Part shown: positions 1 to 64,000 of the stretch, piece after piece
Layout of the letters: each line of letters begins with the position of its first letter
Numbering within the stretch: the stretch's first letter is position 1
Assembly: GCA_017399175.1 (NCBI GenBank)
Contig: JAFQEE010000023.1
Coordinates: forward strand, 1 to 64,000
DNA length: 64,000 bases
Direction: 5' to 3'
From: Clostridia bacterium
Lineage (GTDB): Bacteria; Bacillota; Clostridia; Oscillospirales; Acutalibacteraceae
The notes under the pieces: generated by a model
Told to the model about the DNA's origin: nothing
The model's input: only the letters and a program-made list of their open reading frames with translations
Databases searched by the model: none
Position numbers and translations under genes: made by a program

Positions 1-46
1 TTAACGCTCGAACCCTACGGGTTCTCATCCTTCTCTATCTCTAAAC

Positions 47-85
47 AAAAAATACACCCGCTACAAAAGGAGCAGGTGCATTTTT
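47..85 (-). terminator. Host tRNA-Trp terminator, first copy
   Basis: Read on the minus strand, a stem built from the complementary stretches at 53-61 and 71-80 is followed by an A/T tract giving a U-run (47-52 on the complement). It lies directly 3' of the CCA end of a partial tRNA-Trp, where the terminator of the unoccupied tRNA gene would be expected. Confidence 0.55.
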
Positions 86-224
86 GGCAGGGGCAGAAGG
101 ATTCGAATGCTAAATTCACAATGCGAATGGGGGATTCGCATTGTGCTTCTCGCTAAAAACAATTCCCCGAATTGTTTTCTTAACGCTCGAACCCTACGGG
201 TTCTCATCCTTCTCTATCTCTAAA

Positions 225-264
225 CAAAAAATACACCCGCTACAAAAGTAGCAGGTGCATTTTT
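225..264 (-). terminator. Host tRNA-Trp terminator, second copy
   Basis: Same hairpin as at 47-85 but with better pairing (GCTAC/GTAGC around a four-base loop). On the minus strand it is followed by a T-run and lies immediately after the CCA at the edge of attL. Before phage integration it would have ended the tRNA-Trp transcript; in the lysogen it is about 38.6 kb from the tRNA. Confidence 0.6.
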
Positions 265-309
265 GGCAGGGGCAGAAGGATTCGAACCCTCGGCACGTGG
301 TTTTGGAGA
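264..309. repeat. attL (46-bp core shared with attR)
   Basis: Positions 264-309 are identical to 38847-38892 and diverge at the next base on both sides. The core begins exactly at the tRNA-Trp CCA end and runs through the T arm, variable loop and 3' anticodon stem to the anticodon loop. This is the usual target of a tyrosine integrase at a tRNA 3' end. Confidence 0.95.
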
Positions 310-349
310 ATTCGCTTTTTAGGTTTTAAATGGCTATACAGAGCCGTTT

Positions 350-1525
350 TTACGAAGATTTGACTTGCATCTGACTTGCATTTGCTTTTTGTGGGGTTAA
401 AAATGCATCAAGTTTTGATATATCGTTCTTCTTTTTCTCTGCATCAAGGTGAGTATAAATTTCTAATGTTGTCTTTACATCAGAGTGTCCCATCTGTTCC
501 TTTGCAGTAAGGACATCAACACCTGCTTCGTACATTATTGTGCAGAAAGTGTGTCGTAGTTCGTGTGGGGTAAATGTTGAAATCATCATTGGAGCTTTTT
601 TAGGTGAGAATTTATTCGGTGTGCTTGTAAATTTTCCGTATTCTAAATTCAAATCAGTCATATAACTATCAAATAATCTTTTCCACGCTGTGTCGCTCAT
701 CATAGTCCCATTTGCAGAGGTAAGAACAAAAGGGGAGTGTCGTTCAAGAGTTCCAAGATAATCAATAAGAAGTTGTGGAACTGATACGATTCTTGTTTTG
801 CCGTTCTTTGGCGACTTAAATGTTTTTTGTTTGAAGTTAAATGACTTGCTTACAACTATCTGATTATTATCAAAATCAATATCATTCCATTGTAGAGCTG
901 TAGCTTCACCACGTCGCAATCCCGACAACATCAAGAGCATTGCAAAAGGTTTGGCTCTGTGTTCGAATTCTATTACGCGTTGTCTTTCTTCAGCGGATAA
1001 AGCTCGTCTTTTCTTTTGTGGTGCATCTTGTGGAAGTTTCAATCTTGCTGCAGGATTAAAATCCATAATACGATTATCAATAGCAAAATTAAAAACGGAT
1101 GTAACTATCTGTATATAACTTTTCAATGTTCCTTTTGCAGTTTTCCTTCCGGTGTATGGATTTTTCTCTGCTATATTATAAATTATTGTTTGTAAAGTCA
1201 GTGGTGCAATCTGATTAACTTTGTAGCCTTTTAAATATGATTTCCATATCCTGATTCTACTTTCAATTACATTGTATTGGTCAGCGGATACTTCTTGCTT
1301 TTTAGAATTCAACCAATAATCAGCCCATGTTTCAAAACTATCATTACTTGATGTAACATCGATTCCTTTTTTGAGAGATGTTCTGATTTCATCAGCTTTT
1401 TGATTTGCCTCTTTCTGTGTTTTGCCATAAACAGTTTTATACTTTCGTTTTCCGTTGACTTTACCGATGTACACTTGAACGGCAAATCTGCCATCTTCTC
1501 TTTTGGTATTAGATTTTTTAGGCAT
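350..1525 (-). CDS. Tyrosine-family site-specific integrase
   Basis: 391-residue phage integrase that would recombine attP with the tRNA-Trp attB. The N-terminal part (about 1-60) resembles the basic AP2-like arm-binding domain, residues about 60-160 the SAM-like core-binding domain, and the rest the catalytic domain. Visible catalytic residues are R204 (GLRRGE), H321-x-x-R324, H347 (MGHSD) and the nucleophile Y357 (EIYTHL). The ATG at 1525 is preferred over one 21 bases upstream because an AGGAG sequence lies just before it. The gene ends 40 bp inside attL, as is typical for prophages. Family membership is certain; use of this att site follows from position. Confidence 0.95.
   Translation of the reverse strand: MPKKSNTKREDGRFAVQVYIGKVNGKRKYKTVYGKTQKEANQKADEIRTSLKKGIDVTSSNDSFETWADYWLNSKKQEVSADQYNVIESRIRIWKSYLKGYKVNQIAPLTLQTIIYNIAEKNPYTGRKTAKGTLKSYIQIVTSVFNFAIDNRIMDFNPAARLKLPQDAPQKKRRALSAEERQRVIEFEHRAKPFAMLLMLSGLRRGEATALQWNDIDFDNNQIVVSKSFNFKQKTFKSPKNGKTRIVSVPQLLIDYLGTLERHSPFVLTSANGTMMSDTAWKRLFDSYMTDLNLEYGKFTSTPNKFSPKKAPMMISTFTPHELRHTFCTIMYEAGVDVLTAKEQMGHSDVKTTLEIYTHLDAEKKKNDISKLDAFLTPQKANASQMQVKSS
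360..381. repeat. Integrase arm-type sites, left pair
   Basis: Two adjacent direct copies of an 11-mer, TTGACTTGCAT at 360-370 and CTGACTTGCAT at 371-381. The same motif occurs twice in the same orientation at 38710-38732 near attR. Paired short direct repeats inside both ends match arm-binding sites of Tn916/lambda-type integrases. Here they are embedded in the last codons of the integrase gene. Confidence 0.65.
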
Positions 1526-1546
1526 TATACCACTCCTTTTAGGCAT

Positions 1547-1579
1547 AAAAATGCCCGAGACTTGATTTTTTAGTCCGGG
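1547..1579 (-). terminator. Possible attenuator hairpin in the integrase leader
   Basis: On the minus strand CCCGGACT (1572-1579 side) pairs imperfectly with AGTCTCGGG (1554-1562 side), followed by CATTTTTATG, ending about 22 bases before the integrase start. A terminator between promoter and start would dampen integrase expression. No promoter is assigned with confidence. Confidence 0.4.
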
Positions 1580-1580
1580 T

Positions 1581-1625
1581 GTGATACAATATAACCGCTT
1601 TGGAGAGCCGGTTTGTTTGTATCAC
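1581..1625. repeat. Inverted repeat upstream of integrase
   Basis: GTGATACAA at 1581-1589 is perfectly complementary to TTGTATCAC at 1617-1625, with further AACCG/CGGTT pairing inside. It lies in the leader or operator region of the integrase gene. It could be a regulator site or an RNA hairpin; its role is not shown by sequence alone. Confidence 0.5.
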
Positions 1626-1676
1626 ACTCAGACCGTATATACCGTTCATCTGTTGGTAGCAGGTGGGCGGTTTTTT
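1626..1676 (+). repeat. Direct repeat flanking the ToxIN module, copy 1
   Basis: A roughly 50-bp sequence (ACTCAGACCGTATAT, then a G-U-rich hairpin at 1642-1670, then a T-run) recurs at 2555-2608. The hairpin is better paired as plus-strand RNA (T-G pairs) than as minus-strand RNA, so it could end rightward transcription. It sits just beyond the toxN stop codon. Confidence 0.7.
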
Positions 1677-1690
1677 ATTTTGATATTACA

Positions 1691-2215
1691 TTACTTTTTC
1701 TTGATTTTTGTGACTTTAGTCTTTGCTTTTTTATAGTTTGGATTATAATTATCACAAGCTCTTTCTAACTTTTTAAAATTACAACAGATATTAGAAAGAA
1801 AAGCATTGTTTCCTTTTGTTGACTTATAATATGTTTTTGTTGCAGAGTTAAAAACATCAGCTTTCCTTTTATTTATATAGGAAATTTGTCTTCTTAACAG
1901 TTCAGCATATTTTTCATCTGTTTCATTATTAATATCAAATGAGATTAAAGCTGAGTCAGGTACAGGAATCATATTGTTGAAACCAAGTAAACCAAGATTG
2001 CCATTGTCTAATTTCATAATATGGATACCAGGTTTAATTTTACTATGATTCGGTTTTGGTGACTCCATTGGAACAAAATATTTATAACTACCAACAATTA
2101 AAAGAACACCAACATAAGGTCGTTTTTGGTCTTTGTTATTTTGTACTCGATTATCACGCGATTTCAGATAGTTTATGTATTTTTCTTCAATACGGTATAA
2201 TTTTAAATTTTCCAT
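1691..2215 (-). CDS. toxN: ToxN/AbiQ-family type III toxin (endoribonuclease)
   Basis: 174 residues. The order MENLKLYRI..YI.YL, then YVGVLLIVGSYKYFVP, SPKPNH, GNLGLLGFNNMIPVP and a helical basic C-terminus matches the ToxN/AbiQ family. These endoribonucleases are held inactive by a repetitive RNA pseudoknot antitoxin and cause abortive infection. The start at 2215 follows a GGAGG (2218-2223); a longer in-frame reading upstream lacks support because it runs through the terminator. The gene lies just after a terminator and three RNA repeats, the canonical ToxI arrangement. As prophage cargo it would give the lysogen resistance to other phages; that role is inferred from the family. Confidence 0.9.
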   Translation of the reverse strand: MENLKLYRIEEKYINYLKSRDNRVQNNKDQKRPYVGVLLIVGSYKYFVPMESPKPNHSKIKPGIHIMKLDNGNLGLLGFNNMIPVPDSALISFDINNETDEKYAELLRRQISYINKRKADVFNSATKTYYKSTKGNNAFLSNICCNFKKLERACDNYNPNYKKAKTKVTKIKKK

Positions 2216-2225
2216 AATCCTCCAC

Positions 2226-2263
2226 AATAAAAAATGACGAAATGAACAACCGCCCATTTCGTC
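2226..2263 (-). terminator. Intrinsic terminator between toxI and toxN
   Basis: On the minus strand GACGAAATG (2255-2263) pairs perfectly with CATTTCGTC (2236-2244), followed by a T-rich run (2228-2234). It ends 11 bases before the toxN start. In type III systems a leaky terminator here makes antitoxin RNA exceed toxin mRNA. Confidence 0.85.
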
Positions 2264-2371
2264 TTTTTAAGTCCCTACTTTCGGCAAGGGATTTCCGCTT
2301 TTTTAAGGTCTTACTTTCGGCAAAGACTTTCCGCTTTTTTAAGTTCCGATTTTACGGCTCGGACTTTCCGC
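2264..2371 (-). ncRNA. toxI: ToxI antitoxin RNA: three tandem 35-37-nt repeats
   Basis: Units at 2264-2298, 2299-2334 and 2335-2371, each reading on the minus strand GCGGAAA, 5' stem arm, a GCCG-containing loop, 3' stem arm, CTTAAAAA. The stem arms differ between units but stay complementary (TCCCT/AGGGA, GTCTT/AAGAC, TCCGA/TCGGA). Compensatory change of this kind is strong evidence for RNA structure. Repeat number and length match ToxI antitoxins, which ToxN cuts into pseudoknot monomers. A sigma-A promoter lies upstream and a terminator downstream. Confidence 0.88.
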
Positions 2372-2424
2372 TTGGAGCGAACGAGCAAACATATTCGAGA
2401 GCCGAATTAAATTTGTCATTCAGC

Positions 2425-2441
2425 GTGGAGATAATCTCCAC
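2425..2441. promoter_or_regulatory. Palindrome at the toxIN transcription start
   Basis: GTGGAGAT and ATCTCCAC flank a single base at 2425-2441, directly downstream of the toxI -10 box. It could be an operator or a 5' hairpin of the antitoxin transcript. Confidence 0.45.
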
Positions 2442-2447
2442 ACTTAT

Positions 2448-2476
2448 ATTATATACGGAATCGCGCCAAAAATCAA
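2448..2476 (-). promoter_or_regulatory. toxIN promoter
   Basis: Minus-strand TTGATT (2471-2476), 17-bp spacer, TATAAT (2448-2453). Transcription would start near 2441 and run through the ToxI repeats into toxN. Confidence 0.85.
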
Positions 2477-2554
2477 CAACAAGATATGGGCTGTTTATTT
2501 AATTTTGTTCCAAATATGGTATATATTGTGATTTGCTATTGTACTGATATTTAT

Positions 2555-2608
2555 ACTCAGACCGTATATGAACCGTTCATCTGTTGGTAGCAGATGGGCG
2601 GTTTTTTT
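2555..2608 (+). repeat. Direct repeat flanking the ToxIN module, copy 2
   Basis: Near-identical to 1626-1676 (same CTCAGACCGTATAT lead, same hairpin at 2573-2601 with one loop-proximal substitution, same T-run). Together the copies bracket promoter, toxI and toxN exactly, as if the module entered or moved as a unit. Confidence 0.7.
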
Positions 2609-2629
2609 AATATATTTATATTGGTGCTA

Positions 2630-2920
2630 TTATGATTTATTTAGCATATAAAGGATTACTGTTATAACAAAAGCGATAATTGCACTAATCCACCACAAAG
2701 TCGTTGAATTTTTGAATACATTGCTCAATACTATCACTACGCCGAATGCTGCTACAAATCCAAAGAACACAGCAGGAAATAACTGTTCCATAATTGTTCC
2801 ATCAAAACTGCCACTTCGCCAAGCAATTCCACCTATAATTATAAATAAAAGCGGTCCCCATACACAAGAAAGGATAGCAATATCCTTTAAAAGAGACTTA
2901 TTTTTTTCATTATTTGCCAT
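2630..2920 (-). CDS. Small membrane protein, unknown
   Basis: 96 residues; MANNEKNKS is preferred as the start because a GGGGG-containing ribosome site precedes it. Three hydrophobic segments are visible (about 15-30, 45-65 and 72-92) with a lysine-rich N-terminus. I do not recognise a family. It lies in the lysogeny region between ToxIN and the repressor and on the repressor's strand, where morons and superinfection-exclusion proteins are often carried; a role in exclusion is only a guess. Confidence 0.65.
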   Translation of the reverse strand: MANNEKNKSLLKDIAILSCVWGPLLFIIIGGIAWRSGSFDGTIMEQLFPAVFFGFVAAFGVVIVLSNVFKNSTTLWWISAIIAFVITVILYMLNKS

Positions 2921-3050
2921 AGTGAGATTCCCCCATATAAATATATTTGTAAATACCAATTAAAGTGACTATCTGCTACCAACAAGAAAGTGTGCTTTAA
3001 CTTGCAAATAACAAACACTTCAACTAAAATTTTACTCTTAATCAACTACC

Positions 3051-3596
3051 TTATCTTGAATGGCTATATCGATTTCCGTAACAATCTTCAATCGTTAGCT
3101 CTGATGAGTAATATGCATCAATGAATGAGTCAACATCATTTCGTAAAAGCCTTACACTCGTCTTGTATAGACTTCGTTCAACTCTTTTTAAAAGCCAAGC
3201 ATTTATAACCCAACAAGTAGCTAACAGGGGAATAGCAATTGGCAATTCAAAGAAGAATAAATCGATAATGATTATACCAATTGCAACCCATGTACTTTTG
3301 ATTTTAAATGCATTAAGAAAAATAATTACAAATGGAAGTATAAGCTCTAATAATATGAGAAGAAGCAGAAAAAAATTTTGGTGTTCTATCGTGGCAATAA
3401 CAGTTAAAACAATAGAAGGTATTATACCAAAATAATTTCCGTAGGAAACAGTGAATGGCCTTTCTAAATATGATATATCTCTTAATGCTCTGCTTGATAT
3501 GAAAATTTTTGCTTTGTTATTATATATGGCAGTAAACAAATCTTCATAAGAATTATAGGGTGTGTCTTCCAAAATAGTTTCTAAATCAGTATTCAT
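3051..3596 (-). CDS. Integral membrane protein, unknown
   Basis: 181 residues with a good AGGAGA ribosome site. An acidic N-terminal stretch of about 45 residues precedes three or four hydrophobic segments (about 50-70, 73-98, 102-122, 125-140); the charged C-terminus contains paired Arg/Asp residues. No family is recognised. It lies immediately downstream of the repressor gene on the same strand, so it is probably transcribed from the repressor promoter in the lysogen and could act in lysogenic conversion or superinfection exclusion. Confidence 0.65.
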   Translation of the reverse strand: MNTDLETILEDTPYNSYEDLFTAIYNNKAKIFISSRALRDISYLERPFTVSYGNYFGIIPSIVLTVIATIEHQNFFLLLLILLELILPFVIIFLNAFKIKSTWVAIGIIIIDLFFFELPIAIPLLATCWVINAWLLKRVERSLYKTSVRLLRNDVDSFIDAYYSSELTIEDCYGNRYSHSR

Positions 3597-3617
3597 TTTT
3601 AAACATCTCCTATGTTT

Positions 3618-4265
3618 TCAAATTTCTCTTATTAATAATCTTGGTATGCCCAATATTCTGCATTGTTCCAAATCGCTATTTGTAATTTCTTTAGGCTTGT
3701 ATTGAGGATTTATAGGAACAAGTTTCATCCAATCTTCGCCGTCAACATATTCGACCTTTTTAAGTGTTGCGTTTTCTCCTTCATAGAGAACTGCACCGAT
3801 TTCACCGCTATGATTAAGTGTTGACTGACGAAGAATTAAAACTTTATCACCATCCATATAAAGAGGATACATAGAATCTCCCTTAACGGAGAGGACAAAG
3901 TATTCCTCTTTTTTTCTGCCCTTTAAGTATGTAAGTGGAATTTCAACGGTTTCACCACTCCAGTTTTCGACTGCTATTTCATCATATCCTGCAGCAATAG
4001 AACCAACAACAGGGAATGTGACTGTTTCAAAAGTCAGATTAGGATGCCTTAGTTTATATTTTTGTTCTTCACCAATAAGATATGATAAATTGACATTAAA
4101 AAAATCTGCAATTGCTTCAAGTGTTTCAAAATCTGGTGTACGATTGCCGTTTTCATACATCGAGATAGCACTTTTGGATATCTTTAATTTATCAGCTAAC
4201 TCATCTTGGGTTAACTGCTCTTTTTTTCGCAAGTTTCTTAAAATTTCAGAAAAAAGTATTGGCAT
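3618..4265 (-). CDS. CI-like repressor (HTH_3 plus S24/LexA peptidase)
   Basis: 215 residues. The N-terminal helix-turn-helix (about 6-60, LTQDELADKLKISKSAISMY) binds DNA. The C-terminal half is an S24 peptidase with nucleophile S131 (KGDSMYP), a lysine near 169 (TLKKVEY) and an Ala-Gly cleavage site near 92-93 (GSIAAGYDE). It should therefore autocleave with RecA filaments and induce the prophage on DNA damage. ATG 4265 follows a GAGGTGG ribosome site. It is divergent from a Cro-like gene, and several copies of a partial palindrome lie between them. Confidence 0.93.
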   Translation of the reverse strand: MPILFSEILRNLRKKEQLTQDELADKLKISKSAISMYENGNRTPDFETLEAIADFFNVNLSYLIGEEQKYKLRHPNLTFETVTFPVVGSIAAGYDEIAVENWSGETVEIPLTYLKGRKKEEYFVLSVKGDSMYPLYMDGDKVLILRQSTLNHSGEIGAVLYEGENATLKKVEYVDGEDWMKLVPINPQYKPKEITNSDLEQCRILGIPRLLIREI

Positions 4266-4283
4266 AATTACCACCTCAATGGA

Positions 4284-4312
4284 ATAATATCACGAAATGT
4301 GAAAAAAGTCAA
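4284..4312 (-). promoter_or_regulatory. Repressor (cI) promoter with operator in its spacer
   Basis: Minus-strand TTGACT (4307-4312), 17-bp spacer, TATTAT (4284-4289). The palindrome TCACGAAATGTGA at 4290-4302 fills most of the spacer, so the bound protein would block this promoter. Confidence 0.8.
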
Positions 4313-4318
4313 TAAAAA

Positions 4319-4335
4319 GTTCACAAAAAGTGTTG
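4319..4335. promoter_or_regulatory. Central operator in the cI/cro switch
   Basis: GTTCACAAAAAGTGTTG resembles the TCAC-N5-GTGA operator palindrome. It lies between the divergent promoters and overlaps the cro -35 box. Confidence 0.6.
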
Positions 4336-4361
4336 ACAAAAAGGAAAAATGAGTGTATAGT
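4333..4361 (+). promoter_or_regulatory. Early rightward (cro) promoter
   Basis: TTGACA (4333-4338), 17-bp spacer, TATAGT (4356-4361). An operator-like sequence follows at the start site, so it should be silenced by the repressor. Confidence 0.85.
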
Positions 4362-4365
4362 AAAA

Positions 4366-4382
4366 GTACACGATATGTGAAC
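4366..4382. promoter_or_regulatory. Operator at the cro transcription start
   Basis: GTACACGATATGTGAAC shares the CACGAWATGTGA core with 4290-4302. A fourth, partial match (GTACACGAAATGTAAAC) lies at the 3' end of the cro-like gene, 4611-4627. Confidence 0.65.
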
Positions 4383-4394
4383 AGAGGTGAAATA

Positions 4395-4625
4395 ATGGAA
4401 AAGTTAGTAATAGATAAAGAAAAAATGGCAGAAAAATTGAAACAATTTAGAGGGGATAAGACCCAAAAAGAAGTGTGTTTAGATGTAGGGATAACGCCAT
4501 CGGCTCTTGCAATGTATGAAACAGGTGAAAGGGTTCCACGTGATGAAATTAAAGTCGTTCTTGCTAATTATTATCACACAACAATAAATGAACTTTTTTT
4601 TAACCTAAAAGTACACGAAATGTAA
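4395..4625 (+). CDS. Cro-like HTH regulator
   Basis: 76 residues, almost entirely an HTH_3 domain (KLKQFRGDKTQKEVCLDVGITPSALAMYETG). The start at 4395 follows GAGGTGA. It is the first rightward gene after the early promoter and probably opposes the CI-like repressor at the shared operators. A further operator-like sequence overlaps its 3' end, which may allow repression downstream. Assignment as the lytic switch protein rests on position and size. Confidence 0.85.
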   Translation: MEKLVIDKEKMAEKLKQFRGDKTQKEVCLDVGITPSALAMYETGERVPRDEIKVVLANYYHTTINELFFNLKVHEM

Positions 4626-4660
4626 ACTTATAACATCCCACAACCCCGGAGGTGAGAAAG

Positions 4661-4813
4661 ATGAAAGAGATAACAATTAAACTCAAAGTGCCTAACAACA
4701 AAATTTTTAACACAGTTAGATTCAAGAGATTATTAAAAAAAGAGTCGATTGAATATAAGATAATTCAACCGACTGGAAAAATATGTTGTTCAAAAGGTTT
4801 TAATCTTCAATAG
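4661..4813 (+). CDS. Small basic early protein (50 aa), unknown
   Basis: Starts MKEITIKLKVPNN after a strong GGAGGTGA site and ends at a TAG at 4811-4813, overlapping by 14 bases the end of the opposing gene. It is rich in Lys/Arg. It is probably the second gene of the rightward early transcript. Confidence 0.6.
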   Translation: MKEITIKLKVPNNKIFNTVRFKRLLKKESIEYKIIQPTGKICCSKGFNLQ

Positions 4814-4982
4814 CTTCAACTTCATCATAATCAATTGTGAGAGACTCATTTTTAATAGCTCCAAATGTCATGCAACCAGGCAAGTCATCTTCAGCTTCAA
4901 TTAAATCGATTTCGACAGTTTTATAACCATCATTAGTTATTTCGGTGAGTCTTTCTATCAATTCGGATATTTTAAATATCAT
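4800..4982 (-). CDS. Small acidic phage protein (60 aa), unknown
   Basis: MIFKISELIERLTEITNDGY, followed by a strongly acidic C-terminus (DYDEVEAIED). The start follows AAAGGA. It points against the early genes and has its own promoter at 5032-5059. Similar short acidic proteins occur in Firmicutes phages without known function. Confidence 0.6.
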   Translation of the reverse strand: MIFKISELIERLTEITNDGYKTVEIDLIEAEDDLPGCMTFGAIKNESLTIDYDEVEAIED

Positions 4983-5031
4983 TGTTATTTTCCTTTCTTT
5001 ATAAACTCGGCTCTGCAAAGCCTGTAACTCT

Positions 5032-5059
5032 ATTATATAGAAAAGGGAAAAATTTTCAA
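5032..5059 (-). promoter_or_regulatory. Promoter for the 60-aa minus-strand gene
   Basis: Minus-strand TTGAAA (5054-5059), 16-bp spacer, TATAAT (5032-5037), about 50 bases before the start codon. Confidence 0.7.
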
Positions 5060-5073
5060 GTAAACAATATATT

Positions 5074-5333
5074 TTCACAGGGCTTTTCCGTCGTACAGGC
5101 TGAAAAGAACATTTTTTGCAAATTTTTTATCCATAGGGCATTTTGTGTAAGTCAACATACCGACTCTCCAAGGTAGGTATAAACAGCTTTGTGACAAAAA
5201 GTGATTATACACAGATTTCCATACATACCTGCAGAACTGACCCACCACTGCAGGAAAAATTCTCCTTAATGATTTTTTATTGTACACCATTTTATACATA
5301 GCATCGGTCTGTACGATGGAAAAGCTCTGTGAA
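5074..5333 (+). ncRNA. Putative structured RNA bounded by a 25-bp inverted repeat
   Basis: The arm at 5074-5098 pairs with 5309-5333. The two non-Watson-Crick positions would be G-U pairs in plus-strand RNA but A-C mismatches in minus-strand RNA. An internal perfect stem (CCTGCAG/CTGCAGG around 13 nt, near 5228-5255) adds support. No convincing gene fills the interval, and a gene with a strong ribosome site begins 24 bases downstream. It could instead be a protein-binding or mobile inverted repeat. Confidence 0.4.
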
Positions 5334-5356
5334 CCAAAGAAAAGGAAGGTGAGTAT

Positions 5357-5584
5357 ATGACAGGTAATATATTAGCTTATGCTCCTCAATGGAACAAACA
5401 ATATACAACAATGTCAGAAGCTCCGGCACTTCTTACTATTGAGGAAGCTGCAATATTATTTAAGATACCGCAGGACAATGTAAGAATTCTATGCAGGAAC
5501 AATACATTTGTTGCCTTCAAAATAGGTAGGGAGTGGCGAATACATAAAGAGGAAACATTAAAGAAACTTACAGGGGGAGTCTGA
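5357..5584 (+). CDS. Excisionase/MerR-like helix-turn-helix protein
   Basis: 75 residues after an AAGGAAGGTGA ribosome site. The core ALLTIEEAAILFKIPQDNVRILC followed by FKIGREWRIHKEE is the winged HTH_17 (excisionase/MerR-like) pattern. It could be the recombination directionality factor for the integrase or another early regulator; it is far from the integrase gene, so this is open. Its stop overlaps the next start. Confidence 0.8.
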   Translation: MTGNILAYAPQWNKQYTTMSEAPALLTIEEAAILFKIPQDNVRILCRNNTFVAFKIGREWRIHKEETLKKLTGGV

Positions 5585-5784
5585 TGCGAAAATTTAGAAA
5601 TTATCAAGGTGAAACTGTTGAAATTGATGAAGTACCATTTAAAATGAAGTCACCAAAGTGGGTATTGAGGTTTAAATCACCGAAAGGCGATATAACCTGT
5701 ATCGAGACAGTTGACTCTGAAGACAAAATCGGCGGTGTGCTGAATAAACACGGTGACGGAATATGGATTGAGCAAGCCACATGA
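5584..5784 (+). CDS. Hypothetical early protein (66 aa)
   Basis: Begins in the TGATG overlap with the preceding gene and itself overlaps the next by four bases, so all three are translationally coupled. Lys-rich, predicted soluble beta-rich (WVLRFKSPKGDITCIETVD). No family recognised. Confidence 0.6.
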   Translation: MRKFRNYQGETVEIDEVPFKMKSPKWVLRFKSPKGDITCIETVDSEDKIGGVLNKHGDGIWIEQAT

Positions 5785-5993
5785 CACCATATTCAAAGAA
5801 GTTCGCCGGATATACAGCAAAAATCCAAGCATTAAAGAACGGTAGAGTTTGTTTAAGTGTTTATAACAAAGAACAGCAAATGAAACAACACTTGGAATGT
5901 GACAGCGTGGAAGAAGCTACACAGTTACTACAACTCAGCGGTCAACAATGGCAAAAAGAACAAGAAACAATAATTTATGTAGTAAAGGAGTGA
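5781..5993 (+). CDS. Hypothetical early protein (70 aa)
   Basis: Four-base overlap (ATGA) with the gene before. The pattern YTAKIQALKNGRVCLSVYNKEQQ suggests a small beta-sheet domain followed by a helix. No family recognised. Confidence 0.6.
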   Translation: MTPYSKKFAGYTAKIQALKNGRVCLSVYNKEQQMKQHLECDSVEEATQLLQLSGQQWQKEQETIIYVVKE

Positions 5994-5997
5994 GAAG

Positions 5998-6405
5998 ATG
6001 TCAGGAATAACAAGCATACTTGCCATAGGACTTATATTCGGTTCGCTTATAGTATATGGCTATCTGAACGAAGACGAGGTTAAGGCTTGGGAGAAAAAAA
6101 CGAGGCTTAAAATCTGCAGGTACATATATAACAAAATCGTTGAGTATGAAAACTGGCGAGTTTTAAGAAGGTCAGGAATTAAGGAACAGGAAGTAATAAA
6201 TGCACTGTTTGAAAATGCCTACCACTATTATGACGGATATAAAACAGTTAAGAACCTTATAGGTGATGAAAATCATGAATTAGTCAAAGCATTAAGTAGT
6301 AAATGTTTCTCTTGCTTTATCGTGATAAAAGATAGTGGCCTTGGTGACCTGTTTTTAGAGTTCGTTGAAAACAAACAAAAAAATAACCGTGTCAGCGGTA
6401 ACTAA
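5998..6405 (+). CDS. Membrane-anchored hypothetical protein (135 aa)
   Basis: One N-terminal transmembrane helix (about residues 4-21) followed by a charged, largely helical cytoplasmic region with several cysteines. It starts after AAGGAGTGAGAAG and ends the small early cluster, just before two hairpins. No family recognised. Confidence 0.6.
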   Translation: MSGITSILAIGLIFGSLIVYGYLNEDEVKAWEKKTRLKICRYIYNKIVEYENWRVLRRSGIKEQEVINALFENAYHYYDGYKTVKNLIGDENHELVKALSSKCFSCFIVIKDSGLGDLFLEFVENKQKNNRVSGN

Positions 6406-6467
6406 CACGGCTATAAATACAAGGAAGTCATAATAAACCTCACAAATTTATTATAACTTCCTTTTCC
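6388..6467 (+). terminator. Two hairpins after the first early cluster
   Basis: CCGTGT/ACACGG pair across 6389-6412, overlapping the stop codon. A longer stem, GGAAGT.ATAATAAA with TTTATTATAACTTCC (6422-6463), is followed by TTTTCC. The second resembles a weak terminator; transcription may partly pass into the next genes. Confidence 0.5.
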
Positions 6468-6513
6468 TAAAATGTCAAATAAAAAAATTGTACAGAAAGA
6501 AAAGAGGAAGATT

Positions 6514-6753
6514 ATGAAAAATACATTATCAGATTTGAATAACTATCTTTTTGAGAGTATTGAACGTTTAAACGACGACAGTTTAAGCAATGAGGACCTT
6601 GAAAAAGAAATAAAAAGAAGTGAAGCAGTGCAGAAGGTTGCAAAGACAATTATTGATAATGGTACTCTTGCTTTACAGGCTCAAAAACATTTTGATGATT
6701 ATGCACCCGGGAATAAAGTTGCAATGCCACTTTTAGGTATTACAGATAAATGA
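6514..6753 (+). CDS. Phage early protein (79 aa), upstream of HNH gene
   Basis: MKNTLSDLNNYLFESIERLNDDSLS, then KEIKRSEAVQKVAKTIIDNG is typical of a small helical phage protein commonly encoded before an HNH gene; its function is unknown. ATG 6514 follows AGAGGAAG. The TGA at 6751-6753 is followed in the same frame by a 25-codon coiled-coil-like stretch ending at a TAG (6826-6828), so the protein may once have been about 104 residues. Confidence 0.75.
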   Translation: MKNTLSDLNNYLFESIERLNDDSLSNEDLEKEIKRSEAVQKVAKTIIDNGTLALQAQKHFDDYAPGNKVAMPLLGITDK

Positions 6754-6824
6754 CTGGTTAAGGAAAACACAGAACTTAAAGAGCAAGTGAAGAATCTACG
6801 AGAAAGGATAAAAAGATTAGAACA

Positions 6825-7463
6825 ATGGTAGGACATCGATATACAGATGAAGAACACGAGTTCTTAAGAAGTTATATACCGGGACATACATACAAAGAGA
6901 TAGTAGAAGCATATAACCAAAGATTCAAAGAACCTATTACAGCATCGAGAGTCAAAGGATATATAGGAAATCACAAACTAAATACCGGTAAAACAGGCAG
7001 ATTTGAAAAAGGTCATGTTCCGTTTAATAAAGGTATTAAAGGTATGTGTGCTGAAGGTTGTGAAAAAACATGGTTTAAAAAAGGTAACTTACCGCACAAC
7101 ACAAAGCCCATTGGATATGAAAGAATTACAAAAGATGGTTATATTGAAGTAAAAGTAAAAATGCGACCGAGTAACCATGATTGTAATGATAATTTTGTTG
7201 CAAAACACCGCCTTGTATGGGAACAGGTGAATGGTCCTATACCAAAAGGCTATAAGCTAATATTTTTAGATGGAAACAAGCAAAATTGTGTTCTTGAGAA
7301 TCTTGCACTTGTAAGTGAAGCTGAACTGTTGCAAATGACAAGAAATGGATTGCGAAGTGATTCATCAGAATTAACAGAAACAGGTGTTCTTATTGCGAGA
7401 GCAGGCGTTGCAATGTATAAGGCAAGGAAAAAATCGCATCAGCGGAAAAGAGGAAAACTATGA
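6825..7463 (+). CDS. HNH endonuclease (homing-type, NUMOD/HNH_3-like)
   Basis: 212 residues. The N-terminal region (about 5-55) resembles a small DNA-binding domain (YTDEEHEFLRSYIPGHTYKEI). GRFEKGHVPFNKGIKG and FKKGNLPHNT form a repeated linker. The HNH core is KHRLVWEQVNGPIPKGY, then LIFLDGNKQNCVLENL, with His near 127 and the Asn residues of the fold visible. Such genes are common free-standing nucleases in Firmicutes phages. Its TGA overlaps the next start. Confidence 0.85.
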   Translation: MVGHRYTDEEHEFLRSYIPGHTYKEIVEAYNQRFKEPITASRVKGYIGNHKLNTGKTGRFEKGHVPFNKGIKGMCAEGCEKTWFKKGNLPHNTKPIGYERITKDGYIEVKVKMRPSNHDCNDNFVAKHRLVWEQVNGPIPKGYKLIFLDGNKQNCVLENLALVSEAELLQMTRNGLRSDSSELTETGVLIARAGVAMYKARKKSHQRKRGKL

Positions 7464-7696
7464 CATTTGATGAAATGAAAGAAGCCTGGATTCAGCAAGT
7501 GCCGGTTATTCTTTGTACTGATGTTATAAATCCTCGCAATGAAACAGATGGACAATATGAATATAAGCGAATAATCGGATATGCAAATGAACTCCCAACA
7601 CCTGATAGTGATGCAATAACGAAAGTAAAGCTTGAAGATAAATGTGGGCGTTCGGTTACATACGCAAAACTTGAAGATTTGAAATTAAAAAATTAA
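7460..7696 (+). CDS. Hypothetical protein (78 aa) before the DGR
   Basis: Four-base overlap with the HNH gene. MTFDEMKEAWIQQVPVI, then DGQYEYKRIIGYANE and KLEDKCGRSVTYAKLEDL suggest a small beta-rich domain. No family recognised. Confidence 0.6.
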   Translation: MTFDEMKEAWIQQVPVILCTDVINPRNETDGQYEYKRIIGYANELPTPDSDAITKVKLEDKCGRSVTYAKLEDLKLKN

Positions 7697-7715
7697 GTTA
7701 AAAGGAGTGTTACAC

Positions 7716-8339
7716 ATGAGTAAAGTAACAGTAGTTCCAGCAGATGGAAAAATTATTATTGAGAATGTACCTAATGAAATGATTAGGTCCCTTCTTGGTA
7801 ATGGAACTCTCACAACGCTCAATAAAATTGAGCCTGGTGAAGTAGTAAAGGCGGGAATGTTTGAGATTATTGTTCTCGAGCATCTTGAGGAAGGAACAGC
7901 AATTATTTTCAAAAATGCTCTTGAAAAGAGAATGCAGTTTGACTCTAAATCAGGTAATTGGATTTCAAGTGATTTGAGAAACTATCTCAATACTGATTTC
8001 TATAAAACACTTTCAATGAATTTTGGTGCTGAAAACATTATTGAACATACAGTTGACCTTACAACTGTTGAGGGTAGTAAAAAGTATGGTTCAGTGCAGG
8101 ATAAGGTAAGTCTTTTAACCTGCAGTCTTTTCAGTAAGTACCACGATATTCTTGAAAAATACAAACTTGATAAATGGTGGTGGCTCTGTACACCTATTGA
8201 TGTACCCGGTTGGGAGGATTGCGCCCGCGCCGTCTACGGCATTGGGATACTTTACTACTTCAGCTGCTACATTGACGGTGGGGTTCGCCCGTTTTGTATC
8301 TTAAAATCTAATATCTTTGTATCTAAAGTGGAGGAATAA
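7716..8339 (+). CDS. DGR variable protein 1 (DUF6273/C-type-lectin fold)
   Basis: 207 residues after AAAGGAGTG. A 45-residue N-terminal extension precedes a DUF6273-like domain: ISSDLRNYLNTDF, a conserved helix, KWWWLCTPIDVPGWEDCARAV, then the variable segment and DGGVRPF. That fold displays hypervariable residues on its surface in DGR targets. The variable repeat (8219-8294) differs from the template only at template adenines. A 15-residue tail follows. The function is probably binding, but the location among early genes leaves the partner unknown. Confidence 0.9.
   Translation: MSKVTVVPADGKIIIENVPNEMIRSLLGNGTLTTLNKIEPGEVVKAGMFEIIVLEHLEEGTAIIFKNALEKRMQFDSKSGNWISSDLRNYLNTDFYKTLSMNFGAENIIEHTVDLTTVEGSKKYGSVQDKVSLLTCSLFSKYHDILEKYKLDKWWWLCTPIDVPGWEDCARAVYGIGILYYFSCYIDGGVRPFCILKSNIFVSKVEE
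8219..8294 (+). repeat. DGR variable repeat VR1
   Basis: 76 bp aligned without gaps to TR 9284-9359. Identical blocks at both ends (16 and 21 bp) enclose a 14-codon core with 12 substitutions, each opposite a template A. The 3' block contains a small GGG-TTCG-CCC hairpin, a possible part of the mutagenic-homing start site. Confidence 0.95.
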
Positions 8340-8343
8340 AACT

Positions 8344-8862
8344 ATGACATTAGCAGAAATTCAAGTAGGAAATACTTGTAAAACAGAAACAATGGAGCAC
8401 ATCGTTCTTGAACATCTTCCTGATGGTAAAACAGTTTGCCTTTCAAAAGACATCGTTACTTCAATGGCATACGATAAGAAGACAGGCATCTATACCAATT
8501 CAAATATCCGTAAGTACCTCAATTCAAAGTTCTTGGACAAGCTTACAAAAGAGGTTGGTGCAGAAAATATTATTGAGCATACAGTTGACCTTACATCTGA
8601 TGAAGGTAGTAAGAAACACGGCTCGGTAACAGATAAAGTCAGTCTTTTGACTTGTGAACTTTTCCGTAAATATAACGAAATCCTTGAAAAGTACAATCCT
8701 GGTCGTTGGTGGTGGCTTGCTACTCCTTTTGCTATTGAGTATTGGGAAGATTGCGCCCGCGCCGTCTACGGCAGTGGGGTACTTCACTACTACCTCTACA
8801 TCATTGACGGTGGGGTTCGCCCGTTTTATATCTTAAATTCTTCAATCTCTGTATCTGAATAA
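8344..8862 (+). CDS. DGR variable protein 2 (DUF6273/C-type-lectin fold)
   Basis: 172 residues, start at 8344 after GTGGAGG. It is a shorter paralogue of the preceding protein: both share EHxVLEHL..G, SxxRxYLN, ENIIEHTVDLT..EGSKK.GSV.DKVSLLTC and WWWL.TP. The variable segment (VR2, 8751-8826) again ends DGGVRPF. Two targets in tandem served by one template point to target gene duplication. It lacks the first paralogue's N-terminal extension. Confidence 0.9.
   Translation: MTLAEIQVGNTCKTETMEHIVLEHLPDGKTVCLSKDIVTSMAYDKKTGIYTNSNIRKYLNSKFLDKLTKEVGAENIIEHTVDLTSDEGSKKHGSVTDKVSLLTCELFRKYNEILEKYNPGRWWWLATPFAIEYWEDCARAVYGSGVLHYYLYIIDGGVRPFYILNSSISVSE
8751..8826 (+). repeat. DGR variable repeat VR2
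   Basis: 76 bp aligned without gaps to TR 9284-9359; 12 substitutions, all at template adenines. VR1 and VR2 share some changes (codons 1, 2, 4 and 13 of the core) but differ at others, so both have been rewritten at least partly independently. Confidence 0.95.
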
Positions 8863-8872
8863 GGAGAATTCT

Positions 8873-9256
8873 ATGGGACAAGACAAACCAAATGATAAGG
8901 AAATGCAAGTAATAATTAAAGCGAAAGAGTTGGCAGCTTACACTTTGGGAATTACCTCAAACAGTAAGAACTTCCCTAAAAAATTCCGCTTTACACTTGT
9001 AGATAAAATGCAAACGAGAAGCTTTAACATCTATGAGAGCTTGCTCGAAGCAAATCGCACACGCATTGAAAATAAGATAATCCGTGGAGATTTGCAAACA
9101 AAAGCAATTACATATTGCGAAGAATTGCAGTTTTATATCGAACTTTCCTTAATGAACAATATCATCACACCACAGAGGGCGGAGTTTTGGTCCGGTCTTG
9201 TCACCGATATAAAGCGTATGACTATTGCATGGAGAAAAAGGGATAAAGATAGATAA
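8873..9256 (+). CDS. avd: DGR accessory variability determinant (Avd)
   Basis: 127-residue, all-helical, Lys/Arg-rich protein (KAKELAAYTLGITSNSKNFPKKFRFTLVDKM is split by family-typical spacing; IENKIIRGD and EELQFYIELSLMNNIIT follow). It matches the Avd four-helix bundle related to S23 proteins, which binds the RT and template RNA as a pentamer. It lies 10 bases after target 2 and just before the TR, the standard order target-avd-TR-RT. Confidence 0.9.
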   Translation: MGQDKPNDKEMQVIIKAKELAAYTLGITSNSKNFPKKFRFTLVDKMQTRSFNIYESLLEANRTRIENKIIRGDLQTKAITYCEELQFYIELSLMNNIITPQRAEFWSGLVTDIKRMTIAWRKRDKDR

Positions 9257-9261
9257 AGCAC

Positions 9262-9428
9262 AGGCTATGCGTTGTCCGTTTTTTTGCGCCCGCGCCGTCA
9301 ACAACAATGGAATACTTAACTACAACAACTACAACAATGACGGTGGGGTTCGCCCGTTTCGGTGGAAAGTGAGAAAGAGTAGGCAGTACGCCGAAATCAG
9401 TGCACCACATCAAAAGAACGCATAGCCT
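9262..9428 (+). ncRNA. DGR template RNA element closed by a 12-bp inverted repeat
   Basis: AGGCTATGCGTT at 9262-9273 is perfectly complementary to AACGCATAGCCT at 9417-9428. The pair encloses the TR plus 57 nt downstream of it. In known DGRs the TR transcript and its downstream spacer form a structured RNA bound by RT-Avd. The boundaries here suggest a closed RNA domain of 167 nt. Confidence 0.75.
9284..9359 (+). repeat. DGR template repeat (TR)
   Basis: 76-bp template for VR1 and VR2, rich in AAC codons (AAC AAC AAT ... AAC TAC AAC AAC TAC AAC AAT), which diversify broadly while avoiding stop codons when A is randomised. It lies between avd and the reverse transcriptase and is not itself needed as protein code. 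Confidence 0.95.
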
Positions 9429-9442
9429 TTCCCTTTGATATT

Positions 9443-10474
9443 ATGACAGATTTTGAAAAGGTAACATCCTTTGAAAACTTATACCGGGCATATCGCACAG
9501 CAAAACGTGGTAAAGGATATAAGGGAAGTTCCGCAAGGTTTGGGACAATGGCTCTTGACGGAGTGAATATACTCAAAGAATTACTTATAAATCATGAATA
9601 TCGGATACGAGGTTATTCTGAATTCAAGGTTTATGAGCCAAAGGAAAGAGTTATAAAAGCCGGTGCTTTTGTAGATAAGATTGTGCAGCATAGTCTTTGT
9701 GACAATGTTCTTTTGCCGAAACTTGCCTCTGTATTCATTCGTAATAACTTTGCTGGACAGATTGGTAAAGGGACACTATTCGGTTTAGAAACACTTAAAA
9801 AAGATATGTATGATGCCTATACCATACACGGTATGAACATCTACATATTAAAAGCAGATGTAACCAAATTCTTTTATAACATTGACCACGAGATATTAAA
9901 GAAACTCGTGGCCGAACAATTTGATGATGACGGTATCAGATGGCTCTGTAATCTTATTATCGATAGCACCGATGGAAAAGGTTTACCATTAGGTAATCAG
10001 ACATCACAGGTGTTTGCTCTCCTTTATCTTAACGGATTGGACCATTACATAACAGAAACACTCGGTATTCAATATTACGGCAGATATATGGATGATTTCT
10101 ATTTGATTCATCAGGATAAGGAATACCTTAAATACTGTCTTAAAAAGATTACTGAATATGTAGAACACCTTCAATTATCTTTAAATGGTAAAACACAGAT
10201 TATGCCATTTAAGAATGGTATTAAGTTTCTTGGATTTCATACTTATATTCGTGACGGTAAGGTTGTTTGTAAGATAAGGAACGAGAATAAGCGTAATGCT
10301 GTTCGCAAATATAAAAAGATGGCCAAGCTTGTCGTAGAGGGTAAGCTTAGCCGTGAAAAGTTTATTGAATGCTATACATCTTGGAAAGCACACGCATCAC
10401 ACGGTGATTGTGATGGGCTTATCTATAATCTCGATGAACAGATTGAGAAAATATTAAGAGGTGAAAATGAATGA
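9443..10474 (+). CDS. DGR reverse transcriptase
   Basis: 343 residues. Motif A has D139 (KADVTKFFYNIDH). The DGR-type motif LGNQTSQ is at 183-189, and the catalytic YMDD is at 215-218, followed by a thumb ending FLGFHTY. With Avd it copies the TR RNA with adenine-specific errors, and the cDNA replaces VR. The length fits the compact DGR class, without maturase or integrase domains. The stop overlaps the next gene (ATGATGA-like), so it is part of the early operon. Confidence 0.96.
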   Translation: MTDFEKVTSFENLYRAYRTAKRGKGYKGSSARFGTMALDGVNILKELLINHEYRIRGYSEFKVYEPKERVIKAGAFVDKIVQHSLCDNVLLPKLASVFIRNNFAGQIGKGTLFGLETLKKDMYDAYTIHGMNIYILKADVTKFFYNIDHEILKKLVAEQFDDDGIRWLCNLIIDSTDGKGLPLGNQTSQVFALLYLNGLDHYITETLGIQYYGRYMDDFYLIHQDKEYLKYCLKKITEYVEHLQLSLNGKTQIMPFKNGIKFLGFHTYIRDGKVVCKIRNENKRNAVRKYKKMAKLVVEGKLSREKFIECYTSWKAHASHGDCDGLIYNLDEQIEKILRGENE

Positions 10475-10800
10475 TACATGAATTAAAAGAACATCCTGAA
10501 TTCTTTGAAGATGTGATTTCGGGTAAGAAAACATTTGAAGTGAGAAAAGCTGACCGTAATTTTAAGGTCGGAGACCTGCTTGCATTGAATGAATATAATC
10601 CTGATTCAAAGGAATACACAAATCGCTGCTGTTTGGTGTACATAGATTATATTCTTAATGATTCTAATTACTGTAAAGAAGATTATGTAATTCTCAATAT
10701 AAAGCCTTGTGCAGTAATCAAAAAGAATTCACCAAGATGTGAGTATGCATTTGAATTTGATTATTCGGTGCCAGAATTAAGTGAGGTAAAGCCAATATGA
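10471..10800 (+). CDS. DUF3850 (ASCH/PUA-like) protein
   Basis: 109 residues: IHELKEHPEFFEDVISGKKTFEVRK, then DRNFKVGDLLALNEYN is the DUF3850 signature, a small beta-barrel related to ASCH/PUA nucleic-acid-binding domains and common in phages. It overlaps the RT gene by four bases and the next gene by four bases. The specific role is unknown. Confidence 0.85.
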   Translation: MIHELKEHPEFFEDVISGKKTFEVRKADRNFKVGDLLALNEYNPDSKEYTNRCCLVYIDYILNDSNYCKEDYVILNIKPCAVIKKNSPRCEYAFEFDYSVPELSEVKPI

Positions 10801-11171
10801 CAGATAACGAGATTAAAAAGGCTTTTGAAGAACACATTGAACGCACTAAAAACATCAAGTATGGTGCAAGAAAAATGGCTATGGTTGATGTTGAACTATT
10901 AAAAAATACCCTTGACCTTATCAATCATAATGATGAAGAGATTAACAAATTAAAATATCAAGTCAACAGATTAAAGCAATATGACGAAAAACGAGATATT
11001 GACTTACATTCAAGGTTGAAAGCAGAAGCAAGAGCCGAAGCAATCAAAGAAGTTTTAGATGAGATAACTGAAATATTACACGAAGCGGAAATGCATGGGA
11101 ATTATGAGCCTTCCCTTACCATTGAAATTATTAATGATATTAAAGAGAAAATGAGGGTTGACAATGAATAA
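10797..11171 (+). CDS. Coiled-coil early protein (124 aa)
   Basis: Charged helical protein with a heptad-like centre (HNDEEINKLKYQVNRLKQYDEKRD) and KAEARAEAIKEVLDEITE. Translationally coupled to its neighbours by four- and eight-base overlaps. No enzymatic motif seen. Confidence 0.7.
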   Translation: MTDNEIKKAFEEHIERTKNIKYGARKMAMVDVELLKNTLDLINHNDEEINKLKYQVNRLKQYDEKRDIDLHSRLKAEARAEAIKEVLDEITEILHEAEMHGNYEPSLTIEIINDIKEKMRVDNE

Positions 11172-11256
11172 GAAAACAGCCTTTACGATTCTTTTAGGTG
11201 GACTTGCCTTTATTGCCTATGCCTTTAGTCTTATTTACTTTGTACTTTATATATAA
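11164..11256 (+). CDS. 30-aa single-pass membrane peptide
   Basis: Starts inside the end of the preceding gene (ATG 11164) and encodes MNKKTAFTILLGGLAFIAY followed by more hydrophobic residues. This is essentially one transmembrane helix with a basic N-terminus. Such peptides are often overlooked; coding is inferred from coupling, composition and the following ribosome site. Confidence 0.5.
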   Translation: MNKKTAFTILLGGLAFIAYAFSLIYFVLYI

Positions 11257-11268
11257 GGTGGTGAATGT

Positions 11269-11382
11269 ATGGAATTGATTATGGGATTATTTGCTTGGTT
11301 ATTCAACTTGTTTCAGGTAGTACCGTTAAGCATTATTGCAATATTAATGGAAGCGGACAAGTTTTTCAGTATGTTCATTTAA
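11269..11382 (+). CDS. 37-aa hydrophobic peptide
   Basis: MELIMGLFAWLFNLFQVVPL and a short charged tail, after AAGGTGGTGAA. It forms a single hydrophobic helix. It pairs with the upstream 30-residue peptide; function unknown. Confidence 0.5.
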   Translation: MELIMGLFAWLFNLFQVVPLSIIAILMEADKFFSMFI

Positions 11383-11394
11383 GGGAGCAATTAT

Positions 11395-11589
11395 ATGATT
11401 AAGTATTTCTGTAATATTTGTAAGAAAGAAATCAATATGAATGTTGACGGTGTAAGTGTTATGTTCAATGCTCAGGGTATGGCAATGCGAAACAGTATCA
11501 ATGAAGATTTACATCTGTGTTCAGAATGTTGTCATAAGTTAAAAACATTTATACATAATTCAGCGGAAATGAAAATTGAGGTGAAATAA
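11395..11589 (+). CDS. Zinc-ribbon-like small protein (64 aa)
   Basis: Two Cys pairs, CNICKKEI near residues 5-12 and LCSECCHKL near 44-52, form a probable four-Cys zinc site. It begins after AAGGGAGCAA and overlaps the next start. No named family is assigned. Confidence 0.65.
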   Translation: MIKYFCNICKKEINMNVDGVSVMFNAQGMAMRNSINEDLHLCSECCHKLKTFIHNSAEMKIEVK

Positions 11590-11771
11590 TGAAGATTAAA
11601 GAACTTATTAGCAAACTCAAGAAATACAATCCTGATGCAACTGTTAACGTAGTTGTTAATAGTACACCTAAAGATTTTAAAATTTGTTTTGGTAGTTCTG
11701 AAGGAGTATCAAAAAACAGTTGCGAAGATGTGAGTTTTATGGTGGATTGTACAGAAGAAACTGCAAAATAA
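11589..11771 (+). CDS. Hypothetical protein (60 aa)
   Basis: MKIKELISKLKKYNPDATVNVVVN is the common phage pattern of a helix followed by a beta strand; the rest is polar with two Cys. It overlaps the previous stop by one base (TAATG). Last gene before an intergenic hairpin. Confidence 0.6.
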   Translation: MKIKELISKLKKYNPDATVNVVVNSTPKDFKICFGSSEGVSKNSCEDVSFMVDCTEETAK

Positions 11772-11806
11772 AAAAAGACGGCGAAGCTCTAAAAAACTTC
11801 ACCGTC
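11767..11806. terminator. Hairpin after the DGR/early operon
   Basis: GACGGCGAAG (11777-11786) pairs with CTTCACCGTC (11797-11806) with one mismatch. The A-rich run precedes it on the plus strand, so a clear U-tract exists only for minus-strand RNA; it may be a processing or attenuation hairpin for rightward RNA. Confidence 0.45.
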
Positions 11807-11956
11807 AAGAGTACATTATATATGCACTTTTCTAACAACAATAGTATATCATAATGTGCTCAAAAAGTCAAACAAAACGGGGACGAAAAGAGTCCCTTGG
11901 TGGCCTCGTATTGTATAGTAACAACTCAACCATTTTATATTTAGGAGTACATAAAA

Positions 11957-12364
11957 ATGAATGCTTATAATCAAAGTCAATGTCAAGTCAAGTCAGGGGG
12001 ATTTATCTCCACCTTGCAGAAAGTTAAAGAGCAGATAAATTTTGAATACTTTCAGAGAAATTTTGAAAAAGACGAAGTGAAACAGATAATCGAATTCTGC
12101 AACATAATGGCAGATGTTCTTACCCTTCCACAAGAAACACTTGTTGTTATCGGAAAAGAACAGAGAAAAGCATCTACTGTTCAGGAAGTGTACGGACTTC
12201 TTGATGAAAGACACATTGAAACTGTACTTGTGAATTTTAATCAAGTGCGTTATGAAATCAAGAGTTTGAAAACATATATTCGCACAGCTCTCTATAATTC
12301 ATATTTTGAGATGGAGAATAAGGGTGCAAATGAGACAAATGTGAGGATTGCAGAAAATGATTAA
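11957..12364 (+). CDS. DUF6017-like replication-associated protein
   Basis: 135 residues. The C-terminal half (LDERHIETVLVNFNQVR, then EIKSLKTYIRTALYNSYFEME) resembles DUF6017, found at the C-terminus of Firmicutes replication initiators (single helical domain ending in a TALYNA-like motif). No winged-helix initiator domain precedes it here. Overlap with the next gene, a replication initiator, supports a replication role. Confidence 0.65.
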   Translation: MNAYNQSQCQVKSGGFISTLQKVKEQINFEYFQRNFEKDEVKQIIEFCNIMADVLTLPQETLVVIGKEQRKASTVQEVYGLLDERHIETVLVNFNQVRYEIKSLKTYIRTALYNSYFEMENKGANETNVRIAEND

Positions 12365-13277
12365 AGAGAAGATAACAAAAGCAGGGAAATTGTTAGATAT
12401 AGATTTTTATCCTTGCTGGTCTGATGGGAGAAGATTACCAACAGGACCGAAGAAATCAAACGGTTCATCAGAAGCGCAGCAGAAATATAACAACAATCAA
12501 GCGATTAAAGAAGCAGTATTTATCATAAACGAAAACTTTGACAGCAATGATAATATTTTATCTTTGACATTTTCTCCTGAAAATGCACCGCAGGATGAAA
12601 AAGAGTTGCATCGTCATGTCACAAATTACTTCCGTAGGCTTAAAAGACTCCGAAAAAAGGAGCTTGAAAGAGTAACAGAGATGTTAAAAAAATTGCCGGG
12701 TGATGAATTCTTTGATGTTCAGCGGAAAGAACTCGAAATCAAGAAAGCAAAATTAGAAGCTCCCTTTAAGTATTTTTACACAAGGGAAGAAATTGAATAT
12801 CAGCGTGGGCCTTTTAAAGGAAGAAAGAATTATCATCCACACATTTTTATAACAGGTGGTATTGACAGAGATAAATTAGAGGAATTGTGGCCGTTCGGTA
12901 CTCGTTGCAATGCTGACCGTTTTCAGCCTGAACGCTTTGGACCTGAAACAATGGCAAAGTATATGATGAAGGACCCTAAAGGTTATAGAAGATTCTGCTG
13001 TTCTCGTAATATGAGTCGTACATATAAACAGCCAAAGATTAAGACCAGCAGATTATCAGCTGCAGGAGTTGCAAAACTTGCTCAGGAAAGAGTTGACGAT
13101 GCAGCATATTGGGAAAAGAAATACAAAGGTTATCGTTTTGTTCGCAGTTATCCACGATTCAATGAATACAACTGTCATTGGTATATGACTGTGGTAATGT
13201 ATGCAGCCGGTGATGAACCTGTTCCAAAGTGGGATATGGATAATTGGCCGAATGACGATTGGCAGAATAATTTATAA
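12357..13277 (+). CDS. HUH-type replication initiator (rolling-circle Rep)
   Basis: 306 residues. Motif 1-like LSLTFS (about 68-73), motif 2 HPH at 160-162 (NYHPHIFITGG) and motif 3-like KYMMKD (Y202, K205) are in the order of HUH endonucleases. A long helical insertion lies between motifs 1 and 2. It would nick the origin through Y202. It overlaps the DUF6017-like gene by eight bases. It is the only replication enzyme visible in the prophage: no primase, helicase or polymerase gene was found. Confidence 0.75.
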   Translation: MIKEKITKAGKLLDIDFYPCWSDGRRLPTGPKKSNGSSEAQQKYNNNQAIKEAVFIINENFDSNDNILSLTFSPENAPQDEKELHRHVTNYFRRLKRLRKKELERVTEMLKKLPGDEFFDVQRKELEIKKAKLEAPFKYFYTREEIEYQRGPFKGRKNYHPHIFITGGIDRDKLEELWPFGTRCNADRFQPERFGPETMAKYMMKDPKGYRRFCCSRNMSRTYKQPKIKTSRLSAAGVAKLAQERVDDAAYWEKKYKGYRFVRSYPRFNEYNCHWYMTVVMYAAGDEPVPKWDMDNWPNDDWQNNL

Positions 13278-13304
13278 CAAGTCAGCGGAAAAGGAGTGTT
13301 GCCA

Positions 13305-13697
13305 ATGACTTTACAACAGCTTAATGAACTGCGTAAAGAAAGCGGTATCATTAAAAATCTAAAAGAAGAAATTGAAACATTTGCGGATAGCATACCGGGT
13401 GGAAACATCAGCGGAATGCCTTCCGCTAAAAGTGTATGCAACAGTAAGGAAAGAAGGTACATTTCTTGTTTAGCTGATAAAGAAAAGTTACAAAAGCGAT
13501 ATGAAAAAATGCTGTATAAACATTCTGAAGCAATAAAATACATAGAAAAAATTCAGGATGAAACTGTGTATAACATTTTCAGGTATCGTTTTATTAAGAA
13601 TTACCATTGGAACAAGGTAGCAATGCTCGTTGGTGGTGGCAACACAGAAGAAACTGTCAAAAAGATGGTTTACAGATATTTAAGCAAAAATCAATAA
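13305..13697 (+). CDS. DUF1492/ArpU-like late transcription regulator
   Basis: 130 residues; start after AAAGGAGTG. The C-terminal 60 residues (ETVYNIFRYRFIKNYHWNKVAMLVG, then EETVKKMVYRYL) resemble sigma-region-4/ArpU proteins that activate late genes. It lies directly upstream of the terminase genes and of a promoter with tandem GTCCCGA boxes, its likely target. Confidence 0.8.
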   Translation: MTLQQLNELRKESGIIKNLKEEIETFADSIPGGNISGMPSAKSVCNSKERRYISCLADKEKLQKRYEKMLYKHSEAIKYIEKIQDETVYNIFRYRFIKNYHWNKVAMLVGGGNTEETVKKMVYRYLSKNQ

Positions 13698-13710
13698 AAA
13701 AATAAAAGTT

Positions 13711-13742
13711 GTCCCGAATGTCCCGAAAAATTCAGATATAAT
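13711..13742 (+). promoter_or_regulatory. Putative late promoter with two GTCCCGA boxes
   Basis: GTCCCGA at 13711-13717 and 13720-13726 (9-bp period), then TATAAT at 13737-13742 and no -35 box. Activator sites in place of a -35 element fit control by the DUF1492 regulator encoded just upstream. Confidence 0.6.
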
Positions 13743-13761
13743 ATAAACTGAGAAGAGAAAG

Positions 13762-13791
13762 AAAGCACTCCGTTGGGGTGCTTAATTTTTT
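13762..13791 (+). terminator. Leader hairpin before terS
   Basis: AAAGCACTCC pairs with GGGGTGCTT, followed by AATTTTTTGG, 16 bases before the terS start. It may be a leaky terminator or RNA-stability element; transcription must pass it to reach the late genes. Confidence 0.55.
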
Positions 13792-13806
13792 GGAAAGGAG
13801 AAAACC

Positions 13807-14265
13807 ATGAGCGAGAATTCAGCGGAAATTAAAGTTAAATTAAAGCCTCAACAAGAACGTTTCTGTCGAGAATATGTGCTAAATGGTGGAAAGCAAAAAG
13901 AAGCTGCAATCGCTGCTGGGTATTCCAAAAAAACAGCAAGTGTGCAGGCATCAAGATTGTTAACAAATGTTAATATTCTCTCACGCGTACACGCGATACA
14001 GATTGAAGAGTTAAAAAAATTATCAGTTACGCCTGAGTCCGTTATAATGAAATTTTTAGAAATATATGACCGTTGTATGCAGGCTAAACCAGTTATGGAG
14101 TGGGATTATAGTGAGCACAAAATGATTGAAACAGGTGAATACGCATTTGACTCCAAAGGTGCTATAAATGCACTTACAAAAATTGGTGATTATCTTGCAA
14201 TGTTCAAACAAAATGTAAATGTCAATGGTGAATTAAGTGTAAGTAAGCTGGAAGACCTATTATGA
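13807..14265 (+). CDS. terS: Terminase small subunit
   Basis: 152 residues. LKPQQERFCREYVLNGGKQKEAA, then AGYSKKTASVQASRLLTN is the Terminase_2 N-terminal helix-turn-helix that recognises pac/cos DNA; the C-terminus would contact TerL. Overlaps terL by four bases. Confidence 0.93.
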   Translation: MSENSAEIKVKLKPQQERFCREYVLNGGKQKEAAIAAGYSKKTASVQASRLLTNVNILSRVHAIQIEELKKLSVTPESVIMKFLEIYDRCMQAKPVMEWDYSEHKMIETGEYAFDSKGAINALTKIGDYLAMFKQNVNVNGELSVSKLEDLL

Positions 14266-16052
14266 TTTATACAGCTGATTACCTGATTGAAAAGCGTAAA
14301 GAAAAATGGGAAGAACTTCACGACATTGAATTCGATAAGAAGTTAAGAAGTGCTATTGCTGAAGAAATTATTCAGAATAGTGGATTATTTCGGGAAATCC
14401 GAAGTAATCCCGAAAAACTGATTGAATTGGTCTTTATTGTTGTTGATAAAAATCAAAAAACAATGCCATTCTTCTTCAATGATGTACAAAAAGACTTCAT
14501 AAATACACTCAATAAAGCAATACAGGACTTTGAACAAGGCAAGATAACAAACATATCAATGTTGGTGTTAAAAGGCCGACAACAAGGTTTTACAACACTT
14601 ATAACAGCTATTCAGTTGGCATGTAGTATCGTGAATAAAAACTTTCAGGGATTTACTCTTGCTGATGAAAGTGATAATGCTGAAACAATATTTCAAAACA
14701 AAGCAAAGTTTCCATATTCACAGCTCCCTGATGTGTTACAACCTACTGAAAAATTCAATAACAAAAGACAGTTATTGTTTGAAAAAATCAATGGTAGCTG
14801 GTCTGTTGATACTGCAACAAAGAATGTAGGTCGTTCAAGAACGGTCAATTTCTTTCACGGTTCGGAATGTGCCTTTTGGAAAGACGGTATTTCACCGATA
14901 CAGGCTGCATTAGGTGAAGCATTTACGAAAAACTGTATAAAAATATATGAGAGTACTGCAAACGGATATAACGACTATCAGAAGATGTGGGATAGTGGAG
15001 TACATATCAATTGCTTTTATGAATGGTGGAGAACCAAAGAATACAGAATCAACTTCCCGAATGATGAAGAAAAACAACGGTTTTTGGAGTTTATTCCATC
15101 TAAAAATGAATGGATAAATCAGCGGTTACAGTGGTTGCAGAATGATGTGGGACTTGAACCTGAACAGCTGTATTGGTACTACGATAAATATGAGGGATTC
15201 CTGGATAAGCGATTGATTAAACAGGAATATCCGTGTAGTCCGAGAGAAGCTTTTCTTTTGTCAGGTGCGAATGTATTTGATACTGAAAAGTTACTTGCTC
15301 GTTTGCAATCGATTACAAAGCCAATCAGAACAGGCTATTTCAAGTACGATTATGATGGATTGAAGATAACCAACATTGAGTGGGTGAATGATAAAAACAA
15401 CGGATATATCAACATTTATCAGTTACCTAATACACCTGCGATAACGAAATATTGTCTTGGTGGTGATACTGCCGGGGACGGTAGTGACTATTTTACAGGT
15501 CATATTCTTGATGCAAGAACAGGTGTACAGTGTGCGGTATTAAAACACGAGTTTGATGCTGACCAATATACACGACAAATGTATTGTCTTGGGAAGTATT
15601 ATAAATGGGCTTTGATAGGTATTGAAGCTAATTTTGATACTTACCCTATACGAGAATTAGAGAGGTTGGGATATCCTAATCAGTACATTCGAGAAACCTT
15701 TGATAAATACACAGGAAAAATGGAAAAGCGTTTTGGATTCAAGACAACAACCATTACACGACCTGCGATTATTTCAAAGTTAAAAGAAGTAGTTCGTGAC
15801 CATACTGAAACAATCAACGACAAGGATACATTGGAAGAATTGCTTACCATTATCAAAAACGAAAAAGGTAAAGCAGAAGCTCCTGCAGGATGTCATGATG
15901 ACCAAATGATGGGCCTTGCGATTGCTCACGAAATTAAAGAACAGGTTGATGTATCGAAGGATGTCATTGAAGTGCATCCAAAATACAACTTCAGCAGTGA
16001 AAGAGAAAATGCAATTCAATCTGATTACGGAGAAAGAATTGTAGTCATATAA
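14262..16052 (+). CDS. terL: Terminase large subunit (packaging ATPase/nuclease)
   Basis: 596 residues. The Walker A-like motif is GRQQGFTT at 105-112. A TLADESDNAE segment and the coupling motif FHGSECAFW follow. The RNase H-like nuclease begins near 400 (GGDTAGDGSDYF), with a later acidic residue in GIEANFDTYP and a C-terminal CHDDQMMGLAIA. It pumps DNA into the prohead and cuts it. The length and motifs match full-size TerL of podovirus/siphovirus type. Confidence 0.95.
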   Translation: MIYTADYLIEKRKEKWEELHDIEFDKKLRSAIAEEIIQNSGLFREIRSNPEKLIELVFIVVDKNQKTMPFFFNDVQKDFINTLNKAIQDFEQGKITNISMLVLKGRQQGFTTLITAIQLACSIVNKNFQGFTLADESDNAETIFQNKAKFPYSQLPDVLQPTEKFNNKRQLLFEKINGSWSVDTATKNVGRSRTVNFFHGSECAFWKDGISPIQAALGEAFTKNCIKIYESTANGYNDYQKMWDSGVHINCFYEWWRTKEYRINFPNDEEKQRFLEFIPSKNEWINQRLQWLQNDVGLEPEQLYWYYDKYEGFLDKRLIKQEYPCSPREAFLLSGANVFDTEKLLARLQSITKPIRTGYFKYDYDGLKITNIEWVNDKNNGYINIYQLPNTPAITKYCLGGDTAGDGSDYFTGHILDARTGVQCAVLKHEFDADQYTRQMYCLGKYYKWALIGIEANFDTYPIRELERLGYPNQYIRETFDKYTGKMEKRFGFKTTTITRPAIISKLKEVVRDHTETINDKDTLEELLTIIKNEKGKAEAPAGCHDDQMMGLAIAHEIKEQVDVSKDVIEVHPKYNFSSERENAIQSDYGERIVVI

Positions 16053-16061
16053 GGAGAAGAT

Positions 16062-16319
16062 ATGAGTATTACAGAAATTATTATATTGATGTTTTTTATC
16101 GGCACACTTTGTATAGTGTGCTTTTTTGTTGGTGCAAAAGTCGGTCAGAAGGTTGTTAACGGTGAGGAAATTAAACTTCCCGAGCTTAACCCGGTAAAGG
16201 TTTATCGTGAACATCAGGAACAGAAAGCTATTGATGCAGACCAATACAGAAACAATATCATTCTCAACAATATTGAAAATTATAACGGTACGGCAATCGG
16301 ACAGGAAGATGTGCCATAA
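16062..16319 (+). CDS. Small membrane protein between terL and portal (85 aa)
   Basis: One N-terminal transmembrane helix (about 5-27, IIILMFFIGTLCIVCFFVGA) with a charged C-terminal tail. No family known. Its spacing places it in the late operon. Confidence 0.6.
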   Translation: MSITEIIILMFFIGTLCIVCFFVGAKVGQKVVNGEEIKLPELNPVKVYREHQEQKAIDADQYRNNIILNNIENYNGTAIGQEDVP

Positions 16320-16333
16320 GGAGTAGGTGACAA

Positions 16334-18046
16334 ATGGATAGACAGGAAATTCAACAGACTGCTATATGGACTTTATACGAAAAGGGCAGAAATTATCATA
16401 GACTGACAGGAATATACACAGATACAGACCGAAACTACCGAATGTTCAACGGCAATCAGTGGGAAGGTGCAAAGCTTGGCGGTGTAGAACCTGTTCAGAA
16501 GAACTTTATCAAGCCTATTGTTAAATATAAGTTGTCTGTTATTCACGATAATTTATATGCGATTAACTATTCTTCACAGAATTTTGAAGATGCTGAATTC
16601 CATAAAACAGCAGAACGCTGTTGTGAAATGCTTAATAACTACGCTCACAAAATATGGGAACAGGATGAAATGGATGATAAAGGTCGAAGAATAACAAAAG
16701 ATGCTGCCATCAATGATGAAGGTATTCTATATGTTGACTTTGATAAAGAAAAGATGAGACCTGTTAATGAAGTTATCAAGAAAAATGATATTTACTACGG
16801 TAACGAAAATGATGATGATATCCAGGCTCAACCATATATCTTGATTCGTAAGCGAATGCCTGTTGCCAATGCTATTGAGTTCGCACTGAATTGTGGAGTA
16901 AGCAAAGAAGAAACAATATACATAAGAGGCGACAACGATACATTTGAGGAAAGCGGAGAAGCAGCAAAAGAAGAAGTAGATGATATGGTCACTTTTGTAT
17001 ATAAACTGTACAAAATGAATGGGACAGTTTGCTTTTCTATTTCTTCACGCTATAAAGATATTGTAGAAGATGTTGATACAGGATTAACTCGTTATCCTTT
17101 AGCACACTTCACATGGGAAGAAAAAGAGGGAAGTGCAAGAGGTGAGGGTGAAGTACGATATCTTATTCCTAACCAAATTGAAGTTAACCGTACAGAAATG
17201 CGAAGAGTTCTTACGGTAAAGAACCAGGCATATCCGCAAAAGATTGTTGATGTTACTAAAGTTGAAAATCCAAATGAAGTCAATAATGTGGGTGGCCTTA
17301 TTAAAACAAAAGGACAGTCAGTTGATGATGTCAGAAAAATTGTTGGAACACTTCAACCTGCACAGATGTCAAGTGATGTTAAGCAGTTGCAGGAAGACTT
17401 GATTCAGTTAACAAGAGAACTTGCAGGTGCCGGAGATATTGCAACAGGACAGGTTAACCCTGAAACGGCTTCAGGTCGTGCAATTCTTGCTGTTCAGCAG
17501 GCTTCACAAGCACCTATGATGGAACAGAGAGAATCCTTTAAGAAGTTTATCGGAGATGTTGCAAAGATATGGCTTGAATACTTCATTGTACATTCAGCGG
17601 ATGGCATTAATCTTGAGGAAAAAGTTACAGACCCGAATACCAAAGAAGAAACAGTTCAGATTGTTACAGTTCCTCAGTTTGTATTAGAAAGATTACAGGC
17701 TACCGTTAAGATTGATGTAACACCGAAGAGCGTATATGACAAGTTTGCACAGGAACAGTCACTTGAAAACTTCCTTACACAAGGATATTTCAATGTTCAG
17801 CGGTTAGGAGAATTAAAAATATATGTGAAGCTTCTTGATGATGACAGTGTTGTGCCAAAGATGAAACTTCTTGAAGCAATCAAGTATATGGAAGAAGAAC
17901 AGATGAGAATTGCACAGATTCAGGCAGATGCACAGATAATGCAGCAACGCGCTTTTCAGTTTATCAATGAAGATGCTGACGGACAGGCTTCACAGATTGC
18001 TGATGCCATGAAAATGATGCAGTCAAGCGGAGTCCCGACACAATAA
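16334..18046 (+). CDS. Portal protein
   Basis: 570 residues. The order RNYRMFNGNQW, KPIVKYKLSV, DAAINDEGILYVDFD and a long C-terminal helical region with GQVNPETASGRAILAVQQAS is typical of P22/phi29-like portals. It forms the dodecameric DNA entry ring at one capsid vertex. Position between terL and scaffold confirms the call. Confidence 0.9.
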   Translation: MDRQEIQQTAIWTLYEKGRNYHRLTGIYTDTDRNYRMFNGNQWEGAKLGGVEPVQKNFIKPIVKYKLSVIHDNLYAINYSSQNFEDAEFHKTAERCCEMLNNYAHKIWEQDEMDDKGRRITKDAAINDEGILYVDFDKEKMRPVNEVIKKNDIYYGNENDDDIQAQPYILIRKRMPVANAIEFALNCGVSKEETIYIRGDNDTFEESGEAAKEEVDDMVTFVYKLYKMNGTVCFSISSRYKDIVEDVDTGLTRYPLAHFTWEEKEGSARGEGEVRYLIPNQIEVNRTEMRRVLTVKNQAYPQKIVDVTKVENPNEVNNVGGLIKTKGQSVDDVRKIVGTLQPAQMSSDVKQLQEDLIQLTRELAGAGDIATGQVNPETASGRAILAVQQASQAPMMEQRESFKKFIGDVAKIWLEYFIVHSADGINLEEKVTDPNTKEETVQIVTVPQFVLERLQATVKIDVTPKSVYDKFAQEQSLENFLTQGYFNVQRLGELKIYVKLLDDDSVVPKMKLLEAIKYMEEEQMRIAQIQADAQIMQQRAFQFINEDADGQASQIADAMKMMQSSGVPTQ

Positions 18047-18062
18047 AGAATATTTAGATATT

Positions 18063-18088
18063 AAAGCACTCTTATAGGGTGCTTTTTT
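18063..18088 (+). terminator. Hairpin after the portal gene
   Basis: AAAGCACTC pairs with GGGTGCTTT, followed by TTTT. Very similar to the hairpin at 13762. The 18089-18264 stretch that follows has no supported gene. Confidence 0.65.
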
Positions 18089-18264
18089 ATGTGGGGACAG
18101 GAAAGATGGCAAAGCAATGGCTCATAGTAAGTTATCTTTAATGTCATTGGAAATCCTTGCAGCAGCGAGGTTGTTCCCACTAATAAAACTGACCAAGCAT
18201 TTAAGTCATAAAACTGTATGGATACGGTGAAGCAAACACCACAAAAAATAGAAAGGAGTTCTAT

Positions 18265-19095
18265 ATGGAGAACAACAATAACAATGTGATAGAAGAAATC
18301 ACTGAAAATGTGGATACAACAACCACAGAAGAAATCGTTGAAGACATTGAACAGATTGAAGAATCAACAGGGGAAACACAATCTGACAAGATTTATTCAG
18401 AGGCTGAATTTCAGGCGAAGTTTGAAGAGTCAATGAATAAAAAAATGCCTCGCAGAGAGGCAAAGATACGCAAAGAGGTTGACGGAGAATACAGTCAACA
18501 TAAAGAACTCGTTAGCGTATTGCAGGCAGGTACAGGTGAAAAGGATATCGGCAAGCTTATTGATGCTTTTAAAACGCATTATGCAGGAAAAGGCATTGAT
18601 ACAACACCAAAACAGCCGGAGTATTCTGCAAGGGATAACGCAATCCTTGCAAGAGCTGAGGCTGAAGACATTATTGCATCAGGATATGATGAGGTTGTCG
18701 AAGAAACTAACAGACTTGCTCAAATTGGTGTGGAAAAGATGTCAGCAAGAGAAAAGGCTGTGTTTAGTGTTCTTGCTGAATACAGACAGAAAACAGAAAG
18801 AAACAAGGCTTTTGCAGATGCCGGTGTAACAGAAGATGTTTACAACAGCCCTGAATTTAAGTCCTTTGCTTCTATGTTCAATAAAGATACACCAATTAAG
18901 GAGATATTAAATCTCTATGGAAAAACTACACAGCCGAAAAAGGATTTTCAAACAATGGGAAGTATGAAAACCGGCAAGAGCGATAAAGGTGTAAAAGATT
19001 ACTATACACCTGAAGAAATTTCAAAACTCACAGAACAGGACCTTGATAATCCGAAGGTGTGGGAAGCAGTAAGGCGTTCTATGACCGGTCAATAA
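18265..19095 (+). CDS. Capsid scaffolding protein
   Basis: 276 residues, very acidic N-terminus (ENNNNNVIEEITENVD and more Glu/Asp), charged coiled-coil middle, basic lysine-rich segment before the C-terminus. No catalytic motif, so an assembly scaffold rather than a protease. Position directly before the coat gene is diagnostic. Confidence 0.85.
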   Translation: MENNNNNVIEEITENVDTTTTEEIVEDIEQIEESTGETQSDKIYSEAEFQAKFEESMNKKMPRREAKIRKEVDGEYSQHKELVSVLQAGTGEKDIGKLIDAFKTHYAGKGIDTTPKQPEYSARDNAILARAEAEDIIASGYDEVVEETNRLAQIGVEKMSAREKAVFSVLAEYRQKTERNKAFADAGVTEDVYNSPEFKSFASMFNKDTPIKEILNLYGKTTQPKKDFQTMGSMKTGKSDKGVKDYYTPEEISKLTEQDLDNPKVWEAVRRSMTGQ

Positions 19096-19127
19096 CCTTC
19101 CCTAAAAAGAAAGAGGGTTAATTAATT

Positions 19128-19970
19128 ATGGCAGTAGCAAATACTGTAACAGAATTCCAACAGGTAATATGGAGTAAATCAATACTTCGTTCACTTCAGA
19201 AGATTACATCATTGAGAAATCATTGTAATTTTCAGTATCAGAAAGATACAAAAAATGCAAAGGAAGTAAAAATCCTTAGCGTAAACAGACCTACAATTCG
19301 TACATATGTACCGGGACAGGCTCTTCAGAGAGAAAGTGTAGCAGACAGCTCATTGACTCTCAAATTGGACCAGTACAGATATTTCAACTTTGAAGTTGAA
19401 GATATCGTAAAGGCACAGTCAGTACCCGGTCTTATGGAAGCACTTACAGACGAAGCAAGCCGAGGAATGGCAGAACAGGGCGACGAATATGTTGGCTCTG
19501 TTGTCAAGACTGCTGCAGATGCAGGTGAGATAGCTGTCTCTGAAAGTGTTATTGCACTTACGAAATCAAATGCAGTAGAAAGTGTTGAAAACGGTTTTGC
19601 AACACTTTATGAAAATGATTGCAAGGTTTCAGATACATTCTATCTTGAGGTTGCTCCGAGAGTGTTCACTACATATCGTCAGCAGTTGACAGAGTTATCA
19701 ACAGATAACCCTGAAATTCTTAAGAAGGGTGCTGTTGGTAAAATTAACAATGCTTATGTGTGCATTGAAAATCTTCTTCCAACAAGCGAAGATGCATATT
19801 ATAACATTCTCCGTACTGACAAGGCAGTTGCGTTTGCAGAGCAGATTGACAAGGTGGAGAAGTACAGACCTGAAGATGCATTTACAGATGCAGTTAAAGG
19901 CTTGTATGTCTTTGGTGCGACAATCGTTCGTCCAAAAGAAATCTATGTTATGAAGACAAAGAAGTCATAA
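19128..19970 (+). CDS. Major capsid protein (P22-like)
   Basis: 280 residues, starting MAVANTVTEFQQVIWSKSIL. The RPTIRTY, DQYRYFNFEVEDI and DEYVGSVV segments fit the P22-type coat family with an HK97 fold. The length is short for P22 itself but usual for Firmicutes relatives. A good terminator follows, as for a highly expressed gene. Confidence 0.85.
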   Translation: MAVANTVTEFQQVIWSKSILRSLQKITSLRNHCNFQYQKDTKNAKEVKILSVNRPTIRTYVPGQALQRESVADSSLTLKLDQYRYFNFEVEDIVKAQSVPGLMEALTDEASRGMAEQGDEYVGSVVKTAADAGEIAVSESVIALTKSNAVESVENGFATLYENDCKVSDTFYLEVAPRVFTTYRQQLTELSTDNPEILKKGAVGKINNAYVCIENLLPTSEDAYYNILRTDKAVAFAEQIDKVEKYRPEDAFTDAVKGLYVFGATIVRPKEIYVMKTKKS

Positions 19971-19980
19971 TCAAAAAAGG

Positions 19981-20010
19981 AAAGAGAGGAGTAAAATCCT
20001 CTCTTTTTTT
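19981..20010 (+). terminator. Terminator after the coat gene
   Basis: AAAGAGAGGA pairs with TCCTCTCTTT, followed by a T-run. It would boost or punctuate coat expression. Confidence 0.8.
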
Positions 20011-20027
20011 AGAATAAGGAGATAATT

Positions 20028-20381
20028 ATGGGAAACGAATTATTTACAGTAAAACCAAGCTTAAAGCAGTACTACGGAGTAACAGTTACAAAAGAAACAA
20101 AATTTGATGAAAAAACTGATAGCGGAGAAGTGCATCAGACATTGGAAAACTGTGTTTTAACCACAGAGATTAACAGAGAGTGGACACAGGGTGAAATTAA
20201 AAACACTATTCATAGTGTTCAGACAGAAGAACTTCCTGAAGGTACAGTTATTATTTGGAGTGAATTGGAAGGCTATATCGTGCCGAATGTACCTATGTAT
20301 AAATTAAGAGACCTTGAAGCAGAAATCAAGGAAATTAAAGAAATATATAAAGATAATACGGATATAAACCCGAAAGGGTAG
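20028..20381 (+). CDS. Hypothetical late protein (117 aa)
   Basis: Follows the coat gene with its own GGAGATAA site. Mostly beta in N-terminal two-thirds, then a coiled-coil tail (LRDLEAEIKEIKEIY). Possibly a capsid decoration or head protein; not recognised. Confidence 0.6.
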   Translation: MGNELFTVKPSLKQYYGVTVTKETKFDEKTDSGEVHQTLENCVLTTEINREWTQGEIKNTIHSVQTEELPEGTVIIWSELEGYIVPNVPMYKLRDLEAEIKEIKEIYKDNTDINPKG

Positions 20382-20405
20382 AAATAGATATTGAGGTGAT
20401 TTTAA

Positions 20406-22334
20406 ATGTTCGTTGTTAATGAAGATTTATCTGTTAGCCTTAACAGGGGAGATGCCGGGATAATTAAAATCCCAAGAAAAGTAGATGGAAAATATGAAGT
20501 TAATACTGGTGATGTGTTAAGACTTCGTGTGTTTCCAAAGAAAAATTGCGAAAAAGTTGAGCTTATAAAAGACTATTCCGTAAGTTCAACATCAGAATAT
20601 ATTGAGCTTGCATTATCAGGTAGTGACACAAGATTAGGTGATGTTATAAATAAGCCAACAACATATTGGTATGAGATTGAACAGAATCCTGAATGGAGTT
20701 TGTCAGACGGTGCTGTAGGAGTGTACCCAAAAACGATTGTCGGATATGATGAAGACGGTCCTAAAGTATTCCTGTTATATCCTGAAGGAGACGATTCAGG
20801 CGATTTACCTGTAGATAATATAGGAAGAAAAGTAAATGTATCAGATGAAGCAGTAGAAAGCATTATCGAAAACGAGCTTTTTCAGGAGTATGTTGATGAC
20901 AAAACAAGAGACATAACTGAAAAGGCCAATACATCTTTGAATACAGCGAAACAAATTGCTGATACACTTCAATCAAAACTTAATAATGGTGAATTCAAGG
21001 GTGAAACAGGTGAACAAGGTGAAAAGGGCGAAGCATTTACCTATGAAGATTTCACAGCGGAACAGCTTGCATCGTTGAAAGGTGAACAAGGTGAAAAGGG
21101 AGAACCATTTACCTACGAAGATTTCACACCCGAACAGCTTGAAGCCTTAAAGGGAGAAAAAGGTGCTCAAGGTGAAAAAGGCGAAGCATTTACCTACGAA
21201 GATTTCACACCCGAACAGCTTGAAAAATTAAAATGTGCAGTTGTTGACGATGAAATGTCAGACGATAGCGAGAATCCTGTTCAGAACAAAGTTGCCAAGA
21301 ATTATGTTGATGGTGAGGTTGGAGAAATATCAGAGATATTTGATAAATCTGTTAATCTCTATAATGAAAAAACAAACCTAAATTATAAAGAAGTTTCAAA
21401 CAGTACAGGGATTATACACGACAATACTGTCTGGGCAGTAACACAACCAATTTTACTAAAAAAAGGACAGTACACTATCACCCACGATAGAGATAACAAT
21501 AGACATTTCGGATATGTGTCATTTTATGATATGAATATGGTCTTCGATAAAAAAGTTAGCCTTTTTACAGGGGTTCCCGTTGATACTGAAAAAAAGGTTG
21601 CAAGTCTTGTTATTGAACAAAACTGTTATGCTCGTTTTTCAGGAATAATTGACCGTATTACAGGAACAGAGCTTATGATTGTAAGAGGCACAGAATTACC
21701 AACAGAATATGTACCATACAAAAACGAAATTAAGCCTGATTATCTTCCTGAAAACATCAATAAGGTAGTTACTACTGAACATTATTCCCTTGATATACAA
21801 ACTTTAAAATCAAATGGTTATATGACTTGGATTTCTGAAGACTCAGGGTCAAAGTTAATAGTTTCACTTATATTTGTTCCAGCAATTATGGATAACGGTG
21901 TTCAACATAAAATTATAGATGTTCCGTTTGAGTTTATAAATGTTAATAATGTTTTGACATGGAGTAATCAAAATAAATTTAAGAATGTTGGAATATCAAG
22001 TCCCGTATTAGCTCAGGCATTGGGTTTGAACGGTACTTTATGGTTTGATACTATTATAAATATAATGAATGAGATGGGATTCCCACGTAAAGATACTATA
22101 TTTGAATTCTATGATGCAAACACAGGTGATAATTATGGAACTCTCGTTATAGAATTAACAGGAACAGCACAAACTCATAGTAGTATGACTGAACTGAAAT
22201 CATTATGGGAAACAATTCTTGAACACCCTGAAACTAAACTCATTTTTGAATATCAAAAACAAGAGAACATAACAACATATGAAGCGGCATATTTGTATGA
22301 TGCTTCTTCTACAGTAGAAATCGGGGAGGTTTAA
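20406..22334 (+). CDS. Tail fibre/appendage with collagen-like repeats
   Basis: 642 residues. The N-terminal beta domain (about 1-130) resembles BppU/fibre N-termini. Three collagen-like blocks then occur ([18 protein letters not shown] and two relatives, about residues 198-275), each with a conserved FTYEDFT-EQL-LKG spacer. The C-terminus is beta-rich. Triple-helical fibre shafts of this type are common in Firmicutes phages and carry host-binding tips. The gene lies between coat and connector genes, an unusual place for a fibre. Confidence 0.75.
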
Positions 22335-22337
22335 ATA

Positions 22338-22478
22338 ATGGACATAAATTTAAAAGAAACATTAGATAAAATTGTCGAAGAAAAAATGCGACCAACTGAA
22401 AAAGACCGAATTGTAGCTTTAGAAAATGCTCTAACAGACATTGCTATGATGGTTGCGGGGGTGGAAAATAATGATTGA
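22338..22478 (+). CDS. Small late protein (46 aa)
   Basis: MDINLKETLDKIVEEKMRPTEK and a hydrophobic/acidic tail, predicted helical. Starts 4 bases after the fibre stop and overlaps the next gene by eight bases. Confidence 0.6.
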   Translation: MDINLKETLDKIVEEKMRPTEKDRIVALENALTDIAMMVAGVENND

Positions 22479-22605
22479 ATTCATCAAAACACAGTACACT
22501 CTTTATAAAACAGGTGGCAATTCAATCGGCATTGAGAAAATCCACAAACTTGCTGACAAGTTTATGACGGAAGCAGAAAGAAAAGAGTTATTTGAAGAGG
22601 AATAG
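22471..22605 (+). CDS. Small late protein (44 aa), XkdX-like
   Basis: MIEFIKTQYTLYKTGGNSIG, then KIHKLADKFMTEAERKELF resembles short XkdX-type proteins found after phage baseplate genes. Coupled to the upstream gene by overlap; function unknown. Confidence 0.55.
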   Translation: MIEFIKTQYTLYKTGGNSIGIEKIHKLADKFMTEAERKELFEEE

Positions 22606-22611
22606 TTATAT

Positions 22612-22639
22612 AAGCATCACCTTAATTGGTGGTGCTTTT
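22612..22639 (+). terminator. Terminator after the fibre cluster
   Basis: AAGCATCACC pairs with GGTGGTGCTT, followed by TT and T-rich sequence. Confidence 0.7.
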
Positions 22640-22669
22640 GTATTTATCACAGAAAATGAAGGTGATTAA

Positions 22670-23233
22670 ATGACATTAGAGGAAATGATAAAGAAGGTAT
22701 TAAGACTTATTGAAGAGTTCAATCCTAACCATAAAGATTTAACAGACGACCCTGATATAGCTACAAAGATGAAAGATGTAATCAATCAGGTTATGTATGA
22801 ACTTGCAAGACTTAAAAAGATACCACGATATGTTGAATTTGAGGTTACCGAAGGAGAAACAATCGACTTCGCAAGAATCGAAAATGAATGTGGCTCTGAG
22901 GTGTATCAGGTTTGTAAAGTCAGCGGTGTTAAACATGAATGCAAGGCTGAAAACACAATTATTAAAGTCATTGAGAGTGGAACTATTGAAATTGAAATGT
23001 GCATATATCCTGAAAGAATCACCTCTACAACAAATGCGAAAATTTATGAATTTGAGTTAAGTTCTGATGTGCTTGAGATAATGCCTTATGGTGTAGCAGC
23101 GGACTTACTTAAAAGTGATATATCTGCAGAATACGGTAAGATTTATTCACAGCGATACGAAATGATGATACAGCGTGTTGACTCAAGATACAATATGCCG
23201 AGTATCAGCTATGAAGGTGGGGTGAACTTCTGA
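22670..23233 (+). CDS. Head-tail connector/adaptor (P22 gp4-like)
   Basis: 187 residues; an N-terminal helical half (about 1-50) and a beta domain. LEIMPYGVAADLLKSDIS, then YSQRYEMMIQRVDSR is typical of connector (DUF6682/gp4-like) proteins that extend the portal. It overlaps the following tail gene by one base. Confidence 0.7.
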   Translation: MTLEEMIKKVLRLIEEFNPNHKDLTDDPDIATKMKDVINQVMYELARLKKIPRYVEFEVTEGETIDFARIENECGSEVYQVCKVSGVKHECKAENTIIKVIESGTIEIEMCIYPERITSTTNAKIYEFELSSDVLEIMPYGVAADLLKSDISAEYGKIYSQRYEMMIQRVDSRYNMPSISYEGGVNF

Positions 23234-25452
23234 TGGCATCAGGAGATTTAGTACCACGAATCTACAGTAATTTTAGAGGTGTTGACTTCAGAGGTGAAGA
23301 CATCAACATTATGCGAAGTCCTGACAGCCTTAATATGTGGAGAGACTATAAGGAAGTTGACAGCATAAGAACAAGACCGGAATTTAAAAAGGTAAATCTT
23401 TTGCTTTTTGAAGAAGATGGAAAGACAGTGTGGGGAATGAATAAGGCGGTTAAGTCTTCAGGACAGAAATCGTATTATTTTCATATTGGTGACAAAATAT
23501 ATGGTTGCATCACTGCAAAAGAAGCTATTAAGCAAGGTGTTGCCACAAACGAAACATTTAAAGATGTTGAAATAGAAGATTCTTTTATTGTTATACCTCT
23601 TTGGATTGCACCTTTAGATTACTCAATGAATGAAAGAAAATCAAGCAGTTTTGTGTTTAATGATAATGTTTATACTATTGACGGAAAAAAATACCGTAAA
23701 AATCTTTCGGAAGTTAAAGGATATGTTCCAACAACTTCAATCGGAAGAAAGCCTAAAGGTGGCGGTACGGTGTATGAAGATGTCAATATGTTGTCAGAAT
23801 ATCGCATAAATACATTTTGTGGTGATGGTAAAAACACAAAATTTTTTCTTGATGCACAAAACATTGATGATGATTTTGAACCTGTTGTGTATATAAAGCA
23901 ACGCGGAGATGTGTATTTTGAACCTTTTAATAATTCAATTGAGTCATCAAAATACGAATTTCATAATAAAAGTAATTTGGCTTATGAAGATGCAATAAGA
24001 AATAAAATATCAAGTATGGCTAATGGTACATCAATAACCATACAACTGTATCTTGAACCTGGTGTAGAAGAAAGAGATGCTATTGGAAAACACATAGCAG
24101 GTACTAAACTTATTTCAGATGATAAACTTGAACTTTATGATTTTACAGGTGATGGAGTTATACGAGCTACTGATGCAAGATATGTATACAAAGCCATCTC
24201 AGGAGAATGGTCAGTTTCTTGTTGGTCGGGAGCAGTAAAGTCAGATGTGATAGTAAAAAAAGGTTTATTAGGTACTATTACGGCAACAGGCACGAATATG
24301 TGGGGACGAGAAGTCACTATGGATGAGACAGAATTGCGGTCTTACCTTTATAAAGAAGTTGCAGTAGATTACAAGCAAGGGGTTATAACTTTCCCACATC
24401 CGATAGGAGAACCGGCAACAGATGGTCAGGATAATATATGGATACTTTTCAAGAAAAAAGTTGAAGGTGTAAGGGAAAAGATTGAAAAATGTACCATGCT
24501 CGAAGTGTTTGATAACAGAGCATTTTTCAGCGGAAACCCGAATTATCCAAATATGATATGGCACAGCAGTCTTGAAAATCCGGAATATGTCAGTGATTTG
24601 GATTACTATGAAGAAGGCTTGGACTCTTCTCCAGTTACAGGAATGGTTGCGGGTAATAACGCATTGTGGGTTATGAAAGAACCATCTCCTGCGAATACAA
24701 CAATTTTTTATCACACACCGACAGTTGATAGTGAGTACGGAAAGATATATCCGAGCACACACTCAAATATTGCTATAGGATGTGTGGGTAAAGCAATCAA
24801 TTTTAATGATGATATTGTGTTCTTCAGCGAACGAGGAATGGAAGGTATTCACGGAGATGTAACTACAGAACAGGTTTTAGGCCACAGAAGTACACTGATA
24901 GACAAAAAGCTCCTCAATGAACCGAATTATAAAAATATGGTTCTTATAGAGTGGGAAGGCTATTTATTTGTATTCATTGATAACAAGGTGTATTTAGCGG
25001 ATGGCAGGGCAAAATTCACAAATGAAAATCATATTGAATATGAATGGTTCTATTGGGAAATAGACCACATTGTCACATCTGCAATGGTTGATGATGGAAT
25101 TTTATATATAGGAACAACAGATGGAATATATAAACTAACAGATACAGTAAGTGCTGTTAAAAGTTATTGGACTACACCAAAAGATAAGTTCAAATATCCG
25201 CAGTATATGAAGACCACGAATAAGCGAGGTTGTGTATCAGAGGTGACAGGAGATGTTTCCGTTTATGTTAAAACTGATAAAACCAACGACTTTGAGTGGA
25301 TAAACAGTTATTACAATGTAACAGATAAAATCGTGAGCAGAATCAAGCGAAAGAAATTCAAAGATATTCAGTTAAAGTTTGAATCTGATACAAGGTTCAG
25401 CCTTGAATCTGCAACACTTGAATGTTTTATCGGTGGATACATAAAAAGGTAA
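23233..25452 (+). CDS. Tail hub/stabilisation protein with a dockerin-like insertion
   Basis: 739 residues. The N- and C-terminal parts resemble large beta-rich connector or tail-hub proteins of short-tailed phages. Inserted at about 256-375 is a module (LYLEPGVEERDAIGKHIAG, LYDFTGDGVIRATDARYVY, TGTNMWGREV) with an EF-hand/dockerin-like calcium loop. The same module occurs twice in the 33704-35176 protein. The insertion interrupts an otherwise continuous domain. Confidence 0.7.
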   Translation: MASGDLVPRIYSNFRGVDFRGEDINIMRSPDSLNMWRDYKEVDSIRTRPEFKKVNLLLFEEDGKTVWGMNKAVKSSGQKSYYFHIGDKIYGCITAKEAIKQGVATNETFKDVEIEDSFIVIPLWIAPLDYSMNERKSSSFVFNDNVYTIDGKKYRKNLSEVKGYVPTTSIGRKPKGGGTVYEDVNMLSEYRINTFCGDGKNTKFFLDAQNIDDDFEPVVYIKQRGDVYFEPFNNSIESSKYEFHNKSNLAYEDAIRNKISSMANGTSITIQLYLEPGVEERDAIGKHIAGTKLISDDKLELYDFTGDGVIRATDARYVYKAISGEWSVSCWSGAVKSDVIVKKGLLGTITATGTNMWGREVTMDETELRSYLYKEVAVDYKQGVITFPHPIGEPATDGQDNIWILFKKKVEGVREKIEKCTMLEVFDNRAFFSGNPNYPNMIWHSSLENPEYVSDLDYYEEGLDSSPVTGMVAGNNALWVMKEPSPANTTIFYHTPTVDSEYGKIYPSTHSNIAIGCVGKAINFNDDIVFFSERGMEGIHGDVTTEQVLGHRSTLIDKKLLNEPNYKNMVLIEWEGYLFVFIDNKVYLADGRAKFTNENHIEYEWFYWEIDHIVTSAMVDDGILYIGTTDGIYKLTDTVSAVKSYWTTPKDKFKYPQYMKTTNKRGCVSEVTGDVSVYVKTDKTNDFEWINSYYNVTDKIVSRIKRKKFKDIQLKFESDTRFSLESATLECFIGGYIKR

Positions 25453-25464
25453 GGATGTGATTAA

Positions 25465-26562
25465 ATGGCTTATGAGATAGATTATAATGATGAACGCTTC
25501 CAACAGGTTGAAGCCGATAAACAAGCTGCATTGACTGAAGTTGAAAAGACCTATGACGGAATGATTGAACAGTCAGACGGATTTTATAATGCTCAGATAG
25601 ATGCATCACAACAGTGGGCTGAAACACAGCAAAAGAATCAGCAGGAACAGACTGATTTTGCCATTGAAAAAATCGAACAGCAGAAGGATAAGGCACATAA
25701 AGACTATTTAAAAGAACAGTCAGGTGCTTATGTCGATTATCAGAAGCAAAGTAATGCATACGGTGTAAATGCTGAACAGATGGCTGCTTCAGGGATGAAG
25801 AATACAGGCTACAGTGAAAGCTCACAGGTTGCTATGTATAACACATATCAGAACCGTGTTGCAATGGCAAAGACATCTTTTAATCAAGTAGTGCTTAACT
25901 ATGATAATATGGTTAAGGAAGCCATACTTCAAAATAATAGTGCATTGGCTGAAATAGCTTTTAACACACAAAAAGAGCAGTTGGAATTGGCTCTGCAGGG
26001 ATTCAATCATAAAAATCAGCTTATTCTTGACAAAGCAAATAAGAAAACTGAAATTGATAATACATACCATAACAGATGGCAGGAAGTACAACAGCAAATC
26101 AATACAGAAAATGCTTTTGAAGAACAAATCAGACAGTACGAACAGAATTATGCATTACAGAATAAACAGTTTGAAGAAAGCATCAGACAGTTTGATATTG
26201 AAATTGCAAGACTTAAAGAACAGGATGCAAAAGACAATGCATATAAGATTCAGCAGTTGGAACTCCAAAAAGCACAGCTTAAGGAAGAACAGCGACAGTT
26301 TAATGCTTCTCTTGCAGAAGAAAAACGACAGTTTAATGCAAAACAGAGTAGTGACGGTGTCATAATTGATTCGGTTAAAGTGAAAGATGATAGCAATGTA
26401 ACAAACAATTCACAAGGTGGTGCACCAGTCGTTGATATGGCAAGTGTCATTTCGTTGGGCTATGGTCCAATTAGTGCCACAAGACTTAATCAACTTGTAG
26501 CATCCGGTGAAATTGTAGAATATGAAGAAAATGGTAAATTGAAGTATAAGAAGGCTAAATAA
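25465..26562 (+). CDS. Coiled-coil virion protein (ejection-protein candidate)
   Basis: 365 residues, Gln/Glu/Lys-rich and almost all helical (QKEQLELALQGF, EEQIRQYEQNY, FEESIRQFDIEIARLKEQ). Immediately before the giant polyvalent gene. By position and composition it may be an internal virion or DNA-ejection protein; no sequence family assigned. Confidence 0.6.
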   Translation: MAYEIDYNDERFQQVEADKQAALTEVEKTYDGMIEQSDGFYNAQIDASQQWAETQQKNQQEQTDFAIEKIEQQKDKAHKDYLKEQSGAYVDYQKQSNAYGVNAEQMAASGMKNTGYSESSQVAMYNTYQNRVAMAKTSFNQVVLNYDNMVKEAILQNNSALAEIAFNTQKEQLELALQGFNHKNQLILDKANKKTEIDNTYHNRWQEVQQQINTENAFEEQIRQYEQNYALQNKQFEESIRQFDIEIARLKEQDAKDNAYKIQQLELQKAQLKEEQRQFNASLAEEKRQFNAKQSSDGVIIDSVKVKDDSNVTNNSQGGAPVVDMASVISLGYGPISATRLNQLVASGEIVEYEENGKLKYKKAK

Positions 26563-26576
26563 GTAGAGGTGTGATT

Positions 26577-29500
26577 ATGAGTTTTAATTCTGAATATCTT
26601 GAACTTCGTAAAAAGAGAAAAAAGCAAGAAGAAAAATCAGAAAACCCAATTATTATAAGTGATGTGCCTATGAAAACCATCACGAGTAAGAATAATATTG
26701 CACCTGAAGATTTTAAGCCGAGACTTACAACATCTTTGCCGACAGTAAATATTGATAGTGAAACAGAAGATAATCGTACTTGGTTTCAAGGAAGTAAATA
26801 CTTTGATGACGGCTATAATGTTGGTGATGTAACAAAAACTATTTTGGGAACATTAGGTGATGTTGGTGTAAATTTAGTTGGTTCAATTGGTGATATTTCT
26901 GAAGGACTGCTTAATGCCGGAGCAACTGTTGTTGGAAATGTAGCAGGAATATTCGGTAATGACGAATTGAAAAAAGAAACTGAATATTTTATAAAAGAAG
27001 ACAAGCTTGATAATGATGTAGGCGATTTAGTTGAAATGCTTACAGGGTTAAATTTTGATGAGAAGTCTGTTTTAGGTGAAAAGTCAGATGCTCTTGTTCA
27101 GTCCGCAGGTCAATTAGGTGCTACTGCAGCCTTATCAATGACAGGTGTTCCTTGGTGGCTTACCACAGGACTTACAAGCTTTGGCGGAGAAACAGCAAAC
27201 GCTCTTAATCAAGGCGCAACACTTGAAGAGGCTACAATCAGCGGTCTTGTTACTGCAGGTGCTGAAATCCTTACAGAAAAGATTTCAGGTGGTATTAAGT
27301 TTGGTGGTAAAACACTTGACGATGCATTGACAAAAACATTAGCTGCAAATATTTCCAAAAAGGTTACAAGAACTCTTGCAAAATTTGGTATGGATGCAGT
27401 CGGTGAAGGTGCTGAAGAAGTTCTTTCAGGTGTTATGAGTGCTGTAGGACAGAAGCTGACCTATGCTGATGATAAAGAACTTAATGAATTGTTTTCTTCT
27501 GAGGATGCGTGGGAGTCATTTATCGGTGGTGCAGTTCTTGGTGGTTTTTCAAGTGGCGCAAATGCTGTTAAAAGCAGTGTGACAGGTGTTGATGCTCTTT
27601 CAGGTCTTACAACCAACGAAAAAGCCGTTTTTGATAAAGTATATAAAGATACTATCGCTGAAAGAGAAAAAGGCGGAGAAAAGCTCACAGCGAAAGAAAA
27701 AACAAAGATTTATGATGATGTTCTCAATAAACTTGAAAAAGGATATATCAGTACAGATACAATTGAAAGTGTGCTTGGCGGTGAAACATATAAGCAGTAT
27801 CAGACAGAGGTAGATAATGAAAAAGCCCTGCAGGATGAAAAAACTAAACTGCAGAATGAATTGAAAACACTTGAAGAAGCAAGTAATACAATAGGAAATG
27901 CTAAAAAGTATGAAGCAACCGAAAATAAACTTGCAGAAGTTGAAAGCAAACTAAAAGAATTTCATGACAACTCAAAAGTTTCACAACTTAAAGGACAGTT
28001 GAGTAATGAGGTTTCTGAACTTGCGAAAAACAGCAGACTTGCAGAAAGCTATAACGAGAAATCTCGTAAAAGTCAGGCATTTGAAGCTGATTTGTCAAAG
28101 TATGATGAAAAACAGCGTTCAGCGGTCAAGAGAGCCATTGACAGCGGAATACTCAATAACACAAACAGAACACACGAATTCGTTGATTTAATTGCAAAAT
28201 TAGAAGCGGATAAGGGTGTTCTTTTTGATTTCACCAACAATGAAAAGTTAAAGGGTTCAATGTTCACTATTGAAGGCAAGGAAGTTGCAGGATATGTTCA
28301 AGGAAAGAACATAGCAATAAACATTGATTCATCAAAAGCATTGAATACTGTTGTCGGCCACGAGATAACTCACATCCTTGAGGGAACGGAACTTTATCCT
28401 GTGTTACAGGATGTTGTAAAAGTTTTCGCAGAATCGAAGGGTGAGTATAACTCAAAATTGCAATCGATTACAGAAATGTATGATGGAATGGAAGGTGCAA
28501 ATATTGAGAATGAACTGACAGCAGAATTAGTTGGTGAATACTTGTTTTCTGATACAGAGTTCATCAAGAATTTATCTGCAGAACAGCCCGGTGTTTTCCA
28601 AAAGGTTTATGAAGAAATCAAGTACCTTTGTAAGGTTGCAACCACAGGCAGTAAAGAACTAAGACAGCTTGAAAAGGTTAAGAAAACATTTGCAGAGGTT
28701 TACAGACAAAAAAATAACACCGTTACAGATAACGGTGTTATGTATAGCTTAAATGCAAATTTTCCAAGTGAATATGATTCTTGGGACAAAATCGACCCGA
28801 CAATTCACTTTGATATTGGGACAACATCAGAAACACTAAAACAAATAGGTTTATCTGATAAGAAAATTGTTTGGGATAGTTCTAAAATAATAAAAATTAA
28901 ATCAAAACATTCAGAGATGACTGACACCATAATTAAACAGGTACCGGAAATATTAGAAAGTCCAATTATTGTAATGCAATCAAAAAATTCTTCATCACGA
29001 CTAACAATGTTTGGAGAGGTATATACAACAGAAAATAAACCTGTTTTAGCTGTTCTCGAACTACATCCAACAAAAAATAATATAGCTATTGATGAAATTA
29101 AATTAGCTAGTGCTTATGGAAAAGATAATGCACAAAATTTTATAAACAGTAGTAAAGTTCTTTATGTTGATAAAAATAAAAAGAGAACTGAAAAGTGGTC
29201 ACAGATTACTAGGCTCCAATTGCCGGTCAACTATGAACTCTTCAGTTCTAACAATAGTTTATCACAAGATGAACCTACTGTCAATAATGATTCTATGCAA
29301 ATTGATGCAGATTATGCTGAGGCAATTGAGAAAGGTGATGCAGAAACTGCACAAAAGCTAGTTGAAGATGCGGCAAAAAAAGCCGGATATAATTCGCCGA
29401 TACTCTATCACGGTACAAAAAGTTTTGGTTTTACTGAATTTGATTTACAGAAGATGGATGATGGTAGATGTATATTTCTAACAAGCAATAATAATATTGC

Positions 29501-32500
29501 ATCTACTTATTCAGGTGTAACAGGTTCAAGGGACGTTTCAGATACATACAACAAAAAAATTGAGCAAATGACAGCAAAACAAGTTGTTGATGAACTTAAC
29601 GCTTTACGTACCGAGGATACAGAAGATAATTATAAATATTCACATTATGACCTTAAAAAGACAAATGAGCTTATTACGACAGTTAATAACGGCATTGATT
29701 CATTGAAAGAAATTGTTAGTTTTGAACTTCAAAAATCATCCGATAAAGATGCAAAGACATACAATCAGTTGTTAAAACTAAATGACTTGTTGCAAAAATA
29801 TAAGTATGATGAATTGTCAACGCCAATATATATGTTGCTTCATTATTCAGATGTTTTTTCTCAAAATGGTAAAGAGATTTCACAACTTGAAAAAAACATA
29901 CGTTTATTTAATAAAATACGTTCTCTGGACGTGCTTGATGGTGTAATTGTAGAAGAAAGTTTTGGTGGATATTCAATTGAAGTTAATTCATTGCAAGAGG
30001 CGAGAGATAAATTAACTGTAAGGAGTAAAACAGGCAACTATGCACTATATGCTAAACTTGGAAAATCATTTGTAGTTGATTGTAACGGCTCGCTTTGGAA
30101 TGATATTACTTATTATGAAGAAATACCTGAATCATTTAAGAAATTTTATCCTAATGGTTTGTGGCAAAAAGGAACAACGAGAGATGTAGCGGAATATGCA
30201 CAATCATTAGGTTATGATAGCGTAACATTTAAAAATATTAGAGACAATGGTGGACAAAATTATAATGTAGAAGCTGACGAAATTTCAGATATTTATGTTG
30301 TGTTTAACCCAGAAAATGTCAAATCAGCAGACATGGTGACCTATGATGAAAATGGGGAAGTAATTCCCTTATCGGAGAGGTTTAATGAAGAAAATAAAGA
30401 TATGAGGTATTCATTAAATGATAACACTGAAGATATTGCTCCTGAAATGAATAACAATATTTACGGTGAGGATATCAAGCTTGAAATTGATGATGTGCCG
30501 ATTAAGGAAACAACATCAGCGGAAACAACTCAATCAACAGATAACACCGAATTGGATATACCTGATTTGTTTGTTAAACCGAAAAACATTGAAAATGAGC
30601 AAACTGTAGTTTCTGATGATGTTGCATCTGTTCAGCAATCAGCGGAAACAACACATGATGATTTGGTGGAACAAATGTCTGATATTATGGATGAAACTCC
30701 GAAAAGTGATGCTAAAGAAGAATTACCTGATTACTTTGTTGATAGTGAAAACAAGCAAGAAACAAAATTAACACGAAAGGTACATCACTCAAACATTATC
30801 GAAGGATTTAAAAGTGTATTTAAAAAAGAAGGTATCGATCTTGATAAAGCTTTAAAAGCTGGCAGAAGACACGGTGAAATTTTTTATGATGATAACACAC
30901 CTCAAAGACTATTGGAAAAAACTTTTGGTTATAAAGCAGGGAAACTTTTGGCAGACCTTACTGTAAATAAGATTGCTCAGAATGAGACAGAGGGTATTAA
31001 ATGGCTTAACACTATTACAGGTAAAAAAGGTCTTTTAAGAAAATTATCAAAGGAATATAACATTAAGCCTTACAGTAAAGAAGATGCTGCGGCACACATG
31101 TATTTGGAAGGTTTCTATGTTAATGAAAGTGATGAATATGTCAGATATGGTGATGCTGAGCTTGCAGCAGATTTTCCTGATAGAAACGTCAGAGAAAATA
31201 TAAGATTATTTGCAAAAGACCCGCGTGTCAGAGAATTTTATGATTTATCATTAAATGCAATCAATGAGGCAAGAACACGAAATGCTTACGAACCAATCCC
31301 AAGACGTGATAATTATGCATTGCACTTCAGAGCAATGGACGATTTCTTTTCAAGACTCGGTGTACCACTTAATCCCAATGACATAAAAGCAAAGGACTTA
31401 CCAACGGATTTGAATGGTGTTACTGTTGATTTGAAACCGGGACAACCATATTTTGCGAGTGCTAAACACAGAATAGGTGTTAAAACAACTTATAGCCTAT
31501 TAGGTGGTATGGAACGCTACGCAAACAGTGCAAAAAATCAGATATATCACATTGATGATATACAAAATTTAAGAGCATTAAGAAACTACATTGCTGATAC
31601 TTTTGGTCAAGCAAAAGGGTTAGAAGGCATAGATGAATTACCTGCAGGTGAAGCAAAAGAAAGAATTGAACAAGTATATAGTGGACATCTTTCAAATTTT
31701 GCTAAGTGGTTAAATGAGGAGGCAAATCATGTAGCAGGTAAAACTGCTCTAATTGATAGAGCTATTCCAAGAAGAGCACTGCAAGTTCTTAGTAAGATTA
31801 ACGGAATGGTTGGTAGCAATCAGGTAGGCTTGAACATTTCATCAAGCTTAACTAATATTATTCCTGTTGTTCAGACATTTGCAAGAACGAATAAATATGA
31901 TTTTGTAAAAGCATTCTCACAGACGGTTCTTAATACAGCTCGACGTCGTAGCGGTAATGATGATGGATTTGCAGAAAAAAGTCCTGTTATGATTAGACGA
32001 AAAGGTGCAGAGAGCTTTGCAAAAACTCCATATCAAAAAGCTACAGATGCAGGATATGCTTTTATGAGTGCGGTTGATGGTGTTGCAACTGAACTTATTG
32101 CAAGAACAAAATATAATGAATATATCCGAAAAGGAATGAGTGAACAGAAAGCTCATATTGAAACTGATAAATGGGTTTCAAGATTGATGGGTGACAGGTC
32201 ACTTGGTCAACAGCCACTCTTGTATAATTCGAAAACGTATGGACTATTTACAAAATACCAATTGGAAGTAAGAAACCAATTGGATAGTATGTTTTATGAC
32301 ACGCTTCAAGAAGCAAAGGAAAAGTATGAGAATATTGAAAGTAATCTCGAAAAGAATGCAAAAACAGCAGCAAAATATACTGCAACACTTTTTGAACTTG
32401 CAGTTGCACAGCATTTTTTTGGTACAGCGTTTGAGTCTATGGCAGGTTATAACCCGGCTTTTGATATTATCGAGGTAATCTTAACTGCTTGTGGCTATGA

Positions 32501-33644
32501 CGATGACGAAGATAGCGAAGATACAACTCTTGATAATTTAGAGCAGGCTTTCTTTGAATTGCTTGGAGATTTGCCATATTCAAGTTTAATTACCGGTGGT
32601 GGTAGAATACCAATCAGTTCAGCCTTGCCAATACAAGAAGTGATAATGGGCAAAGACCAAAACGGATATGATTTATCCAGAGAGGAAAGAGGTCTTAAAG
32701 CACTTGAAGCACTACCGTACTATCTTTTACCAACAGGTTATGGTCAAATTAAAAAGACTATTCAAGGCTTATCAATGTTTGATGATGACCTTCCAATTGC
32801 CGGTTCTTATACTGACAGCGAAAATCTTCGTTTTACTGTTGATGAAACAATGGGTGAAATGCTTCGTGCAGGATTGTTTGGCCAATATTCGAGCAAAACT
32901 GCAAGACAATATTTTGATGAAGAACGAGCACCGTTAAAGGAAAAGCAGATTCAGGAGCTTATCGACCTTGATATTCCTATTCAAGACTATTGGGAAATCC
33001 GTGAAGGATTAAGTGATTTAGGTCCATATGCTAAATTGAATGAAAAAGGCGATTATATCGGCAATCTTGACTTGCCTGTTGAAAAGAAAAATATTCTTAT
33101 CAATAATATTGCTGACAGAGATACTCCTATAGACCTCAGAGGCTTTGAAAATTATGACGACTTTGAAGAGTTTGATTTTGCAACAAGGTATCCTGAAAAG
33201 TATGCAGTTCTTCAAGAACAGGGTATTTCAGTAAAGGAATATAATGAAAAATATAAAGAAACCGCATTTCTGTACACGGATGATTTTTCTTGGGCTGCAA
33301 ACAATCCTGAAGGGTATGTAATTTCAAAAGCTGTTACAGATGACGTGCTTCAGTACAAACAGTACACAAGTGATTTGAATAGCATTGAGGCTGACAAAGA
33401 CAGGAACGGAAAATCTATCAGCGGTTCAAAAAAGAAAAAGAAAACTGCATACATAAACGACCTTGATATTGACCGTGGTGCAAAGCTTATTCTTTTTAAG
33501 AGTCAGTACAAATCGGATGATAGGTACAACAGTGAGATTGTTGATTATCTCAACAGTCGAGAAGATATTACTCGTGATGAGATTATAACAATTTTAAAGG
33601 AATTAGATTTTACCGTTTATGATGACGGTACGGTCAGATGGTAA
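26577..33644 (+). CDS. Giant polyvalent virion protein (MuF_C, ART and metalloprotease-like domains)
   Basis: About 2,355 residues from the ATG at 26577 (AGAGGT site). A Gly/Ala-rich hydrophobic region is at about 85-330. A Zn-protease motif HEITHIL is near 597. A MuF_C-like domain lies at about 725-890 (IGTTSETLKQIGL, KHSEMTDTIIKQVPEIL, ASAYGKDNAQNF). An ADP-ribosyltransferase-like (ART-PolyVal) domain starts near 945 (YHGTKSFGFTEFD) and ends in NPENVKSADM and LSERFNEENKDMRYSL. The remaining 1,200 residues are helical. The family of polyvalent proteins is injected with phage DNA to counter host defence. It replaces a tape measure here. Confidence 0.8.
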   Translation: MSFNSEYLELRKKRKKQEEKSENPIIISDVPMKTITSKNNIAPEDFKPRLTTSLPTVNIDSETEDNRTWFQGSKYFDDGYNVGDVTKTILGTLGDVGVNLVGSIGDISEGLLNAGATVVGNVAGIFGNDELKKETEYFIKEDKLDNDVGDLVEMLTGLNFDEKSVLGEKSDALVQSAGQLGATAALSMTGVPWWLTTGLTSFGGETANALNQGATLEEATISGLVTAGAEILTEKISGGIKFGGKTLDDALTKTLAANISKKVTRTLAKFGMDAVGEGAEEVLSGVMSAVGQKLTYADDKELNELFSSEDAWESFIGGAVLGGFSSGANAVKSSVTGVDALSGLTTNEKAVFDKVYKDTIAEREKGGEKLTAKEKTKIYDDVLNKLEKGYISTDTIESVLGGETYKQYQTEVDNEKALQDEKTKLQNELKTLEEASNTIGNAKKYEATENKLAEVESKLKEFHDNSKVSQLKGQLSNEVSELAKNSRLAESYNEKSRKSQAFEADLSKYDEKQRSAVKRAIDSGILNNTNRTHEFVDLIAKLEADKGVLFDFTNNEKLKGSMFTIEGKEVAGYVQGKNIAINIDSSKALNTVVGHEITHILEGTELYPVLQDVVKVFAESKGEYNSKLQSITEMYDGMEGANIENELTAELVGEYLFSDTEFIKNLSAEQPGVFQKVYEEIKYLCKVATTGSKELRQLEKVKKTFAEVYRQKNNTVTDNGVMYSLNANFPSEYDSWDKIDPTIHFDIGTTSETLKQIGLSDKKIVWDSSKIIKIKSKHSEMTDTIIKQVPEILESPIIVMQSKNSSSRLTMFGEVYTTENKPVLAVLELHPTKNNIAIDEIKLASAYGKDNAQNFINSSKVLYVDKNKKRTEKWSQITRLQLPVNYELFSSNNSLSQDEPTVNNDSMQIDADYAEAIEKGDAETAQKLVEDAAKKAGYNSPILYHGTKSFGFTEFDLQKMDDGRCIFLTSNNNIASTYSGVTGSRDVSDTYNKKIEQMTAKQVVDELNALRTEDTEDNYKYSHYDLKKTNELITTVNNGIDSLKEIVSFELQKSSDKDAKTYNQLLKLNDLLQKYKYDELSTPIYMLLHYSDVFSQNGKEISQLEKNIRLFNKIRSLDVLDGVIVEESFGGYSIEVNSLQEARDKLTVRSKTGNYALYAKLGKSFVVDCNGSLWNDITYYEEIPESFKKFYPNGLWQKGTTRDVAEYAQSLGYDSVTFKNIRDNGGQNYNVEADEISDIYVVFNPENVKSADMVTYDENGEVIPLSERFNEENKDMRYSLNDNTEDIAPEMNNNIYGEDIKLEIDDVPIKETTSAETTQSTDNTELDIPDLFVKPKNIENEQTVVSDDVASVQQSAETTHDDLVEQMSDIMDETPKSDAKEELPDYFVDSENKQETKLTRKVHHSNIIEGFKSVFKKEGIDLDKALKAGRRHGEIFYDDNTPQRLLEKTFGYKAGKLLADLTVNKIAQNETEGIKWLNTITGKKGLLRKLSKEYNIKPYSKEDAAAHMYLEGFYVNESDEYVRYGDAELAADFPDRNVRENIRLFAKDPRVREFYDLSLNAINEARTRNAYEPIPRRDNYALHFRAMDDFFSRLGVPLNPNDIKAKDLPTDLNGVTVDLKPGQPYFASAKHRIGVKTTYSLLGGMERYANSAKNQIYHIDDIQNLRALRNYIADTFGQAKGLEGIDELPAGEAKERIEQVYSGHLSNFAKWLNEEANHVAGKTALIDRAIPRRALQVLSKINGMVGSNQVGLNISSSLTNIIPVVQTFARTNKYDFVKAFSQTVLNTARRRSGNDDGFAEKSPVMIRRKGAESFAKTPYQKATDAGYAFMSAVDGVATELIARTKYNEYIRKGMSEQKAHIETDKWVSRLMGDRSLGQQPLLYNSKTYGLFTKYQLEVRNQLDSMFYDTLQEAKEKYENIESNLEKNAKTAAKYTATLFELAVAQHFFGTAFESMAGYNPAFDIIEVILTACGYDDDEDSEDTTLDNLEQAFFELLGDLPYSSLITGGGRIPISSALPIQEVIMGKDQNGYDLSREERGLKALEALPYYLLPTGYGQIKKTIQGLSMFDDDLPIAGSYTDSENLRFTVDETMGEMLRAGLFGQYSSKTARQYFDEERAPLKEKQIQELIDLDIPIQDYWEIREGLSDLGPYAKLNEKGDYIGNLDLPVEKKNILINNIADRDTPIDLRGFENYDDFEEFDFATRYPEKYAVLQEQGISVKEYNEKYKETAFLYTDDFSWAANNPEGYVISKAVTDDVLQYKQYTSDLNSIEADKDRNGKSISGSKKKKKTAYINDLDIDRGAKLILFKSQYKSDDRYNSEIVDYLNSREDITRDEIITILKELDFTVYDDGTVRW

Positions 33645-33656
33645 ATATCAAATAAA

Positions 33657-33684
33657 AGAGGACTGCATTTGTAGTCCTCTTTGT
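33657..33684 (+). terminator. Terminator after the polyvalent gene
   Basis: AGAGGACT pairs with AGTCCTCT, followed by TTGTATTT. Confidence 0.7.
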
Positions 33685-33703
33685 ATTTGGAAAGGAGAAA
33701 ATA

Positions 33704-35176
33704 ATGAGTAAGAAGCAGGACAGAGGGCGAGTGAGAACAGCACACGACCTTGAAAGAAAATATAATTTAGGCGGTCAGAAGGATTTGCTGAAAGAAATGC
33801 AAAAAGTTATATCTGAAGTAAAGAAGGATATATCAGATATGCAGGATGAAGATGTATCCACCGGTGTTATCTCAAAATTAGTCAGTGTATTTCTTGAACC
33901 TGATGTAGAAGAAGCAACTGCTATTCAAAAACACGTAGCAGGTACTGAACTTATTCCAAATGATAAACTTGCACTCTATGATTTTGTAGGTAATGGAGAT
34001 GGTGTCAAGGCAACAGATGCAAGATATATAATCGACAAAATAATGTTGGGTGAAGCATCACTTGCTAATTGGGAGAGGGCAGTTAAGTCGGATGTCACTA
34101 TCACAATAGATTTGTCTTCGCCTGAAAACTTAATTAAGGCAACAGGCACAAATATGTGGGGTAGAGATGTTGAGTATGACACAGGAGATTTTATTCAATG
34201 GGTGCTGAAAGATATTGAATCAAACAAAATCAAGATAGAAAGCCTGAAGGAAGAAATCAAGGCTTTATCATCAAATGGTGGAAGTGTTGACGAAGAACAG
34301 ATTGAAGAATTGACAAATGCTATTGATGAGATAAACCGAGAAATCGAAACTCTTAGAAGCAGTATTGGAGCAATCGAGTTGCCAACAAACAAGTTCACCT
34401 CAACAGTACAGATGTTCCTTGAACCGGGTGACGAGGAAATAAGTGTGATGGGTAAACACGTGGCAGGTACTCAAATAATTCCTTCCTCTAAACTATCTTT
34501 ATATGACTTTAATAATAGCGGAACAGTAACAGCAGTTGATGTGAGAATGGCAGAACAAGCAAAAGGTGGACTAATTTCACTTGCTGATTGGTCAGGTGCT
34601 AAAAAGTCAAACGTTACAGTCACAATAGATATGGCAACTCCTGAAAAGGTTGTTGGAATATCGGGTGTCAATATGTGGGGTAGAACAGTCGAACTCACTA
34701 CAACAGAGTTTATTGCAAAACTGCTTTTTGAGATTGATTCTATTAAAAGCAATCTTATCGGTGATATCAAGGATGATATTGATTCACTTAAATCAAACAC
34801 AGGAAATAGCGGAGCAGATTTTATTACTGAACAGGGAACTGATGGAATATGGACTTATGAAAAGTGGGATAGTGGCCAGTCGATTTGTCGAGCAAAATAC
34901 TCACCCGGTAGTAAAACTTTTTATTCTTTGGCAAATACATTTTGCTACAACTCAAACAGTGTGTCATTTCCTTCAGGGGTGTTTGCTTCAACACCAACAC
35001 ACATATCTATAACTGCTTATTGTAGTGATGGAGATTCTATGGCGTTTTGCAGTGCTACTTCACTTGGCAAATCTTCTGTTGGATGGGACACATTGCTTTT
35101 AAACCCTAATAAAGATAGCGGTAGTTTTACCGTTTCTTATTTCATTGAAGTAGTTGGGTCTTATATGGTAGGTTAA
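33704..35176 (+). CDS. Tail fibre with two dockerin-like modules
   Basis: 490 residues. It begins with a coiled coil and then carries two copies of the module seen in the tail-hub protein: about 65-160 (FLEPDVEEATAIQKHVAGTE, LYDFVGNGDGVKATDARY) and about 230-345 (FLEPGDEEISVMGKHVAGTQ, LYDFNNSGTVTAVDVRMAEQ). A coiled coil separates them (DEEQIEELTNAIDEINREI). The last 110 residues form a beta-rich tip. It is probably a receptor-binding fibre. The second calcium loop is degenerate (NNSG) compared with GDGV. Confidence 0.7.
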   Translation: MSKKQDRGRVRTAHDLERKYNLGGQKDLLKEMQKVISEVKKDISDMQDEDVSTGVISKLVSVFLEPDVEEATAIQKHVAGTELIPNDKLALYDFVGNGDGVKATDARYIIDKIMLGEASLANWERAVKSDVTITIDLSSPENLIKATGTNMWGRDVEYDTGDFIQWVLKDIESNKIKIESLKEEIKALSSNGGSVDEEQIEELTNAIDEINREIETLRSSIGAIELPTNKFTSTVQMFLEPGDEEISVMGKHVAGTQIIPSSKLSLYDFNNSGTVTAVDVRMAEQAKGGLISLADWSGAKKSNVTVTIDMATPEKVVGISGVNMWGRTVELTTTEFIAKLLFEIDSIKSNLIGDIKDDIDSLKSNTGNSGADFITEQGTDGIWTYEKWDSGQSICRAKYSPGSKTFYSLANTFCYNSNSVSFPSGVFASTPTHISITAYCSDGDSMAFCSATSLGKSSVGWDTLLLNPNKDSGSFTVSYFIEVVGSYMVG

Positions 35177-35183
35177 ATTGTTA

Positions 35184-35232
35184 AAAAGCATTCTTAAGTA
35201 AAGCAATTTTACGCTTGATTTAAGGATGCTTT
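35184..35232 (+). terminator. Hairpin after the fibre gene
   Basis: AAAGCATTCTTAA pairs with TTAAGGATGCTTT with one mismatch around an inner AAGCAATTTTACGCTT stem-loop; a T-rich tract follows. Confidence 0.65.
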
Positions 35233-35265
35233 CTATATGTTCACAACAGGAAGGTGGTGAGAAAT

Positions 35266-35547
35266 ATGACCGAGTGGGGAGTTGTAGGTGTATTGGTTGT
35301 AATTATTGGTTTGATTACGGCCATATGCGGTCCACTTCTGAAAGCAACAAAAGCAATCACAGAGCTTACTTCGGAAATTAAGTTTTTCAGGGAAGAACTT
35401 AATGAAATGAAGCAGGAAAACAAGGAGTTTCAATTATCTGCCTCCGATAAACACTCAAAAATTCACAGACGAATTGATGAGCACGGTAAGAAAATTGAAG
35501 ACCACGAAAAAAGAATTTTTAGTCTCGAACAGAGAAAGGATGAGTAA
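35266..35547 (+). CDS. Holin-like/XhlA-like membrane protein (93 aa)
   Basis: One N-terminal transmembrane helix (about 5-25) followed by a long coiled coil with histidines (EELNEMKQENKEF, HSKIHRRIDEHGKKIEDHEKR). This resembles phage haemolysin XhlA proteins that aid lysis. The start at 35266 follows AGGAAGGTGG. It lies directly before the endolysin gene. Confidence 0.7.
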   Translation: MTEWGVVGVLVVIIGLITAICGPLLKATKAITELTSEIKFFREELNEMKQENKEFQLSASDKHSKIHRRIDEHGKKIEDHEKRIFSLEQRKDE

Positions 35548-35549
35548 CT

Positions 35550-36398
35550 ATGAAACAACCAAAAGTATATTTAGGTGTCGGTCACGGTGGTAAAGACCCC
35601 GGTGCCGTTGCATTTGGTAGAAAAGAAAAAGATATGGCTCTTGATATTGCAAAAGCAACTCGTGATGACTTAGTTCGTCATAATGTTCTTGTAATGTTGA
35701 GTCGTGAAAGCGATGTAAGTGAAAACCTTGCAGCACGAATTAAAGAATGTATAGCTTTTAACCCTGACCTTGCCGGAGATATTCATCTTAATGCAGGTGG
35801 CGGTGACGGTACAGAAGTGTTCCACTCTAAAGCAGATACATCTGATGATGACCTTGCAAGAAATGTTCTTAATGAAATTGTTAAGATAGGTCAGAACAGC
35901 AGAGGACTTAAAACAAGAGTAAATTCTAATGGTAGGGATTATTTCGGCTTTATTCGTCAATTAACAGTTGACAATGATATACCAGCTGTACTCATCGAAT
36001 GTGCGTTCATTGATAACAAGAATGATGTCAAGATTGTTGATACACTTGCAGAACGCAGAGCTATGGGTGTTGCAATCGCAAAAGGATACCTTAAGACTCT
36101 TGATATTGAATACATAGAGCCTGTGGAAGATGATAACTTCTTCCCATCAAAAGGTTACTTCAAAAAAGGTGATTCAGGAAAGAACATTGAAAGAATCAAT
36201 GATTTCTATTACAATGTGTTCCCAACATATGCAAAAACTCTCAAAAGAGATAAAGAAGATGTAAAGGGCGGTTACTTCGGTGAGAACACTGAAGCCTGGA
36301 CAAAAGAATTCCAAAGACGAACAGGCCTGAAGCAGGACGGATGTATCGGTCCTCTTACACTTGCAATGATGAAAAAATTCGGATTTAAGGAGAAATAA
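35550..36398 (+). CDS. Endolysin: N-acetylmuramoyl-L-alanine amidase
   Basis: 282 residues. Amidase_3 fold: VGHGGKDPGA with the first zinc His, a Glu in GDIHLNAGGGDGTE region, and the catalytic IECAFIDNKND near 150. The C-terminus (about 205-282: KGDSGKNIERINDFYY, TKEFQRRTGLKQDGCIG) resembles a peptidoglycan-binding domain. It cuts the Gram-positive wall at lysis. No signal peptide; it relies on the holin. Confidence 0.93.
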   Translation: MKQPKVYLGVGHGGKDPGAVAFGRKEKDMALDIAKATRDDLVRHNVLVMLSRESDVSENLAARIKECIAFNPDLAGDIHLNAGGGDGTEVFHSKADTSDDDLARNVLNEIVKIGQNSRGLKTRVNSNGRDYFGFIRQLTVDNDIPAVLIECAFIDNKNDVKIVDTLAERRAMGVAIAKGYLKTLDIEYIEPVEDDNFFPSKGYFKKGDSGKNIERINDFYYNVFPTYAKTLKRDKEDVKGGYFGENTEAWTKEFQRRTGLKQDGCIGPLTLAMMKKFGFKEK

Positions 36399-36400
36399 TC

Positions 36401-36667
36401 GTGGGAAATGATAAATTTCAAAAGATTTGCAAAGAAATTGTAGTTAAGTACTTCAATGAACATGCAGATAAAACTGACAATAAACAGATTACTGAAAATG
36501 ATGTGTTTATTGTGTGGTGTTGCAAGACATTGCAAAATAATAAAGCGTTGGTAAGTACTACCGTGTCAGACGGTATGTATTATGAAATTACCCATAATGG
36601 AGATAAGCAGGAAACATATGTTGATGTTTATAAGAAATGGGAAAACTTTTGTGTAAAGGAGAACTAA
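36401..36667 (+). CDS. DUF6275-like phage protein (88 aa)
   Basis: GTG start after AAGGAGAAATAATC. CKEIVVKYFNEHADKTDNKQ, then DVFIVWCCKTLQNNKALVST is the DUF6275 pattern found next to lysis genes. Function unknown. Confidence 0.75.
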   Translation: MGNDKFQKICKEIVVKYFNEHADKTDNKQITENDVFIVWCCKTLQNNKALVSTTVSDGMYYEITHNGDKQETYVDVYKKWENFCVKEN

Positions 36668-36669
36668 TT

Positions 36670-36981
36670 ATGAATTTATTTGAAATTTTAAAAGATTACT
36701 TAATCGTTACAATCGTTTTGATTTGCCTTGTTGTAGGATATATTCTCAAGAATATTGTCACAACAGACAAAATCAACAAGTTCATTCCACTTATTATGGC
36801 AGTTCTCGGTGTTGTCCTCAGTTTGTGGATGCATGCTTGGAAATTCACACCTGATATATTACTTGCTGGTTTGATTTCAGGTCTTGCCTCATCAGGTGTG
36901 TATGACGGTTTTAAAGGTATTAAAGAGTATTTCGGTGATATTAAAGATAAATTTATTTCAAATGAAAAGAGAAATGAATGA
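36670..36981 (+). CDS. Phage holin
   Basis: 103 residues; three to four hydrophobic segments (about 10-30, 38-55, 62-82) and a charged Lys-rich tail, like Firmicutes phage holins. Last gene of the late operon. It would permeabilise the membrane to release the amidase. Confidence 0.85.
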   Translation: MNLFEILKDYLIVTIVLICLVVGYILKNIVTTDKINKFIPLIMAVLGVVLSLWMHAWKFTPDILLAGLISGLASSGVYDGFKGIKEYFGDIKDKFISNEKRNE

Positions 36982-37278
36982 CAGCAAGTTACCGGCAATT
37001 AAGCTAACGAACATATTTTACTCATTTATGGTTGTTAGAGCCTTAAAAGTCGCAATTTTTGGTGTCTTATAACCACGAATGATAATAAACTGCAAGTTAC
37101 AAGCAAGTTACACGAGTTGCAGTTTTTAATGTAGAAAAGTTAAACTCATTTTAAAAAACAGCCTGTTTTTAACTTATTGGTGCAATAAGTTAAATAACAA
37201 GTGAAATTTCACTTATACAATTAAATTATAAGTAAAGTAACGCCCTGTGCAAAATTTTTTCTGCACAGGGCAATTTTT
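36982..37278. other. Hairpin-rich non-coding stretch after the holin
   Basis: Three inverted repeats follow the late operon: AAACTGCAA/TTGCAGTTTTT (37090-37128), ACTTATT..AATAAGT (about 37172-37193), and AAGTGAAATTTCACTT (37198-37214). The last and strongest is the terminator at 37240-37278. No gene is supported between 36982 and 37496. Confidence 0.55.
37240..37278 (+). terminator. End-of-late-operon terminator
   Basis: GCCCTGTGCA pairs perfectly with TGCACAGGGC, followed by AATTTTTTAT. Strong candidate for the final late terminator. Confidence 0.85.
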
Positions 37279-37417
37279 TATAACAAAGTGTCAAATGTGC
37301 TCGATATAATAAATAAAGGTATTTTGTGTTCTTGAATTTTGGATAAATAAAAGGGTAATTATAAAGTTTTTGTAGAGTAAATGCTGAAAGAAAACATATA
37401 AGTTTGCGAAAATATAT

Positions 37418-37460
37418 TTGACAATTGCTATTACGATGATGTATAATGATAAATCATTAT
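37418..37460 (+). promoter_or_regulatory. Promoter and palindromic operator of the attR-proximal cassette
   Basis: TTGACA (37418-37423), 18-bp spacer, TATAAT (37442-37447). TAATGAT-AA-ATCATTA (37445-37460) is a perfect 7-bp palindrome overlapping the start site, a likely repressor-binding site. The cassette therefore appears independent of the late operon. Confidence 0.75.
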
Positions 37461-37496
37461 ACCATCATTAACCAATAATTAATGGATGGTGAAAAA

Positions 37497-38033
37497 ATGG
37501 AAGAATTGAATTTTGAACAGATTATAGATAAATGGGAAAAACGTGTTTTTCGATTATATATAATTGGTGGTGTCGCTGTTACTGTTGTAGCAAGTGGAAT
37601 CTTAGCATCGTTAATATATATAATTAAACTACAATTTCTTGCTGAAGAACCTTCATATCAACTTGCAGCAGAAATTTGTAATACATATACGAGTATCATT
37701 CTTGGCTTTGTTGCGATGGCTGTTTCGTTGATTAGTATAATACTTAGTTTTTATAATACAATACAAGCAGAAAAAAGCAACATAGAATCGTTGAGACAGT
37801 TTAATGAAACAACACAATTGAGTAAAAGTTTATTAAAAAAATTAGAGCCGATTTCTGATAATTTGAAACAGATACCAGAATTAATTGAGGCACAGTCACA
37901 AATTAAGTATACAATGAAAGAAATTCAAGAAACGTTAGACTCGATAAAAAATACGTCACAAAACGGGGGAACTGTTGTTGAAGGTAAACCTGCAGAAATG
38001 CCCGCTGGAGAGTATGATGATACGAGTAAATAA
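37497..38033 (+). CDS. Unknown membrane/coiled-coil protein (178 aa), moron
   Basis: Two transmembrane helices (about 20-45 and 65-88) followed by a helical cytoplasmic domain (KSLLKKLEPISDNLKQIPEL, TMKEIQETLDSIKNTSQ). No family recognised. The start at 37497 follows GGATGGTG. It is transcribed from its own promoter near attR, like lysogenic-conversion or defence morons. Confidence 0.7.
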   Translation: MEELNFEQIIDKWEKRVFRLYIIGGVAVTVVASGILASLIYIIKLQFLAEEPSYQLAAEICNTYTSIILGFVAMAVSLISIILSFYNTIQAEKSNIESLRQFNETTQLSKSLLKKLEPISDNLKQIPELIEAQSQIKYTMKEIQETLDSIKNTSQNGGTVVEGKPAEMPAGEYDDTSK

Positions 38034-38075
38034 ATGAGTTAAAACAGAATATTTTTGAAGGTAGGTACATATATT

Positions 38076-38543
38076 ATGTGTATGAAGAGTGTTAATATTA
38101 CAACGATGTTTGTAGAAGATGATTTGAGCAATATCGCAGAAGGTATTGTTTCTGATAGACAGGTTTTTAAAATAAAAGCTGAAAAAAACAATAATGAAAA
38201 AAGTGTCAATTTACGAATAGTAACTTTTTTAAATGCAATGTCATCAAACGAAGACCCATTTTTGGAAAATGTTTACGATATTATGTGGACATTAGGATGC
38301 GTCAAAGATGGTGAGTTTGATAATACCAACATTGGAACAACGATTTTTGACACAGCAAAATGCAAGATAAAAAATGAAAAGGTTTCGGCAAGACAGTTTA
38401 CAAATGAAAGAAGAAAATTAATTCTTAATCATTATGTGATAGATACTTTAGGAACATACTATTTGAAGGTGTATATAAAAAAAGCAAACACTGAATTACC
38501 ATGGGAAATACAGTCAATCAATTCAATTGAAATTTGCGAATAA
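38076..38543 (+). CDS. Unknown soluble protein (155 aa), moron
   Basis: Start at 38076 follows GAAGGTAGG. Beta-rich pattern (VNLRIVTFLNAM, YVIDTLGTYYLKVYIKK, PWEIQSINSIEIC) suggests a beta-sandwich domain. Forms a two-gene unit with the preceding membrane protein (42-bp gap). Function not recognised. Confidence 0.65.
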   Translation: MCMKSVNITTMFVEDDLSNIAEGIVSDRQVFKIKAEKNNNEKSVNLRIVTFLNAMSSNEDPFLENVYDIMWTLGCVKDGEFDNTNIGTTIFDTAKCKIKNEKVSARQFTNERRKLILNHYVIDTLGTYYLKVYIKKANTELPWEIQSINSIEICE

Positions 38544-38667
38544 CAACGAATTGACACTATTAAAAATTACACAATTGTTACACAAAAGGAGTTATAACAG
38601 TTGATGCACAAGGTTTTTCAGTTATCAAAGAAATAATTGTGCCCGAATGGCAAATGTTTCAAAAATT

Positions 38668-38699
38668 TCAGCACTCACTCATGTGGGTGCTGTTTTTTT
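38668..38699 (+). terminator. Terminator after the moron cassette
   Basis: CAGCACTCAC pairs with GTGGGTGCTG around TCAT, followed by a seven-T run. Confidence 0.8.
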
Positions 38700-38709
38700 G
38701 TGAATTATT

Positions 38710-38732
38710 TTGACTTGCATTTTGACTTGCAT
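38710..38732. repeat. Integrase arm-type sites, right pair
   Basis: TTGACTTGCAT at 38710-38720 and 38722-38732, same orientation and spacing as the left pair at 360-381. The pair lies 115 bp inside attR. Confidence 0.65.
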
Positions 38733-38795
38733 TTTTATACTTTGTTATACCGTTTTATACTGTTTTACCGAAAAATCACAAACAATAAAGCAAAA

Positions 38796-38842
38796 CAAAA
38801 AACCTTGAACTCCCTTATGTATCAAGGATTTTCAAGGTTTTT
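38796..38842 (-). terminator. Phage-supplied terminator for host tRNA-Trp
   Basis: On the minus strand AAAAACCTTGAA pairs with TTCAAGGTTTTT, ending in a T-run, four bases past the CCA of tRNA-Trp. It replaces the host terminator that integration moved to the far side of attL. Confidence 0.75.
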
Positions 38843-38846
38843 ACTG

Positions 38847-38892
38847 TGGCAGGGGCAGAAGGATTCGAACCCTCGGCACGTGGTTTTGGAGA
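38847..38892. repeat. attR
   Basis: The 46-bp core shared with attL; here it is the 3' part of the intact tRNA-Trp gene. Confidence 0.95.
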
Positions 38893-38922
38893 CCACTGCT
38901 CTACCAACTGAGCTATACCCCT
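38847..38922 (-). tRNA. tRNA-Trp (anticodon CCA)
   Basis: Cloverleaf on the minus strand: acceptor AGGGGTA/TGCCCCT, anticodon stem GTGGT/ACCAC with loop CTCCAAA (CCA), T arm GAGGGTTCGAATCC, encoded CCA. The 3' 46 nt are the phage core, so integration reconstitutes a functional tRNA. Confidence 0.95.
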
Positions 38923-38945
38923 ATATTCTGTTATCGCAACCGTCT

Positions 38946-39022
38946 TGGTGGGCCAACAGGGACTCGAACCCCGGACCGTCCGGTTATGAGCCGGATGCTC
39001 TAACCAACTGAGCTATTGGCCC
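38946..39022 (-). tRNA. tRNA with CAU anticodon (Met or lysidine-modified Ile)
   Basis: Acceptor GGGCCAA/TTGGCCC, anticodon loop CTCATAA, encoded CCA. The sequence cannot alone separate elongator tRNA-Met from tRNA-Ile2; the GGGCC acceptor is reminiscent of Ile2. Shares the promoter at 39042-39070 with tRNA-Trp. Confidence 0.9.
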
Positions 39023-39041
39023 TTAACACGGTTGCTCAAAT

Positions 39042-39070
39042 ATTATATATATTTTTGTATCTCTTGTCAA
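39042..39070 (-). promoter_or_regulatory. Promoter of the two-tRNA unit
   Basis: Minus-strand TTGACA (39065-39070), 17-bp spacer, TATAAT (39042-39047), 20 bases before the first tRNA. Confidence 0.85.
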
Positions 39071-39101
39071 TAGTTTATTTAATATTTTTGTTGAAATCCT
39101 T

Positions 39102-40694
39102 TCATTTTATATCGGCAATTCCGTCAGCAATATATTTGAATGCAGGGGCACAATCAACAGCACCTGAATATCCGTCATCCTTAAAAATAACAACTGTATA
39201 TGTTGTATCCTTGTAAGAGAAATATCCGCAAAACCATGTGTGGGTGATTTCTCGTTCATTTTCATACCAACCGCTTTGTGCTGTTGCAGTTTTACCATGA
39301 TTTTCAGTTTTCTCTGAGTTTGCCAACTTGCCATTACCCGATTTAACCACATTTCCTAAAATAGAATTCAATGCTGTTACTGTGCTCTTATTAAGAATAC
39401 GATAATTTTGCGGCAATTCAACCTTTCGAATTGTTTTGCCGCTTTCATCAATAATTCCTTTCATCAGGGTGGGTGGTCGATAATATCCGCCATTAGCAAA
39501 ACAAGAATATGCCACAGCCATCTGCAAAGGACTTGCAAGGAGATTTCCCTGACCGAAAGACAAATTTGCAAGTGATTGGGCAGAATTTACAGACTCAGTT
39601 GATGGTAATATACCTGATTGTACATAAAAATTGTCAGCAATTTCAATGCTTTTTCCAAGACCGAAATCACTACACAGGGAAATCAGTTTTTCCTTGCCGA
39701 CTTTTTGTCCCAAAGCAATAAAATATGTGTTGCAGGACTCTTCCATAGCAGAATTCATATCAACAACACCGTGAGCATTGTTATTACTGCATCTGAAAGT
39801 TGTGCCGTTTATAGTGATACTGCCTGTACAGTTGTGAGTTAAATCAATGTTGTTTTCAATCGCGCAGGCAGCAACAATAGGTTTGAAAACAGAACCCACA
39901 CTATAGGGCGTAAGACTTCTGTTGATAAAAGGGGAATCGGCATTATTTAATGAAGAAGAAATATCGTTAGGGTTAAATGTTGGTGCAGATGCGATAGCAA
40001 GTATTTCATTTGTATATGAATTAAGAACCACAACAGCACCTTTGCTTATTCCCGTTTTTTCAAGTGAGTCTTCTGCGATTTTCTGTATATCAAGGTCAAT
40101 GGTAAGTTGAATTCCGGCAGGGGACAAATAGTTTTCACTTTTAAAATTAATTCCTTCACCTGTGAGAATATTACCTAAAGCATCTATATTCCAAAAAGCC
40201 TTTAGAGTACCCTTATTATCGGATAAATAACTTTCATAAGCGTTTTCAAGTCCCATGGCACCCTGACCGTTTTCGTCAAGGTGACCTATGAGATGAACGC
40301 AAGGCTGATTATCCGAATAACGCATAACGCAATCAACAGATTTAATATGATTTTCATAAAACCTTTCAGGAATATTAAGAATGCTGACTTTTCCATTTTT
40401 TATATTTTCATAAAAGGCTTGTGATTGTTCATTATTAATGTAGTTTTTAACTATATTAAAGGCATTTTCAGTAGGTAAAGCTACAGTAACAGTTTCGGTG
40501 GAATTGTTTACAATTTTTTTCATATTTCTGTCGTAAATCATTCCTCGCGATTTGGAAATTTCAATACTTCTTGTGTTTCTGTTTAAGGAACTTTTACGAA
40601 CCCCGGCATTTGAAAAAATAATTCCAAGATTTGTTATTAGAATACCGAATATGATAATAAGACTGAAAAATGCTGTGCCAATTCTTTTATACAT
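39102..40694 (-). CDS. Class B penicillin-binding protein (transpeptidase)
   Basis: 530 residues. An N-terminal membrane anchor (about 7-29) is followed by a short dimerisation part (KSRGMIYDRNM) and the transpeptidase domain. SVFK at 268-271 is the active-site SxxK, S320-C-N the second motif, and HGKTATAQ the KTG-like third motif. It would cross-link peptidoglycan outside the membrane. The fold is of the PbpA/FtsI type, shorter than division FtsI. The start lies just after the upstream gene's terminator hairpin, which overlaps its ribosome site. Confidence 0.88.
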   Translation of the reverse strand: MYKRIGTAFFSLIIIFGILITNLGIIFSNAGVRKSSLNRNTRSIEISKSRGMIYDRNMKKIVNNSTETVTVALPTENAFNIVKNYINNEQSQAFYENIKNGKVSILNIPERFYENHIKSVDCVMRYSDNQPCVHLIGHLDENGQGAMGLENAYESYLSDNKGTLKAFWNIDALGNILTGEGINFKSENYLSPAGIQLTIDLDIQKIAEDSLEKTGISKGAVVVLNSYTNEILAIASAPTFNPNDISSSLNNADSPFINRSLTPYSVGSVFKPIVAACAIENNIDLTHNCTGSITINGTTFRCSNNNAHGVVDMNSAMEESCNTYFIALGQKVGKEKLISLCSDFGLGKSIEIADNFYVQSGILPSTESVNSAQSLANLSFGQGNLLASPLQMAVAYSCFANGGYYRPPTLMKGIIDESGKTIRKVELPQNYRILNKSTVTALNSILGNVVKSGNGKLANSEKTENHGKTATAQSGWYENEREITHTWFCGYFSYKDTTYTVVIFKDDGYSGAVDCAPAFKYIADGIADIK

Positions 40695-40729
40695 AAAAAA
40701 TCACCTGTATCAAGTGTTGACACAGGTGA
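40694..40729 (-). terminator. Terminator/RBS hairpin between PAP2 and PBP genes
   Basis: Minus-strand TCACCTGT and ACAGGTGA (arms 40701-40708 and 40722-40729) followed by TTTTTT and at once the PBP ATG. The GGTG ribosome site lies in the stem. Confidence 0.65.
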
Positions 40730-40745
40730 CAAAAATAATTACAAT

Positions 40746-41366
40746 TTATGCTTTTTTCTTTTTGAACTTTTGGATTAAATCGAATTCAGCAATTTTTGTG
40801 TTTTTCATAATTGCAGTCATTATTACATAGCCCATAATACCTGCGAAAGTACCAACAAGAACACCACCGAGAACATCTGTTACATAATGAACCATAAGGT
40901 AAATTCTTGAAAGGCCAACGAGGGCTGAGAATACAGGGAAAATCCAACTGTATTTCTTGTTAAGTACAAGGAAGAGTGCAACGCCGATTTCAAATGCAGC
41001 AGTTGTGTGACCTGATGGGAATGACTTGTCGCTTTCAATATGTGCACCTGCAAATTCATACCAACTCATAAAGAGTGGATTATCTGCATAGTAAACATAA
41101 GGACGAGGACGAGCAAATAATGGCTTCATAATAAGGTTTGTAACAAGTGTTCCCACAAGAACTGCAAAGAGTACCGACAAACCGAATTTGCGTGTTTTCT
41201 TGAAAAAGCTTAATACAAGACCTAAAACTGCCATTGGTGTAACAAATTCAGAACCACCGAAGAAAGTGATGAATTCAGCAACAATGTTCATAACTGCACC
41301 TTGAATCTGTTCACCGAAGAAAGTGAATACACTCATATCAAATGAGTCAAAAATTGAAAAATCCAT
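40746..41366 (-). CDS. PAP2-family membrane phosphatase
   Basis: 206 residues, about five transmembrane helices. Phosphatase motifs KPLFARPRP (about 82-90), PSGHTTA (about 115-121) and SRIYLMVHYVTDVLGG (about 150-165). It probably hydrolyses undecaprenyl or phosphatidyl phosphate. Followed by the PBP gene in the same direction, consistent with envelope work. Confidence 0.9.
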   Translation of the reverse strand: MDFSIFDSFDMSVFTFFGEQIQGAVMNIVAEFITFFGGSEFVTPMAVLGLVLSFFKKTRKFGLSVLFAVLVGTLVTNLIMKPLFARPRPYVYYADNPLFMSWYEFAGAHIESDKSFPSGHTTAAFEIGVALFLVLNKKYSWIFPVFSALVGLSRIYLMVHYVTDVLGGVLVGTFAGIMGYVIMTAIMKNTKIAEFDLIQKFKKKKA

Positions 41367-41384
41367 TTTCGTTCTCCTTTTCGT

Positions 41385-42239
41385 TTATTTCTCCCAGTTG
41401 ATTTTTAAATCATTGATTGCAAGTCCGTTTTGTGTTGGATACCACTTGTCACCAAGTTTAATATCGCTTTCTTTTGCATCAACATTGATTGTAAGAAGAC
41501 TTGTGCAGTTATAGAATGCATATACATCAATCTGCTTGATTGTGTCAGGAATATTGATTTCGCTGATTCCCGAGCAATATCCGAAAGCATCCTTACCGAT
41601 AAATTCAACTTTTTGTGAAAGTGTAAGTTCAGTGATTGAACCGCAACGGAAAAACGCCTTTTCTTCAATGCGTTTTACGCTGTCAGGAATAACAACCTTT
41701 GTAATTTTACCACATTTATAAAATGCTTTTGTACTAATTGTTTCAACTCCGTCAGGAATTGTGTACTGTGAAATCTGAATATCATTTCCGTTAGCATCTT
41801 TTGTGTCCTGTAAGTCTTTTGCAAGAGGGTAGAAAAGAAGTGTTTTCATATCCTTTGTGAAAAGAACACCGTCAACATCACAGAAATTTTCATTTTCTTT
41901 ACTAACTGTAATTTCTGTAACATGCTGATTGTTTTCAAGCGCCCAAGTACCGATTTCTTTGACATTTTTACCGATGGAAATTTTATTGACATATTCAAGG
42001 TTTACAACGGAAAAATCAGCAATTTTAGTAACAGGAACACCTTCGACCTCATCGGGGATAACAATTTCCGTAATTGTTGCCTTGTTTGGTACAGTAATTA
42101 CTGTTGCTTCGCCGTTTTCAATGTCATACTCAATCTCCTCACTTTCAATACCAATAAAGGTACCAAGTGAATCACATCCTGTAAATAATAAACAAATGCA
42201 AAGAAGAAGTGCTGCAATTTTAATTATGTTCTTTTTCAT
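41385..42239 (-). CDS. Leucine-rich-repeat (BspA-like) lipoprotein
   Basis: 284 residues. A lipobox signal peptide (LLLCICLLFTGC) is followed by repeats of the BspA type (IPDSVKRIEEKAFFRCGSI, IPDTIKQIDVYAFYNCTSL, and others). It is expected to be anchored to the outer face of the membrane; such proteins are abundant in gut Clostridia. Its start is next to the transporter's stop. Confidence 0.88.
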   Translation of the reverse strand: MKKNIIKIAALLLCICLLFTGCDSLGTFIGIESEEIEYDIENGEATVITVPNKATITEIVIPDEVEGVPVTKIADFSVVNLEYVNKISIGKNVKEIGTWALENNQHVTEITVSKENENFCDVDGVLFTKDMKTLLFYPLAKDLQDTKDANGNDIQISQYTIPDGVETISTKAFYKCGKITKVVIPDSVKRIEEKAFFRCGSITELTLSQKVEFIGKDAFGYCSGISEINIPDTIKQIDVYAFYNCTSLLTINVDAKESDIKLGDKWYPTQNGLAINDLKINWEK

Positions 42240-42240
42240 A

Positions 42241-43914
42241 TTAAACTACCTCACTTTCTACTGTATCCTGTTCTTCTATTTCACGAAGTCTTGCCTGTAA
42301 TTCTGCAACACACATATCGTGTTTTTCTCTTGTAAGGTCATAGAAGAAGAACGGAATTACCATAAGGATAGTACTGATAATTGTTGCCCATGTGTAGATA
42401 TTGAATACGCTGTTAAGGATTGCCTGGTCAAAAAGCACATCCCAGTCAGATGTGAATCCGACTTTTGCGAGAAGTCCGGGAATAATAAAACCAAGAACTG
42501 CGTTAACCGGATTTAAGAACCAACTAAATACACCTGCCATAGAGTCAGCGCGTTCACCGTATTTCCATTGGTGATAGTCCTGAATATCAGCACCAAGACC
42601 AATGTTGATACCGTCAACAACAGGTTGGAATGTGTTTCTTAGGAACATAGCACCGATAAACACATAAACATTCTCAATTCTTACAGCAAACAGCATAAGA
42701 ACAATTGTGAGAAGTGAAATTCCCCTGAATGCAATAAGAATATTTCTCTTCTGGAATTTCTTTGTAAGAATAGGGCAGAGGATATTACCAAATGTCATAC
42801 CAACAACAACCACATTCGCTGCAACACCGTAAAGTGCTTCCATTCTGAGAGAATAAATGAACCAGAATTGAAGAAGACCACCAACCAATGCTGACCATTG
42901 ACCTAAAATTGTGGAAATATTTGTAATCCACAAATATTTGTTTTTAAGAACATTTTTAGCACCGTTAAAAAATGTAACTTTTTTGCGTTTATCACCTGAT
43001 GCTTCAATAACGCGTTCTTTACAATGAATAGCGGCAAAGGAAACAAAAACACCTATAAAGCCAAAAATAGGAACAAAGATTTTGTAAGTGTTAATGTTAA
43101 GATATCCGCCTGTTGACTGAATAAGCATAGGGAAGAAAAGGCTGATAATAGATGGGAAAAGTCCCGTAATAATAGGAACGATAGAGTGAAGTTTTTGTCT
43201 TTCCTGTGAGTTTGGTGTCATAAATGTAACAAGACCGTTAACACCGACATAAGCATTATAGAAAAAGTTCATAAAAGTGAAAGCACCGTGAAGGATAATG
43301 AGCTTGTAAACACTTGGAAGTCCCTGAATAGGTAAGAATGGAATTATTGACATAATTATTGCGGAAGGAATACCGCAAAGAAGAATAAACGGTTTAAGTC
43401 TTCCGTATTTTGCACAGAACTTTTTGCGTATTGCCCATGTTGTGTAGTTGGTTATACCACTTATAAAAAGGATGTTTGCTACAATCTGTGGAGTTCCTAA
43501 CATAAAGTCGAGAGCATCCATAGGTACGAAATAAAGCAGCAAGCCTATAACCATTTCACCCGAATAGCAAACGTGAGCAAACCTTCTCATCTTTGGAGAA
43601 AGCTCACCGTGGTTCTCATAAATAAGAACACTAATTGGGTTCATAAACATAAACAGATAGCCAATAATTGTACTTATCACGTTAACAAGCTGGAACTGCA
43701 TATTACTCAGTCCCATAATAGAACCGCAAAAATATGATGCCGAAAAAGAAAGCATACCGGATGCAGTTAAAAAGATGTAAGAACCTGCTTGTGTTGCAGT
43801 GTATGCGCAGAATTCTTTTAAAGAAACATATTCACCCTCATTTGGTGTGTTCCAATGGTCTTTAACATAGCCGGGTAATTCTTTTACCTTGCCGATGATT
43901 TCATTTTTTGTCAT
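42241..43914 (-). CDS. GPH/MFS-type sugar-cation symporter
   Basis: 557 residues with about 12 transmembrane helices, an N-terminal cytoplasmic stretch (VKDHWNTPNEGEYVS) and the GPH-type WKYGERADSMAGVFSW segment near 430. Glycoside-pentoside-hexuronide symporters import sugars with H+ or Na+. It lies downstream of the fucose operon in the same direction but across a 580-bp repeat-bearing gap, so L-fucose as substrate is only a possibility. Confidence 0.8.
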   Translation of the reverse strand: MTKNEIIGKVKELPGYVKDHWNTPNEGEYVSLKEFCAYTATQAGSYIFLTASGMLSFSASYFCGSIMGLSNMQFQLVNVISTIIGYLFMFMNPISVLIYENHGELSPKMRRFAHVCYSGEMVIGLLLYFVPMDALDFMLGTPQIVANILFISGITNYTTWAIRKKFCAKYGRLKPFILLCGIPSAIIMSIIPFLPIQGLPSVYKLIILHGAFTFMNFFYNAYVGVNGLVTFMTPNSQERQKLHSIVPIITGLFPSIISLFFPMLIQSTGGYLNINTYKIFVPIFGFIGVFVSFAAIHCKERVIEASGDKRKKVTFFNGAKNVLKNKYLWITNISTILGQWSALVGGLLQFWFIYSLRMEALYGVAANVVVVGMTFGNILCPILTKKFQKRNILIAFRGISLLTIVLMLFAVRIENVYVFIGAMFLRNTFQPVVDGINIGLGADIQDYHQWKYGERADSMAGVFSWFLNPVNAVLGFIIPGLLAKVGFTSDWDVLFDQAILNSVFNIYTWATIISTILMVIPFFFYDLTREKHDMCVAELQARLREIEEQDTVESEVV

Positions 43915-43954
43915 TAAACCATCCCTTTCTGAAACTAATCAATTTATTATACAA

Positions 43955-44030
43955 TACTTTTCCAACAAAATAAAGTGGATAAGTAAAAAAACAACTTTTT
44001 CGTCAAAGTGATTATAATAAGTTCACTTTA
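43955..44030 (-). promoter_or_regulatory. Control region of the symporter gene
   Basis: A TATAAT is present on the minus strand near 43950 with only a weak -35. Upstream, AAAGTGA and TCACTTT (44004-44028) form an inverted repeat that could be an operator. Promoter assignment is tentative. Confidence 0.4.
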
Positions 44031-44065
44031 TCTGTTACAAATGACGAAAAAAGTCCTTTTAAATA

Positions 44066-44433
44066 ATAATTATAAATTATAATTTATCGGGGTGATTTGT
44101 TCACGCGTAGTGGCAGGCTTCCACGCCTGCATCCGCTCCCTCCTTGAGGGAGATGTTGAACGAAGTGAAACTGAGGGAGTTACTCCCCCAGTCACTCGCA
44201 AAGCTCGTGACAGCCCATTACTCGCCTGCCGGCTCGGTCGGTGCTTCTGCTTCGCAGAGGTGTCAACTGGACACCCGCACCCGTGCCCTCCCGAACTTTT
44301 AATATGCACTTACGGGCGAGCACAGAGACTCGCCCCTACATTCCAACCATATTGGTTTTATTTTATAATCGCGTCGCAGACCCTCAATTCTGCATTCAGC
44401 ATTTTGCATTCTGCATTTACATCGGCAAACTCC
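44066..44433 (-). repeat. Host intergenic mosaic repeat, left copy
   Basis: GC-rich, non-coding, with palindromic modules (GGCAGGC..GCCTGC at 44112-44130; CTCCCTCCTTGAGGGAG at 44136-44152). Read on the minus strand, it starts GGAGTTTGCCGATGTAAATG and ends CCCCGATAAATTATAATTTA, matching the element at 48924-49100. It accounts for most of the gene-free 43915-44494. Confidence 0.75.
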
Positions 44434-44494
44434 TATTTGTATAATTGCTTTTGTCAAAAAAGGGATGCCTTATGACATCCCTTAAAGCCGATAT

Positions 44495-45859
44495 TTAATT
44501 TTTACTAAATGAATTCTTGATTAATTCTCTTGCTTTTGTTAAGTCAAGGTCTTTATCAAGATACATTAACTGTACCATAATATTTCCTGCTGCAGTAGCC
44601 TCAACAGGACCTGCAATTACCTTTTTACCTGTAATCTTTTCAGTAAGTGAATTAAGGTAAGTATCCTTACATCCGCCACCAACAATATTGATTACATCAA
44701 CCTGCTTGTTACTGATTTCCTCAATAACTTTAACAGCATCATTATAAGCTTTTGCAAGTGAATGATAAACACAGTTAATAACATCACCAACTGGTAATTC
44801 AGGTTTACCTAAATAATTCCTGATTGCTTCAATCATACTTTCAGGGGCTAAAAAGTCCTCGGCATTAGGATTGACACATTCGGTGAAATCACTTTCCATA
44901 GCCATTTCCATCATTTCGTCGTATGTATATTTTTTATCGAGATTTTTACGGATACTCTGTAAAAGCCACATACCCATAATGTTTTCGAGGAAACGGTAGC
45001 GATGTTCTATTCCGCCTTCGTTTGTAAAGCCTGAATTCATAGCCTTTTCGCAAGTGACAGGTTCTGAATTTTCAGTACCGATAAGACTCCATGTGCCTGA
45101 TGAAATGTAAATTCCATTATCACCAACTGAACAAGCAGCAACAGCAGATGCAGTATCGTGTGATGCGCAGAGAATGACCGTTGTATCAAAACCGATTTCA
45201 GCCTTAGTTTCGTCAGTTAATGTTCCTACAACAGTACCGGGAAGTGAAAGGGGAGAGAAGATTTTTTTATCTATTCCCAAATTTTCGAGAATTTCTTCAT
45301 CTCTCTCAAATGTTGTTGTATTTACAAGTCCACCTGTTGTTGTAAGAGTGTATTCATTTCTGATTTTGCCTGTCAGTTTGAATGAAAAATATTCAGGCAT
45401 CATAAGAAAATACTCTGCTTTGTCGAGTTTGCCACTCTTTTTGTCACAGTACAACTGATAAATTGAGTTGTAATTAGTAGCCTGAATTCCTGTACGCTCA
45501 TAAAGTTCTTTTCTTGGAATAATCTTGTCAATTTCTTCAGGAATAACTAAAGTTCTTGAGTCACGATAAGAAACAGCAGGCATTATTTCCTTTTTGTCCT
45601 TGTCAAGAAGAACATAGTCAACACCCCAAGTGTCAATGGCAACCGTTTCAGGGTGAATTCCACGACGATTACACTCTTTAAGACCATTTTTGATTTCTTC
45701 AAAAAGTTTTTCGATATCCCAACAGAGTGTACCGTCAACATCAATAATTCCGTTGTCAAAACGGTAGATTTCCTGAAGTTTTAACTTTCCGTCTTCAATA
45801 TAGCCTAAAATGTGACGACCACTTGAAGCACCCATATCAATAGCCAAACAGTATTTCAT
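44495..45859 (-). CDS. fucK: L-fuculokinase (rhamnulokinase-like FGGY kinase)
   Basis: 454 residues. N-terminal ATP-binding DMGASSGRHILG, the FGGY-kinase segment AIDTWGVDYVLLDK, ISSGTWSLIG and C-terminal IVGGGCKD. It phosphorylates L-fuculose to L-fuculose 1-phosphate in the cytoplasm. The sequence looks closest to RhaB/FucK-like kinases; the operon context with FucI and FucA indicates fuculose. Gap of two bases from fucU. Confidence 0.85.
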   Translation of the reverse strand: MKYCLAIDMGASSGRHILGYIEDGKLKLQEIYRFDNGIIDVDGTLCWDIEKLFEEIKNGLKECNRRGIHPETVAIDTWGVDYVLLDKDKKEIMPAVSYRDSRTLVIPEEIDKIIPRKELYERTGIQATNYNSIYQLYCDKKSGKLDKAEYFLMMPEYFSFKLTGKIRNEYTLTTTGGLVNTTTFERDEEILENLGIDKKIFSPLSLPGTVVGTLTDETKAEIGFDTTVILCASHDTASAVAACSVGDNGIYISSGTWSLIGTENSEPVTCEKAMNSGFTNEGGIEHRYRFLENIMGMWLLQSIRKNLDKKYTYDEMMEMAMESDFTECVNPNAEDFLAPESMIEAIRNYLGKPELPVGDVINCVYHSLAKAYNDAVKVIEEISNKQVDVINIVGGGCKDTYLNSLTEKITGKKVIAGPVEATAAGNIMVQLMYLDKDLDLTKARELIKNSFSKN

Positions 45860-45861
45860 AA

Positions 45862-46296
45862 TTATATAACACCTTTTTGTAAGATGATGTTTGCATAAAG
45901 AGCAGATTCACCTGTAGCAATAATAGCATAACAGTCTTTAGCCTGACGGTAAAACTCAAAGCGTTCATATTCACCGAAAGCATCTGCACCTCTGTCATCG
46001 TGTTTTGCTACGATTTCCTTATATTCGTCCCAGATAGGTGTTTCCACATTGTCACCGGCCATAACCTGCATTAACATAACAGGGGATGGGACATATGTAT
46101 CAAGCGGGAATACTGTGAGAATTGCATCAAGAATGTCAGTAGCACTATGACCGTCAGCACGAAGTACTATTGCGTTTTTACCCATACTTTCACTAGGAAA
46201 GTTAGCATCAGCAATGACAATTCTGTCGCTGTGTCCCATTTCACAAAGGACTTTGAGCATTTCAGGGGACAATATTTTTGGTATATTTTTAAGCAT
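45862..46296 (-). CDS. fucU: L-fucose mutarotase
   Basis: 144 residues of the RbsD/FucU family: MLKNIPKILSPEMLKVLCEMGHSD, then VIADANFPSES and GESALYANIILQKG. It interconverts alpha and beta L-fucose. The start overlaps the fucA stop by one base. Confidence 0.92.
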   Translation of the reverse strand: MLKNIPKILSPEMLKVLCEMGHSDRIVIADANFPSESMGKNAIVLRADGHSATDILDAILTVFPLDTYVPSPVMLMQVMAGDNVETPIWDEYKEIVAKHDDRGADAFGEYERFEFYRQAKDCYAIIATGESALYANIILQKGVI

Positions 46297-46994
46297 TATT
46301 CATCTTCCTTATTATAATGTTTGTATCCGGGGTGCTTGCCTGTAACGCCATAGTAGTTATCTCTTAAATAAAGGAGTTTATCAATTTTTGGCTTTGAAAT
46401 TTCCTGTGCACCGCCGAGTAAGTGTGCAGTAAGAGATATTTTAGCAAACAACTCAAGAGTTTCCATTCTGTAATATGCAGTAATAAGGTCACAACCAATT
46501 GCCAAAGCACCGTGATTCTGTAAAAGCATTACATCGTGTTCAGGAAGATACGGTGCAATAGCTTCAGGCACTTCGTCAGTACTTGGTGTACCAAAAGGAG
46601 TAAGTGGAATTGAACCGATTGCAATAACAGTTTCAATCATTGAATATTCATCAAGACTCTTACCTGCAACTGCATAACCCGTTGCTGTTGGTGGGTGAGC
46701 GTGAACAACTGCACCAACATCTTCTCTTTCCTTGTAACAACGAAGGTGCATTTTTATTTCACTTGATGGCTTGTAAGGTGCACCTTCAAGAACTTCACCT
46801 TGAGCATTGATAATAACAAGTTTTTCAGGTGTGATAAAACTTTTGCTTATTCCTGTAGGTGTTGCCATAAAATTGCCATCTGGTAACCTTACAGAAACAT
46901 TACCGTCATTTGCGGCAACCCAACCGAGTTGCCACATTTTGTGACAGACATCACAAACTTGCTCACGGATTTCCATATATGATAAATTTACCAT
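46296..46994 (-). CDS. fucA: L-fuculose-1-phosphate aldolase
   Basis: 232 residues, class II aldolase/adducin family: GNVSVRLPDGNFMATPTG (substrate loop), HAHPPTATGYA (zinc His), and LLQNHGALAIG. It splits L-fuculose 1-phosphate into DHAP and L-lactaldehyde. Good ribosome site AAGGAG; one-base overlap with fucU. Confidence 0.92.
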   Translation of the reverse strand: MVNLSYMEIREQVCDVCHKMWQLGWVAANDGNVSVRLPDGNFMATPTGISKSFITPEKLVIINAQGEVLEGAPYKPSSEIKMHLRCYKEREDVGAVVHAHPPTATGYAVAGKSLDEYSMIETVIAIGSIPLTPFGTPSTDEVPEAIAPYLPEHDVMLLQNHGALAIGCDLITAYYRMETLELFAKISLTAHLLGGAQEISKPKIDKLLYLRDNYYGVTGKHPGYKHYNKEDE

Positions 46995-47013
46995 TATGTG
47001 TTTTGCTCCTTAA

Positions 47014-48810
47014 TTATTTTTTGAAAAGTGGACCAAAATTCTGACAAGCTCTGTAGTCAGCACTTTCCTTATCCATACCAAATGCATTCCATGCTGCAGG
47101 ACGGAAAATCTTTTCTTCAGGAACATTGTGCATACAAACAGGGATACGAAGCATTGAACAGAGTGTAATAAGGTCAGCACCGATGTGACCGTAAGAGATA
47201 GCACCGTGGTTAGCGCCCCAGTTGTTCATAACATCATAAGCAGTTTTGAATGCACCTTCGCCTGTTGTTCTTGGAGCAAACCAAGTGCAAGGCCACGTGT
47301 AGTCAGTTCTCTTCCAGAGTGTATCAGAAACATCTTCAGGGAGCTGGACTGTCCAACCTTCAGCAATCTGAAGAACAGGGCCAAGACCCTTAACAAGGTT
47401 AAGACGAATCATAGTAGCAGGCATTTCAGCTCTTGTTTCAAATCTTGAAGAATATCCACCACCACGGAAATAGCCAAGGTCAGCATAGTTCCAAGTTGCG
47501 TTTTCCATAATTGCCTTTTGGTCTGCTTCAGTAACTTCATACCAAGGTTTGATTACTGCATTACCATTTTCGTCTTTTGCAGCACCGTTAGCGTCAAGAC
47601 AGCAAGCACCTGAGTTGATAAGGTGAATAATACCGTCACTATCTTTTGCTTTGCCTTCAATATCATAACCTGTAACTCTCTTGATTGCGTCACCGCTCCA
47701 GTATGTACGAACATCGGCAAACATCTGTGCACGGTTTGTAAGAAGTTTCATAAAGAGCATTCCAAGACCATTGAGAACATCATTTTCAGTTGCAAGAATA
47801 TATGGCTCTCTTGCACCGTTCCAGTCAAATGATGTATTGAGCATTGATTCAGGGAAGTCACAGTTAGGATAGAAGTCAGTCCACTGACGCTGTCCCTGGA
47901 AACCTGCAGCAATAGCATTGTGACCAACCATTTCTTCTTCACAACCCTTTGGAAGATTGTCGTTACCATTCATAAGGTCCTTGATAATAACCATCATCTT
48001 AACAACAAATTCCCAGTCTGCATCTTTTTCTTCGCGAGTTTTCTGAAGATTTTCAGGGTTCTTGTCAAAGCCTTCAATACAGTTTTCCTTTGCCCATTTG
48101 AGAGCCTTCTGGAATTCAGCTTCGTCATAAACGCCTTCTGTCATTCGACGGATGATTTCAACCTCGTCAACTGATTCAACACGCATACCAAGGTAATCTT
48201 CAATAAAGTTACAGTCAATGATAGAGCCGCCGATACCCATACAGATTGAACCAATCTGAAGATATGACTTGCCACGCATTGTAGCACAAGCCACAGCAGC
48301 ACGACCAAAACGAAGAAGCTTTTCTTCTACGTCAGCAGGAATTGTTTCATCATCAAGGTCCTGAACATCGTGACCGTAAATGCCGAATGCAGGAAGACCT
48401 TTCTGTGCGTGAGTAGCAAGAACAGATGCAAGGTAAACTGCACCGGGACGCTCTGTACCGTTAAAGCCCCATACTGCCTTGATTGTGTGAGGGTCCATAT
48501 CCATTGTTTCTGCACCATAGCACCAGCAAGGTGTAACAGTAACTGTAATGTCAACACCTTCCTTACGGAATTTGTCAGCACAAGCAGCAGCCTCTGCAAC
48601 TCGACCGATAGTAGTGTCAGCAATAACAACCTTTACAGGTTCACCATTTGAATATTTAAGGTTGTCAGTAAAAAGTTTAGCAGCACGCTTTGCCATGTTC
48701 ATTGTCTGCACTTCAAGTGATTCACGAACACCAAGAACACCGCGTCTGCCGTCGATTGTAGGACGGATACCGATAACAGGATAATCGCCGATAAGTCTGT
48801 TTTTAGCCAT
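47014..48810 (-). CDS. fucI: L-fucose isomerase
   Basis: 598 residues, full family length. [22 protein letters not shown] at the N-terminus (split here by family position), [14 protein letters not shown], and [12 protein letters not shown] are FucI signatures. It isomerises L-fucose to L-fuculose with Mn2+. First gene of the fuc operon, preceded by GGAGAAATTATT. Confidence 0.95.
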
Positions 48811-48875
48811 AATAATTTCTCCTTTAAAAAAGAATGTTTTTTCATCATAGGTAAGTTATAAAACTATACACATTA

Positions 48876-48904
48876 AGTATATCAAATCGTAATTTTCAAG
48901 TCAA
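48876..48904 (-). promoter_or_regulatory. fuc operon promoter
   Basis: Minus-strand TTGACT (48899-48904), 17-bp spacer, TATACT (48876-48881), 65 bases upstream of fucI. Confidence 0.85.
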
Positions 48905-48923
48905 TAAAAAAGAAATGATAAAT

Positions 48924-49100
48924 GGGAGTTTGTCGATGTAAATGCAGAATGCAAAATGCAAAGTGCAAAATGAATGGTCTGCGACGCAATTATAAAAAAT
49001 AACCAATAGGGTCATAAATGTAGGGGCGGATGCCCTTCATCCGCCCCTACGATTCATATCCAAATTAATAATCAAACTCCCCGATAAATTATGATTTAAA
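48924..49100 (+). repeat. Host intergenic mosaic repeat, right copy
   Basis: Same element as 44066-44433, in inverse orientation: GGGAGTTTGTCGATGTAAAT, AATGGTCTGCGACGCAATTA, a perfect hairpin GTAGGGGCGGATG..CATCCGCCCCTAC (49020-49050), and CCCCGATAAATTAT. Non-coding; together with the tRNA-Arg terminator it fills 48905-49179. Confidence 0.8.
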
Positions 49101-49145
49101 CTTCAAATTTAGGGTTCGAATCCCACTAATCTTGAACATAAAATT

Positions 49146-49179
49146 AAAAGAGAGTCTGCAAAAGCAAACTCTCTTTTAA
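49146..49179 (-). terminator. tRNA-Arg terminator
   Basis: AAGAGAGT pairs with ACTCTCTT around an 11-base loop; T-runs lie on both sides, so it may work in both directions. It lies directly after the tRNA CCA. Confidence 0.8.
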
Positions 49180-49256
49180 TGGCACGCCGGAAGGGATTCG
49201 AACCCCCGACCTTTTGGTTCGTAGCCAAACACTCTATCCAGCTGAGCTACCGGCGC
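49180..49256 (-). tRNA. tRNA-Arg (anticodon ACG)
   Basis: Acceptor GCGCCGG/CCGGCGT, anticodon stem TTTGG/CCAAA with loop CTACGAA (ACG, read as ICG after editing), T arm GGGGGTTCGAATCCC, encoded CCA. Confidence 0.93.
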
Positions 49257-49282
49257 ATATGCGGACTTTTTACCGCCCGAAT

Positions 49283-49311
49283 ATAATACCATTACAATGG
49301 TAAAAAGTCAA
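49283..49311 (-). promoter_or_regulatory. tRNA-Arg promoter
   Basis: Minus-strand TTGACT (49306-49311), 17-bp spacer, TATTAT (49283-49288). Confidence 0.8.
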
Positions 49312-49490
49312 CAGTTTTTTGAAATTTCTTAAAATATTTTTCTTTTCATAACAGAATTTGTAAAATATCTCTTTTGTGAGCAGTAAACTTACTTTAACCG
49401 TAAAACTTACCGTATAATTTAAGCGTATTGATTTCCTTACATTACTTTGATATAATCATATCAACAAGTAAGATTTGTGGAGGTGCTTTT

Positions 49491-49820
49491 ATGGATTCGT
49501 ATATCGTTCCAATAATTTTAGGTGCTTTTTGTGTAGTCCTTGGCATTCTTAATACAAAAGGGAATATATCTTCACTCCATTGGTACCATAGACAGCGAGT
49601 TGCCGAAGATGATATAGTTCCTTTCGGCAAAATGGTTGGACTCGGTACAATCATTATTGGTATCTCTTTGGTTGTGTTTGGTGGTTTATCCTTTGCAACA
49701 GAATCGTTAAAAAATGACCTTTTCATGTTAATTGGTACAGTTATTTTGATTGTTGGAATTGTAGTAGGTATTGTTTTAAGTTTTTATGCAATGATAAAAT
49801 ACAACAAAGGCATTTTTTAA
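49491..49820 (+). CDS. DUF3784-like membrane protein (109 aa)
   Basis: Start at 49491 after GTGGAGGTG. Three hydrophobic helices (about 4-20, 48-68, 82-104) and the conserved WYHRQRVAEDDIVPFGKMVG between helices 1 and 2. DUF3784 proteins are common, uncharacterised Firmicutes membrane proteins. Followed by a terminator; it appears monocistronic. Confidence 0.8.
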   Translation: MDSYIVPIILGAFCVVLGILNTKGNISSLHWYHRQRVAEDDIVPFGKMVGLGTIIIGISLVVFGGLSFATESLKNDLFMLIGTVILIVGIVVGIVLSFYAMIKYNKGIF

Positions 49821-49872
49821 TTGTCAAATTCCAATTTATTAAGTTGTTACTAAATTGTTCAATATATATAAT

Positions 49873-49916
49873 AAAGACGAAATAACCCTTGCGGTTGTTT
49901 CGTCTTTATTTTTTTT
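49873..49916 (+). terminator. Terminator after DUF3784 gene
   Basis: AAAGACGAAATAACC pairs with GGTTGTTTCGTCTTT (one mismatch) around CTTGC, followed by a T-rich run. Confidence 0.85.
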
Positions 49917-49941
49917 TATTGGAAAGGGAGTAATGTGCTAA

Positions 49942-51069
49942 TTACGGTTTTAATATTACCTTAATGCATCCGTCCGCTTTGTTGTCAAAAATTGAGTAGC
50001 CCTTGCGACCTTCGTCAAGACTTAAAGTATGAGTTATTATATCAGTTGCGTCAATTTCGCCTTTTTTTATCATATCAATGATTGGCTTAACATAAGTGTG
50101 TGCAGGACATTGTCCCATTTTAAGAGTAATGTTGCGGCTGAAAAAATTGCCTAACGGAAAAGTATTGTATCTACCGCCATAAACTCCCACCATTGCCACA
50201 GTACCGCATTTTCGAACTGCTTCGGACGAAATTTCTATAGCGGATTTTGAGCCTGCCTGAAGCTTTAATGCAGTTTCAAACTTTTCTACTACGGACATTT
50301 TTCCGTCCATTCCAACACAATCAATCACTACATCAGCACCACCGTGAGTAATTTCTTTGATGTGCAAGCCTGTGTTGTCAAATTCTTCAAAATTCAGTGT
50401 TTCAACACCATAACTTGCCGCATGCTTTAAACGGTATTTTACACTGTCAACTGCAATTATTCGCTTTGCACCGAGTAAAATACACCATTTAATTGTTAAT
50501 AAGCCAACGGGTCCACAGCCCAAGACAACAACCGTATCGCCCTTTTTTACCCCTGCAATGTCAACAGCCCAGCGAGAAGTCGGCAAAATATCAGTTGAAA
50601 ATAAAACCTGCTCATCGGTAAGTTCATCAGGTACGGTAACAGGACCTACATTTGCATATGGAACGCGAAGATACTCAGCCTGTCCGCCCGCATATCCGCC
50701 GTAAGCATCGGAATAACCAAATAATCCGCCTGTTTCGCCATTAGGGTTTGAATTGTCGCATTGACTGTATTCACCGTGCTCACAGAAAAAACAATGACCG
50801 CAAGCCACAGGAAACGGAACGACAACTCTGTCACCCTTTTTTACTTTTGTAACAGATTTTCCTGTTTCCTCAACAATACCCATAGTTTCATGACCAAGAA
50901 TGAATCCCGGCTTCATAGCAGGTACTCTGCCATGAATCAAATGCAAATCAGACCCGCAGATTGCTGTTGAGGTCACTTTAACAATTATATCGTCATCAGC
51001 CTGAATAGTCGGGTCAGCGACTTGACCGACTTTGACATTCTTGACACCTTCATATACTATTGCTTTCAT
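49942..51069 (-). CDS. Zinc-dependent alcohol dehydrogenase
   Basis: 375 residues, MDR family. Catalytic zinc site CGSDLH and GHETMG; structural-zinc Cys cluster CGHCFFCEHGEYSQC (about 91-105); NAD-binding VLGCGPVGLL near 180. It resembles formaldehyde/threonine-dehydrogenase-like enzymes; the true substrate is not evident. Monocistronic, separated from the decarboxylase by a terminator. Confidence 0.85.
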   Translation of the reverse strand: MKAIVYEGVKNVKVGQVADPTIQADDDIIVKVTSTAICGSDLHLIHGRVPAMKPGFILGHETMGIVEETGKSVTKVKKGDRVVVPFPVACGHCFFCEHGEYSQCDNSNPNGETGGLFGYSDAYGGYAGGQAEYLRVPYANVGPVTVPDELTDEQVLFSTDILPTSRWAVDIAGVKKGDTVVVLGCGPVGLLTIKWCILLGAKRIIAVDSVKYRLKHAASYGVETLNFEEFDNTGLHIKEITHGGADVVIDCVGMDGKMSVVEKFETALKLQAGSKSAIEISSEAVRKCGTVAMVGVYGGRYNTFPLGNFFSRNITLKMGQCPAHTYVKPIIDMIKKGEIDATDIITHTLSLDEGRKGYSIFDNKADGCIKVILKP

Positions 51070-51152
51070 AATTATTCAACCCTTTCAATACTTATAAATA
51101 GTATTGCCGAAAGAACTCCAACAATTCAAAAGCATTAAAAGGAAAATCCATA

Positions 51153-51195
51153 TAAAAAGAGTGCGAAACTGTTTCGTTAATTTCGCACTCTCGTT
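51153..51195 (-). terminator. Terminator after the decarboxylase gene
   Basis: GAGTGCGAAA pairs with TTTCGCACTC, with T-runs on both sides; likely ends the SCIFF-maturase-decarboxylase transcript. Confidence 0.85.
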
Positions 51196-52524
51196 TTATT
51201 TTACAACCAAAATTTTCTCAATTTTATATTTTTTAAACAGCTCAATATGTTTTTCTGTAATCCTTTCACCGCTTACTGTAATCGGTATAGCAGGGGGACA
51301 GGAGACAGTAGGACTCGCACAAACTCTATCTGTTGCATTCTCTACATCAATTTTTTCACTTTCCGTGAAAACAGCCTGACGGATTGTCATAACTTGTTCT
51401 GATTCAGGAAATTCAATATTTTGATAATTGTCTTTATTGATTTCACCCACATTCTCAAAGGCTTTTTTCAGTTTGTCAAAATCTTCCTGTGAATTTTGTG
51501 GGGTGAACATAAACACTGCAAAATCATCATCAGCATATTCAAATTCAATTCTGTTTTCACGCAAAATACACTTAAAGTCCAAATTAATACCACGAAAATC
51601 AATAGTAAGCTTCAATGGTTCAGCAGATATAATGCTCAAACCCTTTGAATTGATAAAACATTTTAACTCTGCAACTTTTTCAGCACAGTTTTCAATATCA
51701 TTACGAATTTTCTTATCAATGTATCGGTTGCACAAATCAAGAGATTGCAAAATAAGGTATGACGGACTTGTGGAGCCAAAAATTGCCATAGCATTGATGA
51801 CATTCTGTGAAAATCCATACTTGTCATCCTTTGCAATATGCAGGTATCCGCCACCTGTAAGAACAGGCAAAGTTTTATGTGCCGAATCGCAACACATATC
51901 AGCACCAAGGCTTATGGGGTGCATATCCTTTTCGCAGAATTTTAAATAGCTTCCGTGAGCATTATCAACAAGCAGGGGAATACTATAATTTCTACAAACC
52001 TTTGCAAGACTTTCGATATTACTCATTCCGCCTAAATAATCTGGACTTGTGATATATACTGCAAAAGGTTTGTACTCCATTTCTTTAAGGCTTTTTTCAA
52101 GCATTTCTGCCGTTACAATACAACTGCAGATACTACCAGAATTTTCAGGATAAAGCCATTTTACATCTGCGTCAAGTTTTGCAAGGGCATAGATAAAAGA
52201 TTTGTGAGCATTTCGACCTGCAAGTACATAAGGCCTTCTTGTCTTGTCAGCCCTCAAATATGCTAAATATAGCATAGCATTTATGCTCTGACTTGAACCA
52301 CCTGCAGAATAAACTGTTTTTGCAGTGCCGAAAAGGTGAGTGGCATTTTCCTCGCTTTCACGGATAATGCCGGTCGGTGCATAAAGCTCGTCAGCACCCT
52401 TTATTTCGGTAATATCAAGGGCTTCACAGCCCAAAAAAGACACACCTTTATGACCCGGCATATGCAGTCGGGCAGTATTACTTTTAATGTAATTCTGCAC
52501 AAAGTCATAAATTGGTGTGTTCAT
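51196..52524 (-). CDS. Orn/Lys/Arg decarboxylase family PLP enzyme
   Basis: 442 residues. MPGHKG near the N-terminus, ADELYAPTGIIRESEENA, AGGSSQSINAML, and the PLP-binding SAHKTLPVLTGGG. Short compared with the full biosynthetic decarboxylases; similar to the SpeA/YaaO-like forms of Clostridia. It starts 11 bases after the maturase stop in the same operon. Substrate (Lys, Arg or Orn) cannot be told from sequence. Confidence 0.85.
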   Translation of the reverse strand: MNTPIYDFVQNYIKSNTARLHMPGHKGVSFLGCEALDITEIKGADELYAPTGIIRESEENATHLFGTAKTVYSAGGSSQSINAMLYLAYLRADKTRRPYVLAGRNAHKSFIYALAKLDADVKWLYPENSGSICSCIVTAEMLEKSLKEMEYKPFAVYITSPDYLGGMSNIESLAKVCRNYSIPLLVDNAHGSYLKFCEKDMHPISLGADMCCDSAHKTLPVLTGGGYLHIAKDDKYGFSQNVINAMAIFGSTSPSYLILQSLDLCNRYIDKKIRNDIENCAEKVAELKCFINSKGLSIISAEPLKLTIDFRGINLDFKCILRENRIEFEYADDDFAVFMFTPQNSQEDFDKLKKAFENVGEINKDNYQNIEFPESEQVMTIRQAVFTESEKIDVENATDRVCASPTVSCPPAIPITVSGERITEKHIELFKKYKIEKILVVK

Positions 52525-52535
52525 CTTTTTTTTCC

Positions 52536-53909
52536 TTATTTATCGTAATTCTCTGCTACCTGAATCATAACGGCACATTCAATTCTCTTTTTAAAGAGTT
52601 CACAGCCGTATTCATAAATACCTGTGATTTTTCCTGATGCGTGATATGAGTTTGCAGCACAACCGCCAGAGCAGTAAAGTTTAGCCCAACAGTCGTTGCA
52701 TTCAGGTCTTGCATAAGCATTACAGAGTTTGAATTCATTTTGAATTTCCTTGTTTGTAACACCGTCCCAAAGATTACCAAGCAAATATTTTGTGTCACCA
52801 ACAAACTGATGACAAGGATAAAGGTCACCTGTCGGAGTTACAGCCATATATTCAGTACCTGAGCCACAGCCTGAAATTCTCTTGTAAATACAAGGACCAT
52901 GTGTAAGGTCAAGCATATAGTGATAGAATGTGAAACCGTTACCTGCTTTTTTACGCTTAATCATCTCTTTTGCAAGGATTTCATACTGCTCAAAGAGAAT
53001 TGGCAAATCACTTTCAGTCAATGCAGACGGGTCATCAGGTGAGCATACAACAGGCTCCATACTGAGTTCAGTAAACCCTAAATCAGCCATATGGAAAATG
53101 TCATTTGTAAAGTCAACATTATTATGAGTAAAAGTGCCTCTCATATAGTAACTTTTACCTTCACGACGCTTGATAAATTCCTGGAATTTAGGAACGATAA
53201 CATCGTAACTTCCTCGTCCTTGATAATCCTTACGGAGTCTGTCGTGAACTTCCTTTCGTCCGTCAAGACTTAAAACTACATTACTCATTTCCTTGTTACA
53301 GAAATCAATAACATCATCGTCAATCAAAATACCATTTGTTGTAAGAGTGAAACGGAAATTTTTGTTGTGAATCTTTTCCTGAACTCGTGCATAAGATACA
53401 AGTTCTTTCACAACATCCCAATTCATCAGCGGTTCGCCACCGAAAAAGTCAACTTCAAGATTTCGTCTTGTACCTGAATTTTCAATAAGGAAATCAAGAG
53501 CGCGTTTACCAACTTCAAAGCTCATTAAAGCTCTTTCGCCGTGATATTTACCCTGACTTGCGAAACAGTATTCACAGTTAAGGTTGCAAGTATGAGCTAC
53601 GTGAAGACAAAGAGCCTTGATTACAGTATTTCTGTTTTTAAAGTCAAAAGCCATTCCCTCGTAAGTGTCAGCAGTATAAAGTTTTCCTGCATCTTCAAGA
53701 CTTTTAACATCACCGATACATTCGAGAACATCACTTTCAGTAATTTCTTCGTCCTTATATGTATCGAGTATATATTTCACAATTTCGTCAGTACTTTTGT
53801 CCTTATACATAGCGATAATGTCATAAGCAACTTCGTCAACCACATGAACCGAGCCACTACAAGTATCAAGGACAATGTTATATCCGTTTAATTTATATTG
53901 ATGTACCAT
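52536..53909 (-). CDS. scfB: Radical SAM SCIFF-peptide maturase (thioether-forming)
   Basis: 457 residues. The N-terminal 90 residues form a peptide-binding RRE-like domain. C108-x3-C112-x2-C115 (CNLNCEYCF) binds the SAM iron-sulfur cluster. The C-terminal SPASM region carries further Cys residues (CIYKRISGCGSG, YPCHQF, CNDCWAKLYCSGGC, YGCELF) for two auxiliary clusters. It installs thioether bridges in the SCIFF peptide encoded 70 bases upstream, as shown for CteB of Clostridium thermocellum. Full length. Confidence 0.95.
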   Translation of the reverse strand: MVHQYKLNGYNIVLDTCSGSVHVVDEVAYDIIAMYKDKSTDEIVKYILDTYKDEEITESDVLECIGDVKSLEDAGKLYTADTYEGMAFDFKNRNTVIKALCLHVAHTCNLNCEYCFASQGKYHGERALMSFEVGKRALDFLIENSGTRRNLEVDFFGGEPLMNWDVVKELVSYARVQEKIHNKNFRFTLTTNGILIDDDVIDFCNKEMSNVVLSLDGRKEVHDRLRKDYQGRGSYDVIVPKFQEFIKRREGKSYYMRGTFTHNNVDFTNDIFHMADLGFTELSMEPVVCSPDDPSALTESDLPILFEQYEILAKEMIKRKKAGNGFTFYHYMLDLTHGPCIYKRISGCGSGTEYMAVTPTGDLYPCHQFVGDTKYLLGNLWDGVTNKEIQNEFKLCNAYARPECNDCWAKLYCSGGCAANSYHASGKITGIYEYGCELFKKRIECAVMIQVAENYDK

Positions 53910-53925
53910 AAAATTTCCTTCTCAA

Positions 53926-53956
53926 CAAAAAACAGGTAATACTCACGCATTACCTG
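53926..53956 (-). terminator. Hairpin between SCIFF and maturase genes
   Basis: Minus-strand CAGGTAAT (53949-53956) and ATTACCTG (53933-53940), then TTTTTTG. A leaky terminator here would favour peptide over enzyme mRNA. Confidence 0.8.
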
Positions 53957-53979
53957 CTTTAAGCAACAATTTTTAATGA

Positions 53980-54129
53980 TTATTTGTTTTCGCTGTTTTC
54001 ACACTGCTGGTTAGCAACACCGCAAGATGTTTTACAAGCTGACTGGCAAGATGTCTGGCATTCGCCACAACCACCCTTAACTGCGCTTTCTTTTAAATCT
54101 CTTGTTTCGATTGTCTTAATTCTTTCCAT
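53980..54129 (-). CDS. scfA: SCIFF ranthipeptide precursor
   Basis: 49 residues (MERIKTIETRDLKESAVKGG as leader, then CGECQTSCQSACKTSCG and QQC). The six Cys are at 21, 24, 28, 32, 36 and 43: six cysteines within forty-five residues. It is the substrate of the radical SAM enzyme encoded downstream, which forms thioether links, and is conserved across Clostridia. Its biological role is not established. Start after GGAGATATT. Confidence 0.95.
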   Translation of the reverse strand: MERIKTIETRDLKESAVKGGCGECQTSCQSACKTSCGVANQQCENSENK

Positions 54130-54172
54130 AGTAATATCTCCTATCTGAATAATATCAAATATTTACAGAAAA

Positions 54173-54201
54173 AGTATATCACAAGCCATATTGACTGTCA
54201 A
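54173..54201 (-). promoter_or_regulatory. SCIFF operon promoter
   Basis: Minus-strand TTGACA (54196-54201), 17-bp spacer, TATACT (54173-54178). Confidence 0.85.
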
Positions 54202-54210
54202 GATATTTAA

Positions 54211-54239
54211 TTGACAACTTTTGTTCAAAGTGCTATATT
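54211..54239 (+). promoter_or_regulatory. ClC gene promoter, divergent from SCIFF
   Basis: TTGACA (54211-54216), 17-bp spacer, TATATT (54234-54239). The two divergent -35 boxes are only 9 bp apart, so one regulator could affect both. Confidence 0.8.
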
Positions 54240-54271
54240 TTACTCATAAAAACACCATAAGGAGGGTGTAT

Positions 54272-55489
54272 ATGAATATAAAAGAAAATATGAGGAAATA
54301 TGCACCTGACTTTTTGCGTGTAGTCCTTATAAGTGCCATTACAGGTGTTGCTTGTGGACTTGTTGGTGCAGGGTTTGTAAAATCAATCTCATTCGTTACA
54401 ACTTTAAGAGAGAATAACGGTTGGATTCTTTTACTTTTGCCTGTTTTCGGTCTTGTGTTGACCTTTGTTTACAGTCGTTTAAAAGTAAATGGAGTCGGTA
54501 CAAATCATATTATAAAAAGTGTCCGTACAGAAGAAAATGTTTCACCACTATTGAGTGTTGCCGTATTTTCGGGAACCGTTTTGTCACATTTTGGTGGTGC
54601 ATCCGTTGGTCGTGAAGGTGCTGCACTTCAGCTCGGTGGTAGTATCGGTGAATTTTTTGCAAGAGTTTTCAAAATTCCTGAAGATTTTCGTCGAATTCTT
54701 GTGATGAGCGGTATGGGTGGTTGCTTTGCAGCACTTTTCGGTACACCATTCGCCGCATTTGTATTTGTCCTTGAAATTTCACGAATTGGTAAAAGATGCT
54801 TTGTAGCTTTTGTCCCTGCATTTATTTCAAGTATGACAGGCTTTTTAGTTGCAAATAAGCTTGGTGTTGAGTCTGAACGATTTCCTGTCAACGAAATTCC
54901 TCAATTAACACCGGGAATTCTGTGGAGATTTATTTTTATTGCAGTTGTGGGTGCATTGGTAAGTGCGATTTTTGTTTATGCACTTCATTATTCGGAAAAA
55001 TACTTTAAAAAGTTTATAAAAAATGAGTATATCCGCGTGGCTGTTGGCGGAATTATCATCATTGTACTTACATTTATTCTTGGAACAGACGATTATAACG
55101 GTGGCGGAATAGGTGTTGTTCACCATGTTTTTACTCACGGTGAGGTGAATTATGAAGCATTTATTTTGAAAATTATTTTCACAGCAATTTCAGTTGGTGC
55201 AGGGTATAAAGGCGGTGAAATTGTTCCTACAATTTTCATAGGCGGAACACTTGGCGGTGCAATTTCTTGCATTCTCGGGTTGAATCCTGCATTTGGTGCA
55301 GCAGTAGGTATAACAGCATTATTCTGTGGTGTTACAAATGCACCTTTTGCAACGACAATTCTGGCTTGTGAAATGTTTGGAATAGAGGGTATAGGATACT
55401 ATTTCATCGCATCAGCAATCAGTTTTATACTTTCAGGAAAAGTCAGTCTTTACACCGGCAGAAAATTACCTTTCGTGCATGATAAATAA
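54272..55489 (+). CDS. ClC-family chloride channel/antiporter
   Basis: 405 residues with about 10-12 membrane helices. Selectivity and gating motifs GGASVGREGAALQLGGS near 110-126 (Glu as in GREGP), GTPFAAFVFVLE, and GGEIVPTIFIGG near 310-321. The start at 54272 follows AAGGAGGG. It moves Cl- or F- across the cytoplasmic membrane. No C-terminal CBS domains. Confidence 0.92.
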   Translation: MNIKENMRKYAPDFLRVVLISAITGVACGLVGAGFVKSISFVTTLRENNGWILLLLPVFGLVLTFVYSRLKVNGVGTNHIIKSVRTEENVSPLLSVAVFSGTVLSHFGGASVGREGAALQLGGSIGEFFARVFKIPEDFRRILVMSGMGGCFAALFGTPFAAFVFVLEISRIGKRCFVAFVPAFISSMTGFLVANKLGVESERFPVNEIPQLTPGILWRFIFIAVVGALVSAIFVYALHYSEKYFKKFIKNEYIRVAVGGIIIIVLTFILGTDDYNGGGIGVVHHVFTHGEVNYEAFILKIIFTAISVGAGYKGGEIVPTIFIGGTLGGAISCILGLNPAFGAAVGITALFCGVTNAPFATTILACEMFGIEGIGYYFIASAISFILSGKVSLYTGRKLPFVHDK

Positions 55490-55551
55490 AATGTAAAATT
55501 TTTGAAACAAAATGCGATGCTTTTTACTCTTATATATAAAGAGGTGATATT

Positions 55552-56022
55552 ATGACAAAGCAAAAGTTCAACAAACGCAAACTGTTTATCATTTTTATGG
55601 TGATTGCTTTAGGAATTGTAATAATTGCGGGAATTTTCGTTTATCATAATTCTCTGCAAGGACAGAAACCTTTTGAAACTTTAACCACAGAAGATGTAAA
55701 AAGCATTTCACTTTATTCTGTAACAGGAGAAATTATCTACACATTTAATCAAAAAGAACAGGATGAAATTATAAAATTACTGAATGGTGTTGCAGTTGAT
55801 AAAGAAATTGACCCTGAATATATATGGAATGGTGGATTTGACCGACAATTTGGAATTGAGAAAAAAGATGGTTCTGTAATTGTTTTTGGAACAAGCGGAG
55901 AATTTTATGTCGATGGTCATAGATACAAGGTATCAGAAAATAATACCTCAATTGCAAAGCTTCGTAATTTGCATGGTGAATATTATATGGAATATTATAT
56001 TCCACATAATGCCCAAGGTTAA
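55552..56022 (+). CDS. Membrane-anchored hypothetical protein (156 aa)
   Basis: A basic N-terminus and one transmembrane helix (about 11-31), then an exported beta-rich domain of about 120 residues (VKSISLYSVTGEIIYTFNQ, GFDRQFGIEKKDGSVIVFG). No family is named with confidence. Probably co-transcribed with the next gene (14-base gap). Confidence 0.7.
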   Translation: MTKQKFNKRKLFIIFMVIALGIVIIAGIFVYHNSLQGQKPFETLTTEDVKSISLYSVTGEIIYTFNQKEQDEIIKLLNGVAVDKEIDPEYIWNGGFDRQFGIEKKDGSVIVFGTSGEFYVDGHRYKVSENNTSIAKLRNLHGEYYMEYYIPHNAQG

Positions 56023-56036
56023 ACAGAGGTGATTTT

Positions 56037-56807
56037 ATGAAAAATCATAGAAAATTATTAACTATTCTGTTATCTGCATTTATAGTTTTATCAATCCTTT
56101 TTGTTGCTTGGTTTAATTACAAGCCGACTAAAATATCATATTTCAAGGGATGTATTGAGCATTCAATAAACATAACTGACCTCAGAGAAGTTGTTGGTGT
56201 AGCCGATTATGTATTTGTGGGATATGTTGAAGAAATATATGACTATAATCACGATAGGTTGTTTCATAAATTTCCGAAAGTAATTGATTATTACGGTGGA
56301 CCATTTACCGAATGTAAGGTTACGGTGACAGAGTGCATAAAGGGTTATATTCCTTCGGGTGAAACACTTTCATACTATAAAGTCGGTGGTGTAACTTGGC
56401 TTCGAACAAGCATTTACCTTGATGTGGAAGAAGAGTATATTAAACAGGGCTATGATGATTATTATCCGGAAGTGGGTAAATATTATGTTTTTCGTGGCTT
56501 TGCTCACCCTGACGGAACAATAACAGGTGGTGGAATAAACAGCACAGAGCCATTGGAAGAAAACTATGATTTGAATAATTATAAGCAATCAATAGTTTAT
56601 CAAAAATGGATAAATGCATACGAGAATCAGATTTTCAGTAAGTATGGCAATGATTACAAATATCTTTGTTCTGCTGATGCCGATTACGGTGACGGTACAT
56701 ACAACGCAGACCTTTACGCCCGATATATTGACGAAGTATATGACGGCGAAGAACAAGATGACGAATATTACAAAGCAATAAAAGCGGGCAACTCAACAAT
56801 CAAATAG
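56037..56807 (+). CDS. Membrane-anchored hypothetical protein (256 aa)
   Basis: Signal-anchor helix (about 8-27), then an extracytoplasmic beta-rich domain with YVFVGYVEEIYDY, TECKVTVTECIKGYI and GKYYVFRGF, and an acidic C-terminus. No enzymatic motif is evident. Good GAGGTG site. Confidence 0.7.
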   Translation: MKNHRKLLTILLSAFIVLSILFVAWFNYKPTKISYFKGCIEHSINITDLREVVGVADYVFVGYVEEIYDYNHDRLFHKFPKVIDYYGGPFTECKVTVTECIKGYIPSGETLSYYKVGGVTWLRTSIYLDVEEEYIKQGYDDYYPEVGKYYVFRGFAHPDGTITGGGINSTEPLEENYDLNNYKQSIVYQKWINAYENQIFSKYGNDYKYLCSADADYGDGTYNADLYARYIDEVYDGEEQDDEYYKAIKAGNSTIK

Positions 56808-57217
56808 AACAATTGATGTATCGCGTAGGGACAGACATCCTTGTCTGTCTTTTTGTTGTTAGTAGGTGTAAATAAGGTTTGTTATTTTTATCTGTACAAC
56901 AAATCATTATTTATTTGGGAGAAATGAAACTAAAAATAGGAACGAAAACCTTGTAGGGGACGACGCCCTCGGCGTCCTACTTCTGGTTTGTCTGTATACT
57001 TGGTTCGGGCTGCCGTGGTCGTCAGCCCATACAATTACGAATTCCGAATTACGAATTATCCCGACAAACTCCAATTTATTGGGTTTTATTTTTTGCTAAA
57101 ATTTAATTAAAATATATACATAAAATATTAAAAATATCTGTTATTTTTTAGAAATATATGGTATGATAATATCTGTATAATTATATTTATTCATTTTTGA
57201 AAGAAGATGAAGTTAAA
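56808..57217. repeat. Third intergenic repeat region before nadB
   Basis: Palindromic modules of the same style as at 44 kb and 49 kb: GACAGACATCCTTGTCTGTC (56831-56850), GGGGACGACGCC..GGCGTCC, and GGGCTGCC..GGTCGTCAGCCC, then CCGACAAACTCC (57060-57071), the end motif shared with the others. The remainder is AT-rich; a TATAAT lies at 57176-57181. No gene is supported. Confidence 0.65.
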
Positions 57218-58678
57218 ATGAGTAAAAAATGCGATGTGCTCATAGTCGGTTGCGGTGTCGCAGGACTTAATACAGCACTTTCATTACCTGAAAATCTTAA
57301 TATTACAATTCTTGCGAAAAAGAGCAATACTGACTCTAATTCTTCACTTGCACAGGGGGGTGTTGCTGCTGTTCTCGATTTAGAAAACGATAGTTACGAA
57401 TTGCACATAAATGATACAATGATTGCAGGAAAACACGCAAACGACATTGATGCAGTTACAACTCTTGTGGAAGAAGGCCCTGCCGAAGTACGAAAGATTA
57501 TCGAGTACGGTGTCGAATTCGATAAACGCCCTGACGGTGAACTTAATATGACACTTGAGGGCGGACATTGTCGCAGACGAATCGTTCATCATAAGGACAC
57601 AACAGGTGCTGAAATGGTTCGTGCTATGGTTCTTGAGGCACAAAAGCGAGATAACATCACCATAATCGAGAATACTCCTGTTTTCAAACTCACAAGAGTA
57701 AAGAGTGGTATCTGTGCTCACATTTTAACCGGTGATGGTCAGGATGAAATATTCGCAAGCTATTGTGTTCTCGCGACAGGTGGTATTGGTCGAGTTTATA
57801 AATACACAACAAACCCAAAGGTTGCAACGGGTGACGGAATCCGTCTTGCATTTGAACTTGGTGCTCGTATAAAAGATTTAAGTTATGTTCAGTTCCATCC
57901 AACTGCATTTAATTCTGATGATAATGAACAATTCTTAATCAGTGAAGCAGTCCGTGGTGAGGGTGCGTATCTTCTCAACTGTAATAAGGAAAGATTTATG
58001 CACCGTTATGACGAAAGACTTGAACTTGCTCCTCGTGATGTTGTTTCAAAGTCGATTATTATTGAATCAAGAAGAACAGGTAGCAACAATTTCTACCTTG
58101 ATATTACTCACCGTGAAAAAGAGTATCTTCTTAATCGATTTCCGGGTATTCATCAAGGTTGCTTAAAGTACAATGTTGATATTACAAAAGATTTAATTCC
58201 TATTTTCCCTTGTCAGCATTATCTTATGGGTGGTATTGAGGTTGATTTGAATTCACGAACAACAGTTTCACGACTTTATGCTGTGGGTGAATGTTCAAAT
58301 ACAGGTGTTCACGGTAAAAACCGACTTGCAAGTAACTCACTTTTAGAAGCACTTGTTTTCGGTAAGCGTTGTGCTGACGATATTGTTCGTTGTATCGATA
58401 TGAAATATCCTGAGGTGCAGATTACGGAAGTTGAAAAGCAGGACCTTAACGGTGCACCTTTACTCAAAGGAGTTCGTACAGAAATTCGTAATATTATGCA
58501 ACGCTCATACTTTGTAATGCCTGCTAATGAAGATGCAGTACGAAACGGTTATAAACGAGTTCGCGAAATTCTCACTCGTCTTAAAAACGGAAAATTCAAA
58601 ATTACTCCCGAATACTGTGAGGCTTTAAGCCTTGCAACGGTGGCATATATAATTCTCAAGGAGGTCAATGACCAATGA
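57218..58678 (+). CDS. nadB: L-aspartate oxidase
   Basis: 486 residues from the ATG at 57218. FAD-binding VLIVGCGVAGLNTAL, substrate/FAD loop SSLAQGGVAAV, and the succinate-dehydrogenase-like segments QFHPTAF, EAVRGEGAYLLN and CSNTGVHGKNRLASNSL. It makes iminoaspartate for quinolinate. nadA is not adjacent. The stop overlaps nadC by four bases. Confidence 0.93.
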   Translation: MSKKCDVLIVGCGVAGLNTALSLPENLNITILAKKSNTDSNSSLAQGGVAAVLDLENDSYELHINDTMIAGKHANDIDAVTTLVEEGPAEVRKIIEYGVEFDKRPDGELNMTLEGGHCRRRIVHHKDTTGAEMVRAMVLEAQKRDNITIIENTPVFKLTRVKSGICAHILTGDGQDEIFASYCVLATGGIGRVYKYTTNPKVATGDGIRLAFELGARIKDLSYVQFHPTAFNSDDNEQFLISEAVRGEGAYLLNCNKERFMHRYDERLELAPRDVVSKSIIIESRRTGSNNFYLDITHREKEYLLNRFPGIHQGCLKYNVDITKDLIPIFPCQHYLMGGIEVDLNSRTTVSRLYAVGECSNTGVHGKNRLASNSLLEALVFGKRCADDIVRCIDMKYPEVQITEVEKQDLNGAPLLKGVRTEIRNIMQRSYFVMPANEDAVRNGYKRVREILTRLKNGKFKITPEYCEALSLATVAYIILKEVNDQ

Positions 58679-59511
58679 AATTAAACCAGTTTTATGTAGA
58701 TAATCTTATTAAAGAAGCAATTAGCGAAGATATCAACTATATTGATGTTTCTGCTGACTACCTTATTCCGGAAGAGCAGAGAAATGACTCATATTTTGTG
58801 GCAAAGGCTGACGGTGTCCTTTGTGGTCTGGATATTGCCATGCGAGTTTTCACTCTCCTTGATGATACTTTCACATATACAGTTCATAAAAATGATGGTG
58901 ACGAGGTTAAAGCAGGTGACTTAATCGTTGAATTCAACGGTAAAACTGCTTGTCTTTTAAAGGGTGAGCGAACAGCACTTAATATTATTCAGCATATGTC
59001 AGGCATCGCAACTGCAACAAACAAAGCAGTTAAACTCTGTGAAGGTACAAACGCATCTGTAACAGATACAAGAAAGACTTTACCGGGACTTCGTGCGTTA
59101 CAGAAATATGCAGTAGTTTGTGGTGGTGGCAAGAACCACAGATATAACCTTTCTGACGGTGCTATGCTCAAGGACAACCACATAGACGCAGGCGGCGGAA
59201 TTACAAATGCTGTAAAAATTCTCCGTTCAAAGCTTGGTCATATGGTAAAAATCGAAGTAGAAACAAGAAACTTTGACGAAGTAAAAGAAGCGGTAGAAGC
59301 AGGTGCTGATATCATTATGCTCGACAATATGAATAACGAGCAGATGGCAGAATGTGTTAAATTCATTGACGGACGCGCAAAAACAGAGGCGTCAGGTAAC
59401 ATCACTCTTGATAACATCGCATCAGTTGCAAAAACAGGTGTTGATATTATTTCACTTGGTGCGTTGACACATTCAGTTAAAGCATTTGACATTTCAATGA
59501 AAATGAGATAA
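58675..59511 (+). CDS. nadC: Nicotinate-nucleotide pyrophosphorylase (carboxylating)
   Basis: 278 residues. KTACLLKGERTALNIIQHMS, TRKTLPGLRALQKYAV, GGGKNHRYNLSDGAMLKDNH and EVETRNFDEVKEA are the QPRT core. It converts quinolinate and PRPP to NaMN. Coupled to nadB and followed after two bases by folC. Confidence 0.95.
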   Translation: MKLNQFYVDNLIKEAISEDINYIDVSADYLIPEEQRNDSYFVAKADGVLCGLDIAMRVFTLLDDTFTYTVHKNDGDEVKAGDLIVEFNGKTACLLKGERTALNIIQHMSGIATATNKAVKLCEGTNASVTDTRKTLPGLRALQKYAVVCGGGKNHRYNLSDGAMLKDNHIDAGGGITNAVKILRSKLGHMVKIEVETRNFDEVKEAVEAGADIIMLDNMNNEQMAECVKFIDGRAKTEASGNITLDNIASVAKTGVDIISLGALTHSVKAFDISMKMR

Positions 59512-59513
59512 AT

Positions 59514-60761
59514 ATGAATTTTAATGAATCAGTAGAATATATCCATTCACTTTTAGCATTTGGAATAAAACCGGGACTTGAACGCATTTCAATGCTTCTC
59601 GATTTACTCGATAATCCACAGGATAAACTGAAAATTATCCATGTTGCAGGAACAAACGGCAAAGGCTCAACATCCACAATGATTTCCAATATGCTTATAG
59701 CAAGCGGATATAAAACAGGACTTCTCACATCTCCCTATGTCATTGATTTTTGCGAACGAATTCAAATCAATGGTGAAAATATAGATAAAAACATTTTCGC
59801 AGAGTGTGTTACAGAAGTCCGTAAAAAAATAGAAGAATTAAACAAAAAAGACATAATCATTACAGAGTTTGAGGCAATAACAGTTTCAGCATTTCTATGC
59901 TTTGTAAAAGCTGAATGTGAATATGTTGTATTGGAAGTCGGTCTTGGTGGTCGTTTTGATGCAACAAATGTTGTGAAAAAGCCTGAAGCAGTAGTAATTA
60001 CATCAATTTCCCTTGATCACGTGGCAATTTTAGGTGACACAATCGAAAAGATTGCCTTTGAAAAATGCGGAATTATCAAGGAAAATGTGTCTGTAATCAC
60101 ATCTTCCAATCAACATAAAGATGCATTAAAAGTAATCACAGAAACTTGTGAAAACAAAAATTGTAATCTGATTATTACAAATCCACATAAAACTGAAATT
60201 CTTGATGATTCCATTTTTGGTACGCTTTTTTCTTATGACGAAAATGTATACAAAACAAAGCTTACAGGCAATCATCAGATTGAAAATACAGTAAATGCCA
60301 TTGAATGTGCAAAAGTGCTGAAATTAAGTGACGATGCAATAGCACAGGGCATTGAAAATACAAGAATGATTGCACGAATGGAGATTATAAATGAAAAACC
60401 ACTCGTAATCCGTGACGGCGGTCACAATGAAGGCTGTGCAGAAGCACTTTACAATTTTCTCACTAAATATAATGTGCAAAATATCAATCTCTTAATTGGT
60501 TTAATGGCTGATAAGGATGTTGAAGGTTATGTTGAGAAAATAGTGCCACTTTGTAATTCAGTTATAACTGTAACACCATCAAATCCAAGAGCCTTAAATG
60601 GTGTAGACTTAAAAATAATCACAGAAAAATACTGTGATGATTGTAAATTCATAAACAAGCCCAAAGAGGGATACAAATATATTCTTTCAAACACCAAAGA
60701 AGACGAAACAGTCCTTGTCTGTGGCTCATTTTATATGATGTCAGATATCTTTGGAGAATGA
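59514..60761 (+). CDS. folC: Folylpolyglutamate/dihydrofolate synthase
   Basis: 415 residues of the Mur ligase family. P-loop HVAGTNGKGSTSTMIS, LLTSPYVIDFCERIQI and the metal-binding VLEVGLGGRFDATN (catalytic Glu and His downstream in SLDHVAIL). Adds glutamate to folates. Located in a nad operon by two-base spacing rather than by pathway. Confidence 0.93.
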   Translation: MNFNESVEYIHSLLAFGIKPGLERISMLLDLLDNPQDKLKIIHVAGTNGKGSTSTMISNMLIASGYKTGLLTSPYVIDFCERIQINGENIDKNIFAECVTEVRKKIEELNKKDIIITEFEAITVSAFLCFVKAECEYVVLEVGLGGRFDATNVVKKPEAVVITSISLDHVAILGDTIEKIAFEKCGIIKENVSVITSSNQHKDALKVITETCENKNCNLIITNPHKTEILDDSIFGTLFSYDENVYKTKLTGNHQIENTVNAIECAKVLKLSDDAIAQGIENTRMIARMEIINEKPLVIRDGGHNEGCAEALYNFLTKYNVQNINLLIGLMADKDVEGYVEKIVPLCNSVITVTPSNPRALNGVDLKIITEKYCDDCKFINKPKEGYKYILSNTKEDETVLVCGSFYMMSDIFGE

Positions 60762-60775
60762 AAAGGGGGAATCTT

Positions 60776-63700
60776 ATGTACAAAGATTTTATTGAAGACA
60801 GAATAAATGTGTTTCTTGAAGAATTTGAGAAACTCATAATTAAAGAGAATATTCCGATAGCCAATTTTCTCTATAAAGAGTGTGATTATAAACTTGATAA
60901 TACTCTGCCTGAAATCGACGACAGTTTTACACTTTTCACACCTTACATAAATCGTTGGGGTGGAAAAAAGGACAGACATGCTTGGTTTTATAACGAAATT
61001 CAGGTACCGTCACATTGGAATGGTGAAATTCAGTTAGCAGTAGCAAGTGATGCTCGTCTTGGTTGGTGCGACATTAACCCACAGTTTATCGCTTATGTTG
61101 ATGGTAAACTTCAGCAGGGAATTGACAAAAACCACCGTGAAGTATTTCTCACAAACGGTACACACAAAGTTTATCTTTATGCTTATTCAGGCAGTATCCA
61201 CGATGAATATGTTGATTTTGTTACAAATCTTCAACTCATAGATGCTAAAACAAAACAGCTTTATTATGATATAAAAGTTCCGTTTGAAATTCTCCAGTAT
61301 GAAGATGAAAACTCAAGAAATTACTTTGAAATCAAAAAGCATCTTAATAATGCTCTTAATTTCATTGATATGAGAAGTCCTTATTCCGATGAATATTATG
61401 CTTCACTCGATAAGGCTATTGACTATCTTAAAACAGAATTTTACGGGAAATACTGCCGAAAAGGTGATGTTTTCGCATTCTGTATCGGTCATACTCATAT
61501 TGACGTTGCGTGGGAATGGACACTTGCACAGACCCGTGAAAAGATTCTTCGTTCATTCTCAACTGTGTTGGCACTTATGAAAAAGTATCCCGAATATAAG
61601 TTTATGTCAAGCCAGCCACAACTCTATAAGTATCTTAAAATGGATGCACCTGAACTTTACGAAGAAGTTAAGGAAATGGTACGCCTTGGCCGTTGGGAAG
61701 TTGAAGGCGGTATGTGGGTTGAAGCCGACTGTAACCTTTGTTCAGGCGAAAGCTTAGTCCGTCAGTTCATTTATGGCAAACGCTTTATGAAGGATGAATT
61801 CGGCGTGGATAGTAAAATCCTTTGGTTGCCTGACGTTTTCGGTTATTCAGCAGCATTACCGCAGATTTTACAAAAATGTGGTGTTGATAAATTTGTAACA
61901 TCAAAAATCGGCTGGAACGAAATGAACAAAATGCCATATGACACATTCATCTGGCACGGAATTGACAACACGCCTGTTTTCACTCATTTTATGACAGCAC
62001 AGGATAAAGTCAGAGGACAAGAGCCTGCAACAAATGTTACATATAATGCAAAACTTAATGCTAACCAGCTTCGTGGTGCTTATGACCGTTATCAGCAGAA
62101 AGACCTTTATGACAATGTGCTCATAACATTCGGCTTCGGTGATGGTGGTGGCGGACCGTATGCTAAAGACTTGGAGTATTTTGACAGATTAAAACACGGT
62201 ATTCCGGGAACAAGCACACCAATAATGGCATATTCAGGCGAATTCTTTGATGACATAAAATCAAAGACAGAGAATAATCCTAAAATTCCTCATTGGAACG
62301 GTGAACTTTATCTTGAATTTCATCGTGGTACATATACTTCGCAGGCAAAGAACAAGAAATATAACCGTAACAGCGAATTTATGTTCCAGCGTGCTGAAAC
62401 GCTCTCTCTTATCAATGAACATTTAAATGGATATAAATATCGTAAAGAGGATATGATGAATGCTTGGGAAACAATTCTTCTCAACCAATTCCATGATATT
62501 ATTCCTGGTTCATCAATCAAAGAGGTTTACGAGGTTTCACATCAGCAGTACGAAGAAATCGGTGCGGTTGGTAATGAAATCATCAACGACACAACAACTG
62601 AAATTGCAAATAATGTTGAGGCAACAGATGGCTATGTTGTATTTAATCCACACTCATTTGTGAACAGTAGTGCAGTAGAAATTGACGGTAAATGGTACTA
62701 TGCGGAGAATGTTCCTGCAAAGGGTTATAAGGTAATTAAGCCTTGCGAAGAAGAAAGCAAAGTGAAAGTTACAGGAAACTCAATGGAAAATGATTTCTTC
62801 CGTCTTACTCTCGATGAAAAAGGAACATTCACAAGCATTTTTGACAAACGCAATAACCGTGAAGTTCTCAAAAACGGTCAGCGTGGTAATGTGCTTACTG
62901 CTTACGAAGATTACCCAAGAGAATATGATAACTGGGAAATGAGTAGTTATTATACTGAAAAGCATTGGGAAGCAGATGATGTCAAATCAGTTGAAATTCT
63001 CAATGAAGGCGAGCGTGCAGGTCTTAAAATTACAAAGAAATTCAAGAACAGCACAATCATTCAGAATATTTACCTTTACAATAATATTGATAAGATTGAT
63101 TTCCAGACATACATTGATTGGAAAGAATCACATCTTATCCTCAAAACTGCATTCCCTGTTGATGTTAATACAAACAAGGCAACTTATGATATTCAGTTTG
63201 GTTCGGTTGAGCGACCAACTCATAAGAACACAAGCTGGGATGCTGCAAGATTTGAAGTCTGTGCTCATAAATACTGCGACTTGTCAGAATACGGTTATGG
63301 TGTCAGCCTTATGAATGACTGTAAATATGGTCACGCAATCCACGATGGAGTTATGAGCCTTACTCTCCTTAAATGTGGTACATTCCCTGACCCTCAGGCA
63401 GATAAATGTGAGCATACATTTACATATTCTCTTTATCCACATGCAGGAGATTATCGTGAAGCAGGTACAATTAAGAAAGCATATGACCTTAATATCCCAA
63501 TGGTCTGTAAGAAAGCAGGGGAGAATAAGGGCAATCTTTCAAACGAATATTCATTCTTCTCAATTGATTGTGATAATGTAATCTTTGAAACTGCAAAGAA
63601 AGCAGAAACTGAAGACAGCATTATTCTCCGTGGCTGTGAATATTATAATAAACGAACAACAGCAAAAGTTTCTTTTGGGTTCCCTGTAAAAGAAGCATAC

Positions 63701-63808
63701 CTTTGCGATATGCTTGAAAACAATATTCAGAAACTTAATATTGTTGATAATTCAGTATCAGTTGATTTCAGACCATTTGAAATTAACACGATTAAGTTAA
63801 TAAAATAA
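60776..63808 (+). CDS. GH38 alpha-mannosidase
   Basis: 1,010 residues. The ATG at 60776 follows AAGGGGG; an earlier ATG at 60758 overlaps folC. Glycoside hydrolase 38 segments: GHTHIDVAWEWTLAQ (about 237), LPDVFGYSAALPQIL (about 350, nucleophile Asp), and a C-terminal beta half with GFGDGGGGP. No signal peptide, so cytoplasmic. It probably removes mannose from imported glycan fragments. Confidence 0.93.
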   Translation: MYKDFIEDRINVFLEEFEKLIIKENIPIANFLYKECDYKLDNTLPEIDDSFTLFTPYINRWGGKKDRHAWFYNEIQVPSHWNGEIQLAVASDARLGWCDINPQFIAYVDGKLQQGIDKNHREVFLTNGTHKVYLYAYSGSIHDEYVDFVTNLQLIDAKTKQLYYDIKVPFEILQYEDENSRNYFEIKKHLNNALNFIDMRSPYSDEYYASLDKAIDYLKTEFYGKYCRKGDVFAFCIGHTHIDVAWEWTLAQTREKILRSFSTVLALMKKYPEYKFMSSQPQLYKYLKMDAPELYEEVKEMVRLGRWEVEGGMWVEADCNLCSGESLVRQFIYGKRFMKDEFGVDSKILWLPDVFGYSAALPQILQKCGVDKFVTSKIGWNEMNKMPYDTFIWHGIDNTPVFTHFMTAQDKVRGQEPATNVTYNAKLNANQLRGAYDRYQQKDLYDNVLITFGFGDGGGGPYAKDLEYFDRLKHGIPGTSTPIMAYSGEFFDDIKSKTENNPKIPHWNGELYLEFHRGTYTSQAKNKKYNRNSEFMFQRAETLSLINEHLNGYKYRKEDMMNAWETILLNQFHDIIPGSSIKEVYEVSHQQYEEIGAVGNEIINDTTTEIANNVEATDGYVVFNPHSFVNSSAVEIDGKWYYAENVPAKGYKVIKPCEEESKVKVTGNSMENDFFRLTLDEKGTFTSIFDKRNNREVLKNGQRGNVLTAYEDYPREYDNWEMSSYYTEKHWEADDVKSVEILNEGERAGLKITKKFKNSTIIQNIYLYNNIDKIDFQTYIDWKESHLILKTAFPVDVNTNKATYDIQFGSVERPTHKNTSWDAARFEVCAHKYCDLSEYGYGVSLMNDCKYGHAIHDGVMSLTLLKCGTFPDPQADKCEHTFTYSLYPHAGDYREAGTIKKAYDLNIPMVCKKAGENKGNLSNEYSFFSIDCDNVIFETAKKAETEDSIILRGCEYYNKRTTAKVSFGFPVKEAYLCDMLENNIQKLNIVDNSVSVDFRPFEINTIKLIK

Positions 63809-63824
63809 AAAAGGAGAATTTATT

Positions 63825-64000
63825 ATGAAAAAGATTTTATCAGTAGCATTAGTCCTTATTATGATGCTGTCAGTTTTCAGTATCACAGCATCAGCAGAAG
63901 CCGTAGTAATGGCAGGTTATTACGATGCCGAAATCAACGACCTTTACTATGTCATTTATGAGGGCGAGGATTATGCAGAGGCTTATGTTGTAGGCTATGA
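63825..64000 (+). CDS. Secreted protein, truncated by the window end
   Basis: The 58 visible codons start after AAGGAGAATTT with a signal peptide (MKKILSVALVLIMMLSVF then SITASAEA). The mature part is rich in Tyr, Asp and Glu. Too short to place in a family. Confidence 0.7.
   Translation, partial: MKKILSVALVLIMMLSVFSITASAEAVVMAGYYDAEINDLYYVIYEGEDYAEAYVVGY

Follow-up and report, generated by a model that had tools for sequence, protein, structure and literature searches.

A diversity-generating retroelement with two tandem DUF6273 targets in the probable early region of a temperate phage, and a covarying RNA panhandle around its template repeat

Results

The window, that is, the whole stretch of 64,000 nucleotides analysed here, very probably holds a complete diversity-generating retroelement (DGR) of known kind, which lies among the early genes of a temperate phage, carried as a prophage by a gut-type bacterium. 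The cassette comprises two target genes, an accessory gene, a template repeat (TR), and a reverse transcriptase (RT) gene. Both variable regions (VRs) differ from the TR at template adenines only, the TR and the VRs have changed in concert since the split from the nearest relative, and an RNA panhandle that encloses the TR covaries among relatives.

Organization of the cassette

All elements of the cassette lie on the forward strand in the order target 1 (T1), target 2 (T2), avd, TR, and RT. The earlier note had proposed this order and had described the DGR as complete, with its two targets in tandem; the coordinates agree with the former, and the latter is borne out by profiles that recognise the RT, avd, and both targets. 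T1 (7716..8339, +, with its ATG at 7716) encodes a DUF6273 protein of 207 residues with an N-terminal stretch conserved in the family, whereas the DUF6273 protein encoded by T2 (8344..8862, +) has 172 residues. VR1 (8219..8294, +) and VR2 (8751..8826, +) are located in frame at the 3' ends of T1 and T2, respectively. They are followed by avd (8873..9256, +; 127 residues), the TR (9284..9359, +; 76 nt, including 22 adenines), and the RT gene (9443..10474, +; 343 residues). The open frames of the RT, avd, T1, and T2 are intact.

A profile search of the RT, which the earlier note had recommended as a check of its class, assigned it to PHROG 1423 (6.5e-109), as well as to Pfam RVT_1, and RVT_1 has a single match in the assembly to which the window belongs. 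The RT carries a YMDD motif and an LGNQTSQ motif, the latter of which we take to be a mark of DGR-class RTs, and its closest solved structure is 8ub7, named "Reverse transcriptase" (1.1e-34). The product of avd matches PHROG 3206, "Avd protein of DGR" (2.5e-21); its match to Pfam bAvd (1e-6) falls short of the curated cut-off, and its profile found no match among PDB chains at E 0.1.

Adenine-specific differences between the TR and the VRs

Aligned to the TR without gaps, VR1 and VR2 each differ from it at 12 of 76 positions. Every one of these 24 substitutions is found at a template adenine, in agreement with an earlier count, and they are spread over 15 different adenines, while none of the 54 template positions other than adenine is changed in either VR. 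The probability that 12 random differences would all fall on adenines is 2.1e-8 for each VR. The likeness ends sharply, with only 37% identity in the 30 nt upstream, and 20% (VR1) or 10% (VR2) in the 30 nt downstream. The next-best 76-mer on the forward strand of the window agrees with the TR at 35 positions, compared with 64 for each VR. Chance or an ordinary repeat was rejected as the source of the match on the basis of these three properties (p = 2e-8 per VR, the sharp boundaries, and 35/76 for the next-best 76-mer).

A pattern search of the whole assembly that allowed up to three mismatches found three TR-like copies in all, namely the TR, VR1, and VR2, and thus no further remote VR target. 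Two extra DUF6273 genes are present on other contigs, with no TR/VR pair within the stretches examined around them. Nine adenines are altered in both VR1 and VR2 (the chance of at least nine is 0.046); in a test for copying between the VRs, six of these nine share the new base, with 4.0 expected (p = 0.15).

Past use of the DGR

The RT of the nearest relative, L009, is 88% identical to that of the window. The TRs of the two phages differ at three sites, all of them other than adenine, and at all three sites both VRs of each phage carry the base of their own TR. Such a concerted TR-to-VR change, as read from the compared sequences, supports past use of the DGR. The earlier note had claimed "recent or active use"; the part concerning use in the past stands, while "recent or active" was overstated, as it is drawn from a single copy of the phage. 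The DGR of the window phage may still be active at present. A search of the viral collection by TR pattern revealed no near-identical copy of the phage, and a search of viral contigs with T1 yielded two contigs, those of L009 and of another relative, L008. The near-identical loci with two targets form ten groups, within each of which the VRs are the same; this probably reflects repeated sampling of one source.

An RNA panhandle encloses the TR

Two stretches, AGGCTATGCGTT (9262..9273, +) on the 5' side of the TR and AACGCATAGCCT (9417..9428, +) just before the RT gene, pair to form a 12-bp RNA panhandle around the TR. A short hairpin, GGC...GCC (9382..9392, +), is located in the spacer between the TR and the RT gene. 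The panhandle, like the early-module position of the cassette, had been overlooked in the earlier first reading.

At least 11 of the 12 pairs are retained in all of the aligned loci (40/40), and nine of the 12 show changes on both sides. The covariation score of the panhandle is 0.421, compared with 0.199 for shuffles, none of 500 being as high, although the rows of the alignment are related and the shuffle figures are therefore no probabilities; when the helix is slid, the score reaches 0.140 at best. Of the 23 relatives whose target lies beyond the RT, 21 have a helix of 11–14 contiguous pairs, and in 15 of the 23 it beats all 30 of their own shuffles; such a helix is also present in all five of the published phages compared. 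Among relatives, the spacer hairpin has a both-sided change at one of its three pairs.

The RNA of the window itself is only moderately stabler than its shuffles, 6 of 200 of which are as stable, and in BPP-1, the prototype, no panhandle rises above shuffles; in view of these two results, the panhandle is not claimed as a feature of DGRs in general. An Rfam search over positions 8800–9600 of the window found nothing at the gathering score, the scores being 25.2 bits for SNORA27 (gathering 64), 20 bits for RT-2 RNA (40), and 14.1 bits for DUF805b (35.6), and there were no matches in the TR-spacer region of 13 relatives. Among the papers listed by literature searches of CC-licensed PMC content, no title or abstract opening names a TR panhandle or an early-module DGR. 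The BPP-1 RNA was reportedly studied by cryo-EM in 2025, and a counterpart of the panhandle may have been described there.

Position of the cassette in the phage genome

The cassette is flanked on one side by genes for a CI-type repressor (3618..4274, −) and an HNH endonuclease (6825..7463, +), and on the other side by genes for a replication initiation protein (12348..13277, +) and a terminase small subunit (13807..14265, +), with which the packaging/structural module begins. A prophage integrase gene (350..1546, −) is also present, and the ATG of a DUF3850/ASCH gene (10471..10800, +) overlaps the stop codon of the RT. The neighbours of the cassette in the window are the HNH, DUF3850, and replication initiator genes rather than tail or baseplate genes.

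In a survey that covered part of the neighbouring ORFs and the 25 commonest families, the ORFs found upstream in relatives match HTH_3, integrase, S24, RecT, SSB, and ParB, and the downstream ones match rep proteins, annealing proteins, and terminase. Those relatives in which the target lies beyond the RT belong to other RT branches and have baseplate or tail neighbours instead. In the RT tree, the 56 rows with upstream targets form one branch (support 100/100). A scan for promoter-like sequences was at the chance level, with 31 found and 33.6 expected. The position of the genes is no proof that they are expressed early or act outside the virion, because virion genes can be displaced in phage genomes.

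The target proteins

Both T1 and T2 match Pfam DUF6273 above the cut-off. No other Pfam domain was recognised in them, and thus no tail or Ig anchoring domain, nor was a counter-defence domain. In passages of PMC10743442, DUF6273 is described as lectin-like on the basis of AlphaFold models. The profile of T1 had no match among PDB chains at E 0.1, and the targets match PHROG "Hoc-like head decoration" weakly (3.5e-5 and 3.8e-7). None of the 78 distinct target ORFs has a hydrophobic segment long enough for membrane insertion, the highest 19-residue mean being 1.38. T1 and T2 are most likely small binders of the lectin-fold type that are made early.

At AAY template codons, cysteine is depleted in T2 (6 seen, 23.9 expected) and in tail-type targets (1 seen, 25.3 expected), and less so in T1 (19 seen, 29.0 expected). 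Compared with tail-type VRs (1/326 codons), cysteine is found at 19/331 codons in T1 VRs (p = 3.2e-5) and at 6/291 in T2 VRs (p = 0.056), both p values being optimistic, as the rows are related. The VR codons of T2 also have Tyr and Gly in excess. As a sign of cytoplasmic residence, the cysteine content provides mixed evidence.

In the target tree, 25 T2 rows and one single-target row form a clean T2 branch that covers most of the clade (support 100/100), while T1 and T2 of the window cluster together in a weakly supported group (93/76). In view of this grouping, a single ancient T1/T2 duplication kept throughout is not claimed for the window.

Discussion

Site of action of the targets

There is about an even chance that T1 and T2 act away from the virion, a smaller but considerable one that they act on it, and a slight one that neither applies. 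The cassette could well be an ordinary receptor-binding DGR, with T1 and T2 as virion adhesins whose place outside the tail module is functionally meaningless. The DUF6273 target of the gut phages nd4 and nd12 is proposed to be Mtd-like in passages of PMC10743442, the targets are devoid of a predicted membrane stretch, as expected of virion proteins, and both the weak Hoc-like matches and the codon bias of the T2 VRs fit such a role. However, the neighbours within the clade are lysogeny and replication genes, Pfam shows DUF6273 alone in T1 and T2, and the DUF6273-type gene of Brigit, Toutatis, and nd4 lies in the replication region, with the long target by the tail genes. A further, somewhat less likely possibility is that T1 and T2 are produced inside infected or lysogenic cells, where they would recognise variable ligands belonging to the host or to competing phages, for example in superinfection immunity or counter-defence. 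The early-module position, consistent across the clade, points in this direction, as do the absence of membrane-length hydrophobic segments and the tolerance of cysteine in T1 VRs, unlike in tail-type ones. On the other hand, T2 is depleted in cysteine much as tail-type targets are, which argues against a cytoplasmic T2, and Pfam recognised no counter-defence domain.

The identical VRs of near-identical two-target relatives would also be expected of a degraded, non-working DGR with frozen VRs, but that is very unlikely here, as all four genes are open frames, no site other than adenine has drifted in either VR, and both VRs have received the changes that arose in the TR after the divergence from L009.

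Proposed mechanism and significance

In the mechanism proposed for this DGR, the transcript containing the TR would fold so that the 12-nt stretch preceding the TR pairs with the one immediately upstream of the RT gene to give the panhandle, which would hold the TR and the spacer for the Avd–RT complex and would probably mark the point at which copying stops. The RT would make errors opposite adenines as it copies the TR, and the resulting cDNA would replace VR1 in T1 or VR2 in T2. We infer this role of the panhandle RNA, as well as co-transcription of the cassette with the early genes. It may be speculated, tentatively, that a whole clade of temperate gut phages has DGRs dedicated to early-module, non-virion proteins of the lectin fold, which are diversified for action within infected or lysogenic cells, against variable components of hosts or competing phages; that the tail-module DGRs of other phages serve this class too, acting in trans by way of a distant VR; and that the covarying panhandle holds the template RNA.

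Phage DGRs are mainly understood as devices that alter host range through tail proteins. If, in a large clade, two hypervariable proteins are instead encoded amid genes for repression, recombination, and replication, and if the tail DGRs of other phages also write into such early genes, part of the targeted hypermutation of phages may serve a role other than adsorption. The panhandle gives a sequence-level handle on the limits of the template RNA in a group of DGRs that is remote from the Bordetella prototype; it could also help to locate and bound TRs in metagenomes.

Comparison with known systems

The DGR of BPP-1, the Bordetella prototype, has the same order of target, avd, TR, and RT, with avd between the target and the TR, and its changes are likewise directed to adenines (17 differences at A and two elsewhere between the TR and VR1 of mtd, over 125 nt). 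It differs in having mtd, which adjoins tail genes, as its single TR-matching target, the "variable region 2" in bbp36 of the BPP-1 record having no match to the TR. It differs also in the length of the TR, 134 nt compared with 76 nt in the window, and in the lack of a panhandle above shuffles.

Two-target DGRs of gut phages are already published. Passages of PMC11792537 report two variable regions in the Faecalibacterium phages Lelie, CP11, and Lagaffe_CP, and DUF6273 in the targets of Lelie and CP11. Lelie, FP_Brigit, and FP_Toutatis, the RTs of which are 39–41% identical to that of the window, each have a local VR and a distant one in a DUF6273-type gene. Unlike in the window, the cassettes of the Faecalibacterium phages are located in the tail module, and a single small DUF6273 target takes the place of the tandem pair. 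In five published phages with tail-module DGRs the TR has a further match in a distant DUF6273-type gene, which in Brigit, Toutatis, and nd4 is clearly early.

The closest annotated phage RT is that of nd12, 49% identical to the RT of the window. In nd4 and nd12 (PMC10743442), as in the window, one TR serves two targets with putatively lectin-like VR domains, in these two phages a "tentaclin" and a DUF6273 protein with its VR at the 3' end, and the panhandle is of the same type. However, their avd–TR–RT unit and the tentaclin gene adjoin tail or structural genes, and the second target is ~10 kb (nd4) or 12–13 kb (nd12) away, whereas in the window, for which the assembly search gave no further VR, two small DUF6273 genes immediately precede avd within the early region.

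Organization of the cassette and its prophage setting

The cassette lies on the forward strand in the order given by the earlier note, with two tandem targets, T1 (7716–8339) and T2 (8344–8862), followed by the accessory gene avd (8873–9256), the template repeat TR (9284–9359), and the reverse transcriptase RT (9443–10474). Pfam and PHROGs recognize the RT, avd, and both DUF6273 targets, confirming the complete diversity-generating retroelement (DGR) with two targets which that note had described, as well as the identity of the RT. The variable repeats VR1 (8219–8294) and VR2 (8751–8826) each differ from TR at 12 of 76 positions, and all 24 differences fall on template adenines (15 of 22 adenines hit; p = 2.1e-8 per VR), with none at the 54 non-adenine positions of either repeat. 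The adenine-only pattern and the DGR class had thus been read correctly. Over 30 nt outside the repeat, identity drops to 10–37%. TR, VR1, and VR2 are the only copies found in the host assembly (2.11 Mb, 72 contigs), which contains one RVT_1 match. At their 3' ends, VR1 and VR2 are identical (8277–8293 and 8809–8825); this stretch forms a small, terminator-like GC hairpin that runs into T residues and may belong to the retrohoming start site.

The DGR sits in a prophage, with an integrase and a CI-type repressor to its left and the replication initiator, terminase, portal, major head protein, endolysin, and holin to its right. The start of a DUF3850/ASCH gene overlaps the RT stop codon, and T1 begins 19 nt beyond the ORF before it, which suggests that the cassette belongs to an operon. 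Beside the structural genes, 26571–33644 encodes a polyvalent phage protein of 2357 aa with matches to MuF C-terminal and, below its cut-off, to the ADP-ribosyltransferase-like ART-PolyVal. Outside the prophage, the host assembly (G000) encodes two further DUF6273 proteins (C57:19561–20043 and C65:22423–22884), with no TR/VR pair in the stretches fetched around them.

Relatives of the cassette

RT matches at E 1e-60 occur in nine of 398 genomes of the host's family (including the window's own, after which the best are 62% and 61% identical) and in none of five other genomes of the host genus. None of the 133 RT matches in the annotated phage collection reaches 60% identity (best 49%). The RT-based search fetched 159 loci (80 viral and 79 genome contigs, near-copies of one phage included), and a TR/VR pair was found in 135 of 160 loci, counting the window. 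One of them (L162) has no target ORF; automatic sorting placed two targets upstream in 48 of the other 134, one upstream in 54 (including L014 and L074, which are actually two-target), and a target beyond the RT in 32. In two-target loci, the targets usually lie ~1050 and ~510 nt before TR.

Alignment of TR with VR across related loci, proposed in the earlier note, gave 157 distinct pairs. Setting aside 31 in which two or more differences fell on non-A positions leaves 126 with 1574 substitutions, with adenine changing to G in 818, to T in 535, and to C in 131 cases; the 90 at non-A positions are a biased figure, since the pair finder itself prefers adenine differences.

The single-target DGRs L026, L030, L071, L045, L051, L058, and L107–L113 have a different N-terminal target stretch (MCxFKSGI...). 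Their named members are mostly Lachnospiraceae, VR cysteine is not depleted (6 seen, 6 expected), and near-identical loci differ at up to 15 template adenines.

Genome position of two-target cassettes

Flanking ORFs were compared in a reduced set of 40 two-target loci; L153, one of them, lacks a TR/VR pair and contributed none. Upstream, 189 ORFs were listed, and 122 of these, scanned together, gave HTH_3 (10), integrase domains (5–6), S24 (4), and RecT, SSB, and ParB (3 each), with no tail or capsid family among the 25 commonest of 81. Ten further ORFs gave PcfJ, DUF3102, and DNA methylases in seven and nothing in three. Downstream (144 of 235 ORFs, 25 commonest of 77 families), REP_ORF2-G2P (11), terminase families (6–8), SSAP_Sak (4), SSB (3), and portal (3) were found. 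With window proteins as queries, every terminase or portal match lies downstream of the RT, in ten loci (L008, L012, L019, L031, which starts at its RT and has only this side, L059, L078, L088, L101, L119, L140), and every integrase or repressor match lies upstream, in twelve (L015, L022, L023, L027, L091, L094, L095, L097, L098, L101, L105, L153; L022, L023, and L091 are one phage). Outside these loci, an integrase and a repressor precede the cassette of L124, whose target is beyond the RT, and the distant L165 has an integrase on the downstream side.

Upstream of 23 target-beyond-RT cassettes (98 of 147 ORFs), Baseplate_J (14), YQBQ (11), Tail_P2_I (8), and Phage_tail_fib (7) prevail, and integrase, S24, and HTH_3 have one match each among the 25 commonest of 31 families. 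For 16 further loci with upstream targets (122 of 179 ORFs), the 25 commonest of 74 families include no tail family, but neighbors are often metabolic or unclassified and so point to no particular module. The RT tree (85 rows; L015 and L152, too short, omitted) contains one 100/100 branch of 56 rows, comprising the 40 two-target and 16 single-target loci and no tail-type row, that is, no target-beyond-RT locus and none of five published phages.

Those phages (nd4, nd12, Lelie, FP_Brigit, and FP_Toutatis) each have one VR in a long target adjoining the RT and another far away. Adenine/non-adenine differences are 13/4 over 85 nt in nd4 (9/1 over the inner 77), 13/1 in nd12, 15/2 in Lelie, 9/3 in FP_Brigit, and 13/1 in FP_Toutatis, and the matches span 78–104 nt, against 35–40 nt for the longest chance match in 100 shuffled TR regions each. 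The distant genes resemble T1 and T2 of the two-target locus L095. DUF6273 is named in the record for FP_Toutatis alone, and in the available parts of the papers for nd4 and nd12 (PMC10743442) and Lelie (PMC11792537); by similarity, the FP_Brigit gene would also be of DUF6273 type. The second repeats of FP_Brigit (NC_047909, 4369–4452) and FP_Toutatis (NC_047915, 11932–12035) match a tail-module TR from early-region genes. In FP_Brigit, integrase, repressor, and Cro-like genes come before this gene, and exonuclease, RecT, and replisome organiser come after it. In FP_Toutatis, it has the repressor on one side and the replication initiator on the other; in nd4, it is located upstream of SSB and DnaC and adjoins a gene for a DNA polymerase III alpha subunit. 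The module is less sure in Lelie and nd12, because the neighbors are mostly unannotated. The available parts of PMC10743442, PMC11792537, and PMC8144416 contain no remark on this early position. In Bordetella phage BPP-1 (NC_005357), the record's 'variable region 2' (33229–33558) lies in the early-region gene bbp36 and has no ungapped adenine-type match to TR.

Role of the targets

T1 and T2 could be virion adhesins, which we regard as quite possible without favoring it, or binders of any kind that act early and outside the virion, for which the chances appear evenly balanced; the one specific form of the latter set out as a rival is a more tentative proposition, and a role that is neither seems improbable. 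No membrane-like stretch was found in the targets (78 ORFs), and no domain other than DUF6273 in T1 or T2 of the window. Cysteine at AAY template codons was seen 19 times against 29.0 expected in T1 (331 codons), 6 against 23.9 in T2 (291 codons), and once against 25.3 in tail-type targets (326 codons; T1 versus tail-type, p = 3.2e-5; T2 versus tail-type, 0.056; T1 versus T2, 0.024). Selection against cysteine seems strong in tail-type targets and T2 and weaker in T1, a pattern that does not discriminate between possible sites of action.

Past use and present activity

The TRs of the window and its nearest relative, L009 (RT 88% identical), differ at three sites, all non-A, and at all three both VRs of each phage carry the base of their own TR; therefore, both targets received TR content once the two phages had diverged. 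Past use is supported in this way; the "recent or active use" claimed previously goes further. Against present activity, ten groups of two-target loci share at least 99.9% identity over TR–RT, and within every one of them the corresponding VRs do not differ; each group probably represents one population sampled repeatedly. Single-target and target-beyond-RT relatives also include near-identical pairs. In some of these the VRs are identical; in others as many as 16 adenine-only changes separate them (L026/L071, 12; L124/L127, 16; L125/L126, 16), next to 400 nt of unchanged gene body. No second copy of the window's own phage was found in viral contigs.

An RNA panhandle around TR

On the forward strand, 9262–9273 pairs perfectly with 9417–9428, and this 12-nt panhandle encloses TR and the spacer. 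Taken as a whole, the window's own RNA at this site is only moderately more stable than shuffled versions (z −1.8, with 6 of 200 reaching its stability). In an alignment of the window with 39 relatives, 12 of 12 pairs form in 27 rows and 11 in 13, with both-sided changes at 9 of the 12 pairs. The covariation score, counting in a 3-bp spacer hairpin, is 0.421, versus 0.199 in shuffles and 0.140 in the best slid version, and RNAalifold unaided recovers 11 of 12 panhandle pairs. Among the 23 target-beyond-RT relatives, the best helix has 11–14 contiguous pairs in 21, and in 15 of the 23 it outperforms every one of 30 shuffles; the helices of L132 and L137 have another sequence. All five published phages have a panhandle (0–6 of 200 shuffles as good), with identical arms in Lelie and FP_Toutatis.

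Two-target DGRs in gut phages have already been published; what is added here is the clade of early-module cassettes and the panhandle with its covariation. In BPP-1, no helix above shuffles was found; according to the available parts of PMC12875486, its spacer reportedly folds and recruits the RT–Avd complex, and a motif in avd ends copying. Here, the panhandle could play a role equivalent to that of the BPP-1 spacer and avd motif.
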